Shown here: positions 1 to 64,000 of the stretch, in pieces
Position numbering within the stretch: position 1 is the first letter of the stretch
Layout: each line of letters opens with the position of its first letter
From: Bacillota bacterium
GTDB taxonomy: Bacteria > Bacillota > Sulfobacillia > Sulfobacillales > Sulfobacillaceae
DNA: 64,000 nucleotides
Assembly (NCBI GenBank): GCA_023511625.1
Contig: JAIMBD010000003.1
Coordinates: forward strand, 124,001-188,000
Direction: 5' to 3'
Program-made: the position numbers and the translations under genes
Notes under the pieces: model-generated
Told to the model about the DNA's origin: nothing
Database searches by the model: none
The model's input: only the letters and a program-made list of their open reading frames with translations

Positions 1-354
1 AAGCCGGGGGTGTATCCCGCGGCGCAAGAGGAGGAGGTCTAACCCTACCCAGGCCACGAAGCCGGCAAGACCGCCGATAAGGTCTGCCCCTTGGTGGTAC
101 AGGGCCGGAGTGATTCCGACCGCCTGCCACATGCCCACCGGGACCAGAAGGCCGAGCACATGGCCTGCCAGCACTGCCAAGATCCCCCAGTGGAAGAGGG
201 GGCTGCCCCATTTGAGCCAACGGCTTTCCAGGATTTGGCTCGACCGGGACGTCCAGGAGAGCGGGCGGTAGGCGTAGCGGTACAAACAGCCTACGAGCAA
301 AACGGCGAGACAGAGGTAGGGGTACACGGCGCCCCAAAAAATGCTGGCCAGCAT
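1..354 (-). CDS. narI: Respiratory nitrate reductase gamma subunit, partial (C-terminus beyond window)
   Basis: This is the membrane cytochrome b subunit that passes electrons from menaquinol to NarH. Only the first 118 residues lie in the window. The visible part has a hydrophobic N-terminal helix and then His55 and His65, ten residues apart in the segment LFHWGILAVLAGH. These match the first pair of haem b ligands of E. coli NarI (His56 and His66). The ATG at 354 has an AGGAGG-type ribosome site just upstream. It is the last visible gene of the nar operon, 19 bases after narJ. The second haem-ligand pair cannot be checked. Confidence 0.93.
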   Translation of the reverse strand, partial: MLASIFWGAVYPYLCLAVLLVGCLYRYAYRPLSWTSRSSQILESRWLKWGSPLFHWGILAVLAGHVLGLLVPVGMWQAVGITPALYHQGADLIGGLAGFVAWVGLDLLLLRRGIHPRL

Positions 355-373
355 GGCGCACCTCCTCGTCCTG

Positions 374-940
374 TCAGAAGAGCAGGGGATAGGGAACAGT
401 CGCCGAGGGGTCTTGGAACTCGGAGAGGGCTCCGCCCGGCTGGGACACGGACCCAAACGTGCCGGCGGCACAGCCTACCAGCGGCCGGTACGGGTGGCCA
501 GGGTCCAGGCAATCGACCAGATGGGCCAAGGCCTGCCCGACGAGTCGGGAGAGGACTGAGGGAGGATCGGGGGAGACGGCGAGGAACTCGAGCAACGTGG
601 GGAGGTGGTCGACCCAGGCCGGATTTTTGACCGCATAGCCTGCAGTCCGAATTGCATCGAGGGCCAAGGCCAGCACTGGACCCGGCGGCAAGTCGGGAGG
701 AAGATGCGCCGAAAGCTGCAAACTGGTCTTCCGGTCAAGATCGAAGGTAGCCACGTAAAGGCTTTCGAGTTCGACGGCGGCCAGGGGTAGGAGGGCCTCA
801 AGGGCTCGGGCGGCGTCGGCGTCCCGACCAGCCAGGACAGGCAGCAGGCGGTGCGCGCGCCGGCGCCAGCGGGCATCGGGGTAGTCGAGCAGCGCCGCCA
901 ACGCCTTGCGAAGCCAACGGGTGTGGACGGCGCGGGTCAT
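374..940 (-). CDS. narJ: Nitrate reductase assembly chaperone NarJ
   Basis: NarJ is a cytoplasmic TorD-family chaperone that holds NarGH while the molybdenum cofactor is inserted. The predicted protein has 188 residues, at the short end for the family. It is helical, begins with a RKALAALLDYPD segment and has a central HLPTLLEFLAVSP segment, both typical of NarJ. The reading frame stays open far upstream through narH, but the ATG at 940 overlaps the narH stop as ATGA, so this start is chosen. Function rests on the operon order narG-narH-narJ-narI as much as on sequence, because the family is divergent. Confidence 0.9.
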   Translation of the reverse strand: MTRAVHTRWLRKALAALLDYPDARWRRRAHRLLPVLAGRDADAARALEALLPLAAVELESLYVATFDLDRKTSLQLSAHLPPDLPPGPVLALALDAIRTAGYAVKNPAWVDHLPTLLEFLAVSPDPPSVLSRLVGQALAHLVDCLDPGHPYRPLVGCAAGTFGSVSQPGGALSEFQDPSATVPYPLLF

Positions 941-2394
941 GGCCGCACCTCCCCACCCAAGGCCTCGAGGCCGATGAGCCCTTGCTCGGCGCTTAAGTCC
1001 TGGATGCGGTTGCGGTCGGCGGGCGGAATGACAAACCGCTCCGCGTATTTGGCCACGCCGAGTAGGTGCGCCATGGCTCGGACCGCCTCGGGAGTCAATC
1101 CCGCGCGCTCTACCGCCTGGGCGGCCGAGGGCTCTTCGCCGGGTACGAGTTCTGCCCGCATCCAGGTCCGCATGGCCCAAAGGCGCTCGAGAGCCCGGTG
1201 GACCGGCTTCACGTCGCCGGCAGTGAAGAGGGCCGCGAGGTACTCCAGCGGGATGCGCAGGGCCTCGATGGCCGGGAAGGTGGCCTCGTCGACCGCGCCT
1301 GGCCAGTGGTGCAAGACGGGGCTCAAGGGCGGGATGTACCACACCATGGGCAGCGTCCGGTATTCGGGGTGCAAGGGGAGCGCCACCTGCCAGCGCACGG
1401 CCAGGTCGTACACGGGAGAGCGTTGGGCGGCCAGCAGCCACGCGTCGGAGATCCCGGCCGCTCTGGCCTGGTCGATCACCTGCGGGTCGGTGGGGTCGAG
1501 GAACAGGCCGAGCTGTTGTCCGTACAAGTCTTGGGGATCGGGAGAAGAGGCCGCCTCGAGCACCTGGTCGGCGTCGTAGAGGATGGGGCCGAGATAGCGG
1601 ATGCGACCCACGCAGGTCTCCGAGCAGACCGTGGGCAGGCCCGACTCGATGCGGGGATAGCAGAAGGTGCACTTCTCAGCCTTGTGGGTCTGCCAGTTGA
1701 AGTACACCTTCTTGTAGGGACAGGCGCTGATGCAAAAGCGCCACCCCCGGCAGGCCTCCTGGTCCACCAGCACGATGCCGTCCTCGTCCCGCTTGTATAT
1801 TGCCCCCGAAGGGCAGGCGGCGACACAGGCCGGATTGAGGCAGTGCTCACAGATCCGGGGGAGGTAGAAGAGAAAGGTGTGGTGGTACTCCCAGACGATC
1901 CGCTCGCCCATCTCGCTGAGATTGGGGTCTTGTTGGGCCACCGGCGGACCTCCGGCCAAGTCGTCGTCCCAGTTTGGACCCCAATGCGGCTTGTCGAGGG
2001 GCGCTCCGGTCAGTGCCGACCGCGGCCGGGCTACCGGTTGGTGGGCCCGCCGCCGGGGGTCGACCAGGGCCTCGTAGTCATAGTCCCACGGCTCGTAGTA
2101 GTCGTCGATCACCGGCAGATCGGGGTTGTGAAAGATGGTGGCCAATTTCTTCCACGCCCCGCCTGCCAAGAGCGTCAGCCGGTTGCCGACCCGGTGCCAG
2201 CCGCCCCGCCAGCGCTCCTGGTCTTCCCAACGGACGGGATAGCCAGGGCCGGGTCGCGTCTCCACATTGTTGAACCACATGTACTCAGCGCCGCGACGAT
2301 TGGTCCAGGTGTTCTTACAGGTTACGCTGCAGGTATGGCATCCGATGCACTTGTCGAGGTTCATCACCATGGCGATCTGGGCCTTAATCCGCAA
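937..2394 (-). CDS. narH: Respiratory nitrate reductase beta subunit (iron-sulfur protein)
   Basis: This electron-transfer subunit carries four iron-sulfur clusters between NarI and NarG. The 485-residue protein starts with Cys16, Cys19, Cys22 and Cys26 in CIGCHTCSVTC, at the same positions as in E. coli NarH. A second group is CEHCLNPACVAACPSG. A third, CRGWRFCISACPYKK, has Trp where one Cys would be expected, which is the family's normal [3Fe-4S] site. A fourth lies around CTFCYPRIESGLP. Its start overlaps the narG stop by 11 bases and its stop overlaps the narJ start, so translation is probably coupled along the operon. Confidence 0.97.
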   Translation of the reverse strand: MRIKAQIAMVMNLDKCIGCHTCSVTCKNTWTNRRGAEYMWFNNVETRPGPGYPVRWEDQERWRGGWHRVGNRLTLLAGGAWKKLATIFHNPDLPVIDDYYEPWDYDYEALVDPRRRAHQPVARPRSALTGAPLDKPHWGPNWDDDLAGGPPVAQQDPNLSEMGERIVWEYHHTFLFYLPRICEHCLNPACVAACPSGAIYKRDEDGIVLVDQEACRGWRFCISACPYKKVYFNWQTHKAEKCTFCYPRIESGLPTVCSETCVGRIRYLGPILYDADQVLEAASSPDPQDLYGQQLGLFLDPTDPQVIDQARAAGISDAWLLAAQRSPVYDLAVRWQVALPLHPEYRTLPMVWYIPPLSPVLHHWPGAVDEATFPAIEALRIPLEYLAALFTAGDVKPVHRALERLWAMRTWMRAELVPGEEPSAAQAVERAGLTPEAVRAMAHLLGVAKYAERFVIPPADRNRIQDLSAEQGLIGLEALGGEVRP

Positions 2395-5300
2395 GGAAGT
2401 TCACCTCCTGGGAAATCGGCCGAATGTAGGCCAAAACGTCCCGCTGATGGCCGGTGGGGCCGTAGTAGTTAAACCCGTAGCTCAACTGCGCGTACCCGCC
2501 GACCATGTGGGTCGTCTTGGGGAGGATGTGGGTGACGCTGTTGTGGGTCCCCCCGCGGTCGCCCGTCAGCGGGCTCTGGGGCACGCCCACCGTACGGTCC
2601 TGGGCATGGTACATCATTGCCACCCCCGGCGGGATGCGATGACTGACCACTGCCCGGGCCACGATGGCCCCGTGCCGGTTGTAGACCTCTACCCAGTCGT
2701 TGTCTCGGATTCCCATCCGCTCGGCGTCCTCGTGACTGATCCACACCGTCTGTCCGCCGCGAAAGAGCGTCAACATGCGCGGGTTGTCAAAGTATGTGGA
2801 GTGGATGGCCCACTTCTGATGCGGCGTTAAATACCGGACCAACAGCGCTCCGCCATCCGTCGGTTCAGACTCGCCGGGTGCAAATGGGCGCTGGGCCAAG
2901 GGCGGCCGGTAGAGGGGAAGGCCCTCCCCGAAGTCGAGCAGCACCTCGTGGTCGAGGTAGAAGTGCTGGCGCCCGGTCAAGGTCCGCCAGGGGATACCCA
3001 GTTCCACGTTGGCCGTAAAGGGGGAGTAGCGGCGGTCGTGGGCCTCGAGCCCCGACCATACCGGAGCCGCCAAGGTCAGGCGCGGCTGCACCACGAGGTC
3101 GGCGAAGGTCGGAGCCTCTGCTTCGCGCCCTCGAACGGCCTGGCGCAGGGAGAGGCCGGTCGTGGCCTCCAGGGCGGCCCACTCTTCGGCAGCGCGGTGG
3201 CCGTTGGTAGGGCCCGACAGGGTGAGGATGGCCTCGGCCACGGCTTGCGGATGGTCGAGGCGCGGTCGTCCCTCCCCTACTCCGGGGTCGGTTGCGGTGC
3301 CCACCCGCCGGACGAGCTCGGCCACGGCCGGTCCCCCCGGGATGCGGATGCCCTTGGCCCCGATGCCCTCGTCGACCAAGGGGCCGAGCGTGGTCATGCG
3401 CTCGGCCAGATGGGCCCAGTCTCGCCGCACCACCGCGAGCGCCGGCATGGTGCGCCCAGGCTCGGCCGTCTCGGGGTCCTCGCGCCAGTCGCGCACGCGC
3501 CCGTGCGGTTGGGCAAGCTCACCGGGGGTATCGTGGAGCAAGGGGGTCATGACCAGGTCTTCGGCCTCTGGCAGGTACTGCGCGGCCAGGCGGGAGACGG
3601 CCTTGGCCACCGTCACGAAGGCGTCCCAGTCGGATTTCGCCTCCCACATGGGGGCGATGGCAGGATTGAACGGGTGGATGAACGGGTGCATGTCGGTGGT
3701 GCTCAGGTCGTGCTTCTCGTACCAGGTGGCCGCCGGCAGCACCACGTCGGCATACAGGCCACTGGCGGTCATGCGAAAGTCGATGTCTACCAACAGGTCC
3801 AACTTCCCCTCGGGGAGGTGGGGCGCGCATTCGACTGCCGTGGGTTGCCACGAGGTGGCGGGGTCTGCGAGCGGGTGGCCGCTCGTGCCCAAAAGATGCT
3901 TGAGGAAGTACTCGTGCCCCTTGCCGCTCGAGCCGAGGAGGTTCGACCGCCAGACGAACAAAACCCGTGGGTAGTTGACCGGGTCGTCAGGATGCTCGAC
4001 GGCCCAGGGGATTAAGCCGGAGACCAACCGTTCTTTGGCCCAGCGCACCACCTCCGCATCGTCGGTGCATCCGGCCGCGCGCGCCTGGCGCACCACGTCC
4101 AGGGGATTGACGCTCCACTGCGGGTAGAAGGGGAGCCAGCCCAGGCGGACGGCCAATGCGTTGGCGTCGGCGGGGTGTAAGGTGGCGAACCGCCCGCCCC
4201 ACGGGACGGCCAGGGGCTGGAAAGGCGGCTCCTCGTACCGAAATTGCTCCGTGGCAAAGTAGAAGAAGGAGGTGCCGTTCATTTGGCGCGCCGGGCGGAC
4301 CCAGTCCAGGCCGAAGGCGACGGTGCTCCACCCCTCAAGCGGCCGCACCTTTTCCTGCCCCACGTAATGCGCCCACCCGCCGCCGTTGACGCCTTGGCTG
4401 CCGGTCAGCAAGACCAAAGCGATGATCGCGCGGTAGATCACATCGGAGTGATACCAGTGGTTGGTGCCGGCTCCCAGCGCGATCATCGACCGGCCACAGG
4501 TCCGGGCGGCGTTGTCGGCGAACTCGCGCGCGACGCGGATGGCGTCTTCCGCCGGAACGCCGGTGATGGCGGCTTGCCAGGCCGGCGTGTAGGGCTTGGC
4601 GTCGCCCTCGTCGTGCGGGTAGTCACCGCCAAGGCCGCGGTCGACTCCGAGGTGGGCGAGTAAGAGGTCGTAGACGGTGGTCACGGTCCATACCGTACCA
4701 TCGGCGGCCTCCACCCGCCGCGCCGGGACCCCCCGGATCAGGGACTGGCTCTGCCCGTGTCCGAAGTAGGGAAAGGAGACCAAAACCGTCTCGGTTGAGC
4801 GGTCGATCAGGGTCAGGCAGGGATCGATGGGGCTTCCATCGGGGTTGGACAGTTCAAGGCGCCACCGGCCGCTCTGATCCCAGCGGTGGCCTAGCGTGCC
4901 GAGCGGCACGGCAGGTCCTTCGCGCCGGCCATCCCACACCACGGGCTTGAAGGCGCCCAAGGCCTCGCCCAATCCCAAGTCTTCGGCGGTCAGAAACCGG
5001 TCCGCCACCCACTGGCCATCGCGCGCGGCCAGCGTGACCAAGAAGGGCAAATCGGTAAAGCGGCGGGCGTAGTCCAAGAAGTACGGGGTGGGGCGGCGAT
5101 GATAGAACTCCTTGAGGATGACGTGTGCCATGGCCAAGGCCAGAGCTCCGTCGGTCCCCGGGCGTGCGGCCAGCCAGTGATCGGCGAATTTGACGTACTC
5201 GGCGTAGTCGGGGCTGACTGCCACCACCTTGGTGCCGCGATAGCGGGCCTCGGTCAGAAAATGGGCGTCGGGTGTGCGGGTCATCGGCAGGTTGGTTCCC

Positions 5301-6067
5301 CAGATGATGAAGTAGGTGGCGTTGTACCAGTCGGCGCTTTCCGGGACGTCGGTCTGTTCTCCCCAGATTTGCGGCGACGCCGGAGGCAGGTCGGCATACC
5401 AATCGTAAAAGCTCAACACCACGCCGCCGAAGAGCGACAGGAAGCGGGCACCCCCGGCGTAGCTGACGGGAGACATGGCCGGGATGGGGCTAAACCCCAC
5501 CACCCGGTCCGGTCCGAAGGTGCGGGCCGTGGCCAAGCAGGCGGCAGCGATGAGGTCGGCGGCTGCCTGCCAGGTCACTCGCACCCATCCGCCCTTGCCC
5601 CGCATGGCTTGATACCGACGTCGTTTGACAGGGTCTTCAATGATAGACTCCCAGGCCGCCAAGGGGTCGGGGGCAGACCGGAGCGCCTCTTGCCACAGCT
5701 GCCACAGCTCGGCCCGCACATAGGGAAACTTGATGCGGGCCGGGTTGTAGAGGTACCAGGAGTAGCTCGCGCCGCGGGGGCACCCCCGGGGCTCGTACTC
5801 GGGAAAGTCAGGACCGAGGGAGGGGTAGTCGGTGGCCTGGGTCTCCCAGGTGACGATCCCGTCTTTGACGTACACCTGCCAGCTACACGACCCGGTGCAA
5901 TTGACGCCATGGGTCGACCGCACCACCCGATCGTGTTGCCACCGGTGGCGGTAGAGGTCTTCCCAGTCGCGGTCGCGCGGGTTTTCCTCGCTGTGCCCGC
6001 GGTTGAACCGCGGGCCGCGCCGCAGGTAGTTTAAGCTGCGCGTCAAGGGGTTGCGTCGGCTAGCCAT
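2384..6067 (-). CDS. narG: Respiratory nitrate reductase alpha subunit (molybdopterin)
   Basis: This catalytic subunit reduces nitrate to nitrite at a bis-MGD molybdenum centre. The 1227-residue length is normal for the family. The N-terminal [4Fe-4S] site is seen as His53, Cys57 and Cys61 in STHGVNCTGSCSW, with a later Cys in EPRGCPRGASYSWYLY. The region ADWYNATYFIIWGTN contains the aspartate expected to bind molybdenum. There is no twin-arginine signal, so the enzyme should face the cytoplasm as a membrane-bound Nar complex. The ATG at 6067 lies inside the last codons of the upstream small gene. Confidence 0.98.
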   Translation of the reverse strand: MASRRNPLTRSLNYLRRGPRFNRGHSEENPRDRDWEDLYRHRWQHDRVVRSTHGVNCTGSCSWQVYVKDGIVTWETQATDYPSLGPDFPEYEPRGCPRGASYSWYLYNPARIKFPYVRAELWQLWQEALRSAPDPLAAWESIIEDPVKRRRYQAMRGKGGWVRVTWQAAADLIAAACLATARTFGPDRVVGFSPIPAMSPVSYAGGARFLSLFGGVVLSFYDWYADLPPASPQIWGEQTDVPESADWYNATYFIIWGTNLPMTRTPDAHFLTEARYRGTKVVAVSPDYAEYVKFADHWLAARPGTDGALALAMAHVILKEFYHRRPTPYFLDYARRFTDLPFLVTLAARDGQWVADRFLTAEDLGLGEALGAFKPVVWDGRREGPAVPLGTLGHRWDQSGRWRLELSNPDGSPIDPCLTLIDRSTETVLVSFPYFGHGQSQSLIRGVPARRVEAADGTVWTVTTVYDLLLAHLGVDRGLGGDYPHDEGDAKPYTPAWQAAITGVPAEDAIRVAREFADNAARTCGRSMIALGAGTNHWYHSDVIYRAIIALVLLTGSQGVNGGGWAHYVGQEKVRPLEGWSTVAFGLDWVRPARQMNGTSFFYFATEQFRYEEPPFQPLAVPWGGRFATLHPADANALAVRLGWLPFYPQWSVNPLDVVRQARAAGCTDDAEVVRWAKERLVSGLIPWAVEHPDDPVNYPRVLFVWRSNLLGSSGKGHEYFLKHLLGTSGHPLADPATSWQPTAVECAPHLPEGKLDLLVDIDFRMTASGLYADVVLPAATWYEKHDLSTTDMHPFIHPFNPAIAPMWEAKSDWDAFVTVAKAVSRLAAQYLPEAEDLVMTPLLHDTPGELAQPHGRVRDWREDPETAEPGRTMPALAVVRRDWAHLAERMTTLGPLVDEGIGAKGIRIPGGPAVAELVRRVGTATDPGVGEGRPRLDHPQAVAEAILTLSGPTNGHRAAEEWAALEATTGLSLRQAVRGREAEAPTFADLVVQPRLTLAAPVWSGLEAHDRRYSPFTANVELGIPWRTLTGRQHFYLDHEVLLDFGEGLPLYRPPLAQRPFAPGESEPTDGGALLVRYLTPHQKWAIHSTYFDNPRMLTLFRGGQTVWISHEDAERMGIRDNDWVEVYNRHGAIVARAVVSHRIPPGVAMMYHAQDRTVGVPQSPLTGDRGGTHNSVTHILPKTTHMVGGYAQLSYGFNYYGPTGHQRDVLAYIRPISQEVNFLAD

Positions 6068-6335
6068 GACGGCGTCCTCCTCCGAGCGAAGCGGTCGGCG
6101 ACAGGGATTGCGGGCTACTTAGGCTCAAGGCCTTCATGGCGACCTCGACGGTGGGGGCATTGGCCACGGCCAGAAGGCAGTGGTCAACGGCGTTGGGGCC
6201 CTCCAAGCGCTCCACGGCCTCGACCAGGGCCCTCGGGAGGGGCCCAAAGCGCGTGGCCAGGACCCAGAGCAACTCGGTGCGATCCTCCGGGGTCAGTCCC
6301 GGAGTTTGGTGAGCGGGGACGTTCGACGTGTCCAT
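6060..6335 (-). CDS. Small uncharacterised protein leading into narG
   Basis: A 91-residue soluble, mostly helical protein of unknown function. The ATG at 6335 is preceded by an AAGGAGG ribosome site, and the stop overlaps the narG start by 8 bases. That makes co-translation with nitrate reductase likely. The central stretch TELLWVLATRFGPLPRAL, followed by two more short helices, has the look of the small helical DUF4351-type domain. This comparison is from memory of the pattern only. It is not a recognised Nar subunit. The translation is clean, and the position argues against a spurious ORF. Confidence 0.7.
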   Translation of the reverse strand: MDTSNVPAHQTPGLTPEDRTELLWVLATRFGPLPRALVEAVERLEGPNAVDHCLLAVANAPTVEVAMKALSLSSPQSLSPTASLGGGRRHG

Positions 6336-6386
6336 AAGACCTCCTTCCAAAGTTCGGGCGACGGTCGGAATGGGGCGAAGAGCGGG

Positions 6387-7499
6387 TCACGGGTGGGTAT
6401 CGGGGGTGGGCCCGCCTGCCAGTGGGCGTTCGGGACCTCGGCGGGGCGCGAGCCGCCGCGCGACCCAACTCCCAAGACCCAGACCGGCTACAGCGGCCCA
6501 GGCCACCAGTCCCACCCACACAAAGGCCTCCCCGATCGGTGCCAAAAGGTGGACGCCTGGCACCCGGGCAAAGGTTAAGGTAGCCGTGGCGTACATCCCC
6601 AAGGGGAAGACGATACTCCACTCCGCCGGGTGGTAGGTCGGACGTTCGCGCCCGCCCGCGTATTTCCAAATACCCAAGAGGACCAGCAAGGGGATCCACC
6701 AGCTGCCCCAAGCCCAAAGCACCAAGGCCGTTCCGGCCACGAAGGGGCGCAGAAGCCCAAGCAGCACCGGGGGATGGGGCAACAAGAGCAACCGCGCGGC
6801 GGCCAACACGGTGATGGCCGTTGCCCCCATGTTGATCCAATACGGGGGGGTCAGGTCGCTGGCGGTGATGGGGGCAAAGAGCAGCCGATCGAGGACGAGG
6901 CCGATGAAGAGGAGGTAGAGCACCACGCCCATGGCCCAGAACACCAGCGCCACCAGCGTAAACAGGGCGCGAGGGCTGCCGGGGCCAAGGGCCAAGGCCG
7001 AGGCCAAGGTGGCCACCGACTGTTCGGCCACCACAGCGATCAGCCAGGCGCCGTTGACGGCCCCGAAGGCGACGGTTTCGCGGACGATGAACTGGGCAAA
7101 CAGGCCGTAGACCAACCCGAGCCACGTCGCCGCGCCGACGGCGCCTAAGACCAGGGCGGGCGTCACCCAGCCCGCCAGGAGTGAACGGACGGCCAGCACG
7201 TTGGAGGCAGCCGTGACAGTAAAGAAGGCGAACGCCCGGCTGGGGTCAGCCAGGTCGCGACCGAAGTCGGCTCCGAACCGCACGGCGCGAAGAAGGTAGA
7301 GCACCCAGAGCACCACGTAGGCCACGCCTCCGATTCCCCACAGGGCGGTAGACAGCCCGCTCAACCCCGGAGTTCCGGTGAGAAGCGCGGTGGATACGAT
7401 CTCGGTGGCCATGACCAAGGCAAAGTACCCGGGGTACAAGGTGCGCAGCCCCTCGCGGGAAATCCCCCCGCGCGGTTCTGGGACCTTCGGCATTGCCAT
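6387..7499 (-). CDS. TehA/SLAC1-type (TDT family) anion channel or transporter
   Basis: A 370-residue integral membrane protein with about ten hydrophobic helices, beginning TLYPGYFALVMATEIVSTAL. This N-terminus and the even spacing of helices are typical of the tellurite-resistance/dicarboxylate transporter family that includes TehA and the plant SLAC1 anion channel. The start at 7499 (ATG GCA ATG) has a GAGGAGG site. The longer open frame upstream has no coding character. It lies 51 bases upstream of the narG leader gene on the same strand and looks like the first gene of the nar operon. Movement of nitrate or nitrite is an inference from context. Confidence 0.85.
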   Translation of the reverse strand: MAMPKVPEPRGGISREGLRTLYPGYFALVMATEIVSTALLTGTPGLSGLSTALWGIGGVAYVVLWVLYLLRAVRFGADFGRDLADPSRAFAFFTVTAASNVLAVRSLLAGWVTPALVLGAVGAATWLGLVYGLFAQFIVRETVAFGAVNGAWLIAVVAEQSVATLASALALGPGSPRALFTLVALVFWAMGVVLYLLFIGLVLDRLLFAPITASDLTPPYWINMGATAITVLAAARLLLLPHPPVLLGLLRPFVAGTALVLWAWGSWWIPLLVLLGIWKYAGGRERPTYHPAEWSIVFPLGMYATATLTFARVPGVHLLAPIGEAFVWVGLVAWAAVAGLGLGSWVARRLAPRRGPERPLAGGPTPDTHP

Positions 7500-8081
7500 C
7501 CCTCCTCGACCCGGAGCCTTCGTGCGGCAGTTGCGGTTATTATCGAGTCCAAGACCGGCCGGCGGGAACGGCCATTGGGCGTGCCGAGGGCGGATACATG
7601 GCAGCGACCCGGGACGGCCGAATGGCCCTGAGGCCCGGAACGATCGGGCCAAAAGGGCCGGGCCGAGTGGCCCCTCCTTTGGACGTCCATGGCCGTCGGC
7701 GCCGCCGCCCTCCGGCGCCACCATTCGGCCCTGGTCCCCCAAAGGGGGCGCCCGGGGCTTCGCCCAAGAAAGGCGCGCCTGCCCGCTCCCCCAGTACACC
7801 GCGCAAGGCGTGGCCTCCACCGTGATCCGCCTCACGAAGTGGACCGCGGCCTTGGGGCGCGGCGGTTGCAGGGGCGAATTCCCCCGGCGATCCCCGTGGC
7901 TCGGGAACAGAAAAACCCCGACCACCCTGGAGGAATCGAGGGCCGCCACCGCGAACCTCCCGTGGTCGGGAGCATCAGGGAGGCGAGGGCCTTGGGGCCG
8001 GCTACAGTGGGGCAGGCGGGGCACTTTGGAGCCCGGCGCCGAGCTGAGGGGGCCTCGGCGGCGGAGGAAGGCGTCGTGGAG
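7500..8081. other. Stretch without a supported gene, upstream of the nar operon
   Basis: Open frames run across this G+C-rich stretch on both strands, but none has a convincing start, ribosome site or recognisable product. It must hold the promoter of the minus-strand nar operon. The most A+T-rich patch, a run of alternating A and T near 7536-7550, is the likeliest place, though I cannot define -35 and -10 boxes there. Next to a decayed transposase, the stretch may be insertion-sequence debris. Confidence 0.5.
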
Positions 8082-8826
8082 ATGCACCAGGCGTTCCGGT
8101 TGGCCGTCGACTTGTTCTACCGGGGCCGGGCCCGGGTCCCTGCCGGCTCATGGCAGGGAGTGCAACCGCGCCGAGCAGACGGTGGCCCCTCGGTGGGCAG
8201 AGAACTCCCAGGAGGCCTACTTCTCGGGATGGGCGGGTCTTGCTGCCGCCCCCAAAAGCTGGTCCCTAAATCGCCAGGGCCGGCGCAAGGGGCGTCGATG
8301 GGCTTCCCGCGCGTTCGCAAGAAGGGGCGCCGGGCCGGGGGTCGGTGAGATTCCCCACGGGCGCGGTCCGGGTGGACGACCCACGTCACGTCGTCCTGCC
8401 CCGGATCGGCCGGATGCGCACGCACCGGCCGAGGACGCCGCCGCTTGCCCGAAACGAGGCAGGGATGGCCCGGACCTGCGAGCCATGGTGGCCCGCGAGG
8501 GCAGGTGGCAGTTCGTCCGCGTCACCTGCGAAGGGGAACGCGGCCCGCAACGGTTCCGGCCGAGCGCCGTGGCGGGCGTGGAGGCCGGCGTGCGGCATTG
8601 GGTGTTGCGGTCCACGGGGGGACCGGTGGCGGACCTGTAGCCGTAAAACAGGCGCTGCATAAGCGCGCCCGCCTCAACCGGGCGCTGGCCCGGCTCCATG
8701 CCCACGTGGCGCATATCCGACCGGACGCCTGGCACCAGATCACCCCGCGGCTGGCCCGCACCTCCGGGAAGGTCGTGGGGGAGCGGCCGCGCGTGGCGGG
8801 GTTGGTTGTTCGGAACGAAGTAAGGG
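8082..8826 (+). pseudogene. Decayed TnpB (IS200/IS605 OrfB-type) remnant, several frameshifts
   Basis: Fragments of a TnpB-like RNA-guided nuclease can be followed in order across three frames. They are MHQAFRLAVD at the start, WAENSQEAYFSGWAGLA, GRRKGRR and MGFPRVRKKGRRAG, then RFPTGAVRVDDPRHVVLP, VAGVEAGVRHWVLRSTGG, RARLNRALARLHAHVAHI and finally VVGERPRVAGLVVRN. In intact TnpB the RuvC-I Asp lies in a GVDLG-type motif; here it is Glu. The RuvC-II Glu is kept but the Asp after it is not. At least four frame changes and loss of the C-terminal third mean it cannot make an active protein. No TnpA partner was recognised nearby. Confidence 0.75.
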
Positions 8827-8841
8827 AAGAAGGGGGAAGGG

Positions 8842-9321
8842 ATGGAACCAGAACGGTTGCCCCCGTTTACCGCGCTGGGGGTCGGCGGGGAGCCGCTTGG
8901 CTCCGAGGTCATCGTCGCGCGCGCCCCATCTGTGCTGCTGCTCCTTCGGGGAACCCGCTGACCCTTTTGCCGGCGCCAGCTCGGGGAGCTGGGGGAACAC
9001 TGGGAAGAAGTGGCCGCATCGGGAGCTTTCGTGGTGGTGGTTGCGCCGGATTCTCCGCAACGCCTTCGCCAATGGGCGCTGCCGTGTCCGGCCATCGCGG
9101 ATCCAGAAGGGACCGTGTTGCGGGCGCTCGGTCAGGTCGTGGACTGGTGGCGGCTTGGGCGCATGCCGGGGGTCTTGGTGGTCGACCGCCAAGGGATGGT
9201 GCGCTGGCGGCATCAAGGTCGGTCCATGCGCGACGTGCCGACCGTCCAACAATGGCTTGCCGTCGTACGCCGCATCCAGGCCGGTGAGCCTAGTGCGCGC
9301 ATACCGCGGGACGACGCATGA
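8842..9321 (+). CDS. Peroxiredoxin-like thioredoxin-fold protein with in-frame TGA (candidate selenoprotein, UxxC)
   Basis: Read through one TGA at 8959-8961, this frame gives a 159-residue AhpC/TSA-type protein. It begins MEPERLPPFTALGVGG. The active-site segment is LLLLRGTR-TGA-PFCRRQLGEL, where relatives have a redox Cys (WCPFC), so the TGA falls on the first Cys of CxxC. Downstream parts are normal for the fold, such as VVVVAPDSPQRLRQWA, CPAIADPEGTVLRALGQ and PGVLVVDRQGMVRW. Codon character looks alike on both sides of the TGA. A perfect hairpin follows within 17 bases. The rival reading is an ordinary nonsense mutation beside a decayed transposase, and no Sec-insertion genes lie in this window to help decide. 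Confidence 0.6.
8976..8992 (+). promoter_or_regulatory. Candidate bacterial SECIS hairpin after the in-frame TGA
   Basis: CCAGCTC (8976-8982) and GAGCTGG (8986-8992) form a perfect seven-base stem around a GGG loop. The loop begins 22 bases after the TGA at 8959-8961. Known bacterial SECIS elements lie inside the coding region just after the UGA, with a small apical loop carrying a G in its first positions, roughly 16-37 bases from the UGA. The geometry fits. In G+C-rich DNA short perfect hairpins also arise by chance, so this supports rather than proves recoding. Confidence 0.5.
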
Positions 9322-9468
9322 GCGCGGGCTCCAACGGGAACCCTAAACGGTGGTTCGCAGTTGGTTTAGACGACGTCGGCCTTAGTGCCGGCGCCCAGCG
9401 GACTCGAAGACGACCAGGGGCACGGCCTTGGAGCCGGTTCATGAGGCCGCGTAAGGAGGCACCACCCA

Positions 9469-9945
9469 GTGATGGCAGAAAGCTACAGCGGGGTCCCCGC
9501 AGGTGCCGGGGCACCCGTCGGGCGCGACGGGTTCGAGCATCCCATCGAAGGGCTGATGCGCACCGCCATGGAGTCGATCAAGGGCATGATCGACGTCAAC
9601 ACGGTGGTCGGACAGGCCGTGGCGACTGCCGACGGCGGCACCATCATCCCGATTTCGAAGGTTTCGTTCGGCTTTGCCGCCGGAGGCGGCGAGTATTTCA
9701 GCAAATCTGGCCACGCCGAGCCGCGTCCGTTCGGAGGCGGCAGCGGGGCCGGAGTGACGGTCCATCCGGTCGGCTTCTTGGTGGTCAAAGGCGATACCGT
9801 ACGCCTGTTGTCGGTCGACCGCGGAGACCTCGTGGAGAGTCTAATGAACACGGCCCCGCAATTACTCGACCAGTTGCAGGAGTGGCTCGGTCGAGGCCGG
9901 GCCGCCAAGAGCGCGTCTGATGAGCCCGCCCCGCCTCCGGCATAA
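9469..9945 (+). CDS. ytfJ: GerW/YtfJ family sporulation protein
   Basis: A 158-residue member of the YtfJ (GerW) family, known from Bacillus as a spore protein needed for normal germination. It shows the family core: an N-terminal helix with HPIEGLMRTAMESIKGMID, then TVVGQAVATADGGTIIPISK, the glycine-rich GFAAGGGE segment, and AGVTVHPVGFLVVKG. GTG at 9469 and ATG at 9472 are both possible starts; AAGGAGG at 9453-9459 sits better for the GTG. The C-terminal tail is variable. It stands alone, with a hairpin just downstream separating it from the DNA-repair operon. Confidence 0.92.
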   Translation: MMAESYSGVPAGAGAPVGRDGFEHPIEGLMRTAMESIKGMIDVNTVVGQAVATADGGTIIPISKVSFGFAAGGGEYFSKSGHAEPRPFGGGSGAGVTVHPVGFLVVKGDTVRLLSVDRGDLVESLMNTAPQLLDQLQEWLGRGRAAKSASDEPAPPPA

Positions 9946-9964
9946 CCGCCGGGTTCCAGACCTT

Positions 9965-9990
9965 GGCCCCCTCCGGGGGGCCTTGCCATT
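9965..9990 (+). terminator. Probable terminator after ytfJ
   Basis: GGCCCCC (9965-9971) and GGGGGCC (9976-9982) form a seven-base stem with a four-base loop, followed by a weakly T-rich tail. It lies 20 bases after the ytfJ stop and before the Ku gene. The short T-run makes it a moderate call. Confidence 0.5.
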
Positions 9991-10061
9991 TCTCCCGCCG
10001 ATTGCCGGGCTGAAAGCCCTGGGGATTGACCCACCCTAGCCTTTGGGGAGGTGGGAGAGCC

Positions 10062-10865
10062 GTGCGCCCGGTGTTCCGGGGGGTTTTGGGCTTTGGCCTG
10101 GTGGCGATTCCGGTCGAGGTCTTCAAGGCGCTCGACGACGAGAAAGTCGGCCTGCATTGGATCCACCAAGCCTGCCATCATCGTATCCAGTACCAAAAAT
10201 GGTGTCCGCACTGCCAGCGTCCGGTGGCCAACGCGGAATTGGTAAAAGTGGCAGAGGTCGAACCCGGCGCCTGGGTCCCGGCTCCCGAACGGACGGCGCC
10301 GCCGGCCGATCGCGTCATCGGCGTGATGGGCTTTCTTGCTCCCGAGGCGGTCGACCCGCTGCTTTACAAAAGCGCCTACTGGGTCGGGCCCGGACGCGGG
10401 GGCGCCAAACCCTACCGGGTCCTTTTGCAAGCCATGCAGGCGCAAGGAGTGGCCGCCTTGGCCCGCGCGGAGTGGCGAGCCGAGCCCCAGTTGGCCTTGG
10501 TGCGCGTGGTGGAAAAGCGAACGTTGGCCTTGCACACCCTGTACTGGCCGGAAAGCCTGCGCTTGGCCGGGATGGAGCTTGGAGACCAAGCGGTGTCGGT
10601 CAGCCCCAAGGAGGCTGAACTGGCGGAGCGTCTGATCGGGGCCATGCGCATCGGGTTCGACCCCAAGGCGTATCCCAACGAAGCGCGGGCCGCATGGTGG
10701 CGTGCGGTGGAAGAGCGGGCCAAGACCGATCTCATCCGGGCCCCGGCAGCGGAGACGTGGGTGGCCGGACCGGCTATGGCCGACCTGTTGGACCGTCTAG
10801 AGGCGTCGCTCAAGGCGAAGTCCTCACCACGGGGGCGGCGCGCGAAGAAGGTGGGCGAACGATGA
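10062..10865 (+). CDS. ku: Non-homologous end joining protein Ku
   Basis: Bacterial Ku forms a homodimeric ring on broken DNA ends and recruits LigD. This 267-residue protein begins RPVFRGVLGFGLVAIPVEVF, the standard Ku start, and keeps the EKVGLHWIHQACHHRIQYQKWCP region with paired Cys and His. The length is near the family norm of about 260-300. The open frame starts earlier, but GTG at 10062 follows a GGGGAGGTGGGAG ribosome site and gives the family N-terminus. Its stop overlaps the next start as ATGA. It is the first of four coupled genes forming an end-joining operon. Confidence 0.97.
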   Translation: MRPVFRGVLGFGLVAIPVEVFKALDDEKVGLHWIHQACHHRIQYQKWCPHCQRPVANAELVKVAEVEPGAWVPAPERTAPPADRVIGVMGFLAPEAVDPLLYKSAYWVGPGRGGAKPYRVLLQAMQAQGVAALARAEWRAEPQLALVRVVEKRTLALHTLYWPESLRLAGMELGDQAVSVSPKEAELAERLIGAMRIGFDPKAYPNEARAAWWRAVEERAKTDLIRAPAAETWVAGPAMADLLDRLEASLKAKSSPRGRRAKKVGER

Positions 10866-11623
10866 GCGCCGACAGCGCCCCAGGGTTTGTGCCGCCCATG
10901 CTGGCGGTTCCCTATCCTCGACCCTTCACCGATGCCCGGTGGTGGTTTGAGGTCAAGTGGGACGGGTGGCGGACGGTGGTGAACACGGTGGGGTCGCCCC
11001 GCGCGTACTCCCGGCGCGGACAGGATCTCACTGCCCGTCTTCCGGGACTGGCCGCGCTGGTGCGCGATCTGCCGACCGGCGCCATCTTTGACGGGGAGAT
11101 CATCCGCTGGGACGACTGGGGCGAGGATGGATCCTCGCTGTTTCGGGGTCCCGTCGGCCTCATTCTGTTTGATTGCTTGTATTTTCGGGATGTCTGGCGA
11201 CTTGACTGCCCCCTCCAAACGCGCCGTCGGCTGCTGCAAGACATTGTCGTACCGCAGCACGGCGCCGTCCGCGTCGCGCCCGGCGCCCTCGAGGCCGGGG
11301 AGGCACTGTGGCAGACGGTGGTGGCCTTTGGCCTGGAAGGGATGATGGCCAAGCGCTGGGACAGCCGGTATCGGCCTGGCGCGCGCAGTCCCGAATGGCG
11401 CAAGGTCTTGAATCTCCAATCCCAGTGGTTTCCCGTCGTCGAGGTGGAGCCTTACGCCGATGGCGTGCGCTGGCTCGTGGCCGATCTCGGGGGACAGGTG
11501 GTGGCGCGCCTGCCCCGACCTGCCGGCGGGCCGCGGCCGGGCCGGGTATTGCTCGGGTATCGGGGGCGGACCCGCCGCGGGTCCCTGCGCCACGCCCGGG
11601 TCTTGGCCTGGGAGCCGCGATGA
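10862..11623 (+). CDS. ligD: ATP-dependent DNA ligase (LigD ligase-domain protein)
   Basis: A 253-residue ATP-dependent ligase equivalent to the ligase domain of LigD, sealing nicks during end joining. Lys32 in EVKWDGW is the predicted nucleophile that takes AMP. Later motifs are FDGEII, LEGMMAKR and WRKVL. The C-terminal OB-fold part is short. In many bacteria this domain is fused to the polymerase domain, and often to a phosphoesterase domain; here ligase and polymerase are separate genes and no phosphoesterase domain is seen. ATGA overlaps on both sides indicate coupled translation with Ku and the polymerase. Confidence 0.93.
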   Translation: MSADSAPGFVPPMLAVPYPRPFTDARWWFEVKWDGWRTVVNTVGSPRAYSRRGQDLTARLPGLAALVRDLPTGAIFDGEIIRWDDWGEDGSSLFRGPVGLILFDCLYFRDVWRLDCPLQTRRRLLQDIVVPQHGAVRVAPGALEAGEALWQTVVAFGLEGMMAKRWDSRYRPGARSPEWRKVLNLQSQWFPVVEVEPYADGVRWLVADLGGQVVARLPRPAGGPRPGRVLLGYRGRTRRGSLRHARVLAWEPR

Positions 11624-12459
11624 GGATCCCCATCCCGCACCCCGAGCGGGTGATGTTTCCCCAAGCGCGCGTCACGCGCCTAGAGATGGTGGCGTATTAC
11701 CGGGCCGTGGCGCCGTTTTGTCTTCCGCACTGGCGCGGGCGGGCACTGACGGTGGTGCGTTGGCCCCAGGGGATTAACGGCGCCCACTTTTATCAACGAT
11801 ACCTCCGCCCAGACAGTCGGGAGGCCATCACGATAGACGGCGAAGCTCAGCTGATGTGGTGGGTCGGACAAGGGGCCGTGGAGTTCCACGTCCCGTTGGG
11901 CCCAAAACAAGACCCTCTGGGGCACGATTGGGCCGTCCTCGACCTGGATCCCCATCCACCTGCAGGGTGGCGGGAGGTGGTGCAGGTGGCGGAAATCTTT
12001 CTTGAACTGTTCGAGACCGTCGGCGTTCCCACCTATCTCAAGACCTCCGGGCGTTCGGGATTGCACCTATACCTGCCCGTCGAACCTACCCCGGCCGACG
12101 AGCTGACGGCGATGTTGGCCAAGCTTTGCCGAGCCGTGGCCGATCGGTTCTCCCCCTGGGCCACCGTCGAGCGGCTTCGGAACCGGCGCGGTGGTCGCGT
12201 CTACCTGGATTACCTGCAGAATGGAGGGCAGCGGACTATGGTGGGAGTCTTTTCTTTGCGGGGGACCCCCGATGCGCGGGTATCCACGCCTATCGCGCCA
12301 TCGGAATTGGGGGTAGCGCCGGAGGCGTACACGCTGCGCCGGGTGGCCGCCGAGGCGGCCGAGCGAGCGCGCTGGTTCCCTTCGCATCCGCTGCGGGTGG
12401 CGCTCCGGGACCGCCTTCAGGCCTTGACGGAAGGCGTGCCGAAAAGGTGGGGACGATGA
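11620..12459 (+). CDS. ligD: LigD-type primase-polymerase
   Basis: A 279-residue archaeo-eukaryotic primase-like polymerase equivalent to the polymerase domain of LigD. It fills gaps, preferring ribonucleotides, before ligation. Signature segments are HPERVMFP near the start, HFYQRY, WAVLDLDPH with the metal-binding Asp pair, LKTSGRSGLHLY and VYLDYLQNG. It starts at an ATGA overlap with the ligase gene and ends in an ATGA overlap with the helicase gene. Normal length for a stand-alone polymerase domain. It is the second half of a split LigD. Confidence 0.95.
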   Translation: MRIPIPHPERVMFPQARVTRLEMVAYYRAVAPFCLPHWRGRALTVVRWPQGINGAHFYQRYLRPDSREAITIDGEAQLMWWVGQGAVEFHVPLGPKQDPLGHDWAVLDLDPHPPAGWREVVQVAEIFLELFETVGVPTYLKTSGRSGLHLYLPVEPTPADELTAMLAKLCRAVADRFSPWATVERLRNRRGGRVYLDYLQNGGQRTMVGVFSLRGTPDARVSTPIAPSELGVAPEAYTLRRVAAEAAERARWFPSHPLRVALRDRLQALTEGVPKRWGR

Positions 12460-14060
12460 GCGGGACGCCAGAGGCCCTGTGCCGGCGCTTGAAGGCGTGG
12501 CCTTATCTCGAGGCCTGGGTGGCCGAGGGGCGCCTTGCCATGCATCCCCACCAGGTCGAGGCTGCGCTCTCGGTGGTGGAACGGCTCGGCGGCTCGGCCA
12601 TTTTGGCCGATGAGGTGGGTCTCGGCAAGACCATCGAAACCGGCCTCATCCTGGCCGAGATGAAGGCGCGCGGGCAGATCGCCAACGCGTTGATCTTGAC
12701 GCCGGCCGGTCTTGTCAGTCAGTGGCGGGCCGAGTTGGAACACCGGTTCGGCTTTGTGGCCTCGGCATCGCCCCGCGAGTCGGGTTGGCTCTGGATTTTC
12801 TCCCTTGACGCGGCCAAACGCTCGCCCTTGCGCGAGCAACTCCAAGCGGTGTGGTGGGACGTGGTGGTGGTGGACGAGGCCCACCACCTCAAGAACGCCG
12901 AGACGCAGAACTATCAGCTGGTGGCTGGGTTGTGGCGGCGCCACCTGTTGCTTTTGACCGCGACGCCCATGGAAAACCGGCTGACTGAACTCTACAACTT
13001 GGTCAACCTGGTCAAGCCGGGCGCCTTCGGTTCGTACCTGCGGTTTTACCGCGAATTCATCTTGGCCCCCCGCACTCCCAAATCTGCGCGCCACCTGCGC
13101 CGCCTATTGGGGCAAGTGATGGTCCGCAACCGGCGCACCGACGTGGGGCAACCATTGCCCCCGCGGCGGGTGGCGCTTTGGCCCGTCACCCTGACGGCTC
13201 CCGAACGCACCCTCTACGACCGGTTGACGGCAGGGCTGCGCCAAGAATACCGGCGCCGGGTGGCGGCGCAACAGACCTGGTTACCGCTCATGGCCATGCA
13301 GCGCCAACTGTGTTCCAGCCCCCAGGCCCTGTTGCCCACCTTGGAGCGGCAGACTTGGCTCGGCCCTGAACACCCCGAGTTGGTGGCGCTGGCTCGCGCC
13401 ATTCCCCGCGCGGCCAAGGTCGGCCAAGTCGTGGAGTTGGCGCGGCATTTCGGCGGACCGCTGTTGGTGTTCAGCGAATTTCGGGCTTCCTGCCGGGCCT
13501 TGGCCGAGGCCCTCGAGGAAGCGGCCATCCCGGCCCGCGTGTTTGACGGCGGGTTAGGGCCGCGTCAACGCGATGCCTTGGTAGACTGGTTCTGGACCGA
13601 AGGCGGGGTATTGGTCTCCACCGAAGCCGGAGGACAGGGGCTGAACCTGCAATGCTGTCACCGTTTGGTGAACTTTGACCTGCCTTGGAATCCCATGCGC
13701 ATCGAGCAGCGCATCGGGCGAATCCATCGACTGGGGCAATCACAGCCGGTGGAGATCGTCAACCTGTACGCCGAGGCCACCATCGAAGAAGACATCTTGC
13801 ACCTGTTGCATGAGAAGATCGACCTCTTTCGCCAGGTCGTCGGAGAGCTCGACGTCATCCTCCGCCATCTCGAGCGCCGCGGCAGTTTTCAAGCTCGCCT
13901 CATTGACATTTTCTTGGGCGAGGAGGACCGTGCCCGCGTCGAGGCGGCCTTAGACCGCCTGGGCCGGGAATTTCGCGCCGCGCGGCAGCGCATGACCTGG
14001 CCTAGCGAGGAGGAACGGCCTTCCCGCACGGCCGTGCCGTCAGGCAGCGGGAGACGTTAA
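12456..14060 (+). CDS. SNF2/RapA-like DEAH helicase coupled to the NHEJ genes
   Basis: A 534-residue Swi2/Snf2-type ATPase. Motif I is ADEVGLGKTIETGLI, motif II is VVVDEAHHLKN, and the C-terminal lobe has STEAGGQGLNLQ and RIEQRIGRIHRLGQ. The architecture is close to RapA and to small SNF2 proteins, but without RapA's large flanking domains. The start at 12456 overlaps the polymerase stop as ATGA; the longer open frame lies inside the polymerase gene. Coupling to ku and ligD suggests it clears or remodels protein-bound ends, which is an inference. Its stop overlaps the convergent menA stop by four bases. Confidence 0.9.
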   Translation: MSGTPEALCRRLKAWPYLEAWVAEGRLAMHPHQVEAALSVVERLGGSAILADEVGLGKTIETGLILAEMKARGQIANALILTPAGLVSQWRAELEHRFGFVASASPRESGWLWIFSLDAAKRSPLREQLQAVWWDVVVVDEAHHLKNAETQNYQLVAGLWRRHLLLLTATPMENRLTELYNLVNLVKPGAFGSYLRFYREFILAPRTPKSARHLRRLLGQVMVRNRRTDVGQPLPPRRVALWPVTLTAPERTLYDRLTAGLRQEYRRRVAAQQTWLPLMAMQRQLCSSPQALLPTLERQTWLGPEHPELVALARAIPRAAKVGQVVELARHFGGPLLVFSEFRASCRALAEALEEAAIPARVFDGGLGPRQRDALVDWFWTEGGVLVSTEAGGQGLNLQCCHRLVNFDLPWNPMRIEQRIGRIHRLGQSQPVEIVNLYAEATIEEDILHLLHEKIDLFRQVVGELDVILRHLERRGSFQARLIDIFLGEEDRARVEAALDRLGREFRAARQRMTWPSEEERPSRTAVPSGSGRR

Positions 14061-14953
14061 TGCCCGCCGGTCAGGCCGGCGAGAAAAAGCCCGCCCACCA
14101 AAGCCAAGCCGTACTGGAGGTGGGTTTGGGCAGTCAAGGCCATGCCCCGCGCGCCTTCCCCGTGCCGGAAGGCGCGGAGGCTGTGCCAGGCAGTGGGCGC
14201 GGCCAAGACGGCCAGAAGCCCGCCCCAGGTCAGGTATCCCGCCAGTATCAACCCCACCGTCCACAATCCGGCGACGAGATACACCATGGCCAAAAACCGC
14301 CAGCCTCTCTGCATCCCCAAGCCAATGGCCAGCGTCCGCCGGCCCCGGGCGCGGTCCTGGTCGAGGTCTCGAAGGTTGTTGGCGAAGAGGATGGCGGCCA
14401 CCAGCAGCGCGATGGGCCCGGAATCGAGCCACGCCGCCGCCCCCCAGTGTCCCGCCTGGAGGTCATAGGCCACGCCGAGGATAAAAGGCCCCATGAAGAC
14501 AGCCACCACCAATTCGCCAAAGGGGCCGTAGGCCACCGGGCGCGGCCCCCCGGAATAACTCCAGCCGGCGAGGACACTGAGGCCCCCCAGCCACCAAAGC
14601 CAGCTGCCCATCCGATAGCCGAGCCAGAGCCCCCCGGCCACCGCCAAGGCCACCGCCGTCCACGCCCCAAGCCACACCGCTTTCGGCGGCACTCCGTCGC
14701 GCACAATCGCTCCGGCGATGCCTAACGACTCCGCCGTGTCGAGTCCTCGGCGCCAGTCGTAGTATTCGTTGAACATGTTGGTGGCGCCTTGCATCAAAAG
14801 ACAGATGCCTAAAAACACCAGAAAGAGGCCGGGGCGAAAGTGACCGGCCCGCTCGGCTCCCAGCACGGTGCCTGCCAGCACCGGCACCAGCGAAGCGGTG
14901 AGCGTTAACGGCCGAAACAATTTCCAACCGATTCGGACCCTGCGGAGCAACAC
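14057..14953 (-). CDS. menA: 1,4-dihydroxy-2-naphthoate polyprenyltransferase (UbiA family)
   Basis: MenA attaches the polyprenyl tail to dihydroxynaphthoate in the membrane during menaquinone synthesis. The 298-residue protein has about eight hydrophobic helices and both Asp-rich motifs: NMFNEYYDWRRGLDT and NNLRDLDQDRARGRRTLA. The second is the MenA rather than the UbiA form. GTG at 14953 follows AGGGAGG and is chosen over upstream ATG codons that lack ribosome sites. It is divergent from menB and menE, so the three menaquinone genes share one locus. Menaquinone would feed the Nar complex encoded at the start of the window. Confidence 0.93.
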   Translation of the reverse strand: MLLRRVRIGWKLFRPLTLTASLVPVLAGTVLGAERAGHFRPGLFLVFLGICLLMQGATNMFNEYYDWRRGLDTAESLGIAGAIVRDGVPPKAVWLGAWTAVALAVAGGLWLGYRMGSWLWWLGGLSVLAGWSYSGGPRPVAYGPFGELVVAVFMGPFILGVAYDLQAGHWGAAAWLDSGPIALLVAAILFANNLRDLDQDRARGRRTLAIGLGMQRGWRFLAMVYLVAGLWTVGLILAGYLTWGGLLAVLAAPTAWHSLRAFRHGEGARGMALTAQTHLQYGLALVGGLFLAGLTGGH

Positions 14954-15004
14954 GGCACGACCTCCCTCAAGGCGAGGCATAGAGGTGAACATAGGTTCGG
15001 CGGT

Positions 15005-15013
15005 ATTGTACCA
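15005..15013 (-). promoter_or_regulatory. Possible extended -10 promoter of menA
   Basis: On the minus strand TGG is followed directly by TACAAT (complement of 15005-15010), an extended -10 arrangement, about 50 bases upstream of the menA GTG. No good -35 box is visible, which is common for extended -10 promoters. Confidence 0.4.
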
Positions 15014-15131
15014 CCGATGGGAAACGGGTAACAGCGGCAACCCGTGAACTGGCTTTAGGCGGCCTGCAGGGAAAGCCGCTTCCTTAGGCTCCAGCCCAGG
15101 CCTGGCTTTTTGCCAAACGCGTCCTGGCGCG

Positions 15132-15160
15132 TTGACGGTGCGGCGTCGGTGGCCCATAAT
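15132..15160 (+). promoter_or_regulatory. SigA-type promoter of menB-menE
   Basis: TTGACG (15132-15137) and CATAAT (15155-15160) are separated by 17 bases, a near-consensus vegetative promoter. It lies 40 bases before the menB ATG, which has a strong GGAGGTGAGG ribosome site. Confidence 0.7.
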
Positions 15161-15199
15161 GAGCGGTGAACGGACGTTCATTTTGCCGGAGGTGAGGAC

Positions 15200-16015
<816 letters not shown>

Positions 16016-16021
16016 CCCGCG

Positions 16022-17497
16022 ATGCAGTGGGATTGGATTCGCGTCCAGGCGGAGCGCACGCCTGATCTGGTGGCGATCGAGGTCGGCGGGTGCCGGTGGA
16101 CCTATGCCGATTTCGACGCGCGGGTTGGGCGCGCCGCCGGGTGGTTAACCGACCAGGCGGTGAGGCCGCACGACCGCGTGGCGGTACACCTTCCCCCCGG
16201 CATCCGGTGGGTCGAGCTTCTCTTTGCGGCGGTGCGGCTTCGGGCCACGGTGGTCCCGCTCAACCTGCGTTGGACTGCGGCAGAGTTGGGCCGCGTGCTC
16301 CGCGACGTAGAACCGGCTGCAGTGATTACCGACTCCCAAGGCGCGCAGAAGGTGGCCGCAGCCTGGAAGGGCCCGACTGCGGTGGTCGCCGATGACGGCG
16401 CTCCTTTTCCATCCACGGCTTCCTTGGCGGCTGCCGATCCCCCCGACGGCCAGGATTTGCAAAGCATCCTCTACACTTCGGGCACGACAGGCGTGCCGAA
16501 GGGGGCCACCATTCGCCTAGAGCAGCATTTTTGGGCCGCCTTGGGCTCCATGTTGCGCCTCGGGCACCTGCCCGACGACGCCTGGCTGCTCTGCATGCCG
16601 CTCTTCCATGTGGGGGGGCAAGCCATCCTGTTCCGGGCCGCTTTGGCCGGAACCCGCGTGGTGATCCATCCCCGCTTTGATGCCCGGGCAGTGGCGGAGG
16701 CCCTGACCGACGGCTCGGTCACCTTGGTGTCCTTGGTGCCGACCATGTTGCGGCGGGTCTTGGAGGTTCTTCCCGGGCCGGTTTCCCCCCGCCTGCGGGC
16801 GGTGTTGCTGGGCGGTGGTCCGGCCCCGCCCGACTGGGTCCGCGCCGCCCGCGCCCGCGGCTTGCCGATCCGGCTCACTTACGGTTTGACCGAGACTTGT
16901 GCCCAGGTGGCTACCGAGGGCGGTGAGGTGGAGGCACCCGATGGGGCCGTCGGTCGCCCGCTGGCGTTTGCCGAAGTGGCCATCACGGCCTGGGAGGGGC
17001 CGTTCCGGCCGTTGCCGCCCGGGGCAGTGGGGGAGATTGTGGTGCGGGGGCCCCAAGTGACCACAGGGTACTGGAAGGGCGCGGCGCCCGGCCGCTTTTC
17101 ACCCGACGGCTGGTTTTACACCGGCGACATCGGGTGGATGGACGCGGCCGGTTGGCTCCACGTGCTCGACCGGCGCCTCGACCTCATCATCTCCGGCGGG
17201 GAGAACGTCTATCCCGCCGAGGTAGAGGCGGCCATCATGGCCCATCCTGCCGTGGAGGCGGCGGCGGTGGTGCCAAAGCCAGACCCCGAATGGGGTCAGG
17301 TGCCGGTGGCCTTTGTGGTCAGGCGCAGCGGGTGGGCAGTGGGGGACACAGAGCTGATCCGGTTTCTCGAGCACCGCCTGGCGGGGTACAAGGTGCCACG
17401 TCGCATCTGGTTCGTCGAGCAGTTGCCGATGACCGGCAGCGGAAAAGTGGCGCGACACCGGCTGCGGGCTTGGGCGGAACGGGGCCGCGAGCCTTAA
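16022..17497 (+). CDS. menE: o-succinylbenzoate-CoA ligase
   Basis: MenE activates o-succinylbenzoate with ATP and CoA, making the substrate of MenB. The 491-residue protein is an adenylate-forming enzyme with the P-loop YTSGTTGVPKGA, the YGLTETCAQVAT motif, the hinge region DRRLDLIISGGENVYPAEVE and the C-terminal Lys in TGSGKVARH. Other acyl-CoA ligases share these motifs. The MenE assignment comes from its coupling to menB and the moderate length. No menC, menD or menF is in the window. Confidence 0.88.
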   Translation: MQWDWIRVQAERTPDLVAIEVGGCRWTYADFDARVGRAAGWLTDQAVRPHDRVAVHLPPGIRWVELLFAAVRLRATVVPLNLRWTAAELGRVLRDVEPAAVITDSQGAQKVAAAWKGPTAVVADDGAPFPSTASLAAADPPDGQDLQSILYTSGTTGVPKGATIRLEQHFWAALGSMLRLGHLPDDAWLLCMPLFHVGGQAILFRAALAGTRVVIHPRFDARAVAEALTDGSVTLVSLVPTMLRRVLEVLPGPVSPRLRAVLLGGGPAPPDWVRAARARGLPIRLTYGLTETCAQVATEGGEVEAPDGAVGRPLAFAEVAITAWEGPFRPLPPGAVGEIVVRGPQVTTGYWKGAAPGRFSPDGWFYTGDIGWMDAAGWLHVLDRRLDLIISGGENVYPAEVEAAIMAHPAVEAAAVVPKPDPEWGQVPVAFVVRRSGWAVGDTELIRFLEHRLAGYKVPRRIWFVEQLPMTGSGKVARHRLRAWAERGREP

Positions 17498-17648
17498 AGG
17501 GCGCCGGCGTGAAGCCGGGCAGATCGCCTGGTGGCGAAGGGAGCAGTCCCCGAAGCCGTCTTGCGGTCTTTCTAGCTTGGCTTGGTTTCTCGCGTTTTTG
17601 AATGCATCTTTGGATTCATCGATGATCTTCGAGGAGGCCATACGAGCG

Positions 17649-18842
17649 ATGCGAAGGGCAGTGCTGGCCCAGAGTCTTTTGGGGCTCGTGCTGGCGGCTG
17701 GGGTGGGCAGCGGGTGCGGCCTTAGCAGTGCACCGGCTTCCCGGCTTTCTGCCTCAACTCCCATCGTCGTCGGCAGCACCCTGCCGTTGACGGGGGGGCA
17801 AGCGGCGGCGGGCCAGGCGTTGGAACAGGGAGAGGAAGCGTATTTAGACGCCGTCAATGCTCATGGCGGCATCGACGGTCACCCCATTCGATTGGTGATC
17901 GAGGACGACCAGTACATACCTAGCCAGACGGTGGCCGATGGGCGCCTTTTACTGGACCAAGACCATGTGGTGGCATTTTTGAACGCGTTCGGGACCAGCG
18001 AGAACTTGGCCTTGGAGCCACTGGCGGCCCGAGCCGGGGTGCCTATCGTGGGGGCGGGATCGATCTCGGATGTCGTGACTTCGCCCCCACGTCCCTGGCT
18101 GTTCGAGACGGTGCCTTCCGAGAAGACCGAAGTCGACGCCTTTGTCCGCTTCGCCGTCAATCGGCTGCACCTCCGGCGCATTGCCATTCTGTATCAAGCC
18201 GATGCCTATGGGACGCCAGCCGTTGCTATGGCCCAGTCGGCCTTGGCGGCCTTGGGGTTACACCTGGTCGCTGCCCAGGCCTTTCCTCCCGGGGCCAGTG
18301 ACCTCAGCACCCAGATTCTTCGCCTCAAAGATGCTCACCCGGACGCAGTGTTGCTCTACGCGTTGGGTCAGCAGACAGTGCTCTTCTTCCGTGAAGCCAG
18401 GCAACTGGGCTGGCGATTGCCGCAGGTCTTTATGGGGGCTGCCAACGAGGATCCTGCCTTGGTCCGCGCCCTGGGGTCGGCCGGTGAAGGGACCATCTCG
18501 GACGCCTTTACCGATCCCCCCACGATGCCCTCGCCTGCAGTGAAGGCCATGGTACGACGGTTCCAGCGTTATGTGCACGCCGCGCCCAATTCGCTCTCCG
18601 AAGATGCTTACGTGGGTGCCGAGGTCTTGGTCGCTGCCATTCGGCAGGCTATGCCCAACCCGAGCGGACCCCGCATCGCGCGAGCACTGCAATCCCTGCG
18701 GAACTTCGACCCCGGAGTCGCCGGCCCCATCTCCTTCGGACCCGACAATCACCGAGGGGCTCAAACCGTGCAGCTAGACCGCCTGGAGCACGGGACCTTT
18801 GTTCCGATCTCGGGGTGGATCGGCCGCCGCTCCAACCGTTGA
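17649..18842 (+). CDS. livJ: Branched-chain amino acid ABC transporter, substrate-binding lipoprotein
   Basis: A 397-residue periplasmic-binding-protein type I lipoprotein, the first gene of a complete Liv-type importer. A signal peptide ends in a lipobox around GSGC (residues 21-24). The mature part begins IVVGSTLPLTGGQAAAGQ, typical of this family. The ATG at 17649 follows GAGGAGG at 17630-17636; longer starts include that ribosome site. The ligand could be a branched-chain amino acid, another amino acid, an amide or an aromatic acid; sequence alone does not decide. Confidence 0.9.
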   Translation: MRRAVLAQSLLGLVLAAGVGSGCGLSSAPASRLSASTPIVVGSTLPLTGGQAAAGQALEQGEEAYLDAVNAHGGIDGHPIRLVIEDDQYIPSQTVADGRLLLDQDHVVAFLNAFGTSENLALEPLAARAGVPIVGAGSISDVVTSPPRPWLFETVPSEKTEVDAFVRFAVNRLHLRRIAILYQADAYGTPAVAMAQSALAALGLHLVAAQAFPPGASDLSTQILRLKDAHPDAVLLYALGQQTVLFFREARQLGWRLPQVFMGAANEDPALVRALGSAGEGTISDAFTDPPTMPSPAVKAMVRRFQRYVHAAPNSLSEDAYVGAEVLVAAIRQAMPNPSGPRIARALQSLRNFDPGVAGPISFGPDNHRGAQTVQLDRLEHGTFVPISGWIGRRSNR

Positions 18843-18857
18843 CGGAGGGAACGCGGC

Positions 18858-19715
18858 ATGGAGCTTGTGGGATTAAGCCTTTCGACGGGGGCCATCTACG
18901 CCCTGGTGGGATTGGGGATGGCCGTGATTTACCAAGCCACCGGCGTCTTCAACTTCGCCCAAGGGCAGTTGGTGACGGTGCTGGCCTATGTCGGGCTCAG
19001 TCTCTTGCGGGCCCACTGGCCGTTCTTCGCGGCCGCAGGGCTAGACCTGGTGTTCGCTCAAGGCGCCGGCATGGCGCTGTGGGTCCTCGTCCGCCCTTTT
19101 CGCACGCGGCCGCCCTTGGTGACCAGCATGGCTACCTTAAGCCTTTACCTCGTGCTCAGAGACCTGGTGGTGCCTATCTGGGGCGCCGATCCCCTAGTCT
19201 TGCCGGCCCCCTGGGCCCACGGGGAATGGCGTCTTGGGGGAATGGCCCTGTCGTCGGCGCAAGGTGTCGCCATCCTGGTGGCGGCCTTGGTCGCGGCGGG
19301 GATGGCGGCATTCTTCCGCCGGACGCGGATGGGCATCGCGCTGCGCGCCGTGCGAGACCATCCCCAAGCGGCCAGCTTGATGGGCGTCGACGCGGACCGG
19401 CTCGGCTTTGTGGTGTTTGGCGCCGCAACCGTGATCGGCGCCGTGGCCGGCTTGGTGCTGGCGCCTATGACCGTTGTGGCTCCTACGATGATGGACGAGC
19501 CCACCTTGGGGGCATTCGCTGCCCTGGTTCTCGGGGGGATCGACACCCCCTGGGGGGTCCTCTTGGGAGCCATGGGGCTCGGAGGCCTTGAGACGGTGGC
19601 GGGATATTATCTGGCGTCGATCTGGAAGGAAGCCGTGCCCTTGCTGGCGGTTTTGGCCGTGGTGGTGATTCGGGCGGGGGGCCTCCTCGGTGGGGAGGAG
19701 GTACCCCGAGCGTGA
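18858..19715 (+). CDS. livH: Branched-chain amino acid ABC transporter permease LivH
   Basis: A 285-residue polytopic membrane protein, one of two permease subunits of the Liv-type importer. It opens with LSLSTGAIYALVGLGMAVIY, followed by GVFNFAQGQLV, the usual LivH beginning. The LivH-type coupling region GIALRAVRDHPQAASLMGVD lies near residue 165. The gene is 15 bases after the binding protein, and its stop overlaps the livM GTG. Confidence 0.93.
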   Translation: MELVGLSLSTGAIYALVGLGMAVIYQATGVFNFAQGQLVTVLAYVGLSLLRAHWPFFAAAGLDLVFAQGAGMALWVLVRPFRTRPPLVTSMATLSLYLVLRDLVVPIWGADPLVLPAPWAHGEWRLGGMALSSAQGVAILVAALVAAGMAAFFRRTRMGIALRAVRDHPQAASLMGVDADRLGFVVFGAATVIGAVAGLVLAPMTVVAPTMMDEPTLGAFAALVLGGIDTPWGVLLGAMGLGGLETVAGYYLASIWKEAVPLLAVLAVVVIRAGGLLGGEEVPRA

Positions 19716-20710
19716 AGGGCAGGTTGGGTCGGGTCCTGGTGGGCATCCTTGGGCTGGTTTTGCCGTTGGGGGTTTTCAACCGCTACGTTTTGTACTTGGT
19801 CAGTTTGGCCCTGGTCTACTACATGGCCGCTGCGGGGACCGACCTTTTGGTGGGCTACACCGATCAGCTGTCGTTGGCCGGCGCGGCTTTTTTCGGATTG
19901 GGGGCCTACACGGTCGCTCTGGGGTCTGGCCTTCTCCATCAGTCTTGGGCGGAGGGGGTGCTGGCCGCAGCGGCCGTCGGCGCCATGGGAGGCATGGTGC
20001 TGGGGTTGCCGGCGCTTCGGGTCCAACACCTTTCTCTCGGGGTGTCGACTTTGGCAGGGGTGGTGGTCCTCAACACCTGGTTTAACGCAAGCCCTTCCTT
20101 TCTGGGGGGCAGTCTGGGAGGAAGCCAGGGACTGGTGGTACCGGCGCCGACCATCGGCGGGCATCCCCTCTCCAGCCGCTGGCTGTGGGCCGGGATCTAC
20201 GGGAGTGCCGCGGCGGTGTGGGCCGTCGAGCGCAACCTGATCCGCTCCCAGTACGGCCGCATCCTGTGGGCCTTGAAAGACAGTCCCCTGGCTTTGGAGT
20301 CCCTGGGCACGGCCTTGGCCCCCGTCAAAATGGGGGTCTTTGTCTTCTCGTCGGCGCTGATCGCCGTGGCGGGGGCGTGGTACGGCCTGTTGTCCGGCAC
20401 CATCGACCCCACTGTGTTCGACCCGAATCTCTCCATCACTCTGATCGCCATGGCAGTGATCGGGGGGAGCGGGTGGGAGATGGGGCCGCTGGTGGGGGCG
20501 CTATTCGTCACGGTACTACCGCAGGTCTTCGCCCTGATGGGGTTCGGACCATGGGCCAACCTGTCCTACGCCATCGCCTTCTTCCTGACGCTCCGGTGGG
20601 CGCCCGAAGGATTGGGGCGGCGATGGTCTCGGGCCTGGCAGACATGGAGGGCAGCGCGGATTCGGCTGGGGAGGAGGGACGTCGGTGGCCGACCTCTTGG
20701 AGGTGGTTGA
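19712..20710 (+). CDS. livM: Branched-chain amino acid ABC transporter permease LivM
   Basis: The second permease, 332 residues with about eight to ten membrane helices. LVGYTDQLSLAGAAFFGLGAY near residue 50 and ALKDSPLALESLGTALAPVK in the cytoplasmic loop are LivM signatures. Its GTG start overlaps the livH stop (GTGA) and its 3' end overlaps livG by 26 bases. The tight packing indicates a single transcript for all five liv genes. Confidence 0.93.
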   Translation: MKGRLGRVLVGILGLVLPLGVFNRYVLYLVSLALVYYMAAAGTDLLVGYTDQLSLAGAAFFGLGAYTVALGSGLLHQSWAEGVLAAAAVGAMGGMVLGLPALRVQHLSLGVSTLAGVVVLNTWFNASPSFLGGSLGGSQGLVVPAPTIGGHPLSSRWLWAGIYGSAAAVWAVERNLIRSQYGRILWALKDSPLALESLGTALAPVKMGVFVFSSALIAVAGAWYGLLSGTIDPTVFDPNLSITLIAMAVIGGSGWEMGPLVGALFVTVLPQVFALMGFGPWANLSYAIAFFLTLRWAPEGLGRRWSRAWQTWRAARIRLGRRDVGGRPLGGG

Positions 20711-21470
20711 GGTTCGAAAATCCTACGGCGGGGTTCAGGCCCTCAAATCGGTCAGCTTCTCGCTGGCCGCGGGCGAAGTGGTCGCGCTCATGGGCCCCAA
20801 CGGGGCCGGGAAGACCACGCTGGTGAACGTGATTTGCGGCCACACCCGTCCGGACGGGGGCGTGGTCCGCCTAGACGGCCGCTCCCTGGCGGGCATGGGG
20901 CCGGCCCGGGTGGCCCGGCTGGGCATTGCGCGCACCTTTCAGAACCTCTGCCTGTTCGATCACCTCACTGCGGTAGAAAACGTGGCCGTGGCGGTGGGGT
21001 TGGGGGCCTACCGGGTGAGCGATGCCATCCTTCGCCGGTGGGCCTTCCGCGCCGGCGAAGCCGATATCTTGGGCCGCGCCGAAAAGGTCTTAGATGCGGT
21101 CGGATTCCCGCCCGAGGCGCGGGATTTGACCCCGCCGATGTTGCCCTACGGCCTCCGCAAGCGACTGGAACTGGCGCGCGCGTTGGCCCGGAATCCCAAA
21201 GTACTGGTGCTGGACGAGCCGGTGGCAGGTATGAACCGCGAGGAGTGGCCTGCCATCGCCGGTCTTATCCGGGCGGTGGCAGCCTCGGGGGTAGGGGTGT
21301 TGGTCATCGAACACCACTGGCCGTTTGTGCAACAGGTCGGGCAGCGCGGGGTGTTTATGGCCCACGGATCTGTGATTGCGCAAGGCTGTTGGTCCGAAAT
21401 CCTGTCCCCGCGGGAGGTGGTTGGCCGTGGCCTCGGCCGTGCCGACGGCGTCGGCGCTCCTGTGCTGTGA
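20685..21470 (+). CDS. livG: Branched-chain amino acid ABC transporter ATP-binding protein LivG
   Basis: A 261-residue ABC ATPase. Walker A is GPNGAGKTT, the Q-loop lies in RTFQNLCLFDHLT, and Walker B is VLVLDEPVAGMN. The signature is LPYGLRKRLELARAL, the degenerate form normal for LivG rather than LSGGQ. The GTG start lies inside the end of livM and the 3' end overlaps livF by 44 bases. It pairs with LivF to power the importer. Confidence 0.94.
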   Translation: MADLLEVVEVRKSYGGVQALKSVSFSLAAGEVVALMGPNGAGKTTLVNVICGHTRPDGGVVRLDGRSLAGMGPARVARLGIARTFQNLCLFDHLTAVENVAVAVGLGAYRVSDAILRRWAFRAGEADILGRAEKVLDAVGFPPEARDLTPPMLPYGLRKRLELARALARNPKVLVLDEPVAGMNREEWPAIAGLIRAVAASGVGVLVIEHHWPFVQQVGQRGVFMAHGSVIAQGCWSEILSPREVVGRGLGRADGVGAPVL

Positions 21471-22173
21471 GGGAATCGAGGCCGGCTACGGGGGCAAGCC
21501 GGTGCTTCGGGGCATCGACTTGACCTTGGAGGCGGGGGAGTGGGCGGTGCTGGCCGGCGAAAACGGCGCCGGCAAGACCACGTTGCTCAAAGTCCTGGCC
21601 GGCCTCCACCGCCCCACGCGGGGCCATATCTGGTTTCAAGGGGAGGACCTCGTGGGTTTGCCAGCCCCGGCGGTGGTCAAAAGGGGTCTCGCGCTGGTCC
21701 CCGAAGGGCGGTGGATATTCCCGCGCCTGACGGTCCTCGAAAATCTCAAGATGGGGGCCTATCTGCATCCCCGCGGATTTTCCGACCGACTGGAGGTCGT
21801 CTTGGACCTGTTTGCGCCGCTAAAACCGCGGCTTTCGGTGCTGGGGGGGAGGCTGAGCGGAGGGGAACAGCAGATGTTGGCCATCGCGCGGGCGCTTCTC
21901 GGTCGGCCTTCGCTGTTGCTCCTCGACGAGCCGTCGCTCGGCCTGGCCGCAGACATGCGGGCAGCTATTTACGAAACATTGGCCGAATTAAACCGACGCG
22001 AGGCGGTGGCGATTTTGGTGGTAGAACAGGATCCAGAAGGAGTGGCGCAGAAGGCGCGGCGGTGGCTCATGCTACAGGACGGCTGCCTTAGCCGCGATGG
22101 CCGCGGCGCCCCGCCGGATCCGGACCAACTGGCCAAAGGACTCCCGGAGCGACCCCCGGGGGCCTGCAGGTAG
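21427..22173 (+). CDS. livF: Branched-chain amino acid ABC transporter ATP-binding protein LivF
   Basis: The second ATPase of the importer, 248 residues. Walker A is GENGAGKTT, the LivF-type segment LALVPEGRWIFPRLTV is present, the signature is LSGGEQQMLAIARAL and Walker B is LLLLDEPSLGL. GTG at 21427 follows a GGGAGGTGG site inside the end of livG, so translation is likely coupled. The open frame extends further upstream without a better start. Confidence 0.94.
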   Translation: MASAVPTASALLCCEGIEAGYGGKPVLRGIDLTLEAGEWAVLAGENGAGKTTLLKVLAGLHRPTRGHIWFQGEDLVGLPAPAVVKRGLALVPEGRWIFPRLTVLENLKMGAYLHPRGFSDRLEVVLDLFAPLKPRLSVLGGRLSGGEQQMLAIARALLGRPSLLLLDEPSLGLAADMRAAIYETLAELNRREAVAILVVEQDPEGVAQKARRWLMLQDGCLSRDGRGAPPDPDQLAKGLPERPPGACR

Positions 22174-22358
22174 GGACGGACGGATCGCCTCGCGGGATGG
22201 ACGACACCGCGCGGGGCGATTGCCCTTCTGACAGAACAGAAACTGGGCGTCGGAGCGCGTTGGAGCCGGAAGGATGCCGCGTGACCGAGGCCCCGCGCCC
22301 AAGGTCCGGCATTCGTCGAAGACGGCTGCCCTGGGAGGTGGCCGAAAGGAGGATTGGG

Positions 22359-22943
22359 TTGAGAACAGGAGCAGATCCGGTGTTGTTGATTGTGGTGGGG
22401 AGCACGCGGCCGGGCCGGGTGGGCTTGCCGGTAGCGGAGTGGTTTCGCGGTGTGGCCGAACGCCACGGCGGTTTTCAGGTGGCTTGGGCCGACCTGGCCG
22501 AGATTCGACTGCCGCTCCTCGATGAACCGTATCATCCCCGGCTCGGGCGGTATCAGCACCAGCACACCCGGGATTGGAGCCGACGGGTGGACGGAGCCGA
22601 CGCCTTCGTCATGGTGGCACCGGAATACAATTACGGGTTCAACGCCGCTTTGAAAAACGCCATCGACTACCTGCACCGGGAATGGCAGTACAAACCGGTG
22701 GGCTTTGTAAGCTACGGCGGCGTTTCCGGGGGCACCCGGGCCGTGCAGATGCTCAAGCAGGTGGTCACGACGCTCAAGATGGTGCCGGTCAACGAGGCGG
22801 TGGTCATCCCCTTTGTCCAGCAGGCCCTCGACGAGGAAGGGCGTTTTCAAGCCTCCGAGGCCTTGGACGCCGCCGCGCGGCAGATGCTGGACGAATTGCG
22901 CCGTTGGGCCCTAGCCTTACAGCCGCTGCGTGCCGGCTCGTAG
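22359..22943 (+). CDS. NAD(P)H-dependent FMN reductase family protein
   Basis: A 194-residue flavodoxin-fold reductase. The phosphate-binding loop GSTRPGRVGLPVAEWF is near the N-terminus. The family segment VMVAPEYNYGFNAALKNAID is in the middle, followed by FVSYGGVSGGTRAV. Such enzymes reduce flavin or quinones with NAD(P)H. TTG at 22359 is preferred because AAGGAGG lies at 22346-22352; the open frame upstream has no such site. It sits alone between the liv operon and a rhodanese gene. Confidence 0.87.
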   Translation: MRTGADPVLLIVVGSTRPGRVGLPVAEWFRGVAERHGGFQVAWADLAEIRLPLLDEPYHPRLGRYQHQHTRDWSRRVDGADAFVMVAPEYNYGFNAALKNAIDYLHREWQYKPVGFVSYGGVSGGTRAVQMLKQVVTTLKMVPVNEAVVIPFVQQALDEEGRFQASEALDAAARQMLDELRRWALALQPLRAGS

Positions 22944-22990
22944 TCTGGCCTGGACACCCGACAGGCGGCGCGGTACCATCAAGCTACCTT

Positions 22991-23010
22991 CAGTATCGAA
23001 CAGTATCGAA
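22991..23010. repeat. Tandem decamer CAGTATCGAA x2
   Basis: The ten bases CAGTATCGAA occur twice in direct succession in the gap between the FMN reductase and rhodanese genes. The patch is less G+C-rich than its surroundings. It could be a regulator site for the downstream genes or a simple duplication. Confidence 0.5.
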
Positions 23011-23118
23011 CGAGACAACCGAGGAAGCCGGGAGAACGGGGACCTGGGCACCACGTTCCCGGGCGCGACCGCTCAGTGACGTCGGTGGAGCAACCTGGGG
23101 AGCAAGGAAGGGGTCGCG

Positions 23119-23517
23119 GTGGCACTCACCAATACCGTCTTTGGCGTCCTCGCCGCATGGTTCTTATACTGGCAGCTGCGGCCGCTGTTTGGGGTGCGCC
23201 GCCTTTCGGTGGCCGCCTTTCAGGAGCGGCTTCGGGCCGGCGGCGTGCAGGTGGTCGACGTGCGCACGCCCGGGGAGTATGCAGCCGGGCACATTCCCGA
23301 CAGCCTCTCCATTCCACTGGACCGGTTGCGCCGCGAAGTCGACCGCATCGCGCGCGACCGCGAGGTGGTCTTGGTCTGTCGGTCGGGGTATCGGGCCATG
23401 CAGGCCTACCATATCCTCAAGCGGCGCCGGTTTCAGCGGCTTTGGGTCCTGGAGGGGGGCATGGTGGCCTTTATGCGAGCGGCGGCAGAAGCGGCATGGG
23501 CCCAAGAGGGGTCGTGA
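23119..23517 (+). CDS. Membrane-anchored rhodanese-like protein
   Basis: A 132-residue single-domain rhodanese with one N-terminal membrane helix (LTNTVFGVLAAWFLYWQL). The domain shows VVDVRTPGEYAAGHIPDSL and the active-site loop VLVCRSGYRA with the sulfur-carrying Cys. The GTG start follows GGAAGGGG. The stop overlaps the next gene as GTGA, so the two proteins are probably made together. The sulfur donor and acceptor are unknown. Confidence 0.88.
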   Translation: MALTNTVFGVLAAWFLYWQLRPLFGVRRLSVAAFQERLRAGGVQVVDVRTPGEYAAGHIPDSLSIPLDRLRREVDRIARDREVVLVCRSGYRAMQAYHILKRRRFQRLWVLEGGMVAFMRAAAEAAWAQEGS

Positions 23518-24140
23518 GCCAAGGCGCCTTATTTACCGACCGCGGACTGCGCCAATTGCGGCGCCTGTTGGGGACTTTGGCGCATCCGGTGGCGCTCGAG
23601 GTGTCAGGCCCGGCCGGCGATCCGTTTGTCGCCCAGTTCGAGGCCGTGGCGGCGGCGTTTTGCCGTGCCGCCGGCCCGGTGTTGGGCTGGCATCGGGGCG
23701 GTACCGACGGATGGCCGCGCCTTCGCTTGCTGGACGAGGCGGGGCGACCGTACGGCATCGGATTTGCCGGCTCGGTCGCGGGATACCAGTTGCAGGGACT
23801 GGTCGCCGGCATCCGCGCGGCCGCGGCCCAACAAGGCGGCGGCGAGCTCAGCGAGTGGGCCCTGGTGGTGTTCACTGCGCCGACCTGTCCCCACTGTCCG
23901 CGCCTTGTGGTGGCGGCGCAGGCCTGGATCTTGGCGTCGCCGTCGCCGCCGCTTTGTACCTGGGCCGTAGATGCAGGAGCCATCCCCGCGTGGGCCGAGC
24001 GCGCCGGAGTCACCTGGGTGCCGGCTACGGCCTTAGAGCGGGGTGCCCAAGTGGTGGCCGTGATCGACCAGCCGTTGCCGATCGACGCGTGGCGCAACCG
24101 TCTTGAGGCAGAGATCGCCAAACAGGAGGGTGGACGGTAA
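23514..24140 (+). CDS. Tandem thioredoxin-fold protein (PDO / AhpF N-terminal-like)
   Basis: A 208-residue protein that looks like two thioredoxin folds in a row. The C-terminal unit has the redox motif FTAPTCPHCP near residue 125. The N-terminal unit keeps the fold pattern but has no CxxC. A single active second unit is the arrangement of the AhpF N-terminal domain, while thermophile protein disulfide oxidoreductases often have CxxC in both. GTG at 23514 overlaps the rhodanese stop. It may transfer electrons to a peroxidase or to the rhodanese; this is an inference. Confidence 0.75.
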   Translation: MSQGALFTDRGLRQLRRLLGTLAHPVALEVSGPAGDPFVAQFEAVAAAFCRAAGPVLGWHRGGTDGWPRLRLLDEAGRPYGIGFAGSVAGYQLQGLVAGIRAAAAQQGGGELSEWALVVFTAPTCPHCPRLVVAAQAWILASPSPPLCTWAVDAGAIPAWAERAGVTWVPATALERGAQVVAVIDQPLPIDAWRNRLEAEIAKQEGGR

Positions 24141-25010
24141 GTGCAGGTGGTCACCGAAATTGAGGCCATGCGGGCCATCTCCCGGGAGGTTCACCACCGC
24201 GGGGAGTCAGTGGCGCTGGTGCCCACCATGGGAGCCTTTCATGCCGGGCATCTCGCTCTGATGCGGCGGGCGCGAGAATTGGCCACGGTGACGGTGGTCA
24301 GCCTCTTCGTCAACCCCCTGCAATTTGGGCCGGGCGAAGACTGGGCGCGGTACCCGCGCCGCTTGGAGTCGGACCGCGCGGCGGCAGAGGCGGCCGGGGT
24401 GGACTATTTGTTCGTTCCTAGCGAATCGGCGATGTACCCGCACGGGGAGGTCGTGGCCCGGGTGGTGGTGGGCCGCATGGCCGAAGTCCTGTGCGGGAGG
24501 AGCCGCCCCACGCATTTCAACGGCGTGGCCACGGTCGTGGCCAAGCTGTTTCACATCGTAGAGCCCGATTGGGCCGTCTTCGGGCAGAAAGATGGGCAAC
24601 AGGTGGCCATCATCCGCCGCATGGTGGAGGATTTGAACTTCCCGGTCCGGATCGCGGTGGTGCCGACGGTGCGGGAGCCTACCGGTTTGGCTTTGTCGTC
24701 GCGCAACGAATACCTGACCGAGGCCGAGCGCCGCAAGGCGGCGGCCTTGTACCAAGCGCTCTCGGCTGGCCAGGCGCGCTTTGCGGGCGGTGAGCGCCAC
24801 CCCCAAGTGCTGGTGGAGGCGGTGCGGGCCGTGCTGGCCGAGGCCGGGATCCAACCCGAGTACGTCGAACTGGTCCAGGCTTGGGACTTGGGGGCGGCGC
24901 CAGACCCGCTGGCACCCGGCGCATACCTTTTGGCGGTGGCCGCCTGGGTCGGCACTGCCCGCCTCATCGACAACGTCATCTTGACGGTTCCGGAGCCGTC
25001 GGCGTCTTAA
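24141..25010 (+). CDS. panC: Pantothenate synthetase
   Basis: PanC joins pantoate and beta-alanine with ATP in coenzyme A synthesis. The 289-residue protein shows VALVPTMGAFHAGHLALMRR with the nucleotide-binding His pair, SLFVNPLQFGPGEDWARYPR, VFGQKDGQQ and LALSSRNEYL, the KMSKS-equivalent loop. The GTG start at 24141 directly follows the stop of the preceding gene and has GGAGGGTGG upstream. Neither panB nor panD is visible here, so the pathway genes are scattered. Confidence 0.97.
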   Translation: MQVVTEIEAMRAISREVHHRGESVALVPTMGAFHAGHLALMRRARELATVTVVSLFVNPLQFGPGEDWARYPRRLESDRAAAEAAGVDYLFVPSESAMYPHGEVVARVVVGRMAEVLCGRSRPTHFNGVATVVAKLFHIVEPDWAVFGQKDGQQVAIIRRMVEDLNFPVRIAVVPTVREPTGLALSSRNEYLTEAERRKAAALYQALSAGQARFAGGERHPQVLVEAVRAVLAEAGIQPEYVELVQAWDLGAAPDPLAPGAYLLAVAAWVGTARLIDNVILTVPEPSAS

Positions 25011-25068
25011 CCCCAAAGGCCATGCCATATAGTACCCCGGACAGGGCAAACCGGGGGGTTGGGGTATT

Positions 25069-25659
25069 ATGGTCAACGTGGTGTGGCTCATCCTGCTCTT
25101 GGGAGGGATCGTGACCAGCGCCTGGTCGCACGGCGTGGGGTCCGTCACCCAAGCAGTAGTCAATGGGAGCGAAAAGGCGGTCGAAGTCGCCTTCGGGTTC
25201 ATCGGCATCATGAGTTTGTGGCTGGGGCTGGCCAAAATTGCCGAGGCTTCGGGCTTGATGCGGGCCCTGGCGCGCACGATGGCGCCTTTGGTCTCGCGCC
25301 TGTTCCCGGGCATTCCTGCCGACCATCCGGCCATGGGCAACATGCTGATGAATATGGCCGCCAACCTCTTAGGCATGGGAGGCGCCGCCACCCCTTTTGG
25401 CTTGAAGGCCATGCAAGAGCTTCAGGCCTTAAACCCGGTCAAGGACCGAGCCTCGGCCAACATGATTACCTTTTTGGCCATCAACACGGCGTCGATCAAC
25501 TTGGTGCCGGCTACGGTCATCGCCTTGAGGGTGGCCGCGGGGTCTCGCCATCCAGCGGAAATCGTGGGCCCTACCATCTTTGCCACCTCGGTGGCAGCGG
25601 TGGTGGCCATTGCCGCCGACCGCGTCTTTCGCCGGCGAGGGGGCGATGACCAGGTCTAA
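25069..25659 (+). CDS. spmA: Spore maturation protein A
   Basis: SpmA is a membrane protein of the nucleoside-recognition (Gate) family needed for spore core dehydration in Bacillus. The 196-residue protein has the expected pattern of hydrophobic helices with NMLMNMAANLLGMGGAATPF and FLAINTASINLVPATVIALR, both family hallmarks. Length matches the family. It stands downstream of panC and converges with spmB; the two stop codons overlap by four bases. In Bacillus spmA and spmB are co-directional. Confidence 0.93.
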   Translation: MVNVVWLILLLGGIVTSAWSHGVGSVTQAVVNGSEKAVEVAFGFIGIMSLWLGLAKIAEASGLMRALARTMAPLVSRLFPGIPADHPAMGNMLMNMAANLLGMGGAATPFGLKAMQELQALNPVKDRASANMITFLAINTASINLVPATVIALRVAAGSRHPAEIVGPTIFATSVAAVVAIAADRVFRRRGGDDQV

Positions 25660-26195
25660 CCGCCGAACAGGCGATGGCAGATGTAGACGGCGGCCACAAA
25701 ACCGGCCAAATCCCCCAACAGGGCCACCGTCAGGGCATAGCGGATGTTGCGGATGCCGACCGAGCCAAAGTACAGGGTGATGACGTAAAAGGTGGTGTCG
25801 GTGCTGCTCTGCAAGGTGGACGCCAGGCGGCCGATGAAGGAGTCGGGGCCGTAGCGATGCAACAGGCCGGTGGTGATGCCGAGTGCCGCCCCGCCGGAGA
25901 GCGGGCGCACCAGCATCAAGGGGACCACAGCGGCAGGCACGCCGAGGTGGCCCAGCGGCCGCGAGAGCCAATGGATGACGGCATCGAACGCGCCCGAGGA
26001 CTCAAAGACAGAAAGGGCGACCAAAATCCCCACCAAAAAGGGGATCATCTGGATGGCCATGCGAAAGCCCTCGCTGGCGCCCTCCACGAAGGTTTCGTAC
26101 ACCTTGACGCCGCGTAACCACCCGTACAGCGGAATAAATCCGACCAAAAACGGCACCGCCCAGGTCGAGAGGACCTCGATCCACCCTGTCACCAT
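25656..26195 (-). CDS. spmB: Spore maturation protein B
   Basis: The partner of SpmA, 179 residues and hydrophobic. Family strings are VGFIPLYGWLRGVKVYETFVEGA near residue 18, the PLMLVRPLSGGAALG segment and STDTTFYVITLYFGSVGIR near the C-terminus. It lies on the opposite strand from spmA, ending tail to tail with it, so the two cannot share a transcript. The start at 26195 faces a divergent promoter region shared with the ridA operon. Confidence 0.93.
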   Translation of the reverse strand: MVTGWIEVLSTWAVPFLVGFIPLYGWLRGVKVYETFVEGASEGFRMAIQMIPFLVGILVALSVFESSGAFDAVIHWLSRPLGHLGVPAAVVPLMLVRPLSGGAALGITTGLLHRYGPDSFIGRLASTLQSSTDTTFYVITLYFGSVGIRNIRYALTVALLGDLAGFVAAVYICHRLFGG

Positions 26196-26234
26196 CCCCT
26201 CACCCCGCCCAAATTTTCTTCTGGCCCCGAAACT

Positions 26235-26243
26235 TGGTATACT
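26235..26243 (+). promoter_or_regulatory. Possible extended -10 promoter of ridA-rluB-nicotinate PRTase
   Basis: TGG immediately followed by TATACT (26238-26243) is an extended -10 box in an A+T-richer patch between divergent spmB and ridA. The -35 region (TTTTCT at 26214-26219, spacing 18) is weak. Confidence 0.4.
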
Positions 26244-26383
26244 GGGAGCACCTCGCGATCTCGAATGGGCCCTTCGGGCTTCTGAGGGCGCGCGCCGAGG
26301 CCGGGATGCCGACCTTTCCAGAACGGCCGCTATGGTTTTATGTGCGGCGCGGCGAGGCCATGCCAGAGGGATGGAGGGGGACG

Positions 26384-26845
26384 ATGGCGGCGGTCAGCGA
26401 GCGGTTGAAGGCCTTGGGCTTGGAGCTGCCGGAACCGCCGGCGCCGGTTGCGTTGTACCGGCCGGCACGAGTGGTGGGATCCCTGTGCTTCACGGCGGGA
26501 CAGCTGCCGTTCCGGGCGGGACGGCTCTTGGCGGAAGGCAGGGTCGGGCGCGAGGTCGACGTGGCCACGGCCTGGGAGGGCGCTCGCCAGGCAGCCCTCA
26601 ATGCCATGGCGGCGGCTGCTGCCGCCGCCGGCGGCGTCGACCGGCTGGCGGGCGTGGTGCAGGTGGTAGGATACGTGCAGTCGGCCGAGGATTTTCATCA
26701 ACAGGCTGAGGTGCTCAACGGCGCCTCCTCGCTGTTTGTCGAACTCTTTGGCGACGCCGGCGGGCACGTGCGTTCGGCGGTGGGAGTGGCGGCGTTGCCG
26801 CTCAACGCCGCAGTAGAGGTGGAGTGCATCTTTGCCCTCGAATAA
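26384..26845 (+). CDS. RidA/YjgF family protein
   Basis: A 153-residue member of the RidA family, whose best-known role is hydrolysing reactive enamine or imine intermediates from PLP enzymes. It has the [11 protein letters not shown] strand near residue 30, the helix [20 protein letters not shown], and [19 protein letters not shown] near the C-terminus with the conserved Arg. ATG at 26384 follows GGAGGGGG; the upstream extension of the frame is less convincing. The subfamily with an N-terminal [11 protein letters not shown] helix is common in bacteria. The next gene starts inside its last codons. Confidence 0.88.
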
Positions 26846-27773
26846 ATCCCGCAAGTCTTCCCCTCGACCAGAGTCAGGGGTTCGCCTGCAGCGCTTCCTG
26901 GCCGAGGCAGGCATGGCCTCGCGGCGCGAGGCCGAGCGATGGATCGCGGCCGGGCGGGTCGCCGTCAACGGCGTGCCGGCGGTGTTAGGGCAGCGCGTGG
27001 GACCCGAAGACCGGGTGACGGTAGACGGTGAGGCGGTGCGTGCGCGTCGGCGCAAGGTGGTCTTGGCTGTTTACAAGCCGGAAGGCTATACCACGAGCCT
27101 TCGGGATCCCCATGCCCAGCATCTGGTGCGCGAACTGGTGCCGCCGGGATACGGTCGTGTGTTTCCCGTAGGCCGGCTGGATCGGGACAGCGCGGGGCTC
27201 CTTCTGATGACCAACGACGGCGACTTGGCCTTTCGGTTAACCCACCCGCGCTTTGGCCTGGAGAAGGAGTATCGGGTGTGGGTGGAAGGGGTTCCAGGTC
27301 CGAACCACCTCCAACGCCTGCAGCGGGGCGTGGCGCTGGAAGAGGGCATGGCTCGGGCCTCGGCCGTGAGGGTGCTCAGGCGGCAAGGCGGGAAAAGCTT
27401 GGTCCAAGTGGTGTTGCGGGAAGGCAAGAAGCGGGAGATTCGCCGCTTGTTTCAGGCCGTGGGCCACCCGGTGCTGTCGCTGTGCCGGGTGCGGATCGGT
27501 CCCGTGCAACTAGGAGACATGAAGCCGGGGGAGGTCCGGGAACTCGGCAGGGCAGAGGTTCAGGCCCTTCGCGAGGCGGTGGCCTTGACCGGGGATGGGC
27601 CCGGGCCGAACCCCCAAGAGGGTGGGAAGAGGCAATGGAGCAACCCAGCACGACCCCGGGACGTTCAGGAGCCGAGTGGCCCGAGGAGGACCCCATCCGG
27701 TCGGTGGCGGCGGTCTGGCAGTACGTCCCCCCGGACCGCGGCATCCGCTCCGCCATCCCGGAGGAAATCCTAG
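26832..27773 (+). CDS. rluB: RluB/RsuA family 23S rRNA pseudouridine synthase
   Basis: The protein has an N-terminal S4 RNA-binding domain ([20 protein letters not shown]) and a pseudouridine synthase domain with the catalytic Asp in [20 protein letters not shown]. Basic C-terminal strands include [15 protein letters not shown]. The TTG start overlaps ridA by 14 bases. The frame runs to 313 residues; its last 45 or so residues are low-complexity, rich in Pro, Ser and Arg, and overlap the next gene by 139 bases. That tail looks like read-out after loss of an earlier stop. The spmAB-rluB neighbourhood matches Bacillus. Confidence 0.93.
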
Positions 27774-28720
27774 CGGGGCTCACGGCCGACGTCTACTTCG
27801 TCGGTACCCGAGAGGTCTTGACCCATCTCGGCAAAAGCGAGGCAGTGGTGACGGCCGAGGTGTTTGCCAACCAGCGTGGGATCCTGGCAGGGGTGGAAGA
27901 GGCCCTGGCGCTGCTGCGCGGGCGCCCGCTGTTGGTCGAGGCACTGCCCGAAGGTAGTCCCATCGAGCCCAAACAGGTGGTCATGCGCATCACCGGCCGT
28001 TACCAGGTCTTTGGGCTGATGGAAACCGCCTTGTTGGGGATTCTGGCCGCATCTTCCGGCTGGGCCACGGCGGCCCGGGAGGTGGCTGAAGCGGCCGACC
28101 CGTGGCCGGTCTTTTCCTTCGGGGCGCGGCACGTGCATCCGGCAGTGGCTTCGGTGATGGATCGCGCCGCTTTGGTCGGCGGAGCCCGCGGGGCCAGCTC
28201 GATTTTGGGGGCCCGGCAGGCCGGGTTGAAGCCGGCAGGGACCATGCCGCACGCCCTGATCTTGATCGTCGGCGACACCGTGGAAGCAGCTCGGGCCTAC
28301 GATGCAGTTTTGCCGCCCGAGGCGCCGCGAACGGTCTTGGTGGACACCTTCCAGGACGAAACCGTCGAGGCGGTGCGGGTGGCCCAAGCCATGGCAGGCC
28401 GCCTGGACGCGGTGCGATTGGACACGCCGCGCGAACGCGGCGGCGTCACGCCTCAACTGGTCCGGGAATTGAAGGTGCGATTGACCCAAGCCGGGTTTCC
28501 CGAAGTCGGCATCTTTGTCTCCGGTGGCCTGACACCTGATCGCATCGTTGCGCTGAAGGCCGCCGGCGCCACAGGATTCGGCGTGGGCAGCTATATCGCG
28601 GCTGCACCGCCGATCGACATGACGATGGACATCAAAGCAGTGGAAGGGGTCCCGCGCACCAAGCGCGGCCGGATTCCCGGCATCACTCCGGCTCCGGGGC
28701 TGGTGTGGCGCCTACCCTGA
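27635..28720 (+). CDS. pncB: Nicotinate phosphoribosyltransferase
   Basis: A 361-residue enzyme that converts nicotinate and PRPP to nicotinate mononucleotide in NAD salvage. FSFGARHVHPAV near residue 165 includes the His that is phosphorylated in this family. LVDTFQDETVEAVRVA and GIFVSGGLTPDRIVALKAAG form the PRPP-binding barrel strands. The length matches the shorter thermophile/archaeal type. ATG at 27635 is used; the frame is open further upstream inside rluB. Its 3' end overlaps the convergent SWIM gene by 38 bases. Confidence 0.9.
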   Translation: MEQPSTTPGRSGAEWPEEDPIRSVAAVWQYVPPDRGIRSAIPEEILAGLTADVYFVGTREVLTHLGKSEAVVTAEVFANQRGILAGVEEALALLRGRPLLVEALPEGSPIEPKQVVMRITGRYQVFGLMETALLGILAASSGWATAAREVAEAADPWPVFSFGARHVHPAVASVMDRAALVGGARGASSILGARQAGLKPAGTMPHALILIVGDTVEAARAYDAVLPPEAPRTVLVDTFQDETVEAVRVAQAMAGRLDAVRLDTPRERGGVTPQLVRELKVRLTQAGFPEVGIFVSGGLTPDRIVALKAAGATGFGVGSYIAAAPPIDMTMDIKAVEGVPRTKRGRIPGITPAPGLVWRLP

Positions 28721-29816
28721 GCCCTTGGCGCAAGGTTTGCCAGCGTTCGGGATCGAGGTGGGCCGCGATGGCGGCCCATTTCTCGGGCGCAGGGTGCTCC
28801 AAGGCGTCGGCGATCTGGTGCCCGAGGCGCTCCTCGCCCTCGGTCCAGGCGATGAGCAGGGCGCGCGCGGCCCGTCGCCGTTCGGGATCGGTGGGTAGGC
28901 GGCGCTCCAGCCAGCGGACTGCGGCGCGCTTTCGGCCTTGGCGAACCAGGAATCCTGCCCATCCTAATCCGTCCGGGTCGGCCCAGGCGTACTGCCGGCG
29001 CAGGGCCACGACCAAGGCCCGCCCGCTGCGGGTCATTCCGACGGCCCATTCCAGCGCCTCCAACATCCGCTCCACGCGCAAGGGCCAAAGTGCGGGATCT
29101 CCCAGGCGCCCGCGGCCGAGCCAGGCGAGGAGGGCGTCGGGACGCTGGCGCAGAGTCGGAGCCACCAGCGGCCACAACGGGCCCCAGGGAATTTCGGGCG
29201 CGTGCCAGGCCATGGCCACCCAGTGTTCGGCGTCTTTGGCCACGGCGGCCCCCTGGGATTCCCAACTCGCCCAAAGCCCCGTGCGCCACGCCGCGACCTC
29301 CCACCAGGCCGGATGGACCAGGGTTGCCCACTGTTTGAGCCACCGGTAGCCTCGGGTCGGGCCGAGCGCAGCCCACGGCGGTTCCTGAGGGCAGGTGGGC
29401 GGCCTTAACCAAAACTCAGGCCGCTCCGGTACCCGCTCCCACGGAAACGGAGCCGCCGTAAGCCAAGTCCAGCCACTGAGGGTTTCGGCCTCTGGGAGGA
29501 CCAAGCGGTCCCAGGCGGCAAACCCCTGGGGGTCGATGACCCAGGCCCAGGCGAGGGCTACGGCGTGGGCGCAGGGCTGCGAGCGCCCGCAGTCGCAACG
29601 GAAGTGCAGGCGGTCCGGGCCGGCCTCTACCACCGGGATATAATAGCCTTGATAGCCGAAAAGCCGACCGACCAGCCCCCGCGGGCCGTGAAGGCGATGG
29701 CGGACGCGGTCTTGGGCGCAATAGTCTTGGGCCATGGTCAGGCGCTGGCGCCCGGCGACGGCCGCCAGCGATTCGGGCGTCAGCTCGGTCAAGGTGCCAA
29801 GGAAACGTGGGCGCAT
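28683..29816 (-). CDS. SWIM zinc-finger protein
   Basis: A 377-residue protein with a SWIM-type zinc finger, LHFRCDCGRSQPCAHAVALA (CxC then CxH), around residue 90. The rest is a Trp-rich helical region of unknown fold, with no ATPase or nuclease motif visible. SWIM domains bind DNA or proteins and often accompany SNF2 helicases; here the SNF2 gene lies elsewhere in the window. ATG at 29816 gives an N-terminus that starts just before the helical leader. It is a single minus-strand gene among plus-strand neighbours. Confidence 0.8.
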   Translation of the reverse strand: MRPRFLGTLTELTPESLAAVAGRQRLTMAQDYCAQDRVRHRLHGPRGLVGRLFGYQGYYIPVVEAGPDRLHFRCDCGRSQPCAHAVALAWAWVIDPQGFAAWDRLVLPEAETLSGWTWLTAAPFPWERVPERPEFWLRPPTCPQEPPWAALGPTRGYRWLKQWATLVHPAWWEVAAWRTGLWASWESQGAAVAKDAEHWVAMAWHAPEIPWGPLWPLVAPTLRQRPDALLAWLGRGRLGDPALWPLRVERMLEALEWAVGMTRSGRALVVALRRQYAWADPDGLGWAGFLVRQGRKRAAVRWLERRLPTDPERRRAARALLIAWTEGEERLGHQIADALEHPAPEKWAAIAAHLDPERWQTLRQGLRVGATPAPEPE

Positions 29817-29873
29817 CGTGTTCCCCCTATCGAAATCCGGCGGGGGGATTCCCCCAGAAGGGCGGTGAGAACC

Positions 29874-30038
29874 GTGCAAATCCGCTGTCAGTTGTGCGGC
29901 GCCGAGGAAGAGCTTTTGGTCTGGAGTGCGGCCTACGAAGCGCGCAAACGCGCTCCCCAAGCGCCGTACATCTGCGCTCGCTGCCGGGACCGGGTTCAGG
30001 CCGAAGCCCTGCGCGAGCAGCATCCCCGCGGCCACTGA
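29874..30038 (+). CDS. YlaI-like small zinc-ribbon protein (DUF2197)
   Basis: A 54-residue protein with two Cys pairs, IRCQLCGAEE near the N-terminus and YICARCRDRV near the C-terminus. They are spaced as in the YlaI (DUF2197) family of Firmicutes. GTG at 29874 has an AAGGGCGG site at suitable distance; an earlier in-frame GTG at 29865 is possible. Function is unknown. It is divergent from the SWIM gene. Confidence 0.75.
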   Translation: MQIRCQLCGAEEELLVWSAAYEARKRAPQAPYICARCRDRVQAEALREQHPRGH

Positions 30039-30151
30039 CTCCATTATACCTGGGGTGTATTGTTGGGCCCGAAACCTCGTGATAAGCTCTAGAGGAGTCA
30101 ACCCCACCCCTGGGGGAGGCTTGAAGTGAATCAGGCAAAGGGGTATCGGGC

Positions 30152-30550
30152 GTGATTCGAGGAATCCGCGGAGCGACCACGGTGGAGGTCAACCAGCGCG
30201 ACGCCATCCTGGATGCCACCGAAGAGCTCCTCCGGGCCATGGCCGAAGCCAACGCGGTCGCTCCCGAAGCCATGGCCAGCATCGTCTTTACCATGACGCC
30301 GGACCTCAACGCCGCGTTTCCGGCCGAGGCGGCGCGACGGTTAGGCTGGAAATACGTGCCGGTGATGTGCATGAGCGAGATCGGGGTGCCGGGAGCCCTA
30401 CCGCGCACCATTCGGGTGTTGATGCAGGCCGAGACGGAGCGGTCGCAACGCGAAGTGTGCCACATCTACCTGAGGGGGGCGCACGTGTTGCGTCCGGATC
30501 TAGACCTTCCGGAGTGGAATGCAAAGCGGCATGAGTCCTCTGCATCCTAA
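30152..30550 (+). CDS. aroH: Chorismate mutase, AroH type
   Basis: A 132-residue trimeric chorismate mutase of the Bacillus AroH fold, converting chorismate to prephenate. MIRGIRGATTVEVNQRDAIL is the classic N-terminus with the catalytic Arg. FTMTPDLNAAFPAEAARRLG and VPVMCMSEIGVPGALPRTIRVL also match. It has a GTG start and overlaps cmk by 32 bases. Confidence 0.96.
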   Translation: MIRGIRGATTVEVNQRDAILDATEELLRAMAEANAVAPEAMASIVFTMTPDLNAAFPAEAARRLGWKYVPVMCMSEIGVPGALPRTIRVLMQAETERSQREVCHIYLRGAHVLRPDLDLPEWNAKRHESSAS

Positions 30551-31226
30551 GCGGCAGTTGGTCATCGCCGTGGACGGGCCGGCAGGGGCCGGCAAGAGCA
30601 CGGTGGCGCGCCGGGTGGCCGACCGGCTAGGGTTGGAGTATTTGGACACCGGGGCCATGTACCGCGCTCTGGCGCTCAAGGCCTTGCGGCGGGGGGTGGA
30701 CCTGCGCGACGAAGAACAGCTGGCGGAGCTTTTGGCGACCAGCGACATCGCCGTGGCCTCGCGCGCGGGAGGAGCGGTACGGGTCTTTTTGGATGGCGAG
30801 GACGTCAGCGACGCCATCCGCGCCCCGGAGGTCAACGCCGCCGTTTCGCAAGTGGCTGGGTTTGCCAAGGTGCGGGCCGGCATGGTGACGCGCCAACGGG
30901 CGTTGGCCCGGGCCGGGGGCGTGGTGGTAGACGGCCGCGACATCGGTACCGAAGTGTTGCCCGACGCCGACGTGAAGTTTTTCTTGACCGCGTCGTTAAA
31001 GGCCCGGGCTCGGCGCCGTTGGGAGGAGCTTCGCGCTCAGGGGTTTTCGATAGAACTGGATGCGGTGGAGGAGGAAATCGCGCACCGGGACCGGCTGGAC
31101 GCCGGGCGGGCCGTGGGGCCGTTGCGGAGAGCCCCCGATGCCATCCTGATCGACACCACCGACGTGGCGGTGGACGCCGTGGTGGAAGAGCTTTTGCGCT
31201 TCTGCCGCCTGCGCGTGTGCGAATGA
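30519..31226 (+). CDS. cmk: Cytidylate kinase
   Basis: Phosphorylates CMP and dCMP. The 235-residue protein has the P-loop DGPAGAGKSTVARRVA near residue 20, YLDTGAMYRALALKALR in the NMP-binding region, VVVDGRDIGTEVLPDADVKFFL, and a lid with RRWEELRAQG. The ATG at 30519 lies inside aroH; a second ATG at 30531 is also possible. The stop overlaps the plsC start. The cmk-plsC-rpsA order is widespread in Firmicutes. Confidence 0.96.
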   Translation: MQSGMSPLHPKRQLVIAVDGPAGAGKSTVARRVADRLGLEYLDTGAMYRALALKALRRGVDLRDEEQLAELLATSDIAVASRAGGAVRVFLDGEDVSDAIRAPEVNAAVSQVAGFAKVRAGMVTRQRALARAGGVVVDGRDIGTEVLPDADVKFFLTASLKARARRRWEELRAQGFSIELDAVEEEIAHRDRLDAGRAVGPLRRAPDAILIDTTDVAVDAVVEELLRFCRLRVCE

Positions 31227-31801
31227 TGTACTGCTTCTTTTACTGGTTGATGCGGGCCGTGTTTTTCGCCTGGTTCTCCCTTGAGGTGCGGGGAATGGAG
31301 CACGTGCCTCGCTCGGGCCCCGCGATCGTGGTGGCCAACCACCGCAGTGCCTTTGACCCCCCGCTGATGGGAGCGCTGTTGCCGCGCCCGGTGTACTTCA
31401 TGGCCAAGGCGGAACTGTTCCGGGTGCGGCCATTCGCGTGGTTGATCCGCGCGCTACACGCCTATCCCGTCGACCGCCAGCGCGCAGACCGCGCCGCCCT
31501 GAGGCGGTCGGTGGATCTGCTGCGCCAGGGCCAATGCCTCCTGATCTTCCCAGAGGGCCATCGGTCGCCCGATGGGCAGTTGCAGGCGATGCGGGCCGGC
31601 GTGTTGGTGATGGCGCAAATGACCGGATGTCCCATCGTGCCGGTAGGAATTGCGGGTCGCTACCGGTTCCGGGGGCACATCGCGGTGTCGGTTGGCCCTC
31701 CCTTTTATGTCGACCGGGCCATGCCCACAGAAGAGGGGCGCCACCGGCTGTACCAAGCCATCGCCGGGCGGCTGGCGGAGGCGGAGGCGCAGGTCCGGTG
31801 A
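31223..31801 (+). CDS. plsC: 1-acyl-sn-glycerol-3-phosphate acyltransferase
   Basis: A 192-residue membrane-associated acyltransferase that makes phosphatidic acid. It starts with a hydrophobic helix (YCFFYWLMRAVFFAWF) and carries the four acyltransferase blocks, including the catalytic VANHRSAFDPP (HxxxxD) and the substrate-binding LLIFPEGHRSPDG. ATG at 31223 overlaps the cmk stop as ATGA. A second in-frame ATG follows directly. Confidence 0.93.
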   Translation: MMYCFFYWLMRAVFFAWFSLEVRGMEHVPRSGPAIVVANHRSAFDPPLMGALLPRPVYFMAKAELFRVRPFAWLIRALHAYPVDRQRADRAALRRSVDLLRQGQCLLIFPEGHRSPDGQLQAMRAGVLVMAQMTGCPIVPVGIAGRYRFRGHIAVSVGPPFYVDRAMPTEEGRHRLYQAIAGRLAEAEAQVR

Positions 31802-31826
31802 GGATCGCTGGTCTCCGCGAAAAATG

Positions 31827-31854
31827 TTGGCTTGTTTATCGGTTCCGGTATAAT
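31827..31854 (+). promoter_or_regulatory. SigA-type promoter of rpsA
   Basis: TTGGCT (31827-31832) and a perfect TATAAT (31849-31854) are 16 bases apart in an A+T-rich patch between plsC and rpsA, about 66 bases before the chosen start codon. Confidence 0.7.
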
Positions 31855-31920
31855 ATGTAAAGAACTACCCTCTGACCGGCGACCGGCGGTCACGGGAGGG
31901 ACGTGGGGAGGCGGCAGGTT

Positions 31921-33159
31921 ATGGATGAGCAAAAGGACGAGGTGCGAATGGGGAGCGCTGACCAGCCAGCAGGGGAACCCAACGACGACGCGGAACCCAT
32001 GGATATGGAGGCGTCCATGGCCTATGCCCCGTTGGAAGAGGTGCATCCCGGGGAGATCGTGAAGGGCAAAGTGGTGCACATCTCCAACGATGGGGTGCTG
32101 GTTGATGTCGGCGCCAAGTCCGAAGGGATCATCCATTTACAAGACCTGAGCCACCGACGCGTCGACCGACCGGAGGATGTGGTCCACCTCGGCGAAGAGA
32201 TTTCCGTCTACGTGTTGGGATACGAAGGCGAAGAAGGGACCCTGAAGCTGTCGAAGCGCCGCGCCGACGAGATGGTGGCCTGGGAGCGCCTGGAGCAAGC
32301 CCTGAAGACCGGCGAGGTGATCGAGGCGCCGGTGACGGAGGTGGTCAAGGGCGGCTTGGTCGTAGATGTAGGCCTGCGCGGGTTTGTGCCCGCCTCGCAC
32401 GTGGCCCGCGGCTTCGTCAACGAACTGGAGCCGTTTTTGGGGCAGACCCTGCGCTTGAAGGTCATCGAGATCGACCGGTCCAAGCGCCGCGCCATCCTGT
32501 CCCGCAAGGTGGTGCTGGAAGAGGAGGCCAAGCAGGCCCACGACCAGCTGTGGAGCACCATCGAGGAAGGGCAAATCCGGGAGGGGGTCGTCAAGAGCCT
32601 GACCGATTTCGGCGCCTTTATCGATTTGGGCGGCGTGGACGGGCTTTTGCACATCAGCGAGATGTCGTGGAGCCGCATCAAGCATCCCTCGGAGGTCTTG
32701 ACCGTGGGGCAGCCGGTGCGGGTCAAGGTCCTGCGGCTGGACCGCGAGAAAGAGAAGATCTCGTTGGGCTTGCGCCAGGTGGCCGGCAACCCGTGGGATA
32801 CCGTGGCGGAGCGCTACCACGAGGGCGGGATCTACACCGGGAAGGTGGTGCGCTTGGCTACGTTCGGGGCGTTTGTGGAGCTCGAACCGGGAGTGGACGG
32901 GCTTGTGCACATCTCCCAACTGGCCGACCGCCGGGTGCAGGTGCCGAGCGAAGTGGTACACGTGGGCGATGTCATCCGGGTCAAGGTGCTGCACGTAGAC
33001 CCTGTGGCCAAACGCATCTCTCTTTCGAAGCGGGAGGCCGACGAGGCCGACGTCGAGTACGACCTGCCGCAAGAAGAGTCCGAGGCGCCGGAAGCTGGCG
33101 GTGCCCCGCAGGAGCGACTGAACGCGTATCACGCCGGAAATTGGGACGACGAGGGGTGA
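31921..33159 (+). CDS. rpsA: 30S ribosomal protein S1 homologue, four S1 domains
   Basis: A 412-residue RNA-binding protein with four OB-fold S1 repeats. Each shows the GxVxxxxxxGxxVxxG pattern: VVHISNDGVLVDVG, VVKGGLVVDVGLRG, VVKSLTDFGAFIDLGG and VVRLATFGAFVELEPG. Four repeats is the usual Firmicutes form, against six in E. coli S1. An acidic N-terminal tail of about 35 residues precedes the repeats. ATG at 31921 is chosen because GGGAGGCGG lies seven bases upstream. It has its own promoter and terminator, so it forms a single-gene unit. Confidence 0.93.
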   Translation: MDEQKDEVRMGSADQPAGEPNDDAEPMDMEASMAYAPLEEVHPGEIVKGKVVHISNDGVLVDVGAKSEGIIHLQDLSHRRVDRPEDVVHLGEEISVYVLGYEGEEGTLKLSKRRADEMVAWERLEQALKTGEVIEAPVTEVVKGGLVVDVGLRGFVPASHVARGFVNELEPFLGQTLRLKVIEIDRSKRRAILSRKVVLEEEAKQAHDQLWSTIEEGQIREGVVKSLTDFGAFIDLGGVDGLLHISEMSWSRIKHPSEVLTVGQPVRVKVLRLDREKEKISLGLRQVAGNPWDTVAERYHEGGIYTGKVVRLATFGAFVELEPGVDGLVHISQLADRRVQVPSEVVHVGDVIRVKVLHVDPVAKRISLSKREADEADVEYDLPQEESEAPEAGGAPQERLNAYHAGNWDDEG

Positions 33160-33186
33160 GCCGGAGGCGGTTTCGAGAGACCGTGG

Positions 33187-33219
33187 CCGCGTAGTGGAGA
33201 AAGACCTACGCGGTTTTTT
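33187..33219 (+). terminator. Rho-independent terminator after rpsA
   Basis: CCGCGTAG (33187-33194) pairs perfectly with CTACGCGG (33206-33213), followed by six T residues. It lies 28 bases after the rpsA stop. Confidence 0.93.
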
Positions 33220-33284
33220 CGCGCCTTAGAGCCAGTATAGCCACCCGAGGGCCCGGTCAGCCTCCTCATCGAGGAGGCGAGGCG

Positions 33285-33887
33285 ATGGAACGTTTATGGG
33301 TGTCGGCGGCGTGGTTGGCGGCGGCCATCTGGTGGTGGGGCGGCTGGGGTCCAGAGGTGCCGGCCGTGCCGCGCAGGGCGGGGGCCGTGGCCGGGATCCT
33401 CGGCGCAGTGGGATGCTGGTGGGATCTCGGTGGGCGCATCGCCGCAGGGTGGCTCTTGGTGGCGACCGGCTGGGCGGCTTGGGTGGCCTCGAGCCAAATC
33501 CAGAGCCGGGGCGCGGCGGTGCGCGGCCTCGGTCCGGCGGTGTTGGCGGCGGCCCTCACGGCCCATGCAGGGCCCTGGGTGCCGGAAGAGGCCGGGCAGT
33601 GGTCTTGGTTCTGGCCGCAGGTGTCTTGTACGGGAATGGCGGCGGCCTGGTTCGGCGCCGGCTCAGGACCGGCCGTCATGGTGGCGATCGGGGCCAGTCT
33701 CTTGGTTGACGGCCTCGAAAAAGGTGCGGTCGGGACCGGCACCATGGCCGTGGCAGCGGCCTTGGCCTCGGGACTCGTGGCCTGGGCAGCGACGTGGGTG
33801 CGGCAGTGGATTGGGGCAAGGAGCGGCAACAATGGCATTGGTGGCACTGGTGGGCCGCCCCAACGTGGGGAAGTCGGCCCTGTTTAA
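33285..33887 (+). CDS. Hydrophobic membrane protein between rpsA and der
   Basis: A 200-residue protein with about five to six hydrophobic helices rich in Ala, Gly and Trp. I do not recognise a family. It sits exactly where Bacillus carries the membrane gene yphA, between the S1 gene and der, but similarity beyond position cannot be claimed. The ATG follows GAGGAGGCGAGGCG. The last 56 bases overlap der, and the tail in that overlap (GARSGNNGIGGTGGPP) is low-complexity, which suggests an extended reading frame. Confidence 0.7.
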   Translation: MERLWVSAAWLAAAIWWWGGWGPEVPAVPRRAGAVAGILGAVGCWWDLGGRIAAGWLLVATGWAAWVASSQIQSRGAAVRGLGPAVLAAALTAHAGPWVPEEAGQWSWFWPQVSCTGMAAAWFGAGSGPAVMVAIGASLLVDGLEKGAVGTGTMAVAAALASGLVAWAATWVRQWIGARSGNNGIGGTGGPPQRGEVGPV

Positions 33888-35145
33888 TCGGATGACGCAA
33901 ACCCGGCGGGCCATCGTGGCCGACCAGCCTGGCGTCACGCGCGACCGCCTGTACGAGCACACCGATTGGAATGGGGTGCCGTTTACGGTCGTCGACACCG
34001 GGGGCATATGGATGGGGGAGGACACCACGCTCTTGGGCATGACCTTGGCGCAGACCCGCCTGGCCATTGCCGAGGCCGACGTGTTGGTTCTGGTCGTCGA
34101 CGGCCAGGAAGGCGTGACGGCTGCCGACGAGGCCGTGGTCGATCTCTTGCGCCGGACCCAGAAGCCGGTGCTGTTGGCGGTCAACAAGGCCGAAAGTCCG
34201 CGGGTGGTTCCCTGGGATTTTTACCGGCTTGGACTTGGCGAGCCGCTTTTGGTCTCGGCTACCCATGGCCAAGGGATTGGCGAGCTGTTGGACCGCATCG
34301 TCGAGCGGTTGCCGGCTCCGGTCGAGGGCTCGGTGGGGGAACCCGAGGGCGCCATCCGGGTGGCCATCGCCGGCCGCCCGAACGTAGGAAAATCCTCGCT
34401 GCTCAACCGCCTGGTGGGCGAGGAGCGGACGCTGGTGACCCCTATCGCCGGCACCACTCGGGACGTGGTCGACAGTCTCGTGGAGCACGAGGGTCAGCGC
34501 TATCTGCTTTTAGACACGGCGGGTCTGCGGCGGCCGAGCCGCATCGCCGAACAGCTGGAGGCGCGCACAGTGGCCCGGACCTTGGAGGCCATCCGCCGGG
34601 CGGATGTGGTGCTGATCGTCTTGGAGGCCACGGCGGCTCCCTCGGGGCAGGACCTTCGCATTGCGGGGCACGTGGCGCGGACGGGCAAGGCGGCGGTGGT
34701 CCTCCTCAACAAGGCCGACTTGGTGCGCGGCACCACCCGGCCGCTGGTGGCGGCGGTGCGCGAACGCCTTGCCTTCCTGGATTTTGTCACGGTGCTCCCG
34801 ATTTCTGCCTTGACCGGCTGGCAGGTGGATGCCGTGTGGGCCGCCGTGGCTCAGGCGTGGCAGTCGTACCAACAACGCGTGCCCACGCACCACCTCAATC
34901 AGGTGGTGCAAGAGGCGGTACATCTTGCGCCGCCTCCTGCTGCCGGCACTCAGGTGCTCCGCGTTTACTACGCCACCCAAGTGGCCGTAGGCCCTCCGCG
35001 CATCGTGCTGTTTGTCAACCGGCCGGAGTTGTTGACCGAGGCGTACCGTCGTTACCTAGAACACCGGCTTCGGGACCGTTTCGGCTTTTGGGGCACGCCT
35101 TTGGTCATCGAGGCGCGTGCCCGCCGGCGGTCGGAAGGGCGCTAA
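33832..35145 (+). CDS. der: Ribosome-associated GTPase Der (EngA)
   Basis: An essential GTPase for 50S assembly with two GTPase domains in tandem. The 437-residue protein has ALVGRPNVGKSALFNRM at the N-terminus with DTGG and NKAE following. The second G-domain starts at AIAGRPNVGKSSLLNRL near residue 180, with DTAGL and LLNKADL. A C-terminal KH-like domain ends in a basic tail. ATG at 33832 gives the standard MALVALVGRPNVGKS start; upstream codons in this frame belong to the membrane-protein region. Confidence 0.97.
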   Translation: MALVALVGRPNVGKSALFNRMTQTRRAIVADQPGVTRDRLYEHTDWNGVPFTVVDTGGIWMGEDTTLLGMTLAQTRLAIAEADVLVLVVDGQEGVTAADEAVVDLLRRTQKPVLLAVNKAESPRVVPWDFYRLGLGEPLLVSATHGQGIGELLDRIVERLPAPVEGSVGEPEGAIRVAIAGRPNVGKSSLLNRLVGEERTLVTPIAGTTRDVVDSLVEHEGQRYLLLDTAGLRRPSRIAEQLEARTVARTLEAIRRADVVLIVLEATAAPSGQDLRIAGHVARTGKAAVVLLNKADLVRGTTRPLVAAVRERLAFLDFVTVLPISALTGWQVDAVWAAVAQAWQSYQQRVPTHHLNQVVQEAVHLAPPPAAGTQVLRVYYATQVAVGPPRIVLFVNRPELLTEAYRRYLEHRLRDRFGFWGTPLVIEARARRRSEGR

Positions 35146-35174
35146 AAGGGCCTGGATTCCCGGTGTCCCCACAA

Positions 35175-35204
35175 GGCATCAACGACGTTGCCCCTTCATA
35201 TGTT
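35175..35204 (+). promoter_or_regulatory. Tentative SigE-type promoter of spoIVA
   Basis: GGCATCA (35175-35181) and CATATGTT (35197-35204) are 15 bases apart. They resemble loosely the -35 and CATA-starting -10 boxes of mother-cell SigE promoters, which drive spoIVA in Bacillus. The match is weak. Confidence 0.3.
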
Positions 35205-35299
35205 GCTACTGGCATTCCCAGGAATCCCAGGGATAGGTGTGGGCCGGTCGCGATGGTTCCCCGCACCCCAAGGCCGGGACATAGGGAGGGAGGCAACGG

Positions 35300-36778
35300 A
35301 TGGAGAAATTTGATCTCTTAAAAGATTTGGCCGAGCGCACCGGCGGCGACGTCTACATTGGGGTGGTGGGGCCGGTTCGGACCGGCAAATCCACCTTCAT
35401 CAAACGGTTTATGGAACGGTTGGTCCTGCCTGCCATCACCGACCCCAACGAGCGCGAGCGCGCCATCGACTCCTTGCCGCAAAGCGGAACCGGACGCACG
35501 GTGATGACCACCGAACCGAAGTTCATCCCTGACGACGGGGTCGAGATCCAGCTGGGGGAAGCGATCTCGTTCCGGGCGCGCCTGGTGGATTGCGTCGGCT
35601 ACGCCGTGCCAGGGGCGCTCGGCTTTGAAGAGGACAGCGGGCAGCGGATGGTGGTCACGCCGTGGTCCGAGGAGCCGATGACCTTCGAAGCGGCGGCCGA
35701 GATGGGAACCCGGAAGGTGATCGAGGAGCACTCCACCATTGGGGTGGTGGTGACCACCGACGGCAGTTTCGGCGACTTGCCCCGCGAGGTGTACGTCGGC
35801 GCCGAAACGCGCGTCATCGAGGAGCTCAAGGCTTTGGGCAAGCCTTTCGTGGTGGTGCTCAACTCCGCGCGCCCACACGATGAGGATACGCTGGCGTTGG
35901 CTCACGAGATCGGGACCGAGCACGACGTTCCCGTCCTGGCCCTCAATTGCCTCGAGCTGCGCAGCGATGAGTTGACACGGCTTTTGGAAATGGTGCTGTA
36001 CGAGTTTCCGGTCAACGAGATCCGGTTTGAGGTGGCCGATTGGGTGGAGGCGTTGCCCGATGGCCACTGGCTCAAGCAGAAATTTCAAGAAAGCATGCAG
36101 GCCGTGCGCAACGCAGTCCGCCGACTGCGCGACGTCGACGGGGCCCTGGCCCAGTTGGTGGCACAGGACTACATCCAGAACCCTCGCCTGACGGCCATGG
36201 AGCTCGGGCAGGGGGTGGCCGAGGTGGCTTGGGAGGCTCCGGAGGCGCTGTTCTATCGGTCTTTAGGCGAAATGGCCGACCGCCACGTGGCCACGCGCGG
36301 CGATATCGTGCGCCTTTGGCGCGAGTACGTGGTCGCCAAGCGCGAATGGGAACGGGTCGAAGAGGCGGTGCGGGAGGTACGGACCACGGGGTACGGCATG
36401 GTTCCTCCGAGCCTTAACGACCTTCAGCTGGCCGAGCCGGAGCCGATCCGCAAAGGGCCGCAATTCGGGGTGCGGTTGAAGGCCACGGCACCCTCCATCC
36501 ACATGATCCGCGCCGACATCGAGACCGAGATCACGCCCATCATCGGCACCGAACGGCAGGCGGAGGAGTTGGTCCAGTACCTCATGGAACAATTCGAAGA
36601 CGATCCCCGCCGGCTGTGGGAAACCAATCTGTTCGGCAAGTCACTCCACGAACTGGTCCGCGAAGGCATTCAATCGAAGCTCTTCAAGATGCCGGAAGAC
36701 GCGCAAGAGAAACTGCAGGAGACCTTGCAGCGCATCATCAACGAGGGGTCGGGCGGTCTCATCTGCATCCTGCTCTAG
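35300..36778 (+). CDS. spoIVA: Stage IV sporulation protein A, coat morphogenetic ATPase
   Basis: SpoIVA hydrolyses ATP to polymerise on the forespore surface and anchors the spore coat. The 492-residue length is exact for the family. The N-terminus runs MEKFDLLKDLAERTGGDVYI, followed by Walker A GPVRTGKSTFIKRFME. YEFPVNEIRFEVADWVEALP in the middle and the C-terminal GSGGLICILL are also conserved. A good ATG stands after GGGAGGGAGG. This gene is strong proof of a spore-former. Confidence 0.98.
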   Translation: MEKFDLLKDLAERTGGDVYIGVVGPVRTGKSTFIKRFMERLVLPAITDPNERERAIDSLPQSGTGRTVMTTEPKFIPDDGVEIQLGEAISFRARLVDCVGYAVPGALGFEEDSGQRMVVTPWSEEPMTFEAAAEMGTRKVIEEHSTIGVVVTTDGSFGDLPREVYVGAETRVIEELKALGKPFVVVLNSARPHDEDTLALAHEIGTEHDVPVLALNCLELRSDELTRLLEMVLYEFPVNEIRFEVADWVEALPDGHWLKQKFQESMQAVRNAVRRLRDVDGALAQLVAQDYIQNPRLTAMELGQGVAEVAWEAPEALFYRSLGEMADRHVATRGDIVRLWREYVVAKREWERVEEAVREVRTTGYGMVPPSLNDLQLAEPEPIRKGPQFGVRLKATAPSIHMIRADIETEITPIIGTERQAEELVQYLMEQFEDDPRRLWETNLFGKSLHELVREGIQSKLFKMPEDAQEKLQETLQRIINEGSGGLICILL

Positions 36779-36835
36779 CCCAAAAACCCTGGGGGTTGCA
36801 AAACCGGCCTCGGGTTGCTACACTGAAGGCGAGAT

Positions 36836-36912
36836 CGGGCTGTGGCGCAGTTTGGTAGCGCGCTACCTTGGGGTGGTAGAGGTCGTGGGTTCAAATCCCG
36901 CCAGTCCGACCA
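36836..36912 (+). tRNA. tRNA-Pro (anticodon GGG)
   Basis: A 77-base cloverleaf with acceptor CGGGCTG/CAGTCCG (one G-T pair), a D-arm with GCGC stems, anticodon stem CTACC/GGTAG around loop TTGGGGT, and a T-arm with GTTCAAATC. The anticodon at 36870-36872 is GGG. The 3' CCA is encoded. A terminator follows three bases later. Confidence 0.96.
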
Positions 36913-37887
36913 TTGATCCGGCCGCAACGGCCGGATTTTTTTCGGGCAGACTACCGGCTCGGAGGTGGGTCTGCCCTGCAAGTCGGATGTCGCCACCTGG
37001 ATTTCGCCCCGGCGTCCGCTTCCTCGCCCCCCTTCACCTGGCACCACTGCAGGACCGGCGGCCGGGACCCCGAGTTGACCCGGGCCCTGGGGGCGGTCGG
37101 GGCGCAGCCGTGGCCGGAGTCGGACCTGGCCCAGGCGCGCTTAGAGCAGCGCGGAGCGCTCTGGCACCTGGTGCTGTTTCTCTTCGCCGACCGCGCGGGC
37201 GAGGTCGTGGCGACGCCCTTTCACGTCGCGTTGGCCCCCGGCGGAGTCGTGAGCTGGAGCGAGGCCTGGCCGCCATTCCTCGACGAGGTCTTTGCCCGAC
37301 TCCGTGGTATGCGCGAGCGCGTCGCGCGCCGGTCCGAGGTGGTCTACCATCTGGTGGCGGGAGTTTTGCACGACGCCTGGCGGTTTTTGGACGGCATCGG
37401 GGACCGCATCGCCGACCTGGAGCGGGCAGGGCTCGATCCCACTGGCTCATCGGGGTTTCAGCGCCGCCTCCTGGCCGAACGCCGCCGGGTCTTGCGCACC
37501 CGCCACCTCCTGGCTTCCATGCGCGATGCCATCCACCACTTGACCGGCGCCGTCGCCTTAGAGGGGCCGGAGGTGGTATGGTACCTGGAACTGTACGACG
37601 TGGTGCTGCGCCTGTTCGACACCGTGGACACCTACCGCGAGCTGCTTGATTCCATCGTGGACGTCCACTTGGCCTCGGTATCCAATCGCCTCAACGAGAT
37701 CGTCAAGTCCCTGACTCTCGTCACCACGTTGATGGTGCCCGGCTCGGTGGTGGCGTCGCTATACGGCATGAATTTTGACCACATGCCAGGATCGCGCCAT
37801 CCCTACGGCTTTTATCTGGTGGTGGGGTCTGCTATGGTAGTCTCGGCCCTGTTGTGGTGGTGGTTTCGGCGGCGGCGGTGGATTTAG
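36913..37887 (+). CDS. CorA-like divalent metal transporter (start uncertain)
   Basis: The C-terminal half is clearly CorA family: a long helical stalk, then SLTLVTTLMVPGSVVASLYGMNF with the GMNF selectivity motif, then a second membrane helix and a basic tail. The frame given has 324 residues. Its nominal TTG start lies next to the tRNA 3' end and the first codons run through the terminator, so the true start is almost certainly later. TTG at 37075 is one option and would give about 270 residues. No in-frame ATG or GTG with a ribosome site was found earlier. Mg, Co or another metal could be the substrate. Confidence 0.8.
   Translation: MIRPQRPDFFRADYRLGGGSALQVGCRHLDFAPASASSPPFTWHHCRTGGRDPELTRALGAVGAQPWPESDLAQARLEQRGALWHLVLFLFADRAGEVVATPFHVALAPGGVVSWSEAWPPFLDEVFARLRGMRERVARRSEVVYHLVAGVLHDAWRFLDGIGDRIADLERAGLDPTGSSGFQRRLLAERRRVLRTRHLLASMRDAIHHLTGAVALEGPEVVWYLELYDVVLRLFDTVDTYRELLDSIVDVHLASVSNRLNEIVKSLTLVTTLMVPGSVVASLYGMNFDHMPGSRHPYGFYLVVGSAMVVSALLWWWFRRRRWI
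36916..36942 (+). terminator. Rho-independent terminator after tRNA-Pro
   Basis: ATCCGGCCG (36916-36924) and CGGCCGGAT (36928-36936) form a perfect nine-base stem around a CAA loop. A run of seven T residues (36936-36942) begins at the last stem base. Confidence 0.95.
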
Positions 37888-37937
37888 TCCGTCGGGAGCC
37901 CAGCCAGGGCCATCCAATACCCGAGGAGGCGAGCCGG

Positions 37938-39212
37938 TTGTCGGGGCGGGGGGAGGATCTTGTTGCCCGGCTGGAGCGGGTCATGAATCCCGGTCTGGCG
38001 CGGGTGTATCGCTTTATGGGATTGACGCAGGTGGAGGCCACCGGACGCGGGGCGACGGTGATCGACGCGGAGGGGGTAGAATATCTCGACTGCACCTCCG
38101 GCTACGGAGTGATGAACCAAGGCTATTTGCATCCGCGCATCGTCGCCGCCGCCCGGGAGCAGTTAGAGCGCATGGCCATGTCTTCTCGGGTCATGTTGCA
38201 AGAGGCGCCCATTGCGTTGGCAGAATACCTGGCTCAAATCACCCCGGGCGACCTGACCTATAGCTTTTTTGTCAACAGCGGCGCCGAGGCGGTGGAGACG
38301 GCGCTGAAATTGGCGCGGGCGGCCACTGGGCGGGTGCGGTGGGTCAGCACCACCGGCGCGTTTCACGGAAAGACCTTGGGGGCGCTATCGGTTTCGGGTC
38401 GTCCCTTATACCAAGACCCCTTCCGCCCGCTGCTCGCCGATGTGGTGCAGGTGCCGTACGGCAACTTGGCGGCCCTGGAGGCGGTTTTGGACGAGCGCGT
38501 GGCAGCGGTGATCGTGGAGCCGATCCAGGGGGAGGGTGGCGTGGTGGTGCCCCCCGATGACTATCTGCCGGGCATTCGGCGTGCCTGCGACCGGGTGGGA
38601 GCGCTGTTCATCGCCGACGAGGTCCAGACTGGGATCGGCCGCACGGGGTACCTGTTTGCGGTGGAGGCCGCCGGAGTCGTGCCCGACCTGTTGTGCCTGG
38701 CCAAGGCCCTCGGCGGAGGCGTGGTACCGATCGGCGCCGTCGTGGGACGGCCCCAGGCCTGGCGCATGTTCGACGAGCACCCCTTGTTGCACACCTCGAC
38801 CTTTGGGGGAAATCCGTTGGCGGCCCGAGTGGCCTTGGAGGCGCTTCGGGTGACCGTGGAGGAGGGGCTGGCCGAACGCGCGAGACAGCTCGGCGGGTGG
38901 TTTCTGCCGGCTTTGGCGCAGGTGGGCGCCCGATATCCTGACCTGGTGGCAGCCGTGCGCGGGCGCGGACTCATGGTCGGGGTGGAATTTCGAACCCCAG
39001 GCGTGGCCGCGGCGGTGATGACCGAACTCTTTGCCCGACGCATCTTGGTGGTGTACACCCTCAACAACGAACGCGTCATCCGCGTCATGCCTCCCTTGGT
39101 GGTGGCCAAGGCAGACCTAGAACGGGTGGTGGCGTGCTTCGACGAGGCGTTGTCGGCAGTGGCGGCGTGGGCGGCGGATTTGGAGGAGGGAGACCCCGGT
39201 GCCGACGGTTGA
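37938..39212 (+). CDS. Class III PLP aminotransferase (putrescine/ornithine type)
   Basis: A 424-residue fold-type I aminotransferase. It has the SGYGVMNQGYLHPRI substrate region, FFVNSGAEAVETALKLAR, GAFHGKTLGALSVSG, VIVEPIQGEGGVVVPP and FIADEVQTGIGRTG. The PLP Lys is in CLAKALGGGV and the HTSTFGGNPLAARVAL segment follows. The string set is closest to putrescine aminotransferases and related omega-amino acid enzymes; closeness to speD supports a polyamine role but does not prove it. TTG at 37938 follows GAGGAGG; the frame is open to 37854, overlapping corA. Confidence 0.88.
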   Translation: MSGRGEDLVARLERVMNPGLARVYRFMGLTQVEATGRGATVIDAEGVEYLDCTSGYGVMNQGYLHPRIVAAAREQLERMAMSSRVMLQEAPIALAEYLAQITPGDLTYSFFVNSGAEAVETALKLARAATGRVRWVSTTGAFHGKTLGALSVSGRPLYQDPFRPLLADVVQVPYGNLAALEAVLDERVAAVIVEPIQGEGGVVVPPDDYLPGIRRACDRVGALFIADEVQTGIGRTGYLFAVEAAGVVPDLLCLAKALGGGVVPIGAVVGRPQAWRMFDEHPLLHTSTFGGNPLAARVALEALRVTVEEGLAERARQLGGWFLPALAQVGARYPDLVAAVRGRGLMVGVEFRTPGVAAAVMTELFARRILVVYTLNNERVIRVMPPLVVAKADLERVVACFDEALSAVAAWAADLEEGDPGADG

Positions 39213-39672
39213 GGTGGCCGAGCGGGTGGCGGCCCCGCCCGAGGTGGTGTGGGCCATGCTGGTGGAAATGGAGCAGTTCCCGACGTTTATGGAGAGTCTC
39301 GAAGCAGTGGAGGTGCTGGAACGGGGTCCCGACTATACCGTCACCCGCTGGACGGCGCGCTTGAAGGGCAGCCGGTTCGTCTGGACCGAGCGCGACGATT
39401 TTGACCGCGAGCGCGGGCGCATCGAATTCCACCAGGTGAGCGGCGACTTGCGGGTCTTTGAGGGGTATTGGCAGATCACCCCCGAGGGGCCAGATGCCAC
39501 GCGAGTGTTGCTCGCGACCACCTTCGAGTTCGGGGTGCCGATGCTGGCGGCTCTCTTGAATCCCATCGCTCGGGTGGCCTTACGCGACAACGCCCGGGCC
39601 ATGCTGGCGGCCATCGCGGCGCGGGCTGGGTCGTCTCCTGCGGGCTCCGGAGTATCGTGTAAGGACGAGTAA
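39199..39672 (+). CDS. SRPBCC (START-like, coenzyme Q-binding type) protein
   Basis: A 157-residue helix-grip protein of the polyketide cyclase/Coq10-like group. The N-terminus PTVEVAERVAAPPEVVWAML and then FPTFMESLEAVEVLERG are typical. These proteins form a hydrophobic pocket for a lipid or quinone. The GTG start overlaps the end of the aminotransferase by 14 bases. The ligand is unknown; menaquinone is a possibility by analogy with Coq10 only. Confidence 0.8.
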   Translation: MPTVEVAERVAAPPEVVWAMLVEMEQFPTFMESLEAVEVLERGPDYTVTRWTARLKGSRFVWTERDDFDRERGRIEFHQVSGDLRVFEGYWQITPEGPDATRVLLATTFEFGVPMLAALLNPIARVALRDNARAMLAAIAARAGSSPAGSGVSCKDE

Positions 39673-39757
39673 ACGCGCAAAAGAAAGCGAATGCGTGCGG
39701 TCGACTCTCGAATATCCTAGCGGAAAGCGATTTATCCCCGGAAAATCGTAGATTTTG

Positions 39758-39785
39758 TTGACACGGTCCAGCTTTTTGATACAAT
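39758..39785 (+). promoter_or_regulatory. SigA-type promoter of speD
   Basis: A perfect TTGACA (39758-39763) and TACAAT (39780-39785) with a 16-base spacer, in an A+T-rich gap, 65 bases before the speD ATG. Two copies of GAAAGCGA lie upstream at 39683 and 39723. Confidence 0.8.
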
Positions 39786-39850
39786 GATGTCTGGCCGTCG
39801 GACAGATGCCCGGCGTATCCTACTCGGGACACAAGGGGGTTGGGAATGCA

Positions 39851-40228
39851 ATGAATGCGTTGGGTCGACACATCCTGGCGGAGATTCACGGATGTGATGG
39901 CAACATCTTAAACGACATCACCGGTGTCGAGGAAATCTTGGTGGAGGCGGCGTTGAAGGCTGGCGCCGAGGTGCGGGAGGTCGCCTTCCACAAGTTCAGC
40001 CCGCAAGGGGTGAGTGGTGTCGTGGTCATATCCGAATCCCATTTGGCCGTTCATACCTGGCCCGAGCACGGGTATGCGGCGGTGGATGTGTTTACCTGTG
40101 GCGACAGTGTCAACCCCTGGGATGCGTGCCACCATATCGTGGAGCGCTTCCGCGCCAAGAACTTTACCGCTTCGGAGACCCTGCGCGGCGTATTGGTCGA
40201 GACCCCGACGGAAAAAGCCGCCGTGTGA
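39851..40228 (+). CDS. speD: S-adenosylmethionine decarboxylase proenzyme
   Basis: SpeD makes decarboxylated SAM for spermidine synthesis. The 125-residue protein is the short prokaryotic type that self-cleaves before a Ser to form a pyruvoyl group. The site is [18 protein letters not shown], with cleavage expected between Glu62 and Ser63. Catalytic His and Cys follow in HTWPE and VFTCGD. ATG at 39851 follows a GGGGGTTGGG site; the open frame upstream belongs to the leader. A strong promoter lies upstream. Spermidine synthase (speE) is not in the window. Confidence 0.96.
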
Positions 40229-40266
40229 GCGCGGGCGGCGGGATGGACAGTCGAGGAGGACAGGCG

Positions 40267-40680
40267 TTGGCGTTAACCTTTTTGATGGTCAAGCCGGACG
40301 GGGTACGGCGCGGCTTGGTGGGCGAAGTCGTGCGCAGAGTAGAGGCCAAGGGTTTGCGGCTGAAGGCTCTGAAGATGATGCGGGTCGCCCCCGAATTGGC
40401 GGCCCAACACTACGCGGAGCACCGGGACAAGCCGTTTTACCCGGAGCTGATCCGCTTCATCACCTCTGGCCCGGTCGTGGCGATGGCCGTGGAAGGGCGC
40501 GAAGCGGTGGGGGTGGTGCGGGCGCTCATGGGGGCCACTGACCCGGTGAAAGCCGCCCCGGGGACGATTCGCGGCGACTTTGGGCTCGACCTGACCGAAA
40601 ACGTGGTCCATGGGTCAGACAGCCCGGAGGCGGCCGCCCGCGAAATCGCACTGTATTTTCGAGCCGAAGAACTGGTCTAG
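40267..40680 (+). CDS. ndk: Nucleoside diphosphate kinase
   Basis: Transfers gamma-phosphates between nucleotides through a phospho-His. The 137-residue protein starts [20 protein letters not shown] and carries the active site [18 protein letters not shown] with the catalytic His. TTG at 40267 follows GAGGAGGA and gives the standard length. It lies 38 bases after speD and 25 before the phosphoesterase gene. Confidence 0.97.
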
Positions 40681-40705
40681 CCCGAGTTGCGGGGGAAGAC
40701 CAGCG

Positions 40706-41527
40706 ATGTGGTGGCCGGTGATCGCGGCGGTGGCCGCCGGAGCAGGATACGCCGGAGCGGTCGAGCCGTTTTGGATCCGTCCCGTGACCTACGAGGTGGT
40801 CGTCCCTGGTCTCGACCCGGGCATGGACGGATTTCGGATTCTCCACCTGTCCGATCTCCATGGACGGGTGGATGTTTTTGCGCGGGCTTGGTTCTGGCGG
40901 TGGGCCGCGGGCTGTCAGCTGGCCGTGGTCACGGGCGACCTCTTCGCCTGGAGCCTTTCGCGGGCGCGCGTGGCCCGGGCGTTGAATGCCCTCGCGGCGA
41001 CGCTTCCGACCTATTACGTCAGCGGCAACCACGACTGGCGACGGGGTCGGTTGGCGGTCGAGCCCTGGGACCCGGGGCCAGGACATCTCGACAACCGGGC
41101 TGTGCCCCTGGCCGGAGGTCGCCTATGGCTTGCGGGCCTTCCCGACTTAAAGCGCGGCCGCCCCGATTGGGCCGCCGTGGTGGCGGCCCTACCTGTCGAG
41201 GGACCTGCAGTCTTGCTGTCCCACCGGCCGGACGCCGTGCTCCATCCCGCCTGCCAGCGGTTTGCGCTGGTGCTGTCCGGACATACGCACGGCGGGCAGG
41301 TCTGCCTCCCTGGAGGGACGGCCCTGGTTCGCCATACCCGCTTGCCTTGGCCCTACGCCGCCGGGCGCTGGGAGTGGGCGCCGGGCCACACCGTCATCAC
41401 CTCACGGGGACTTGGGGAATCGGAGTTGCCGGTGCGGTTCGCCTGTCGCCCGGAGGTGGTGCAGGTCGTCCTTCGGGCCGCGGCGGGAGCGCGCGTTGCT
41501 GAAGGGGCAAACGACGTGGTACACTGA
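40706..41527 (+). CDS. Calcineurin-like metallophosphoesterase (YkuE type)
   Basis: A 273-residue phosphoesterase with an N-terminal hydrophobic anchor (VIAAVAAGAGYAGAV) and the dinuclear metal motifs: ILHLSDLHGR, VVTGDLF, YYVSGNHDW, AVLLSHRPD and LSGHTHGGQV. This set and the TSRGLGESELPVRFACRPEV C-terminus fit the membrane-linked YkuE-type branch, some of which act on lipids. The ATG at 40706 has GGGGGAAG upstream. The substrate is unknown. Confidence 0.88.
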   Translation: MWWPVIAAVAAGAGYAGAVEPFWIRPVTYEVVVPGLDPGMDGFRILHLSDLHGRVDVFARAWFWRWAAGCQLAVVTGDLFAWSLSRARVARALNALAATLPTYYVSGNHDWRRGRLAVEPWDPGPGHLDNRAVPLAGGRLWLAGLPDLKRGRPDWAAVVAALPVEGPAVLLSHRPDAVLHPACQRFALVLSGHTHGGQVCLPGGTALVRHTRLPWPYAAGRWEWAPGHTVITSRGLGESELPVRFACRPEVVQVVLRAAAGARVAEGANDVVH

Positions 41528-41585
41528 CCGCCGACGAGCTCGGGGGAAATTCGGGAGCCCAAGGTGCCAAAGGGGGGACGGCGCC

Positions 41586-42416
41586 ATGGCGGTCGACGCC
41601 AGCTTCGAAAAGGTAGCCATCATCGGAGGGTCAGGGGTGTACGCGATCGACGGGCTTTCCGGTTGGAGTCCCAAGACGGTCACGACGCCCTACGGACCGG
41701 TCGAGGTGGCCGAAGCCGTAAGTCCCGAGGGCGTGCCGGTGGTCTTTCTCAACCGGCACGGGCCAGGCCATCGCCTTCCGCCCCATCGCGTCAACTATCG
41801 CGCCAACGTGTGGGCCGTGCGGGCGCTTGGGTGCCGGCGGGTGGTGGCGACCGGAGCCGTGGGTTCGTTGCAGCCGCTGCTGGCTCCAGGCTTCCTCGTG
41901 TTGGTCGACCAGTTCCTCGACTTTACCCACAACCGGCCGACCACCTTTTTCGAGGGGGGCGAGGCCGGCGTGGTCCATGCCGATATGACCGAGCCGTACT
42001 GCCCAAATCTGCGCCGCCGCCTGGCCGAAGCGGCCCGCCAGGCCGGTCTCGACGTGGTCGAGGCCGGCACCTACGTGGCCACTGAAGGGCCGCGGTTCGA
42101 AAGTCGGGCCGAGATCGAAGCCTATCGCCGGCTCGGGGGAGACGTGGTAGGCATGACCGGGCTGCCAGAGGTGGTGTTGGCGCGGGAGCTCGGCCTATGC
42201 TATGCCACCCTGGCGCTGGTCACCAACCTCGCGGCAGGGTTGGCGGGGCATCGCCTGTCCCACGACGAGGTGCTGGCGGCCATGGCCGCCTTGGGCAAGC
42301 GTCTGGGCGCGATGCTGGCGGAGGCATTGCCGGCATTGGCTGAGCCTTGGGCCTGTGCTTGCGGGCCTGCGCCGGGTCCGTTGCCGGCGGCGCCAGGAGG
42401 AGACGACGCGCCGTAA
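41586..42416 (+). CDS. mtnP: S-methyl-5'-thioadenosine phosphorylase
   Basis: Cleaves methylthioadenosine, the by-product of spermidine synthesis, with phosphate. The 276-residue protein has IIGGSGVYAIDGL, FLNRHGPGHRLPPHRVNYRAN, ATGAVGSLQP, and TEGPRFESRAEIEAYRRLGG with VVGMTGLPEVVLARELG. These belong to the MTAP/PNP-II group; some members prefer inosine or guanosine. Location between speD and two other MTA/SAH enzymes supports the MTA reading. The last 25 residues are an Ala/Pro-rich tail. ATG at 41586; the longer frame overlaps the previous gene. Confidence 0.92.
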   Translation: MAVDASFEKVAIIGGSGVYAIDGLSGWSPKTVTTPYGPVEVAEAVSPEGVPVVFLNRHGPGHRLPPHRVNYRANVWAVRALGCRRVVATGAVGSLQPLLAPGFLVLVDQFLDFTHNRPTTFFEGGEAGVVHADMTEPYCPNLRRRLAEAARQAGLDVVEAGTYVATEGPRFESRAEIEAYRRLGGDVVGMTGLPEVVLARELGLCYATLALVTNLAAGLAGHRLSHDEVLAAMAALGKRLGAMLAEALPALAEPWACACGPAPGPLPAAPGGDDAP

Positions 42417-42463
42417 GGGAAGGCGCCCGAGCGGCCTCGGGCGAGGAAGGAGGCGCAATAGGG

Positions 42464-43699
42464 ATGACGACCGTGCGCAATCCGGCGTTGGCAGAGGCCG
42501 GTCACCGCAAGCTCGCGTGGGTGCGCGCGCGCATGCCGGTGGTGGCTGCCCTCCGACGGCGGTACGCCCAAGAGCGTCCCTTGGCGGGACAGCGCGTGGC
42601 CATGTCCTTGCATTTAGAGGCCAAGACGGCCATTTTGGCGGAACTCTTGCGAGAGGGCGGCGCCGAGGTGGCCGTGACCAGCTCCAACCCCTTGTCGACC
42701 CAGGACGATGTCGCCGCAGCGCTGGCCGAGCTCGGCGTCGCGGTGTACGCCTGGCGCGGCGCCACGGCCGACGAGTACGACGCCTTTCATCATCAGGTCT
42801 TGGACCTTGAGCCGACGTTGGTGGTGGACGACGGGGGAGAGCTCACGGCCAGGTTGCATGGGCCGCGCCAGTCGCTCTTGCCTACGGTGCGAGGGGGAGC
42901 CGAGGAGACGACGACGGGGCTGCACCGCATCCGAGCCCTGGCCCGGGCTGGACGGCTGGCCTATCCGGTGGTGGCCGTCAACGACGCCCGCATGAAGCAC
43001 CTGTTTGATAACCGCTACGGAACCGGCCAGTCGACGTGGGAGGCCATCATGCGCCACACCAATCTGGTGTTGGCGGGCGCAGTGGTGGTGGTGGCCGGAT
43101 ACGGGTGGTGCGGGCGCGGCGTGGCCCAGCGCGCGCGAGGCTTAGGCGCCCGGGTGGTGGTGACCGAGGTGGACCCGGTGCGGGCCAACGAGGCGGTCAT
43201 GGACGGCTTTGAGGTGCTACCCATGTTAGAGGCGGCGGTGCGGGGCGATTTCTTTGTCACGGCCACCGGCAACCGCGACGTCATCACGCGCCAGCACTTT
43301 GACCGCATGCACGACGGAGCCATCCTAGCCAACGCCGGGCACTTCGACGTGGAGGTCGACGTGCGGGCGCTCAAGGCCGGGGCCGTGGCCACAGTACCCG
43401 GCCGAACCGAGGCCGTGGTGGGGTACCGCTGGCCTACCGGCGCCACCTTGTGGCTGTTGGCCGAAGGGCGGTTGGTGAACCTGGCTGCCGGCGACGGGCA
43501 CCCGGCGGAGATCATGGACTTGTCCTTTGCGCTGCAGGCCCGCTCCCTGGAGTCCCTGCTCCAGCACCCCTTGCCGCCCGGCGTGCACCCGGTCGATCCC
43601 GCCGTAGACCGCTGGGTGGCGGAGACGCGCCTGGAAGTCCTTGGCATTCGCCTGGACCAACTGTCGCCGGATCAGGAGCGATACCTGGCGGGGAATTGA
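42464..43699 (+). CDS. ahcY: Adenosylhomocysteinase
   Basis: Hydrolyses S-adenosylhomocysteine to adenosine and homocysteine using bound NAD. The 411-residue protein shows MSLHLEAKTAILAELLREGG, TSSNPLSTQDDVAAAL, EETTTGLHRI, VAVNDARMKHLFDNRYGTGQ and the NAD loop VVAGYGWCGRGVAQRA, then the HFDVEVDV segment. It is the shorter form common in archaea and thermophilic bacteria. ATG at 42464 follows GAAGGAGG. It is flanked by mtnP and mtaD, both acting on related nucleosides. Confidence 0.97.
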   Translation: MTTVRNPALAEAGHRKLAWVRARMPVVAALRRRYAQERPLAGQRVAMSLHLEAKTAILAELLREGGAEVAVTSSNPLSTQDDVAAALAELGVAVYAWRGATADEYDAFHHQVLDLEPTLVVDDGGELTARLHGPRQSLLPTVRGGAEETTTGLHRIRALARAGRLAYPVVAVNDARMKHLFDNRYGTGQSTWEAIMRHTNLVLAGAVVVVAGYGWCGRGVAQRARGLGARVVVTEVDPVRANEAVMDGFEVLPMLEAAVRGDFFVTATGNRDVITRQHFDRMHDGAILANAGHFDVEVDVRALKAGAVATVPGRTEAVVGYRWPTGATLWLLAEGRLVNLAAGDGHPAEIMDLSFALQARSLESLLQHPLPPGVHPVDPAVDRWVAETRLEVLGIRLDQLSPDQERYLAGN

Positions 43700-43727
43700 A
43701 GCCAACCCGATCGAGGAGGCGGGGGCA

Positions 43728-45014
43728 TTGCGGTGGCGCATCGAAGCGCGGGCAGTATGGACGGGGGTCCAGGGCGCGTGGTATGCCCCGGGGCAAGTGA
43801 CGTGGACCGAGGCCGGCATCGAGTCGGCGGGGGCGCCAGAGCCTTCCTCGGCTCCCGTGGACCGGGTCATTCGGGTACCGGAAGGAGTCGTCCTCCCGGG
43901 GCTGTTAAACGCCCACAACCACGCCGCCATGGCGCTGCTCCGGGGGCTGGCGGACGACAGCGCGCTCGAGCCGTGGTTGTACCGGCACATCTTTCCGGTG
44001 GAGGCCAAGATGACGGCCGAGGACGTATGGGTAGGCACGCTCCTGGCCTGTGCGGAGATGATTCGCGGCGGAACGGTGGGCTTTGCCGACATGTACTTCC
44101 ACGCCGACGCCGTGGCGCGGGCCGTCGAGCAGAGCGGGATGCGGGCCTGGATAGCGCCGGGCCTGGTGGAGGCCGACGATCCCGGACGCGAACGGCTTTT
44201 GGCTGCGGTGGCTTTCGCGCAGCGCTGGCGAGACCGCGCCGCAGGACGCATCGTGGGGATGCTGGGGCCGCATGCGCCCTACACCTGCGGACCTGACTAC
44301 CTCGAGGCCGTGGCCGAAGCGGCCGTGTTGCACCGCCTCGGCGTCCACATCCACTTGGCGGAAAGCCCCCGGGAAGTCGAAACCATTCGTGAACGATACG
44401 GATTGAGCCCCGTGGCGTTGGCGGAACGGGTCGGCCTGTTTTCGGCACGGGTGGTCGTGGCCCACGCCGTGCACCTCGACGACCGGGACCGCGCCATCTT
44501 GGCCGGCATCCGCGGCGGTGTAGCACACTGCCCGGTGTCCAATGCCAAACTCGGCAACGGCATCGCCGACGTGCCGGCCTTGCTCCGGCAGGGGGTGGCA
44601 GTGGGCCTGGGCACCGATGGACCGGCCTCTACCAACGCGCTCGACCTGTTCTTGGAAATGAAGACCATGGCCTGGCTGCAAAAGGTGCGGGGGGCAGACC
44701 CGACCGCCTTGGGCGCCCGCGAGGCGCTCGCTGCCGCCACCAGCGGCAGCGCTGCAGTCCTTGGGGGTGTCAGCGGCCAGCTGTTGCCGGGGCATCCGGC
44801 CGACCTCTGCGTCGTGTCTACCGCCTCACCCCACTGGACTCCGGTCCACGACTGGGATTCCAATGTGGTGTACGCCACTTGCGCCCAAGACGTCCGCTAC
44901 GTCGTCTGCGCCGGGCGCATGTTGTTGGAGGACGGCCGCCTGACCACCATCGACGAGGCGGCGGTGCGCCAGGAAGCGGCCGAACGGGCCCGACACTTGG
45001 TGGGGGAGCGCTGA
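43728..45014 (+). CDS. mtaD: 5'-methylthioadenosine / S-adenosylhomocysteine deaminase
   Basis: An amidohydrolase-family deaminase of 428 residues. Metal ligands are visible in LLNAHNHAAMALLRG, HIHLAES and AHAVHLDDRD, and GLGTDGPASTNALDLFLEM carries the catalytic Asp. LLPGHPADLCVV near the end belongs to the composite beta domain. The MtaD group deaminates MTA, SAH and adenosine to inosine forms. TTG at 43728 follows GAGGAGG; the open frame starts earlier inside ahcY. Gene context with mtnP and ahcY supports the substrate assignment. Confidence 0.92.
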   Translation: MRWRIEARAVWTGVQGAWYAPGQVTWTEAGIESAGAPEPSSAPVDRVIRVPEGVVLPGLLNAHNHAAMALLRGLADDSALEPWLYRHIFPVEAKMTAEDVWVGTLLACAEMIRGGTVGFADMYFHADAVARAVEQSGMRAWIAPGLVEADDPGRERLLAAVAFAQRWRDRAAGRIVGMLGPHAPYTCGPDYLEAVAEAAVLHRLGVHIHLAESPREVETIRERYGLSPVALAERVGLFSARVVVAHAVHLDDRDRAILAGIRGGVAHCPVSNAKLGNGIADVPALLRQGVAVGLGTDGPASTNALDLFLEMKTMAWLQKVRGADPTALGAREALAAATSGSAAVLGGVSGQLLPGHPADLCVVSTASPHWTPVHDWDSNVVYATCAQDVRYVVCAGRMLLEDGRLTTIDEAAVRQEAAERARHLVGER

Positions 45015-45027
45015 AGGGGGAACGAGG

Positions 45028-45462
45028 GTGGCAGCCGTAGACTGGAGCGACAATCGGTGTGTCATCTGCGGGGACAAAAACGCGCACGGCATGCAGCTCG
45101 CCTTTCCGGCTGGGGCCGACGGGGTGGCCACCACCGTCACGGTCTCGGAAAAATGGGAGGGCTTTCGGGGCATCGTGCACGGCGGGGTGGTGGCGGGGAT
45201 CTTGGACGACGCCATGTGGCATGCCGCCTATGCCCTAGGGGGCCACTCGGTGGTCACTGCCCGGCTGGAGGTTCGCTACCATCGCCCTTGGCCAGTGGGC
45301 GAGGCGGTCGGGGTGTCGGCGCGGGTAGAACGCCAAAAGGGCCGCCTGACGGTGGCCCGCGCCGAGGCCCGGACGGCGGCCGGGCTTGTGGCCTCGGCGT
45401 GGGCGCATTTTCTTCCCGCCGATGGGGTGGGCCCTACAGGTGACCGCCGTACCGGCGGATGA
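45028..45462 (+). CDS. PaaI-type hotdog thioesterase
   Basis: A 144-residue hotdog-fold protein. NRCVICGDKNAHGMQLAF at the start and GFRGIVHGGVVAGILDDAMW on the central helix are typical of PaaI/YbgC-like acyl-CoA thioesterases, with the conserved HGG. GTG at 45028 follows GGGGGAACGAG, 13 bases after mtaD. Its tail overlaps the convergent small gene by 29 bases. The acyl substrate is not known. Confidence 0.85.
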   Translation: MAAVDWSDNRCVICGDKNAHGMQLAFPAGADGVATTVTVSEKWEGFRGIVHGGVVAGILDDAMWHAAYALGGHSVVTARLEVRYHRPWPVGEAVGVSARVERQKGRLTVARAEARTAAGLVASAWAHFLPADGVGPTGDRRTGG

Positions 45463-45772
45463 TGGTCCGCGCTTGGGCCGCCGCTTCTTCTGGCACGACT
45501 GCGGTCAAAAGCCAGCCTTCGCCGCCGATCAGCCCCTCGTTTGCCCAGTCCCAGGACGAGGCCGCTGTCCACTTGTCGTCCAGGACATCGGGTTGGTAAC
45601 CGTACCGCCCCCATTCGACCAGGGCCGGTTCGGTCGGGGCCCGGGGGCCCGAGGCGACCGGTGCCACCTGAACCACGTCGAGACCGGCCCGATAAAGGGC
45701 GTCTCGGCAGGTTTCGGCGTCTTCCGGGAGCGTGAACGTTGCCAAGAGGGTGACTTCGCGCGCCACAGCCAT
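45434..45772 (-). CDS. Small protein of unknown function, stress-protein-like layout
   Basis: A 112-residue soluble protein. The N-terminal EVTLLATFTLPEDAETCRDAL and C-terminal AVVPEEAAAQARTIIRRYGG have the beta-strand plus helix halves seen in YflT-type general stress proteins, but the resemblance is loose. The ATG follows GAGGCGATGG on the minus strand. It is a single gene, convergent with the thioesterase and divergent from dinG. Confidence 0.55.
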   Translation of the reverse strand: MAVAREVTLLATFTLPEDAETCRDALYRAGLDVVQVAPVASGPRAPTEPALVEWGRYGYQPDVLDDKWTAASSWDWANEGLIGGEGWLLTAVVPEEAAAQARTIIRRYGGHL

Positions 45773-45911
45773 CGCCTCCTCGTTGAAGCGCCATCACTGC
45801 CATGGGCTCCGACCGCCATCGGCGCGTAGGGTGGGGCCGCCAGAGTGCGCCACCCGCCGATAGTGTGTGCGACAACGGGGTGGGATACACCAAGACCAAG
45901 GAGGCGAAGCG

Positions 45912-48656
45912 GTGGAGTGGGGGGCGTTGGGTTGGCAATGGGCGCCAGGGGCGCCGTGTCCGTACCGGGTGGTGGCAGTCAAAGCTAGCCCCGAGGGTCC
46001 TCGACACGTTTTTGAGAGTTGGGTGGAGGACGGCCGGACCCGGCCCGAGGGGGCGGCCCAGCAACGGGTCGCCTGGGAGTGGCTGTTGGCGCATTGGGAG
46101 ACGGCACCGGCTCTGTCCGCCGTCGAATGGTGGGTCTGGCGTCTGCCGGCGGGGGGCGGGCACTGGCCCAGGTCGTGGATCGAGCTTGCGCCGTGGGCGA
46201 CGCTGGCCTATCCCCAGGGGATCGAAGCGGCTCGGGTGGCCTTGGCCTTGGACGACGGGGCAGAGGAGGCCGAAGGTAAGGCCGAGGCGGTGTTACGAGC
46301 CGTGGCCCAAGTGGCGGAGCGGCTCGGAGGTCTTGCCCCCCGCACGCGGCAGGATCTGGTCTTTCTTGTGGGCGCGCCGCGTGCTCTGGCCAATGCCCTG
46401 ACGGCCGCATCCGACGATGGCTCCGAGCCCTCGCCCTTGGACCGCCCGGCGCCCGAAGAGCGCCGGGGGTCGGGCCCGTTGCCGGCGGTCTCGGAGCCGT
46501 TGGCCCTGGAGGACTTCTGGGGCCCTGGAGGCAGACTTGCGCGCGCCCTCGAGGGGTACGCGCCGCGCGCCGGGCAGGAGGAAATGGCCACGCGGGTGGC
46601 CACGGCCCTGGACCAGGGCCAGTGGCTGTTGGTGGAGGCTCCCACGGGTGTCGGCAAGAGCCTAGGCTACTTGGTTCCGGCGGTTCTCACGGCTTTGCGC
46701 CACGGGAAGCGGGTGGTTGTGGCCACGCATACCGTGGCGTTACAACACCAGCTGTGGGCTCGGGACCTACCGGCTGTGCAGGGAGATCTTCCGGTGCGCA
46801 CCGCCTTGGTCAAAGGGCGGGGGCGGTACCTTTGCCTGCTCAAGTTGGATCGACTTCGGCAAGCCGCCCGCCCGCTCGCCGAACCGGCGCCGGTGCGGTG
46901 GGCCTTGGCGCGGGTGCTGAGTTACGTGGCCCAAGATCCCACCGGGGAGCGGGACGGGCTCGGTGAAGGGGACGAGGCCTTGCTCAGCGTGCTGGATGCA
47001 GTGGGGGCCGACCGCGACGCTTGCCGCGGCCCCCGGTGCCCTTATGCCGGCCCTTGCTTCTTGCGCCGAGCGCGCGAGGCGGCAGAGCGGGCCCATCTGT
47101 TGGTGGTCAACCACGCTTTGCTGGCGGCCCACGCCGCGGAGGGGACGGTCCTGCCGGACTTTTCCTGGGCGGTGGTCGACGAGGCCCACCGGTTTGCCGA
47201 AGCCGCCGAAGCCGCGTTCGGGTTTCGCTTGGACCTCCGAGCCTGGTCGCGGGCGTGGCGCTTGGATGACCACCGGTTTTGGCGCGCGCTTAGCGGGCGC
47301 GCACCTCTTGGAGCGGGGGTGTCGCGCTTTGGGGAAACCTTAGCCGCTTTGGCCGCCCAGCTGGCAGCACTGGCCGAGCGACTGCAGGAGACGGGGAAGG
47401 AATCGCTGGCGGGAGACGAGACCGGGCAGGCGGTGCGCGTCACTCCGGCCGTGCGCCAGCGGTGGGCCGAGGACGGCACGGCGGCCCAGTTGGCGACGGT
47501 GCGGGAGGTCGGCCGCCAGGCCGTCCGACAAGGGCTTGACCTGTGGGCGGCAGCCGAAGCCGCCTGGGGACCAGAGGCAGACCAAGACCCGGCTTGGTTG
47601 ACGCTCGCGGGGTGGGTGGGGGATCTCGGCCGCCGCTTGGCTGATCTCGAGGTCTGGGGCGGGGAGGAGGTCGAATGGGTAGATTGGTGGGAGGTGGTCG
47701 GCGGCCCTCCCCCGCGGGTGTATCTGTGCCGTGCACCCTTGGCCGTCGGGCAGCGCTTGCGCGAGCGGTTGTGGGATCGGGTGGCCGGCGGCGTCTTGAC
47801 CTCGGCCACGCTCGGGGCAGGGGGAACCGTTGGCAGCGTGGCCGAACGCCTGGGAATTCCCTCGGCGCGCACCGCCTGGTTGGTGTTGCCGAGCCCGTTT
47901 GACCTTGCTCGCCAGGCGCGGTTGGCGGTGGTAACCGACCTCGGGGACGTCGACGCCCCCGAATTCCTGGGCAACGTGGCCGATTTTGTGGCGCGGGCAG
48001 CGGCCGTGGCCGGAGGGCGCACTTTGGTATTGCTCACGGCGCACCGCGCCGTGCGCACCTTGGCGGCAGCATTGCGCCCGCAGCTAAACCGGCTGGGGAT
48101 CGCGCTCTGGGCCCAAGGCGTGGACGGATCGGGCGCCCGTCTGGCCAGCCGATTCCGGTCCCATCCCCGGGCCGTGCTGGTGGGGGCTGCCACGTTTTGG
48201 GAAGGGGTCGACCTGCCGGGAGGTGGGTTGCGGCTGGTGGTGATCGGGCGGCTGCCGTTTCGCGTCCCCCATCATCCCCTGGAAGCCGCCCACCACGAGG
48301 CCTTGCTTGCGGCGGGGCGAAAGCCGTTCGCGGAACGCGCGTTGCCCGAGGCGATTGCCCGCTTCCGGCAAGGATTTGGACGGCTCATCCGGGGACCTGA
48401 CGACTTGGGCGTGGTGGCGGTGTTGGACCGCCGCATGGTGCTGCGAGCCTACGGCGAACGCTTTCGCCAGGCGGTGGGCGAGGTGCCGCTGTGGGTGGGC
48501 GATAGCGAGGCCATGTTGGCGCGCCTTCAGGCATTCTTGGCGGACGCGGCCGGCGCGGGGCGCACAAACGGCCTCGGTGCAGGGCCGCCCATGGCCGGGT
48601 CTGGCGGCGCGTCTCGGAATCCTGGAGAGGGGGATGCGGCATCCGGCTCTTGTTGA
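45912..48656 (+). CDS. dinG: DinG/XPD-family ATP-dependent helicase
   Basis: A 914-residue superfamily 2 helicase. Motif I, VEAPTGVGKSLGYLVPA, is near residue 240. An Fe-S cluster is indicated by one Cys in GRYLCLLK and three in ACRGPRCPYAGPCF, between motifs I and II. Motif II is AVVDEAHRFAEA and the last motif is RFRQGFGRLIRGPDDLGV. The N-terminal 190 residues lie where Bacillus DinG has a DnaQ-type exonuclease, but no DxE motif can be seen. GTG at 45912 follows AAGGAGG. Confidence 0.93.
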   Translation: MEWGALGWQWAPGAPCPYRVVAVKASPEGPRHVFESWVEDGRTRPEGAAQQRVAWEWLLAHWETAPALSAVEWWVWRLPAGGGHWPRSWIELAPWATLAYPQGIEAARVALALDDGAEEAEGKAEAVLRAVAQVAERLGGLAPRTRQDLVFLVGAPRALANALTAASDDGSEPSPLDRPAPEERRGSGPLPAVSEPLALEDFWGPGGRLARALEGYAPRAGQEEMATRVATALDQGQWLLVEAPTGVGKSLGYLVPAVLTALRHGKRVVVATHTVALQHQLWARDLPAVQGDLPVRTALVKGRGRYLCLLKLDRLRQAARPLAEPAPVRWALARVLSYVAQDPTGERDGLGEGDEALLSVLDAVGADRDACRGPRCPYAGPCFLRRAREAAERAHLLVVNHALLAAHAAEGTVLPDFSWAVVDEAHRFAEAAEAAFGFRLDLRAWSRAWRLDDHRFWRALSGRAPLGAGVSRFGETLAALAAQLAALAERLQETGKESLAGDETGQAVRVTPAVRQRWAEDGTAAQLATVREVGRQAVRQGLDLWAAAEAAWGPEADQDPAWLTLAGWVGDLGRRLADLEVWGGEEVEWVDWWEVVGGPPPRVYLCRAPLAVGQRLRERLWDRVAGGVLTSATLGAGGTVGSVAERLGIPSARTAWLVLPSPFDLARQARLAVVTDLGDVDAPEFLGNVADFVARAAAVAGGRTLVLLTAHRAVRTLAAALRPQLNRLGIALWAQGVDGSGARLASRFRSHPRAVLVGAATFWEGVDLPGGGLRLVVIGRLPFRVPHHPLEAAHHEALLAAGRKPFAERALPEAIARFRQGFGRLIRGPDDLGVVAVLDRRMVLRAYGERFRQAVGEVPLWVGDSEAMLARLQAFLADAAGAGRTNGLGAGPPMAGSGGASRNPGEGDAASGSC

Positions 48657-49408
48657 CCAACGACGACGGGGCCGACGCGTTGGGCCTGGTGACTCTGGCT
48701 GGGGTGTTGGGCGAGGTGCACGAGGTGTTTGTGGTGGCGCCCGACCGGGAGCAGAGCGCGAGCGGCCATGCCATCTCGGTGCGCCGCCCGATCTCCGTCG
48801 AGCCGGATCCGGAGGCCGGGCCGTCCCAGCATTACCGGGTGGGAGGGACGCCCGCCGACTGCGTGAAATTGGCGCTGGAACGCCTTTTGCCGGGACGGCC
48901 CGACCTCATCTTGTCGGGGATCAACCACGGGACCAATCTCGGCCGCGACGTGTTTTATTCCGGCACCGTCTCCGCTGCAGTGGAAGGGGTGTTTCAGGGG
49001 GTGCCGGCCGTGGCCTTGTCCAGCGAGAGCACCGACCCGGCGGTGTTGCGCTGGATCGCCCGCTTCGTGTGTCGGTGGATCGAAGGGCCGCATCTGCCGC
49101 CACCGCCCGGCGTGCTCTACAACGTGAATTTTCCCGCCTTCAACGGCCGGACCGGGGAACCGCGGCAGCTGGCTTGGGTCCGGCTCGGACGGCGGGAATA
49201 CCGCAATCGCTTCGAGCGCCGCATGGGTCCGGATGGCCGCCCGGCCTATTGGCTCTTGGGTCAGCCGTGGGATCGGTTGGGCGAAGTGGATACGGACGTG
49301 GACGCGCTGGCCCAAGGCTTTGTCACGGTTACGCCGATTCACACCGACATCACCCACTATCCGGTACTGGCGCACAAGCCAGAACGGGAAACCATTGCCG
49401 GAGAGTGA
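48650..49408 (+). CDS. surE: 5'/3'-nucleotidase SurE
   Basis: SurE is a metal-dependent phosphatase acting on nucleoside monophosphates. LTNDDGADALGLVTLA holds the metal-binding Asp pair, and VVAPDREQSASGHAIS, VGGTPADCVKLAL and LILSGINHGTNLGRDVFYSG follow in order. The family N-terminus is normally MRILLTNDDG. Here the codons before TTG 48650 read Ile-Arg-Leu (from ATC at 48641), so TTG gives a slightly short protein and the true start may be a non-standard codon or a lost base. The start overlaps the end of dinG. Length 252 is normal. Confidence 0.93.
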   Translation: MLTNDDGADALGLVTLAGVLGEVHEVFVVAPDREQSASGHAISVRRPISVEPDPEAGPSQHYRVGGTPADCVKLALERLLPGRPDLILSGINHGTNLGRDVFYSGTVSAAVEGVFQGVPAVALSSESTDPAVLRWIARFVCRWIEGPHLPPPPGVLYNVNFPAFNGRTGEPRQLAWVRLGRREYRNRFERRMGPDGRPAYWLLGQPWDRLGEVDTDVDALAQGFVTVTPIHTDITHYPVLAHKPERETIAGE

Positions 49409-49449
49409 TGGGCCACCGGGGAGATGCTAACGGCCGGGGGGTGGGAGAG

Positions 49450-49671
49450 ATGGCTCACGCGCGTCGCCCGCTGTTGCCCCGGGCCGAGCGGGCTCTCGAC
49501 CGGCTGAAATTCGAGGTGGCCCAGGCACTGGAACTGGACGACGACATCCGCGACCGGGGATGGGAAAACATGACCACCCGAGAAGTGGGGCGCATCGGCG
49601 GCCAGATGGTCAAGCGCCTGGTCCAAGCCGGCGAGGCCGCCCTGGCTGACGGCGAGCGGCCGCAGGAGTAG
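49450..49671 (+). CDS. Small acid-soluble spore protein, alpha/beta type (divergent)
   Basis: A 73-residue DNA-binding spore protein. ERALDRLKFEVAQALEL near residue 15 corresponds to the helix around the germination-protease site, and TTREVGRIGGQMVKRLVQAG is the conserved second helix. The acidic linker DDDIRDRGWENM is a feature of deep Firmicutes versions. ATG at 49450 is preferred; GTG at 49441 is possible. The stop codon lies inside the terminator hairpin. Confidence 0.88.
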   Translation: MAHARRPLLPRAERALDRLKFEVAQALELDDDIRDRGWENMTTREVGRIGGQMVKRLVQAGEAALADGERPQE

Positions 49672-49685
49672 CCTGCGGCCGCTTT
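49656..49685 (+). terminator. Terminator overlapping the end of the SASP gene
   Basis: GCGGCCGCAGG (49656-49666) and CCTGCGGCCGC (49672-49682) form a perfect eleven-base stem with a five-base loop that contains the stop codon. Only three T residues follow, so efficiency is uncertain. Confidence 0.6.
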
Positions 49686-49775
49686 CCTGCTCTGCCGCCG
49701 CGCCACGGCGCAGGCATCAACGGCTGCCGGAGTTCATAAGGTCTGGTCAGAACCGGGAGCGGGGAGGGAGACGCC

Positions 49776-50123
49776 GTGCAGGTGACGGCGATCCTCAAGG
49801 GGGCTCTGGCCGGACTGGCGATGGGCGCGCTGGCTGCGGCGGCCTTGGCGCTTCTGCGGTGGGGAGGCCATGTGGGCGGAGCGGCCTTGGCCAGCGGGCA
49901 GTGGGCGGCCAAGGTCGTGAGTCTCGGCACGGCTGGCGCCGTGGCAGGTCGGGCCGCCGAAGAACGGCTGTGGCTGCACGGGCTCTTGGCTGCGGCGACG
50001 CTGGCTTTGGTGGCGGAGGTGGTGGCCCAACAGGTGGGGGCGGCCGCCGGACCGCTAGGGATCGAACTCGGGGTGGCGGCCGCGTCGGGAGTGGCGGGCG
50101 CGTTGGTACAGTCGGCCTGGTAG
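49776..50123 (+). CDS. Small membrane protein, TIGR04086-like size and layout
   Basis: A 115-residue protein with about four Ala/Gly-rich hydrophobic helices, starting at a GTG after GGGGAGGGAG. It has the length and helix number of the TIGR04086 family of spore-former membrane proteins, but I cannot confirm membership by motif. It stands between two spore-protein genes, which makes a sporulation role possible. Confidence 0.6.
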   Translation: MQVTAILKGALAGLAMGALAAAALALLRWGGHVGGAALASGQWAAKVVSLGTAGAVAGRAAEERLWLHGLLAAATLALVAEVVAQQVGAAAGPLGIELGVAAASGVAGALVQSAW

Positions 50124-50147
50124 GAGGGCCCCCGCTCCGGCGGCGGG

Positions 50148-50378
50148 TTACGTCAACTCGTCGGGCGTCGCATCCGCCAGCATCGTCTCAGCGCGGCGGA
50201 TCAACACCTTGACCATGTTGCCGCCAATTTTCCCGCCGATGCGCCCGAGGTCGCGCGTCTTCATGTCGGCCCAGCCGCGTTCGGCCAGGTCTTGGAAAAG
50301 GCCGAGGTCCTGCGCCACTTCGTACTTAAACCGTTCCCGCACGGCAGCGGGCAGGAGCTGCGAACGGATTTGGGCCAT
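50148..50378 (-). CDS. Small acid-soluble spore protein, alpha/beta type (second copy, divergent)
   Basis: A 76-residue protein related to the other spore protein in this window. ERFKYEVAQDLGLFQDLAER is the protease-site helix and RDLGRIGGKIGGNMVKVLI the second helix, here with a four-residue GKIG insertion that repeats the RIGG turn. Both copies share the GW-acidic linker. The ATG follows a strong GGAGGGAAGG site on the minus strand. It faces away from the YpmA-like gene. Confidence 0.88.
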   Translation of the reverse strand: MAQIRSQLLPAAVRERFKYEVAQDLGLFQDLAERGWADMKTRDLGRIGGKIGGNMVKVLIRRAETMLADATPDELT

Positions 50379-50686
50379 CTGGGCCTTCCCTCCTTTTCCT
50401 TTTTGGGCTGTTTTTCACCGTTTGATGCCTGTGAGGCCGGGTACGCGCCACGATGCCAGATCGGTCCCTGCCGGGCCCTCGGGTGGGTACGCCGTAGAGC
50501 TGAAACGAAGCCGTCGGCTGAGCGAAGGGCTCGGGCGACTGCCGGCCCGCCTCTAGTGTGACGCCGGGCCCAGGACCGATGTTAGGAGTTCCTGACTTGG
50601 GCGGCGAGGGCTGGCTTTCCCGCCAACCCTCGAGGCTTTTCGCGGCGCCGCGGGCGTGTATAATGACTGGCGGAGGGGGCGTGAGG
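50379..50686. other. Intergenic region between divergent spore-protein and YpmA-like genes
   Basis: No gene is supported here. A hairpin with one mismatch lies at 50605-50632 (CGAGGG pairing with CCCTCG, then TGGC with GCCA). TATAAT at 50659-50664 could be a -10 box for the downstream gene, though no good -35 box is seen. The minus-strand promoter of the spore protein must lie near 50390-50450, but no clear SigG boxes were found. Confidence 0.45.
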
Positions 50687-50878
50687 ATGCGGGTGGCGGC
50701 CGAGCAGGAGAAATTGACGGTGCTGGGGCAACGCCGGTTTGTGGGGTTTACACCGCACCAGGTGGTGACGTTCCTGAACGTGGTCCTGAAGGAACGGGGG
50801 CTCATCTTCGGCTTGCGCCAGCTGGACGGCGACTATGAGCTCACCATCTACGACGCCGGCCGCAAGCGCGAGGATTAG
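50687..50878 (+). CDS. YpmA-like protein (DUF4264)
   Basis: A 63-residue protein whose core, PHQVVTFLNVVLKERGLIFG, followed by DYELTIYDAG, matches the small Bacillus YpmA family pattern. ATG at 50687 sits seven bases after GGAGGGGG; GTG at 50681 is too close to it. The function of the family is unknown. The Nudix gene begins inside its 3' end. Confidence 0.72.
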   Translation: MRVAAEQEKLTVLGQRRFVGFTPHQVVTFLNVVLKERGLIFGLRQLDGDYELTIYDAGRKRED

Positions 50879-51284
50879 CCTTGGGGTCGGTGCAGCGGTC
50901 GCAGACGGACAGGGTCGCCTGTTGTTGGTGCGGCGGGCCCATGCGCCGGAGCAGGGACGTTGGGCTGTACCTGGCGGTCGCGTGAACGCCGGAGAGACGC
51001 TGGTGGACGCAGTGCGGCGGGAGGTGGCCGAGGAGACCGGCCTTTACGTGCGCGGGCGCCCTCAAGTCCTCTACGTGGTGCGGTTGGCCCACGTAGCAGG
51101 TTCTATCTTGGTCGTCGATTACGGCGTTACCGCCGAGGGGGAGATTCAGCCTGGTTCGGACGCCGACGCGGTGGCGTGGGTGGACGAGGCACAGGCCGCG
51201 GCCTTGCCGCTCGCGGCAGGCATGGCGGCCTTTCTGGGTCATCCGCGGGTGCGGGCGTTTTTGGGATGGGCGCGCGGGCGCTGA
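50835..51284 (+). CDS. Nudix hydrolase
   Basis: A 149-residue protein with a full Nudix box, GGRVNAGETLVDAVRREV followed by AEETGL, preceded by LLLVRRAHAPEQGRWAVPGG. This fits ADP-ribose pyrophosphatase or MutT-like enzymes that clear nucleotide derivatives; the exact substrate cannot be read from the motif. The ATG at 50835 lies inside the YpmA-like gene. The first dozen residues are low-complexity, so the true start might be slightly later. It overlaps the next gene by 19 bases. Confidence 0.88.
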   Translation: MSSPSTTPAASARISLGVGAAVADGQGRLLLVRRAHAPEQGRWAVPGGRVNAGETLVDAVRREVAEETGLYVRGRPQVLYVVRLAHVAGSILVVDYGVTAEGEIQPGSDADAVAWVDEAQAAALPLAAGMAAFLGHPRVRAFLGWARGR

Positions 51285-52033
51285 CGGCGATAGCGATCGC
51301 CGCGGTGCTGGCTGTGGCGCAAGCGGGGTGTAGCGACGCCCAGGTGCCGAGTTACCGCGGCGCGGCGGACACCGAAGTGGCGCATGCCCAAACTGCTGCC
51401 GAGCGCGCCGTGGTGGCGGCACAGGCGGCAGTGGCGGCCAGGCCCCAAGACGCCGAGGCTTGGGAGGCGTTGGCCTCGGCCTATCTTGAGGCGGGGGAGC
51501 AAGAGGCCGCTTGGCGGGCCATCACCGTCGCGTGCCATTACGCGCCTAAAGACGCCGGGTGTCAGGACCAGGCAGGGGCAGTGGCCCTGCGGGGAGGCCA
51601 CCCTCAACGGGCGGCGGCGGCCTTTGCCCGGGCCACCGAGGCCAACCCTGCGGATTGGGTAGCCTGGGACGGGCTGGCGGCGGCTTTCGTCGCGCGCGGG
51701 GCCTGGACCAGGGCCGAGGCGGCGGTCACCGAAGCGCTGGTGGTGGGAGGGCCGCAGCCCGAAAGTTTTTGGCTGGCCGGGACCGTCGCCTACGGAGAGC
51801 ACCGGTGGGCAGTAGCCCGCGCCTACTTCGCCAACGCCCTGGCGGCCGACCCGCACTGGTGGGCACCGTGGTGGGGGTTGGCAGAGGTGGACGCCAAGAC
51901 CGGAGACCTCGGAAGCGCCGCCAAAGAGGTGGCGACGGCCTTGGCCTTAAACCCTACGGCAGGCTCGGCGTGGTTCCTGGCCCAAGCGTTGCGCGCCGAG
52001 GCACCGCAGACGGCGGACGGAAACGGGGGTTAG
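51266..52033 (+). CDS. TPR-repeat lipoprotein
   Basis: A 255-residue exported protein. The signal peptide ARALTAIAIAAVLAVAQAGC ends in a lipobox Cys. Four to five tetratricopeptide repeats follow, for example AEAWEALASAYLEAGEQEAA, WVAWDGLAAAFVARGAW and WWAPWWGLAEVDAKTGDLG. ATG at 51266 overlaps the Nudix gene. TPR proteins serve as scaffolds; the partner is unknown. Confidence 0.8.
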   Translation: MGARALTAIAIAAVLAVAQAGCSDAQVPSYRGAADTEVAHAQTAAERAVVAAQAAVAARPQDAEAWEALASAYLEAGEQEAAWRAITVACHYAPKDAGCQDQAGAVALRGGHPQRAAAAFARATEANPADWVAWDGLAAAFVARGAWTRAEAAVTEALVVGGPQPESFWLAGTVAYGEHRWAVARAYFANALAADPHWWAPWWGLAEVDAKTGDLGSAAKEVATALALNPTAGSAWFLAQALRAEAPQTADGNGG

Positions 52034-52084
52034 GGTGGCCGCGCAGCAGTGCGCGGGATGAGTGCGCGAAAGGGGGGTGGCAGA

Positions 52085-53479
52085 ATGGCGTCGCAGCGGC
52101 GCTATTTTATTCGCACCTACGGGTGCCAGATGAACGTGCGCGATTCGGAGATCATGGCCGGGACGCTGGCCGCCATGGGTTGGCAACCGGCTGCGGCCGA
52201 ATCCGATGCCGATTTGATTGTGGTGAACACCTGTGCCGTGCGGGGAACGGCGGAGGATCACGCGTTCGGCTACATCGGAGGCCTCAAGCAACTCAAAGAC
52301 GCGCGTCCCGGCCTGCGCTTGGCCGTGGCCGGATGCATGGTGCAAGAGCCCAAGACGGTGGCGTGGCTGAAGCGATACGCTCCCCACGTGGACGTGGTGA
52401 TCGGCACCCACAACCTGCACCGGCTGCCCGAGGTCCTGGCCGAGGCCGAGGAGCGGCAGGAGATGTTGGTCGAGGTGTGGCAGCAGCCCGGGCCGGTGGT
52501 GGAGGCGCTGCCTTCCCAACGCGCCGAAGGGGTTCAGGCCTTTGTCAACATCATTTACGGCTGCGACAAATTCTGCACCTTCTGCATCGTGCCCTTCACG
52601 CGGGGGCGCGAGCGCTCCCGCGAACCCAAGCACATCGTGCGGGAAGTGGAGGCGTTAGCAGCCCAGGGCTATCAGGACATTACCCTCCTTGGGCAGAACG
52701 TCAACTCCTACGGTCATGACCTCGATCCGCCCACCGACCTCGCCGACCTCTTGGAGGCCTTATGCCGGGTCGAGGGCGTGCGGTGGTTGCGGTTTACCAC
52801 CTCGCACCCCCGCGACTTCAGCCAAAAATTGATCGATACCATCGCGCGCGAACCGCGCATCAGTCATCACGTCCACCTGCCGGTCCAGTCAGGGTCCGAC
52901 GCCATCCTCAAGCGGATGAACCGAAAGTACACTCGGGCCCAATACCTGGAGCTCGTGGACCGGATTCGCGCCGCCATCCCCGACGTGGCCCTGACCACCG
53001 ACCTCATCGTCGGTTTTCCAGGAGAGACCGAGGAGGATTTTGCCGCCACGCTGGACTTGGTAAAACGGGTGCGATTCGATGCCGCCTTCACCTTTTTGTA
53101 CTCGGCGCGCGAGGGGACGCCGGCCGCGCGCTGGGAGTCGCGTGACCCCGTGCCCGAGGCGGTGAAGAAGGAACGCTTGAACCGCCTGATGGACCTGCAG
53201 TACCGCATCAGCTGGGAGGCCAACCAGCAGTGGGTGGGAAAGACGGTGCTGGCGGTGGTGGAGGGCGTGTCTAAGAAGAGCGAGGCGATGTGGAGCGCCC
53301 GCACCCAGCACAACAAAGTGGTGTTGGTGCCGCGCCAGGCGGACGACGACCTCCGGTTCCGGTTCGTGCCGGTGCGCATTACCGGAGCCAAGACCTTTTA
53401 CCTGACCGGAGAAGTCGCCGGGCCGGCAGAGGCGGGACCGAGGCCGTCCGAGGCGGCGCGGACCTTGCCCGTGCTCTGA
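52085..53479 (+). CDS. miaB: tRNA-2-methylthio-N6-dimethylallyladenosine synthase
   Basis: A radical-SAM methylthiotransferase that adds a methylthio group to A37 of tRNAs. The 464-residue protein has the N-terminal UPF0004 domain with RTYGCQMNVRDSE, VVNTCAVR and AVAGCMVQ (three cluster Cys). The radical-SAM motif is NIIYGCDKFCTFCIVPFTRG. LLGQNVNSYG and the HLPVQSGSDAILKRMNRKY segment follow, then a TRAM domain at the end. These are MiaB rather than RimO or MtaB features. miaA is not in the window. Confidence 0.97.
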   Translation: MASQRRYFIRTYGCQMNVRDSEIMAGTLAAMGWQPAAAESDADLIVVNTCAVRGTAEDHAFGYIGGLKQLKDARPGLRLAVAGCMVQEPKTVAWLKRYAPHVDVVIGTHNLHRLPEVLAEAEERQEMLVEVWQQPGPVVEALPSQRAEGVQAFVNIIYGCDKFCTFCIVPFTRGRERSREPKHIVREVEALAAQGYQDITLLGQNVNSYGHDLDPPTDLADLLEALCRVEGVRWLRFTTSHPRDFSQKLIDTIAREPRISHHVHLPVQSGSDAILKRMNRKYTRAQYLELVDRIRAAIPDVALTTDLIVGFPGETEEDFAATLDLVKRVRFDAAFTFLYSAREGTPAARWESRDPVPEAVKKERLNRLMDLQYRISWEANQQWVGKTVLAVVEGVSKKSEAMWSARTQHNKVVLVPRQADDDLRFRFVPVRITGAKTFYLTGEVAGPAEAGPRPSEAARTLPVL

Positions 53480-53485
53480 CGCGCC

Positions 53486-54628
53486 ATGGCCTTGGTGACC
53501 CATTACAAGCGGCGCACGCCGGAACAGATCCTCGAAGACATCCGGCGCATGAGCCGTGGCAAGCACCGCATCTACCTCGGGGCGGCGCCCGGCGTGGGCA
53601 AGACCTACACCATGCTGCGCGACGCCCACGAGGCCAAACAACAAGGGGTCGATGTGGTAATCGGCATCATCGACGCTCACGACCGGGCCGAGACGGCGGC
53701 CCTGATTCCGGGGCTGGAACAGGTGCCGCTGTTGCCGGCCACCATGAAAGGGGTGCCGGTGTGGGAACTCAACGTGGACGCGGTGATGACCCGGGGGCCG
53801 GACGTAGTCCTGGTCGATGAGTTGGCCCACACCAATGCCGATGGGATGCGCCATCTCAAGCGCTACCAGGACGTGGAGGAGCTTTTGGCGGCTGGCATCA
53901 ACGTATGGTCGACCTTAAACATCCAGCATCTCGAATCGCTGAACGACACCGTGCGCCAGATCACGGGCGTCAAGGTGCGAGAGACGATTCCGGATTCGGT
54001 GGTTAGGGGGGCCGAGGAAGTCCGACTCATCGACCTGACTCCCGAGGCGCTGATCGACCGATTGAAAAGAGGGAAAATCTACCAAGGCGCTACCATCGAC
54101 CGCGCCTTGCAGAATTTCTTTCGGACCGGAAACCTCACGGCCCTTCGCGAGTTGGCGCTCCGGGTGGTGGCCGACGACACCGACGAGCGGCTGGAGCGCT
54201 ACATGCACCATCATGCCATTGAAGGGCCTTGGCCCACCCACGACCGCATCATGGTGGCCATCACGCCGTCGCCCAACGGTGCCCGTCTGATTCGGCGCGG
54301 CTACCGGACGGTTCGCCGCTTGAAGGCGGAATTTTACGTGGTATACGTCCGCCCGTCCGACCGTCGGCTGTCCGAAGACGACGAGCGGCGCCTCGCCCAG
54401 CACTTCGACCTGGCCCGTCAACTCGGGGCCAATGTGGTAGAATTGCGGGGAAGTCACATCGCCAGAACCTTGGTGCAGTTTGCCCGCGAACACCACGTGA
54501 CCGAAATCGTCATGGGAGAGTCCTTGCGCACCCGCTGGCAAGAGATCTGGCGCGGGTCGGTGATCAACGAGGTGCTGCGCTTGACCAGCAACATCGACAT
54601 CCTGGTGGTGGGACGGGAGCCGGAGTAG
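53486..54628 (+). CDS. Stand-alone KdpD N-terminal module with UspA domain
   Basis: A 380-residue protein equal to the cytoplasmic N-terminal part of the potassium sensor KdpD, without transmembrane helices or a kinase. Walker A is LGAAPGVGKTYTML and the Walker B-like strand is VVLVDELAHTNADG. GINVWSTLNIQHLESLNDTV is a KdpD hallmark. The C-terminal 130 residues (HDRIMVAITPSPNGARLIRR, ending NIDILVVGREP) are a universal stress protein domain. Short KdpD proteins are known in some bacteria. No kdpFABC genes are nearby. It follows miaB by six bases. Confidence 0.88.
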   Translation: MALVTHYKRRTPEQILEDIRRMSRGKHRIYLGAAPGVGKTYTMLRDAHEAKQQGVDVVIGIIDAHDRAETAALIPGLEQVPLLPATMKGVPVWELNVDAVMTRGPDVVLVDELAHTNADGMRHLKRYQDVEELLAAGINVWSTLNIQHLESLNDTVRQITGVKVRETIPDSVVRGAEEVRLIDLTPEALIDRLKRGKIYQGATIDRALQNFFRTGNLTALRELALRVVADDTDERLERYMHHHAIEGPWPTHDRIMVAITPSPNGARLIRRGYRTVRRLKAEFYVVYVRPSDRRLSEDDERRLAQHFDLARQLGANVVELRGSHIARTLVQFAREHHVTEIVMGESLRTRWQEIWRGSVINEVLRLTSNIDILVVGREPE

Positions 54629-54630
54629 GC

Positions 54631-54930
54631 ATGAGCTTAACGTTTGTCCACGTCGTGACGGTGGTCTTGACCACCGCCGCGGGGGCGTTTTTAGGCCGCG
54701 CCGTGCGCAACCGCTGGCGCCGCCTACAGTATCTGAACGAGGCGGCGCGCGCGGTACTCTTTCTCATCGGCGCGGTGGCCGTGGTGTGGTACGTTGCGTC
54801 TACTCCTGCGACCGGCGCCCAAAAGGCAGCCTTGGCGGGGTTGTACCTCGGAGCCGTGTACGGCCTCGTGGCCTCAGATCCCCGGCCGCGCCGGCGGCGG
54901 GATGAGGTCGACGAGCCACCTGAGGGCTGA
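54631..54930 (+). CDS. Small membrane protein downstream of the KdpD-like gene
   Basis: A 99-residue protein with two or three hydrophobic helices (FVHVVTVVLTTAAGAFLG, AVLFLIGAVAVVWYVAS) and a basic, then acidic C-terminal tail. No family is recognised. It starts two bases after the KdpD-like stop, so they are very likely co-expressed, and it could provide that soluble sensor with a membrane partner. Confidence 0.65.
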   Translation: MSLTFVHVVTVVLTTAAGAFLGRAVRNRWRRLQYLNEAARAVLFLIGAVAVVWYVASTPATGAQKAALAGLYLGAVYGLVASDPRPRRRRDEVDEPPEG

Positions 54931-54940
54931 GCCTGGTTCC

Positions 54941-56050
54941 CTACTTCGCCTTTGGCCGAATGGGCGCCCCCCGATGGCGGGTCTGTTGGAGGGCTTGGGC
55001 CACTGCGTTCCACCACTTGGCGTCCTCGTAGCCGATCCGCCAGAAGGCGACGCCGCCCAAGTGGTCGCGCTCGGCCAACCGGATGCGGGCCACGGCTGCT
55101 CGGTCGTTGACGAACCAAATTACGTGGCTTATGCCCCGCGTAGTCCATCGGTCGTAGGCCTCCTGAGAGGCGGGATCCCAGCGGTAGCGGCCGTAGAGGT
55201 GCTGGTGCATGGCCTTTAAGGGAATGGTGGTGGCATGGGTAGAGCCGTCGGTCCATTCATAGCCGTAATTGGCGATGCCGAGGTAGATCTTAGACGGCGG
55301 CACGCCGTCGGCAATGACCCGACGGATTCCGGAGGCGACCCACGCGTAGGGACTGACAGGGCCCGGGGGCGTGCCGTCGCCGTGGTGGTCGTAGGCCATC
55401 AACACCACCGCGCCGGAGTCTTCGGCCAGCGTGCGGTAGTCGTACGCCGCCATAGACCCGTTGCGAGAGGCCGGGGGCATCACCGACACCGAAAGCAGGG
55501 TACCAGGCGGCATGGCGCCGTGGAGCGCAGCCATGAAGGCATTCAGGTCGCTGCGGTCGCCGGGCTTGAGCAGTTGAAAGTCGATGTTGACCCCGGCGTA
55601 GTGGTCGCGGCGGATCAACGAGACGATTTGCTGTACCGCCGTCCGGCGCAGGGCGGCGGTGTGCAGGAAGGCGTCGGTCCCGCCGGCGTTGTTGATGAGG
55701 GGCAACAGGGGCAGATGCTGCGCCCGCGCCAGGGCGGCCACGTCTCCCTGCGGTTTGGCCACGAGATGTCCGTTTGCACCCACTTCATACCAAAACGGGG
55801 CGAGGTAGTTCACCAGCCCCGGATGGGCCGCCAATAGGGCCAAGGGGTTGGGGGGAACGGATTCTTGGTTTTGGTCGTAGAACGCGATGACCTTCAGGTG
55901 CGGCCCGGCCACAGAGCCACTGGGCAAGAGCGCGCGAGCCGGTGGACTTGCGGGCATGGGGGCCGGTGCCGGTTTCGCCGCCGTGCCGCAGCCGACCAGG
56001 AGCGCGCTGAGGGCCAACGGCGCCAGGCGGGCGCGGGTGGATGCTCCCAC
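54941..56050 (-). CDS. GH18-like lipoprotein with Gln in place of the catalytic Glu
   Basis: A 369-residue exported protein with a lipobox (LSALLVGC, Cys21), a Pro/Ala-rich linker and a glycoside hydrolase 18 barrel resembling the catalytic domain of spore cortex hydrolases YaaH/Sle[17 protein letters not shown] corresponds to the DxxDxDxE active site. The general-acid Glu is Gln159 (codon at 55574-55576), while the two upstream acidic positions are only partly kept. Other barrel strands ([39 protein letters not shown]) look sound. GTG at 56050 follows AGGAGG. It may bind rather than cut glycan. Confidence 0.85.
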
Positions 56051-56315
56051 GGAATACGCCTCCTTTTTGGAGATGGGTTCCGGTGCCTGGCCCCGACGAA
56101 GCCGGCAGGGACGGTCGGCCGGCGACCGGAGCCGGGAATTCGCCCATATTGTGGCGAACTCGGCCTGACCCGATACTGGCAGTGGCTGGAGACAATCCCC
56201 GCTTCGCCCTTGTCTTTGGGTGGTCTTTCCGCGCCCTGCGAGCTTTCCTTTTCCTCGCCTTTTCGTTGCCTTTTCTTCGCCTGCGTTCCCCTGGCGTCCC
56301 CATCCGCGTCCTTCC

Positions 56316-56344
56316 TTGAAGGGAGGTGGTGCGCGTGCTATACT
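56316..56344 (+). promoter_or_regulatory. SigA-type promoter of rpsB-tsf
   Basis: TTGAAG (56316-56321) and TATACT (56339-56344) are 17 bases apart. This would start the transcript near 56351 and leave a leader of about 110 bases before rpsB. Confidence 0.7.
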
Positions 56345-56392
56345 GTCATGGGTTTTTCCCCGATTTGGAGAACGACGCACGCGGTGGGAAAT

Positions 56393-56455
56393 CCTGGTTC
56401 GTGTCGCCGCAGCCGGCGACATGGATCGTCTGCCGCGGAGGTAAAAACCAGGAGG
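56393..56455 (+). promoter_or_regulatory. Structured rpsB leader, possible S2 autoregulation element
   Basis: CCTGGTT (56393-56399) can pair with AACCAGG (56446-56452), whose last three bases are part of the AGGAGG ribosome site of rpsB (56450-56455). Enclosed by this helix is a nine-base stem (56401-56409 with 56414-56422, one G-T pair) closed by a CAGC loop. The arrangement suggests the leader can hide the ribosome site, as in many ribosomal-protein autoregulatory leaders. Regulation by S2 itself is an inference. Confidence 0.5.
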
Positions 56456-56461
56456 TGTCGC

Positions 56462-57184
56462 ATGTCTGTCATTTCGATGAAGCAGCTGCTGGAGGCCGGG
56501 GTGCACTTCGGCCACCAAACCCGACGCTGGAACCCCAAGATGAAGCCCTATATCTTCACCGAGCGCAACGGCATCTACATCATCGACCTGCAAAAGACCG
56601 TACGCAAGGTGGACGAAGCCTACCAATTCATGCGCCGGGTGGGCATGGAAGGGGGCAAGGTGCTGTTTGTGGGCACCAAGAAGCAGGCCCAGGAGGCCGT
56701 GGCCGAGGAGGCGCGCCGATCGGGCGATTTCTTCGTCAACCAGCGCTGGCTCGGGGGCATGCTGACCAACTTTGAGACCATCAAGCGGCGGGTGCGGCGG
56801 CTGGCGGAATTGAAGGAGCAGGAGGCCGGCGGCCAGTGGGAGCGGCTGCCGAAAAAGGAGGTAAGCCGCCTTTCCCGGGAGAAGGCGCGGTTGGAGAAGT
56901 ACTTGGGTGGCATCGAAGGCATGCGCTCGCTGCCGGCTGCGGTGTTCATCGTCGACCCGCGCAAAGAGCACATCGCGGTGATGGAGGCCCGGCGGATGCA
57001 TATCCCCATCGTGGCCATCGTCGATACCAACTGCGACCCGGATGAAATCGACTACGTCATCCCGGGCAACGACGACGCCATTCGCGCCGTGCGCCTTCTG
57101 ACCTCGAAGATGGCCGATGCCCTGTTGGAGGGCAGGCAAGGGGAGACGGCAGCGCCGGACGTGGTCGCAGCGGAAGCGCAATAA
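56462..57184 (+). CDS. rpsB: 30S ribosomal protein S2
   Basis: The 240-residue S2 protein begins [20 protein letters not shown], followed by [20 protein letters not shown], and contains [19 protein letters not shown] and [20 protein letters not shown]. Length is normal; it ends in a short acidic tail. ATG at 56462 follows AGGAGGTGTCGC. It forms a two-gene unit with tsf behind a dedicated promoter and a structured leader. Confidence 0.98.
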
Positions 57185-57235
57185 CGGCACGGCCCGGATC
57201 GGCGCGGTCCAGGGCGTACACGAGGAGGGCAACGG

Positions 57236-57853
57236 TTGATTACGGCTCAGGACGTCAAGCGGCTTCGGGAGCGCACGGGCGCGGGGATGATGGAATGCAA
57301 GAAGGCGTTGACCGACGCCCAAGGGGATTTTGAGCGCGCAGTCGACCTCTTGCGGGAGCGCGGCTTGGCCCAGGCGGCAAAGAAGGCGGGACGCGTGGCC
57401 AACGAGGGCGTCATCGAAAGCTACATCCACTCCCAGGGCCGGATCGGAGTGCTGGTGGAGGTCAATTGCGAGACCGACTTCGTGGCCAACACCCCGGATT
57501 TTCGCAACTTGGCCCATGACCTGGCGATGCACATCGCCGCGGCGCGACCGCGGTACCTCAACCGCGAGGCGGTGCCGGCGGACGAGGTCGAGCACGAGCG
57601 CGAGGTCCTGCGCCGGCAGGCCATGGCAGAGGGCAAGCCGCCCGCCATCGTGGAAAAGATGGTGGAGGGGCGCCTGAACAAGTTCTTCCAAGAGGTCTGT
57701 CTTCTGGAACAGCCGTTTGTCAAGAATCCGGATGTGACCGTGGACCAATTCATCAAGGAGCACATTGCACGACTGGGCGAACAGATCACGGTTCGGCGGT
57801 TCACCCGCTACGAGCGGGGCGAGGCGTTGGACGGCGCGGGGACTGAGGCCTGA
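57236..57853 (+). CDS. tsf: Elongation factor Ts (short form)
   Basis: Exchanges nucleotide on EF-Tu. The 205-residue protein has the N-terminal UBA-like domain ([20 protein letters not shown]), the core with [21 protein letters not shown], and the C-terminal [20 protein letters not shown]. At about 200 residues it is the short type with one core subdomain, as in Thermus, rather than the 290-residue type of Bacillus. TTG at 57236 follows GAGGAGGG. A terminator begins at the first base after the stop codon. Confidence 0.97.
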
Positions 57854-57879
57854 GGGCACCGACAGTGCCCTTAATTTTT
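57854..57879 (+). terminator. Rho-independent terminator after tsf
   Basis: GGGCAC (57854-57859) and GTGCCC (57865-57870) enclose a five-base loop and are followed by TTAATTTTT. It separates rpsB-tsf from pyrH, so pyrH may need read-through or its own promoter. Confidence 0.85.
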
Positions 57880-57908
57880 GACAGCGCTGCCGAGGGGGGC
57901 AGGGGGAG

Positions 57909-58640
57909 ATGCAGCTGAAGCCCAAGTACCGCCGGGTCGTGCTCAAGTTGTCCGGAGAGGCGTTGGCCGGCGAGGCGGGGTATGGGATCGACCCGGTGGT
58001 GGTCGACAGCATCGCCCGGCAGATCCAAGACGTGTTGCGCTTGGGCGTCCAGATTGCGGTCGTGGTGGGCGGCGGCAACATCTGGCGAGGACTGGCTGGC
58101 TCCTCCCAGGGCATGGACCGCGCCACGGCAGATTACATGGGAATGCTGGCGACGGTGATCAACGCCTTGGCCCTGATGGATGCCCTGGAGAAGCACGGCG
58201 TCAAGGTCCGGGTGCAGACCGCCATCGAGATGCGAGAGGTGGCGGAACCTTACATTCGGCGCAAGGCCATCGCGCATCTGGAAAAAGGGTATGTGGTCAT
58301 CTTCGGGGCCGGTACCGGCAACCCCTTCTTTTCCACCGACACCACTGCCGCCTTGCGCGCGGCGGAGATCGAGGCCGACGTGATGCTCAAGGCCACGAAG
58401 GAAGCCGGGGTATACGACGCCGATCCCCGTGTGAATCCCGACGCGCATAAGTACGACGCCATCGGCTATCTCGACGTCTTGAAGGCCAACCTCAAGGTGA
58501 TGGATGCGACGGCCACCTCGCTGTGCATGGACAATCACATCCCCATCATCGTCTTTGACATGAACGTCTACGGTAACATTCGTAAGGTTATCCTGGGCGA
58601 GTCGATCGGCACCCTGGTGGGGGGCGAACACGGTGTATAA
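57909..58640 (+). CDS. pyrH: Uridylate kinase
   Basis: Phosphorylates UMP. The 243-residue amino-acid-kinase fold protein has [60 protein letters not shown] and [21 protein letters not shown]. It has its ATG after GGGGGCAGGGGGAG. The stop overlaps the frr GTG by eight bases. Confidence 0.98.
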
Positions 58641-59190
58641 GGAGATCCTGGAGCAGGCCGAAGCCAAGATGAAGAAGACGGTGGAGATCTTCGGACACGA
58701 ACTGGCCGGCATGCGGGCGGGGCGGGCGCACCCTGCCCTCCTAGAAAAGGTCCCGGTGGAATATTACGGCACTCCGACTCCGCTGCAACACCTAGCCACC
58801 ATCTCGGCCCCCGAACCCCGGACGCTGGTGGTGCAACCGTTCGACCGGGGGGCCATCGGTGCCATCGAAAAGGCCATCCTCAAGGCCGACCTGGGGGTAT
58901 CGGTGCGGGTCGACGGCAACGTGGTGCGGGTGGCCGTGCCGCCCCTGACCGAGGAGCGGCGGCGGGAGTTGGTCCGCCAGGTCAAGCGGCGCGCAGAAGA
59001 GGAGAAAGTGGCCGTCCGCAATATCCGCCGCGAGGCGGTGGATGCCCTAAGGGCGGCGGAGAAGGAGAACCAGCTGTCCGAGGACGAGCGCCGGCGCGCA
59101 GAGGGCGAAGTCCAGAAGCTGACCGACCGCTACACCAAGGAGATCGACCAGCTGGCCGAGGCGCGAGAGCGGGACATCCTGACGCCGTGA
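58633..59190 (+). CDS. frr: Ribosome recycling factor
   Basis: Splits post-termination ribosomes together with EF-G. The 185-residue length is exact for the family. [20 protein letters not shown] near the start, [20 protein letters not shown] and the [19 protein letters not shown] segment are standard. GTG at 58633 lies within the end of pyrH. Confidence 0.98.
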
Positions 59191-59320
59191 CGGCTCGAAA
59201 GCGGGCCGTCTTCAACCGGAGAGGGGGAGAGGGGAGACGGACGGATCACGGGATCTGGGCAAGGCAGGGATCGGTACCATTCCATCCCCGACCGGTCTGC
59301 CGCGGCACATCGCCATCATC

Positions 59321-59986
59321 ATGGACGGCAACGGCCGCTGGGCCCAGCGGCGCGGATTGCCGCGCATCATGGGGCACCGGCAAGGGGTGTTGGCGCTCAA
59401 ACCGGTGGTCAAGGAGTGTGCCCGGCTCGGGATCGAGGTGCTGACGGTCTACGCCTTCTCCACCGAGAACTGGACCCGACCCAAGCCCGAAGTGGAGGCG
59501 CTGATGGGGCTGTTGTGCGAGTTCTTGGCCCGCGAGACGCGCGAGCTCCAGGCCGAAGGGGTCTCGATCCGCGTCATCGGCGACGTGGCGGGGTTGCCTT
59601 TGTCCGCCCAAGCGGCATTGGCCGAAGCAGTGGCCCAGACCCGGGACGGTTCGCGCCTCATCCTCAATCTGGCCCTCAATTACGGGGCCCGCAACGAGCT
59701 GGTGCGCGCCGTCAACCGGTGGTTGCAGGATCAGCCGCCGGGGGTGCGCCCGGTACTGACGGAAGCGGTATTGAGCCGCTATCTCGACACGGCCGGACTG
59801 CCAGATCCCGACCTGTTGATCCGCTCCAGCGGCGAGGAGCGCCTCTCCAACTTTCTGTTGTGGCAGATCGCCTACACCGAGATCTATGTAACCAAAACCC
59901 TGTGGCCGGACTTTAATCCGGAGGAGTTGCGACAGGCCATCGCCGAGTACCAGCGGCGCCAGCGCCGGTTTGGGGGGATTGGGTAA
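59321..59986 (+). CDS. uppS: Undecaprenyl diphosphate synthase (true start upstream, non-standard)
   Basis: A cis-prenyltransferase making the lipid carrier for cell-wall synthesis. Conserved strings are MDGNGRWAQRRGLPRIMGHR, YAFSTENWTRPKPEVEALM, LALNYGARNELVRAV, DLLIRSSGEERLSNFLLWQ and YTEIYVTKTLWPDF. The coordinates use the first standard start, ATG 59321, giving 221 residues. The same frame upstream encodes GLPRHIAII, which is part of the conserved fold, so the real start must be earlier. Between the frame's stop at 59180 and this ATG there is no ATG, GTG or TTG; CTG at 59255 is one candidate. Confidence 0.93.
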   Translation: MDGNGRWAQRRGLPRIMGHRQGVLALKPVVKECARLGIEVLTVYAFSTENWTRPKPEVEALMGLLCEFLARETRELQAEGVSIRVIGDVAGLPLSAQAALAEAVAQTRDGSRLILNLALNYGARNELVRAVNRWLQDQPPGVRPVLTEAVLSRYLDTAGLPDPDLLIRSSGEERLSNFLLWQIAYTEIYVTKTLWPDFNPEELRQAIAEYQRRQRRFGGIG

Positions 59987-59998
59987 AGGGGCGAGACC

Positions 59999-60781
59999 TT
60001 GCTGAAGCCGCGCATGCTAACCGCCGTCGCCGGCCTACCGATCCTAGTGGCCCTGATTTATCTCGGGGGATGGGTGCTGGCGGCGGGGATGGCCGCCTTG
60101 GCGGCCATCGGCGTTTACGAACTGGAAGGGATGTTTCGCGCCCGAGGTGTGGCGTTCTTTCCCCGGCTGGCTGTGCTGTGGACCTGGAGCCTTTTGCTGG
60201 GACGCCTGTTGGGCTGGCGGCTCGGGTGGATGGTGGCCGTGGGCATCGCCCTGGCAGCGGTGTGGACGCTGTGGGTGGCGGAAGGGGCCGGGTTTCAAGG
60301 CGCCGTGACCACCACCTGGGGAGCGCTCTACCTGGGGTGGTTTTTTTCGTTCATGCTGGCCATTCGCGAGCTGCCGCACGGCCGCGCCCTCTTGTTCGGA
60401 TTTTTCTTGGTTGTCTTTAGTACCGATACCCTGGCCTTTTTTGGAGGGCGGGCGCTGGGGCGCGCGCGCCTGTTGCCGCGGGTCAGTCCGGGCAAGACCT
60501 GGGTAGGGGCTGCCATCGGCACTGCCGCCGGCGTCCTGGCGGGAGGCGTGGCCCTCGGCTGGCTGCACCAGCCTTGGTGGGCGGGCTTCGGCATGGGGTT
60601 GGCGGTGTCGGTACTGGGGCAGCTGGGGGATCTGGTTGAGTCCAACCTCAAGCGGTACTGCGGAGTCAAAGATTCCGGCGGGTTGTTGCCGGGCCATGGC
60701 GGGATTTTAGACCGCTTCGACTCTGCCCTCTTTGCCCTCCCCTTCGCCTATTATTTATTGCGGGGGCTTGGCATAGGCTAG
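59999..60781 (+). CDS. cdsA: Phosphatidate cytidylyltransferase
   Basis: Makes CDP-diacylglycerol in the membrane. The 260-residue protein has about eight hydrophobic helices, the segment DTLAFFGGRALGRARLLP followed by SPGKTWVGAAIG, and the family signature VKDSGGLLPGHGGILDRFDS with the catalytic Asp. TTG at 59999 follows AAAGGGGCGAG, 12 bases after uppS. Confidence 0.96.
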   Translation: MLKPRMLTAVAGLPILVALIYLGGWVLAAGMAALAAIGVYELEGMFRARGVAFFPRLAVLWTWSLLLGRLLGWRLGWMVAVGIALAAVWTLWVAEGAGFQGAVTTTWGALYLGWFFSFMLAIRELPHGRALLFGFFLVVFSTDTLAFFGGRALGRARLLPRVSPGKTWVGAAIGTAAGVLAGGVALGWLHQPWWAGFGMGLAVSVLGQLGDLVESNLKRYCGVKDSGGLLPGHGGILDRFDSALFALPFAYYLLRGLGIG

Positions 60782-60796
60782 CGCGAGGGGTGACCT

Positions 60797-61840
60797 ATGG
60801 AACCGCAGACACCAAGCAGCTGGCTTGGGGCCGCCGTGCGCTGGGCGGTATTGGTAGGCTTGACCTACGGCTTCTGGCGGTGGCTGGCCGGATACCTCTT
60901 GCCCTTCATCGTGGCGATGGTGGTCGCGGTAGCAGTGGAGCCCTTGGCTGATTGGCTCGAGCAAAACGGGCTGTCCGAGGCCTGGGCCGGGCTCTTAAGC
61001 CTTGGGGTGGGGCTCGGCGGCGCCAGCGCAGCGCTGGCCTTGACGGTAGCAGTCTTGGCTCGTGAGCTCTACCATCTGGCGGCGGTTCTGCCCCGATGGG
61101 GGGCACTGGCGCCGGGGACCGCGACGCACTGGATGGGCGCCGTGGAGCAGTGGAGTCGGGCCGTGGGCATGGGCCCAGCGGTGTGGGGACGCGACTGGAG
61201 CGGGTTGACGCGCCTTTTGGAGCAGGGGATTGTGCAGGCCCTGGCGCTGGTGGGACGCCTGCCCGATGGGATCCTGACGGCTGTGGTGGCGGTGGTCGCG
61301 GCCTTTTTTTTGTTGCGGGATCGGCATCGGGCGGGACGGTGGGTGGCGCGGTGGTTGCCGGGCGGGCACCACAGCCGTTGGTGGGGAGTGCAGACGGCGA
61401 TGGTGTCGGGCACGGTGGGGTTTCTCAAGGCCCAGTTGGCGTTGATTGGACTGACGGCTGCGACCACCACTGCCGGTCTGGCCTTGATCGGGTCGCCTTG
61501 GGCCCTGGTGGCCGGGTTGGCGGCAGGACTGCTGGATCTGGTGCCGTTTCTCGGGCCGACGGCCCTTTTGGCTCCCTGGGCCGTGGTGCTCTTCGCCATG
61601 GGTCAGGTGGCTGAGGCCTTGGAAGTGGGGGCCGTGTTGCTGGGTGTGGCGTTGGTCCGCCAGATGGTCGAGCCGCGGCTGGTGGGTGCCGGGACTGGCC
61701 TGCATCCGCTGTTGGCGCTTTTGGCCGTCTACGTTGGCATCCGTCTCTTCGGCCCGGCGGGGTTTTTTGTGGGCCCGGTCTCGGCGGTGGTGCTCAAGGC
61801 CTTGGCGCCGCTGGTGCGGGTGCCGCCAAAGGCCGCCTAA
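60797..61840 (+). CDS. AI-2E/PerM family membrane protein
   Basis: A 347-residue membrane protein with about eight helices. The C-terminal half has VVAVVAAFFLLRDRHRAGRW, the FLGPTALLAPWAV segment, and VEPRLVGAGTGLHPLLALLA, which is the typical end of the AI-2E transporter family. It sits between cdsA and dxr, where most Firmicutes have no such gene. Members have been linked to export of small molecules or ion exchange; the substrate here is unknown. Confidence 0.87.
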   Translation: MEPQTPSSWLGAAVRWAVLVGLTYGFWRWLAGYLLPFIVAMVVAVAVEPLADWLEQNGLSEAWAGLLSLGVGLGGASAALALTVAVLARELYHLAAVLPRWGALAPGTATHWMGAVEQWSRAVGMGPAVWGRDWSGLTRLLEQGIVQALALVGRLPDGILTAVVAVVAAFFLLRDRHRAGRWVARWLPGGHHSRWWGVQTAMVSGTVGFLKAQLALIGLTAATTTAGLALIGSPWALVAGLAAGLLDLVPFLGPTALLAPWAVVLFAMGQVAEALEVGAVLLGVALVRQMVEPRLVGAGTGLHPLLALLAVYVGIRLFGPAGFFVGPVSAVVLKALAPLVRVPPKAA

Positions 61841-61861
61841 ACCCCTAGAGAGGAGGAAATC

Positions 61862-63052
61862 ATGTCGCAACCGATCTCCGTCATCATCCTGGGCGCCACC
61901 GGATCCGTCGGCCGCACTGCGGCCGACGTTCTGAGCGAGCTCGGTCCCGACAAGGCGCGGGTCGACGGGCTGGTGGCGCACCGCCAGGTCGACGCGCTCT
62001 GGGCCTTGGGCCGAAAGTTGGGGGCGCGCTGGGTGGGCGTGACGGATCCCGAGGCGGGACGGCGCCTTTTCGACCGAGAGGGCGGAGGGCGGCCGGCTGT
62101 CTTGGTGGGGTGGGAGGCCATCGTCGCCCAGGGGATCGGAGAGGCTCCGCCCGGCACCAAGGTCGTGGGGGCCATCACCGGATTTGCTGGGCTTTGGCCC
62201 ACCCTTCGAGCCCTCGAGCGCGGACTTGACGTGCTTTTGGCCAACAAAGAGACCTTGGTCGCGGCTGGGGAGCTCGTGACGGCGACAGCCCGGCGCAGCG
62301 GCAGTCGGCTCGTGCCCGTGGACAGCGAGCACTCGGCGCTCCTGCAATGCCTCGGGTTGGCGCAACCCTTTCGCCGGCTGATCCTCACCTGCTCAGGCGG
62401 GCCGTTTCGAGGGTGGAGCCGAAAGGCGCTCGAACGGGTGACGCCCGCCATGGCCTTGGCCCATCCCAATTGGCGCATGGGTCCGAAGATCACCGTGGAT
62501 TCGGCCACCTTGATGAACAAGGGCCTGGAGGTGATCGAGGCCCACTGGTTGTTTGGGGTACCCTACGATCAGATTGCGGTGGTGATCCATCCGCAGAGCA
62601 TCGTCCACTCCATGGTCGAGTTCGTCGACGGTGCCGTCATGGCGCAACTGGGGTGGCCCGACATGCGGCTGCCGGTGCAAGTGGCTCTGTCCTGGCCGGA
62701 ACGGTGGCCGCTCGAGGGCCCCTCGCTCGACCTCGTCGGTCGCCAACTCACCTTTGAGGCAGTCGACGAGGGCACCTTTCCGGCGCTGAGCCTGGCGCGC
62801 CAAGCCGGGGAGGCGGGCGGACTGTATCCCGCTGCGCTCAACGCCGCCAACGAGGAGGCAGTGGCGGCCTTTTTGGACGGGCGACTGGGATTTTTGGCCA
62901 TGGAAGGGGTGGTGCGGGCGGTCTTGGACCGTCCCTGGCCGACGGGGCCGGTCGAAACTCTGGAACAGGTGGTGGCGGTGGACGCCGAGGCGCGGGCAGT
63001 CGCACGGGCGGCCATGGCCCGATGGGAGGCGGGAACTCCGCCGGTAGGGTAA
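61862..63052 (+). CDS. dxr: 1-deoxy-D-xylulose 5-phosphate reductoisomerase
   Basis: The second step of the MEP isoprenoid pathway. The 396-residue protein has the NADPH loop ILGATGSVGRTAADVL, LLANKETLVAAGELV, VPVDSEHSALLQCL, TCSGGPFRGWS, HPNWRMGPKITVDSATLMNKGLE (central family block) and LNAANEEAVAAFLDGRLGFL. ATG at 61862 follows AGAGGAGG. With uppS it places precursor supply and lipid-carrier synthesis in one locus. Confidence 0.98.
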   Translation: MSQPISVIILGATGSVGRTAADVLSELGPDKARVDGLVAHRQVDALWALGRKLGARWVGVTDPEAGRRLFDREGGGRPAVLVGWEAIVAQGIGEAPPGTKVVGAITGFAGLWPTLRALERGLDVLLANKETLVAAGELVTATARRSGSRLVPVDSEHSALLQCLGLAQPFRRLILTCSGGPFRGWSRKALERVTPAMALAHPNWRMGPKITVDSATLMNKGLEVIEAHWLFGVPYDQIAVVIHPQSIVHSMVEFVDGAVMAQLGWPDMRLPVQVALSWPERWPLEGPSLDLVGRQLTFEAVDEGTFPALSLARQAGEAGGLYPAALNAANEEAVAAFLDGRLGFLAMEGVVRAVLDRPWPTGPVETLEQVVAVDAEARAVARAAMARWEAGTPPVG

Positions 63053-63063
63053 GGAGGGCGTGC

Positions 63064-64000
63064 ATGGCCACAGTGGTGGCATGGGTGTTGGTCTTCGGGG
63101 TCCTCATCGCCGTCCACGAATTCGGCCATTTTGCCGTGGCCAAATGGTTGGACATGCGCGTGGAAGAATTTGCGTTGGGGTTCGGTCCCGCCCTGTGGAG
63201 CGCCAGGCGCGGCGAGACGCTGTACGCCGTGCGCGCGGTGCCGTTGGGCGGCTACGTGCGGTTGGCGGGAATGGAGGGACCGGGCGAAGGGGACCGCGAC
63301 GACCCCCGCCAGTTTCCCAACCGCCCCCTCTGGCAGCGGTTTTGCGTCATCGGCGCAGGGCCGGTCATGAACTTGGTGCTGGCGGCGGTGTTGTACGCCG
63401 TGGTCTTCGGCGGGCTCGGCCTTCCGGAGCCTACCACAGTGGTCGCCCGGACCCTGCCGCAATACCCCGCCTATGCCGCCGGTATCCGTCCCGGCGACCG
63501 CATCGTGGCTGTGGCCGGAGAACCGGTCCACTCCTGGAGTGCCATCCAACGTGCCATCGCCGCCCACCCGCGGCAACCGTTTACGGTGACAGTCGAGCGC
63601 CATGGCCAACAGCTGGTGGTGACGGTACACACCCGCTACGATCCCGCCCAACGCGCGGCCATCATCGGCATCCAACCCACAGTGGCTACCGTGCGCCTTT
63701 CGCCCCTCGCGGCCCTTGGGGCAGGGGTCCAGCACACCGGAGAGCTGACCCGGCTGTGGTTCGTGACCCTGGCACAGTTGGTGACGGGACGCGGCCGGTT
63801 TGACGTGGCCGGTCCGGTGGGCATCGCCGTGATGGTAGGGCAGGCGGCCCAAGCCGGGTTGACGCAGCTGTTGCTGTTGGCGGCAGCCTTGTCGGCCAAT
63901 CTCGGCCTGTTCAACATCCTGCCGGTACCGGTGTTAGACGGCAGCCGGCTCTTCCTCTTGGGGCTTGAGGGCGTGCGCCGACGCGCCTTGGACCCGGCCC
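63064..64000 (+). CDS. rseP: Site-2 protease RseP/RasP, partial (C-terminus beyond window)
   Basis: An intramembrane zinc metalloprotease that cleaves anti-sigma factors and signal-peptide remnants. The visible 312 residues include LIAVHEFGHFAVAKWLDMRV with the HExxH zinc site, VPLGGYVRLAGME, a PDZ domain around AAGIRPGDRIVAVAGEPVHSW, and ANLGLFNILPVPVLDGSRLF with the third metal ligand Asp. Only the final membrane helix is missing. ATG at 63064 follows AAGGAGG, directly after dxr. Confidence 0.96.
   Translation, partial: MATVVAWVLVFGVLIAVHEFGHFAVAKWLDMRVEEFALGFGPALWSARRGETLYAVRAVPLGGYVRLAGMEGPGEGDRDDPRQFPNRPLWQRFCVIGAGPVMNLVLAAVLYAVVFGGLGLPEPTTVVARTLPQYPAYAAGIRPGDRIVAVAGEPVHSWSAIQRAIAAHPRQPFTVTVERHGQQLVVTVHTRYDPAQRAAIIGIQPTVATVRLSPLAALGAGVQHTGELTRLWFVTLAQLVTGRGRFDVAGPVGIAVMVGQAAQAGLTQLLLLAAALSANLGLFNILPVPVLDGSRLFLLGLEGVRRRALDPA

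Follow-up and report, generated by a model that had tools for sequence, protein, structure and literature searches.

Does the frame at positions 8842–9321 (forward strand) of the window, the whole 64,000-nucleotide stretch of DNA analysed here, encode a selenoprotein, or does its internal TGA simply end the gene? Starting from ATG 8842 and closing at the terminal TGA 9319–9321, the frame is interrupted once only, by the TGA at 8959–8961. Read through, it gives a protein of 159 residues, MEPERLPPFTALGVGGEPLGSEVIVARAPSVLLLLRGTR-U-PFCRRQLGELGEH..., in which residue 40 would be selenocysteine (Sec, U40) and would open a UxxC motif (UPFC in the window protein, UP[YFH]C across the order). The partner cysteine, C43, is encoded at 8968–8970 on the same strand and is invariant in the alignment. 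The start codon is preceded by a purine-rich, ribosome-binding-like stretch, GAAGAAGGGGGAAGGG (8826–8841, forward strand), and most relatives carry a resembling motif at the equivalent place. The AhpC-TSA domain PF00578 spans both halves of the read-through protein (residues 6–122, 52.4 bits versus a cut-off of 26, 6.2e–14), as the claim of an earlier note on this DNA, that the frame is intact on both sides of an in-frame TGA, would have it. We suggest that the gene very probably encodes a selenoprotein with the TGA read as Sec.

Directly upstream, at 8640–8840, lies a remnant of an IS605 OrfB/TnpB transposase (PF01385, 4.6e–5, below the cut-off), and directly downstream, at 9472–9942, a gene for the sporulation protein YtfJ/GerW (PF09579, 9e–29). 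No conserved gene neighbourhood was found beyond lineage-specific neighbours, and the neighbourhood gave no clue to the substrate.

We searched 61 genomes, the window's own and its relatives, and found the gene in 21 of them (own included), with TGA at the identical codon in every one. The 20 homologues, all from the same order, share the architecture of the window protein and align with it at 36–47% identity. Invariant in the alignment are F9, L35, R36, G37 and U40 up to and at the TGA codon; P41, C43, R44, L47, P69, D70, D87 and G97 after it; and, further downstream, Q98, W102, G106, P109, G118 and D131. A profile search against 398 genomes of the same phylum added 13 genomes, of which 12 have TGA (motif RGLTUPFCRKELGEL in one, NRGFxUPFCRKHMMQLH-type in 10, and a more distant RGTWUPNC in one) and one, G199, has Cys instead (RGSWCPVC). 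Altogether, TGA occupies the equivalent codon in 33 genomes, 32 besides the window's own (33 of 33 in the close family), and no close relative has a sense codon at the Sec position. The earlier note had placed the TGA where homologues carry the first Cys of a redox motif, RG.WCPFC, and had proposed looking for Cys or TGA at position 40. The first part stands for ResA, the first Cys of whose CPHC motif aligns with U40, but the closest relatives turned out to have TGA themselves rather than the Cys form. Nucleotide differences are in excess at third codon positions both upstream of the TGA (0.40/0.26/0.63 for the three positions) and downstream of it (0.34/0.32/0.55).

A true stop in a pseudogene, or a sequencing or assembly error, would equally present as a lone stop within an otherwise intact frame, but with the identical TGA in 33 assemblies and coding constraint on both sides of it we rejected the pseudogene and consider either origin practically excluded; a misread TGC or TGG, which the earlier note had named as a way to fail, cannot be the explanation, since the same TGA recurs in 33 independent assemblies. 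One homologue, L057, has an extra in-frame TAG just past the hairpin described below (MMQLH*DQ) and is possibly a decayed copy.

The genome to which the window belongs (2.59 Mb, 97% complete) is equipped with the full bacterial Sec system, and the check for selA, selB, selC and selD returned all four: selA (566 bits), selB (342 bits, on the contig that also contains the window), tRNA-Sec (72.9 bits, anticodon TCA by ARAGORN, hence UCA) and selD (367 bits). The selD gene (G000:C9:5570-6499, L072) is itself a selenoprotein gene with one in-frame TGA, in the context ...SKSG-U-GCKLGPEDL (GUGCK). The Sec site of SelD is known as UxxK (PMC13188914, Table 1), and the SelD TGA at this site implies that the genome uses Sec elsewhere too. 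Gene and machinery also tend to occur together. Among the 61 genomes, the gene is present in 20 of 47 with selB versus 1 of 14 without (Fisher test, P-value 0.012, or 0.0015 when genomes <80% complete are left out, both values ignoring relatedness), and the sole gene-bearing genome without selB is 63% complete. In the wider search selB exceeded the cut-off in all 12 TGA genomes, and G199, the genome with Cys, gave only a weaker match below it. Under strict filters tRNA-Sec went undetected in 5 of the 21 genomes with the gene, and selA in two (G027 and G036); these are probably draft gaps. More generally, some relatives (G036, G001, G007 and others) have selB or selD without detectable tRNA-Sec or selA, which may reflect either gaps in the drafts or Sec systems in decay.

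Changes of the genetic code, too, give rise to read-through frames, and the TGA could in principle be decoded as another amino acid (e.g. Trp) or passed by programmed read-through unrelated to selenium. We consider this extremely improbable, as the codon aligns with a Cys of CxxC proteins, the genome has the complete Sec machinery with tRNA-Sec(UCA) alongside a SECIS-like hairpin, and its own SelD has TGA at a known Sec site. Recoding to Trp was rejected on the Cys-aligned codon, the Sec machinery and the SelD TGA.

The candidate signal for Sec insertion is a bSECIS-type hairpin at 8976–8992 (forward strand). It is exactly as the earlier note had described it: a 7-bp stem with a GGG loop (CCAGCTC-GGG-GAGCTGG) that starts 14 nt after the TGA and has its loop at bases 22–24. 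The published bSECIS model calls for a loop of 3–9 nt whose first or second base is G, a stem of 4–16 bp and 16–37 nt from UGA to loop (PMC13188914). The window hairpin, with a 3-nt loop, 7 bp and 21 nt, lies within this range, in line with the earlier note's view of its geometry. In isolation the hairpin folds at –10.0 kcal/mol, with a pair probability of about 0.87 in a 44-nt context. The energy of a 61-nt fold of the region is unremarkable (z = 0.37), and an Rfam scan of the hairpin gave no meaningful match. We therefore replaced the minimum-energy test with codon-shuffle and covariation tests and drew the significance of the hairpin from comparison.

In group A, to which the window belongs, the summed stem over 21 distinct sequences amounts to 124 bp versus 24.0 ± 8.5 bp in synonymous-codon shuffles (maximum 59 in 5000), a margin that is large though inflated by relatedness; for the window sequence alone the codon-shuffle P-value is 0.038. 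Across 22 group-A sequences, 94% of cells retain the seven pairs of the window hairpin, with double-sided changes at four pairs, and the covariation score is 0.310 versus 0.093 when shuffled and ≤0.096 for slid partners. L025 and L026 score 0 when the register is fixed, since a C-C apposition widens their loop to 5 nt and leaves a stem of 6 bp. In the second clade, group B, a stem of 5 bp closed by a tetraloop starts six columns further on. It is 100% paired, through the variants GATGC/GCATC, GGCGC/GCGCC and GACGC/GCGTC, and coordinated Met-to-Ala/Thr and His-to-Arg changes maintain the pairing. No single sign speaks more strongly for a functional RNA element than pairing retained through changes of the protein.

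These data bear on a further alternative, in which the conserved peptide (LGEL, MMQL) would by itself impose the hairpin, and Sec insertion would be signalled from another place. With MMQLH, the form seen most often, its codons by themselves do yield the hairpin at P of about 0.2. However, synonymous shuffles of group A never came near the observed stem, the group-B pairing survives the amino acid replacements, and the more distant homologue L058 keeps a whole stem made of different base pairs, so we regard a by-product as very unlikely. The reading of the TGA as Sec, which the earlier note had proposed, is thus borne out by the recurrence of TGA at this codon in 33 genomes, by the Sec genes and by a covarying hairpin. 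From the sequence, the conservation and the machinery we infer that Sec is very probably inserted: SelB-GTP and tRNA-Sec would decode UGA codon 40, recruited by the hairpin 14 nt downstream.

What would Sec do in this protein? The AlphaFold2 monomer is confident (mean pLDDT 92.3) and places U40 just ahead of a helix (residues 41–52). The best Foldseek neighbours are peroxiredoxins and Bcp proteins (3drn, TM 0.82), which, together with the PF00578 match, agrees with the peroxiredoxin/thioredoxin-like superfamily named in the earlier note. In profile alignments U40 corresponds to the first Cys of ResA CPHC, C43 to the peroxidatic Cys position of Bcp (2cx3), and P109 (codon 9166–9168, forward strand) to the proline of ResA PLP. 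P109 is invariant and sits at the cis-proline position of thioredoxin-like oxidoreductases, so it may well be cis here too. The peroxiredoxin motif PxxxT/SxxC is absent; its place is taken by R36-G37-x-x-U40-P-x-C43, with R36 at the Pro site and U40 at the Thr site. There is no apparent N-terminal export signal or anchor, hence the protein, of peroxiredoxin/TlpA-type fold, is presumably cytosolic.

We suggest that the enzyme would work in the cytosol and depend on Sec to reduce disulfides or peroxides. U40, at the N-terminus of the active-site helix and three residues ahead of C43, would attack a disulfide or hydroperoxide as the nucleophile; C43 would then resolve the mixed bond or selenenic acid as a U-S bond, which thioredoxin would re-reduce. 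That U40 is the first nucleophile of such a disulfide-type reaction seems to us somewhat more probable than not. The roles may also be reversed, with C43 reacting with peroxide and U40 serving as a fast intramolecular resolving residue, a less likely option: C43 matches 2cx3 at its peroxidatic Cys and the closest structural neighbours are peroxiredoxins and Bcp proteins, but PxxxT/SxxC is missing, R36 and U40 stand in the Pro and Thr places, and the conserved proline has its counterpart in ResA, not in Prx. Because the UPxC and proline signature is present and PxxxT/SxxC is not, we favour a thiol:disulfide oxidoreductase, or an atypical Trx-dependent peroxidase, over a classical peroxiredoxin, with U40 as the likelier attacking residue.

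Selenoproteins of this general kind are known. Prx-like thiol:disulfide oxidoreductases with PF00578 and UxxC/UxxU motifs are listed in Table 1 of PMC13188914; the same kind has been known since 2005, as 'Prx-like protein' in PMC1088965, and appears as 'Prx-like 1' in PMC2398784, an ocean survey that counted 2,740 Cys homologues versus 225 with Sec. The window clade shares with them PF00578, UxxC at the thioredoxin-like position and a bSECIS-type hairpin, but differs in its signatures, RG..UP[YFH]CR..L and GQ..W..G[RL].P, and in being almost wholly Sec. Its closest relatives have TGA and not the Cys form RG.WCPFC. Judged by domain and motif, we take it to be a new clade, dominated by Sec, within the known 'Prx-like thiol:disulfide oxidoreductase, UxxC' selenoproteins. 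ResA/TlpA thiol-disulfide oxidoreductases (3c71, 4nmu) share the CPxC-type motif and the aligned proline; unlike them, the window protein has no apparent export signal or anchor and Sec replaces the first Cys. PrxQ/Bcp peroxiredoxins (2cx3, 3drn) and TxxU peroxiredoxin selenoproteins share the fold, whereas the window protein lacks PxxxT/SxxC and has its Sec three residues before the peroxidatic position. The nearest curated NCBIfam model, the SelL-related redox protein NF040769, is matched by all 21 aligned members, but the window protein scores 58.6 bits, well below the cut-off of 120, and thus falls outside that family. SelL proper has UxxU.

In the open-access literature we found no paper describing a Sulfobacillus selenoprotein. 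No NCBIfam model exceeds its cut-off for the clade, so automatic annotation probably misses it. The clade counts 33 TGA members. No close Cys member was found in the genomes searched, Cys occurring only in remote relatives: a single-sequence scan of genome contigs gave as its sole match a remote TlpA-like Cys protein in a Lysobacterales MAG, and in the tree two Cys proteins sit only on long branches, a placement compatible with either Sec or Cys as the ancestral state. Most selenoproteins have abundant Cys counterparts; as none were found here, the clade is useful for asking what Sec does beyond Cys. Tentatively, and with somewhat more doubt than confidence, it might be an obligately selenium-dependent subfamily, without Cys orthologues, patchy over the phylum, of a chemistry in which Cys cannot replace Sec, and missed by annotation for want of a curated model. 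The locus thus offers a well-supported selenoprotein, its SECIS element backed by comparison, in genomes whose standard gene models would break up or omit the gene, and a curated model made from the alignment would mend the annotation in at least the clade's genomes.

A related arrangement occurs among more distant relatives. L058 (637–1968, reverse strand) encodes a Prx-like domain with the motif UPNC, with TGA and with a perfect SECIS-like hairpin of 7 bp, joined to the signalling domain of methyl-accepting chemotaxis proteins (PF00015, 1.3e–25). The passages of PMC2398784 on selenoprotein fusions make no mention of such an arrangement. Among the loci of this kind (L058 and L060–L069), the TGA and the frame of 399–400 aa beyond it persist in 10 genomes, that of L058 among them, at 65–92% identity, and the fusion is a possible candidate for a selenium-based redox chemoreceptor.
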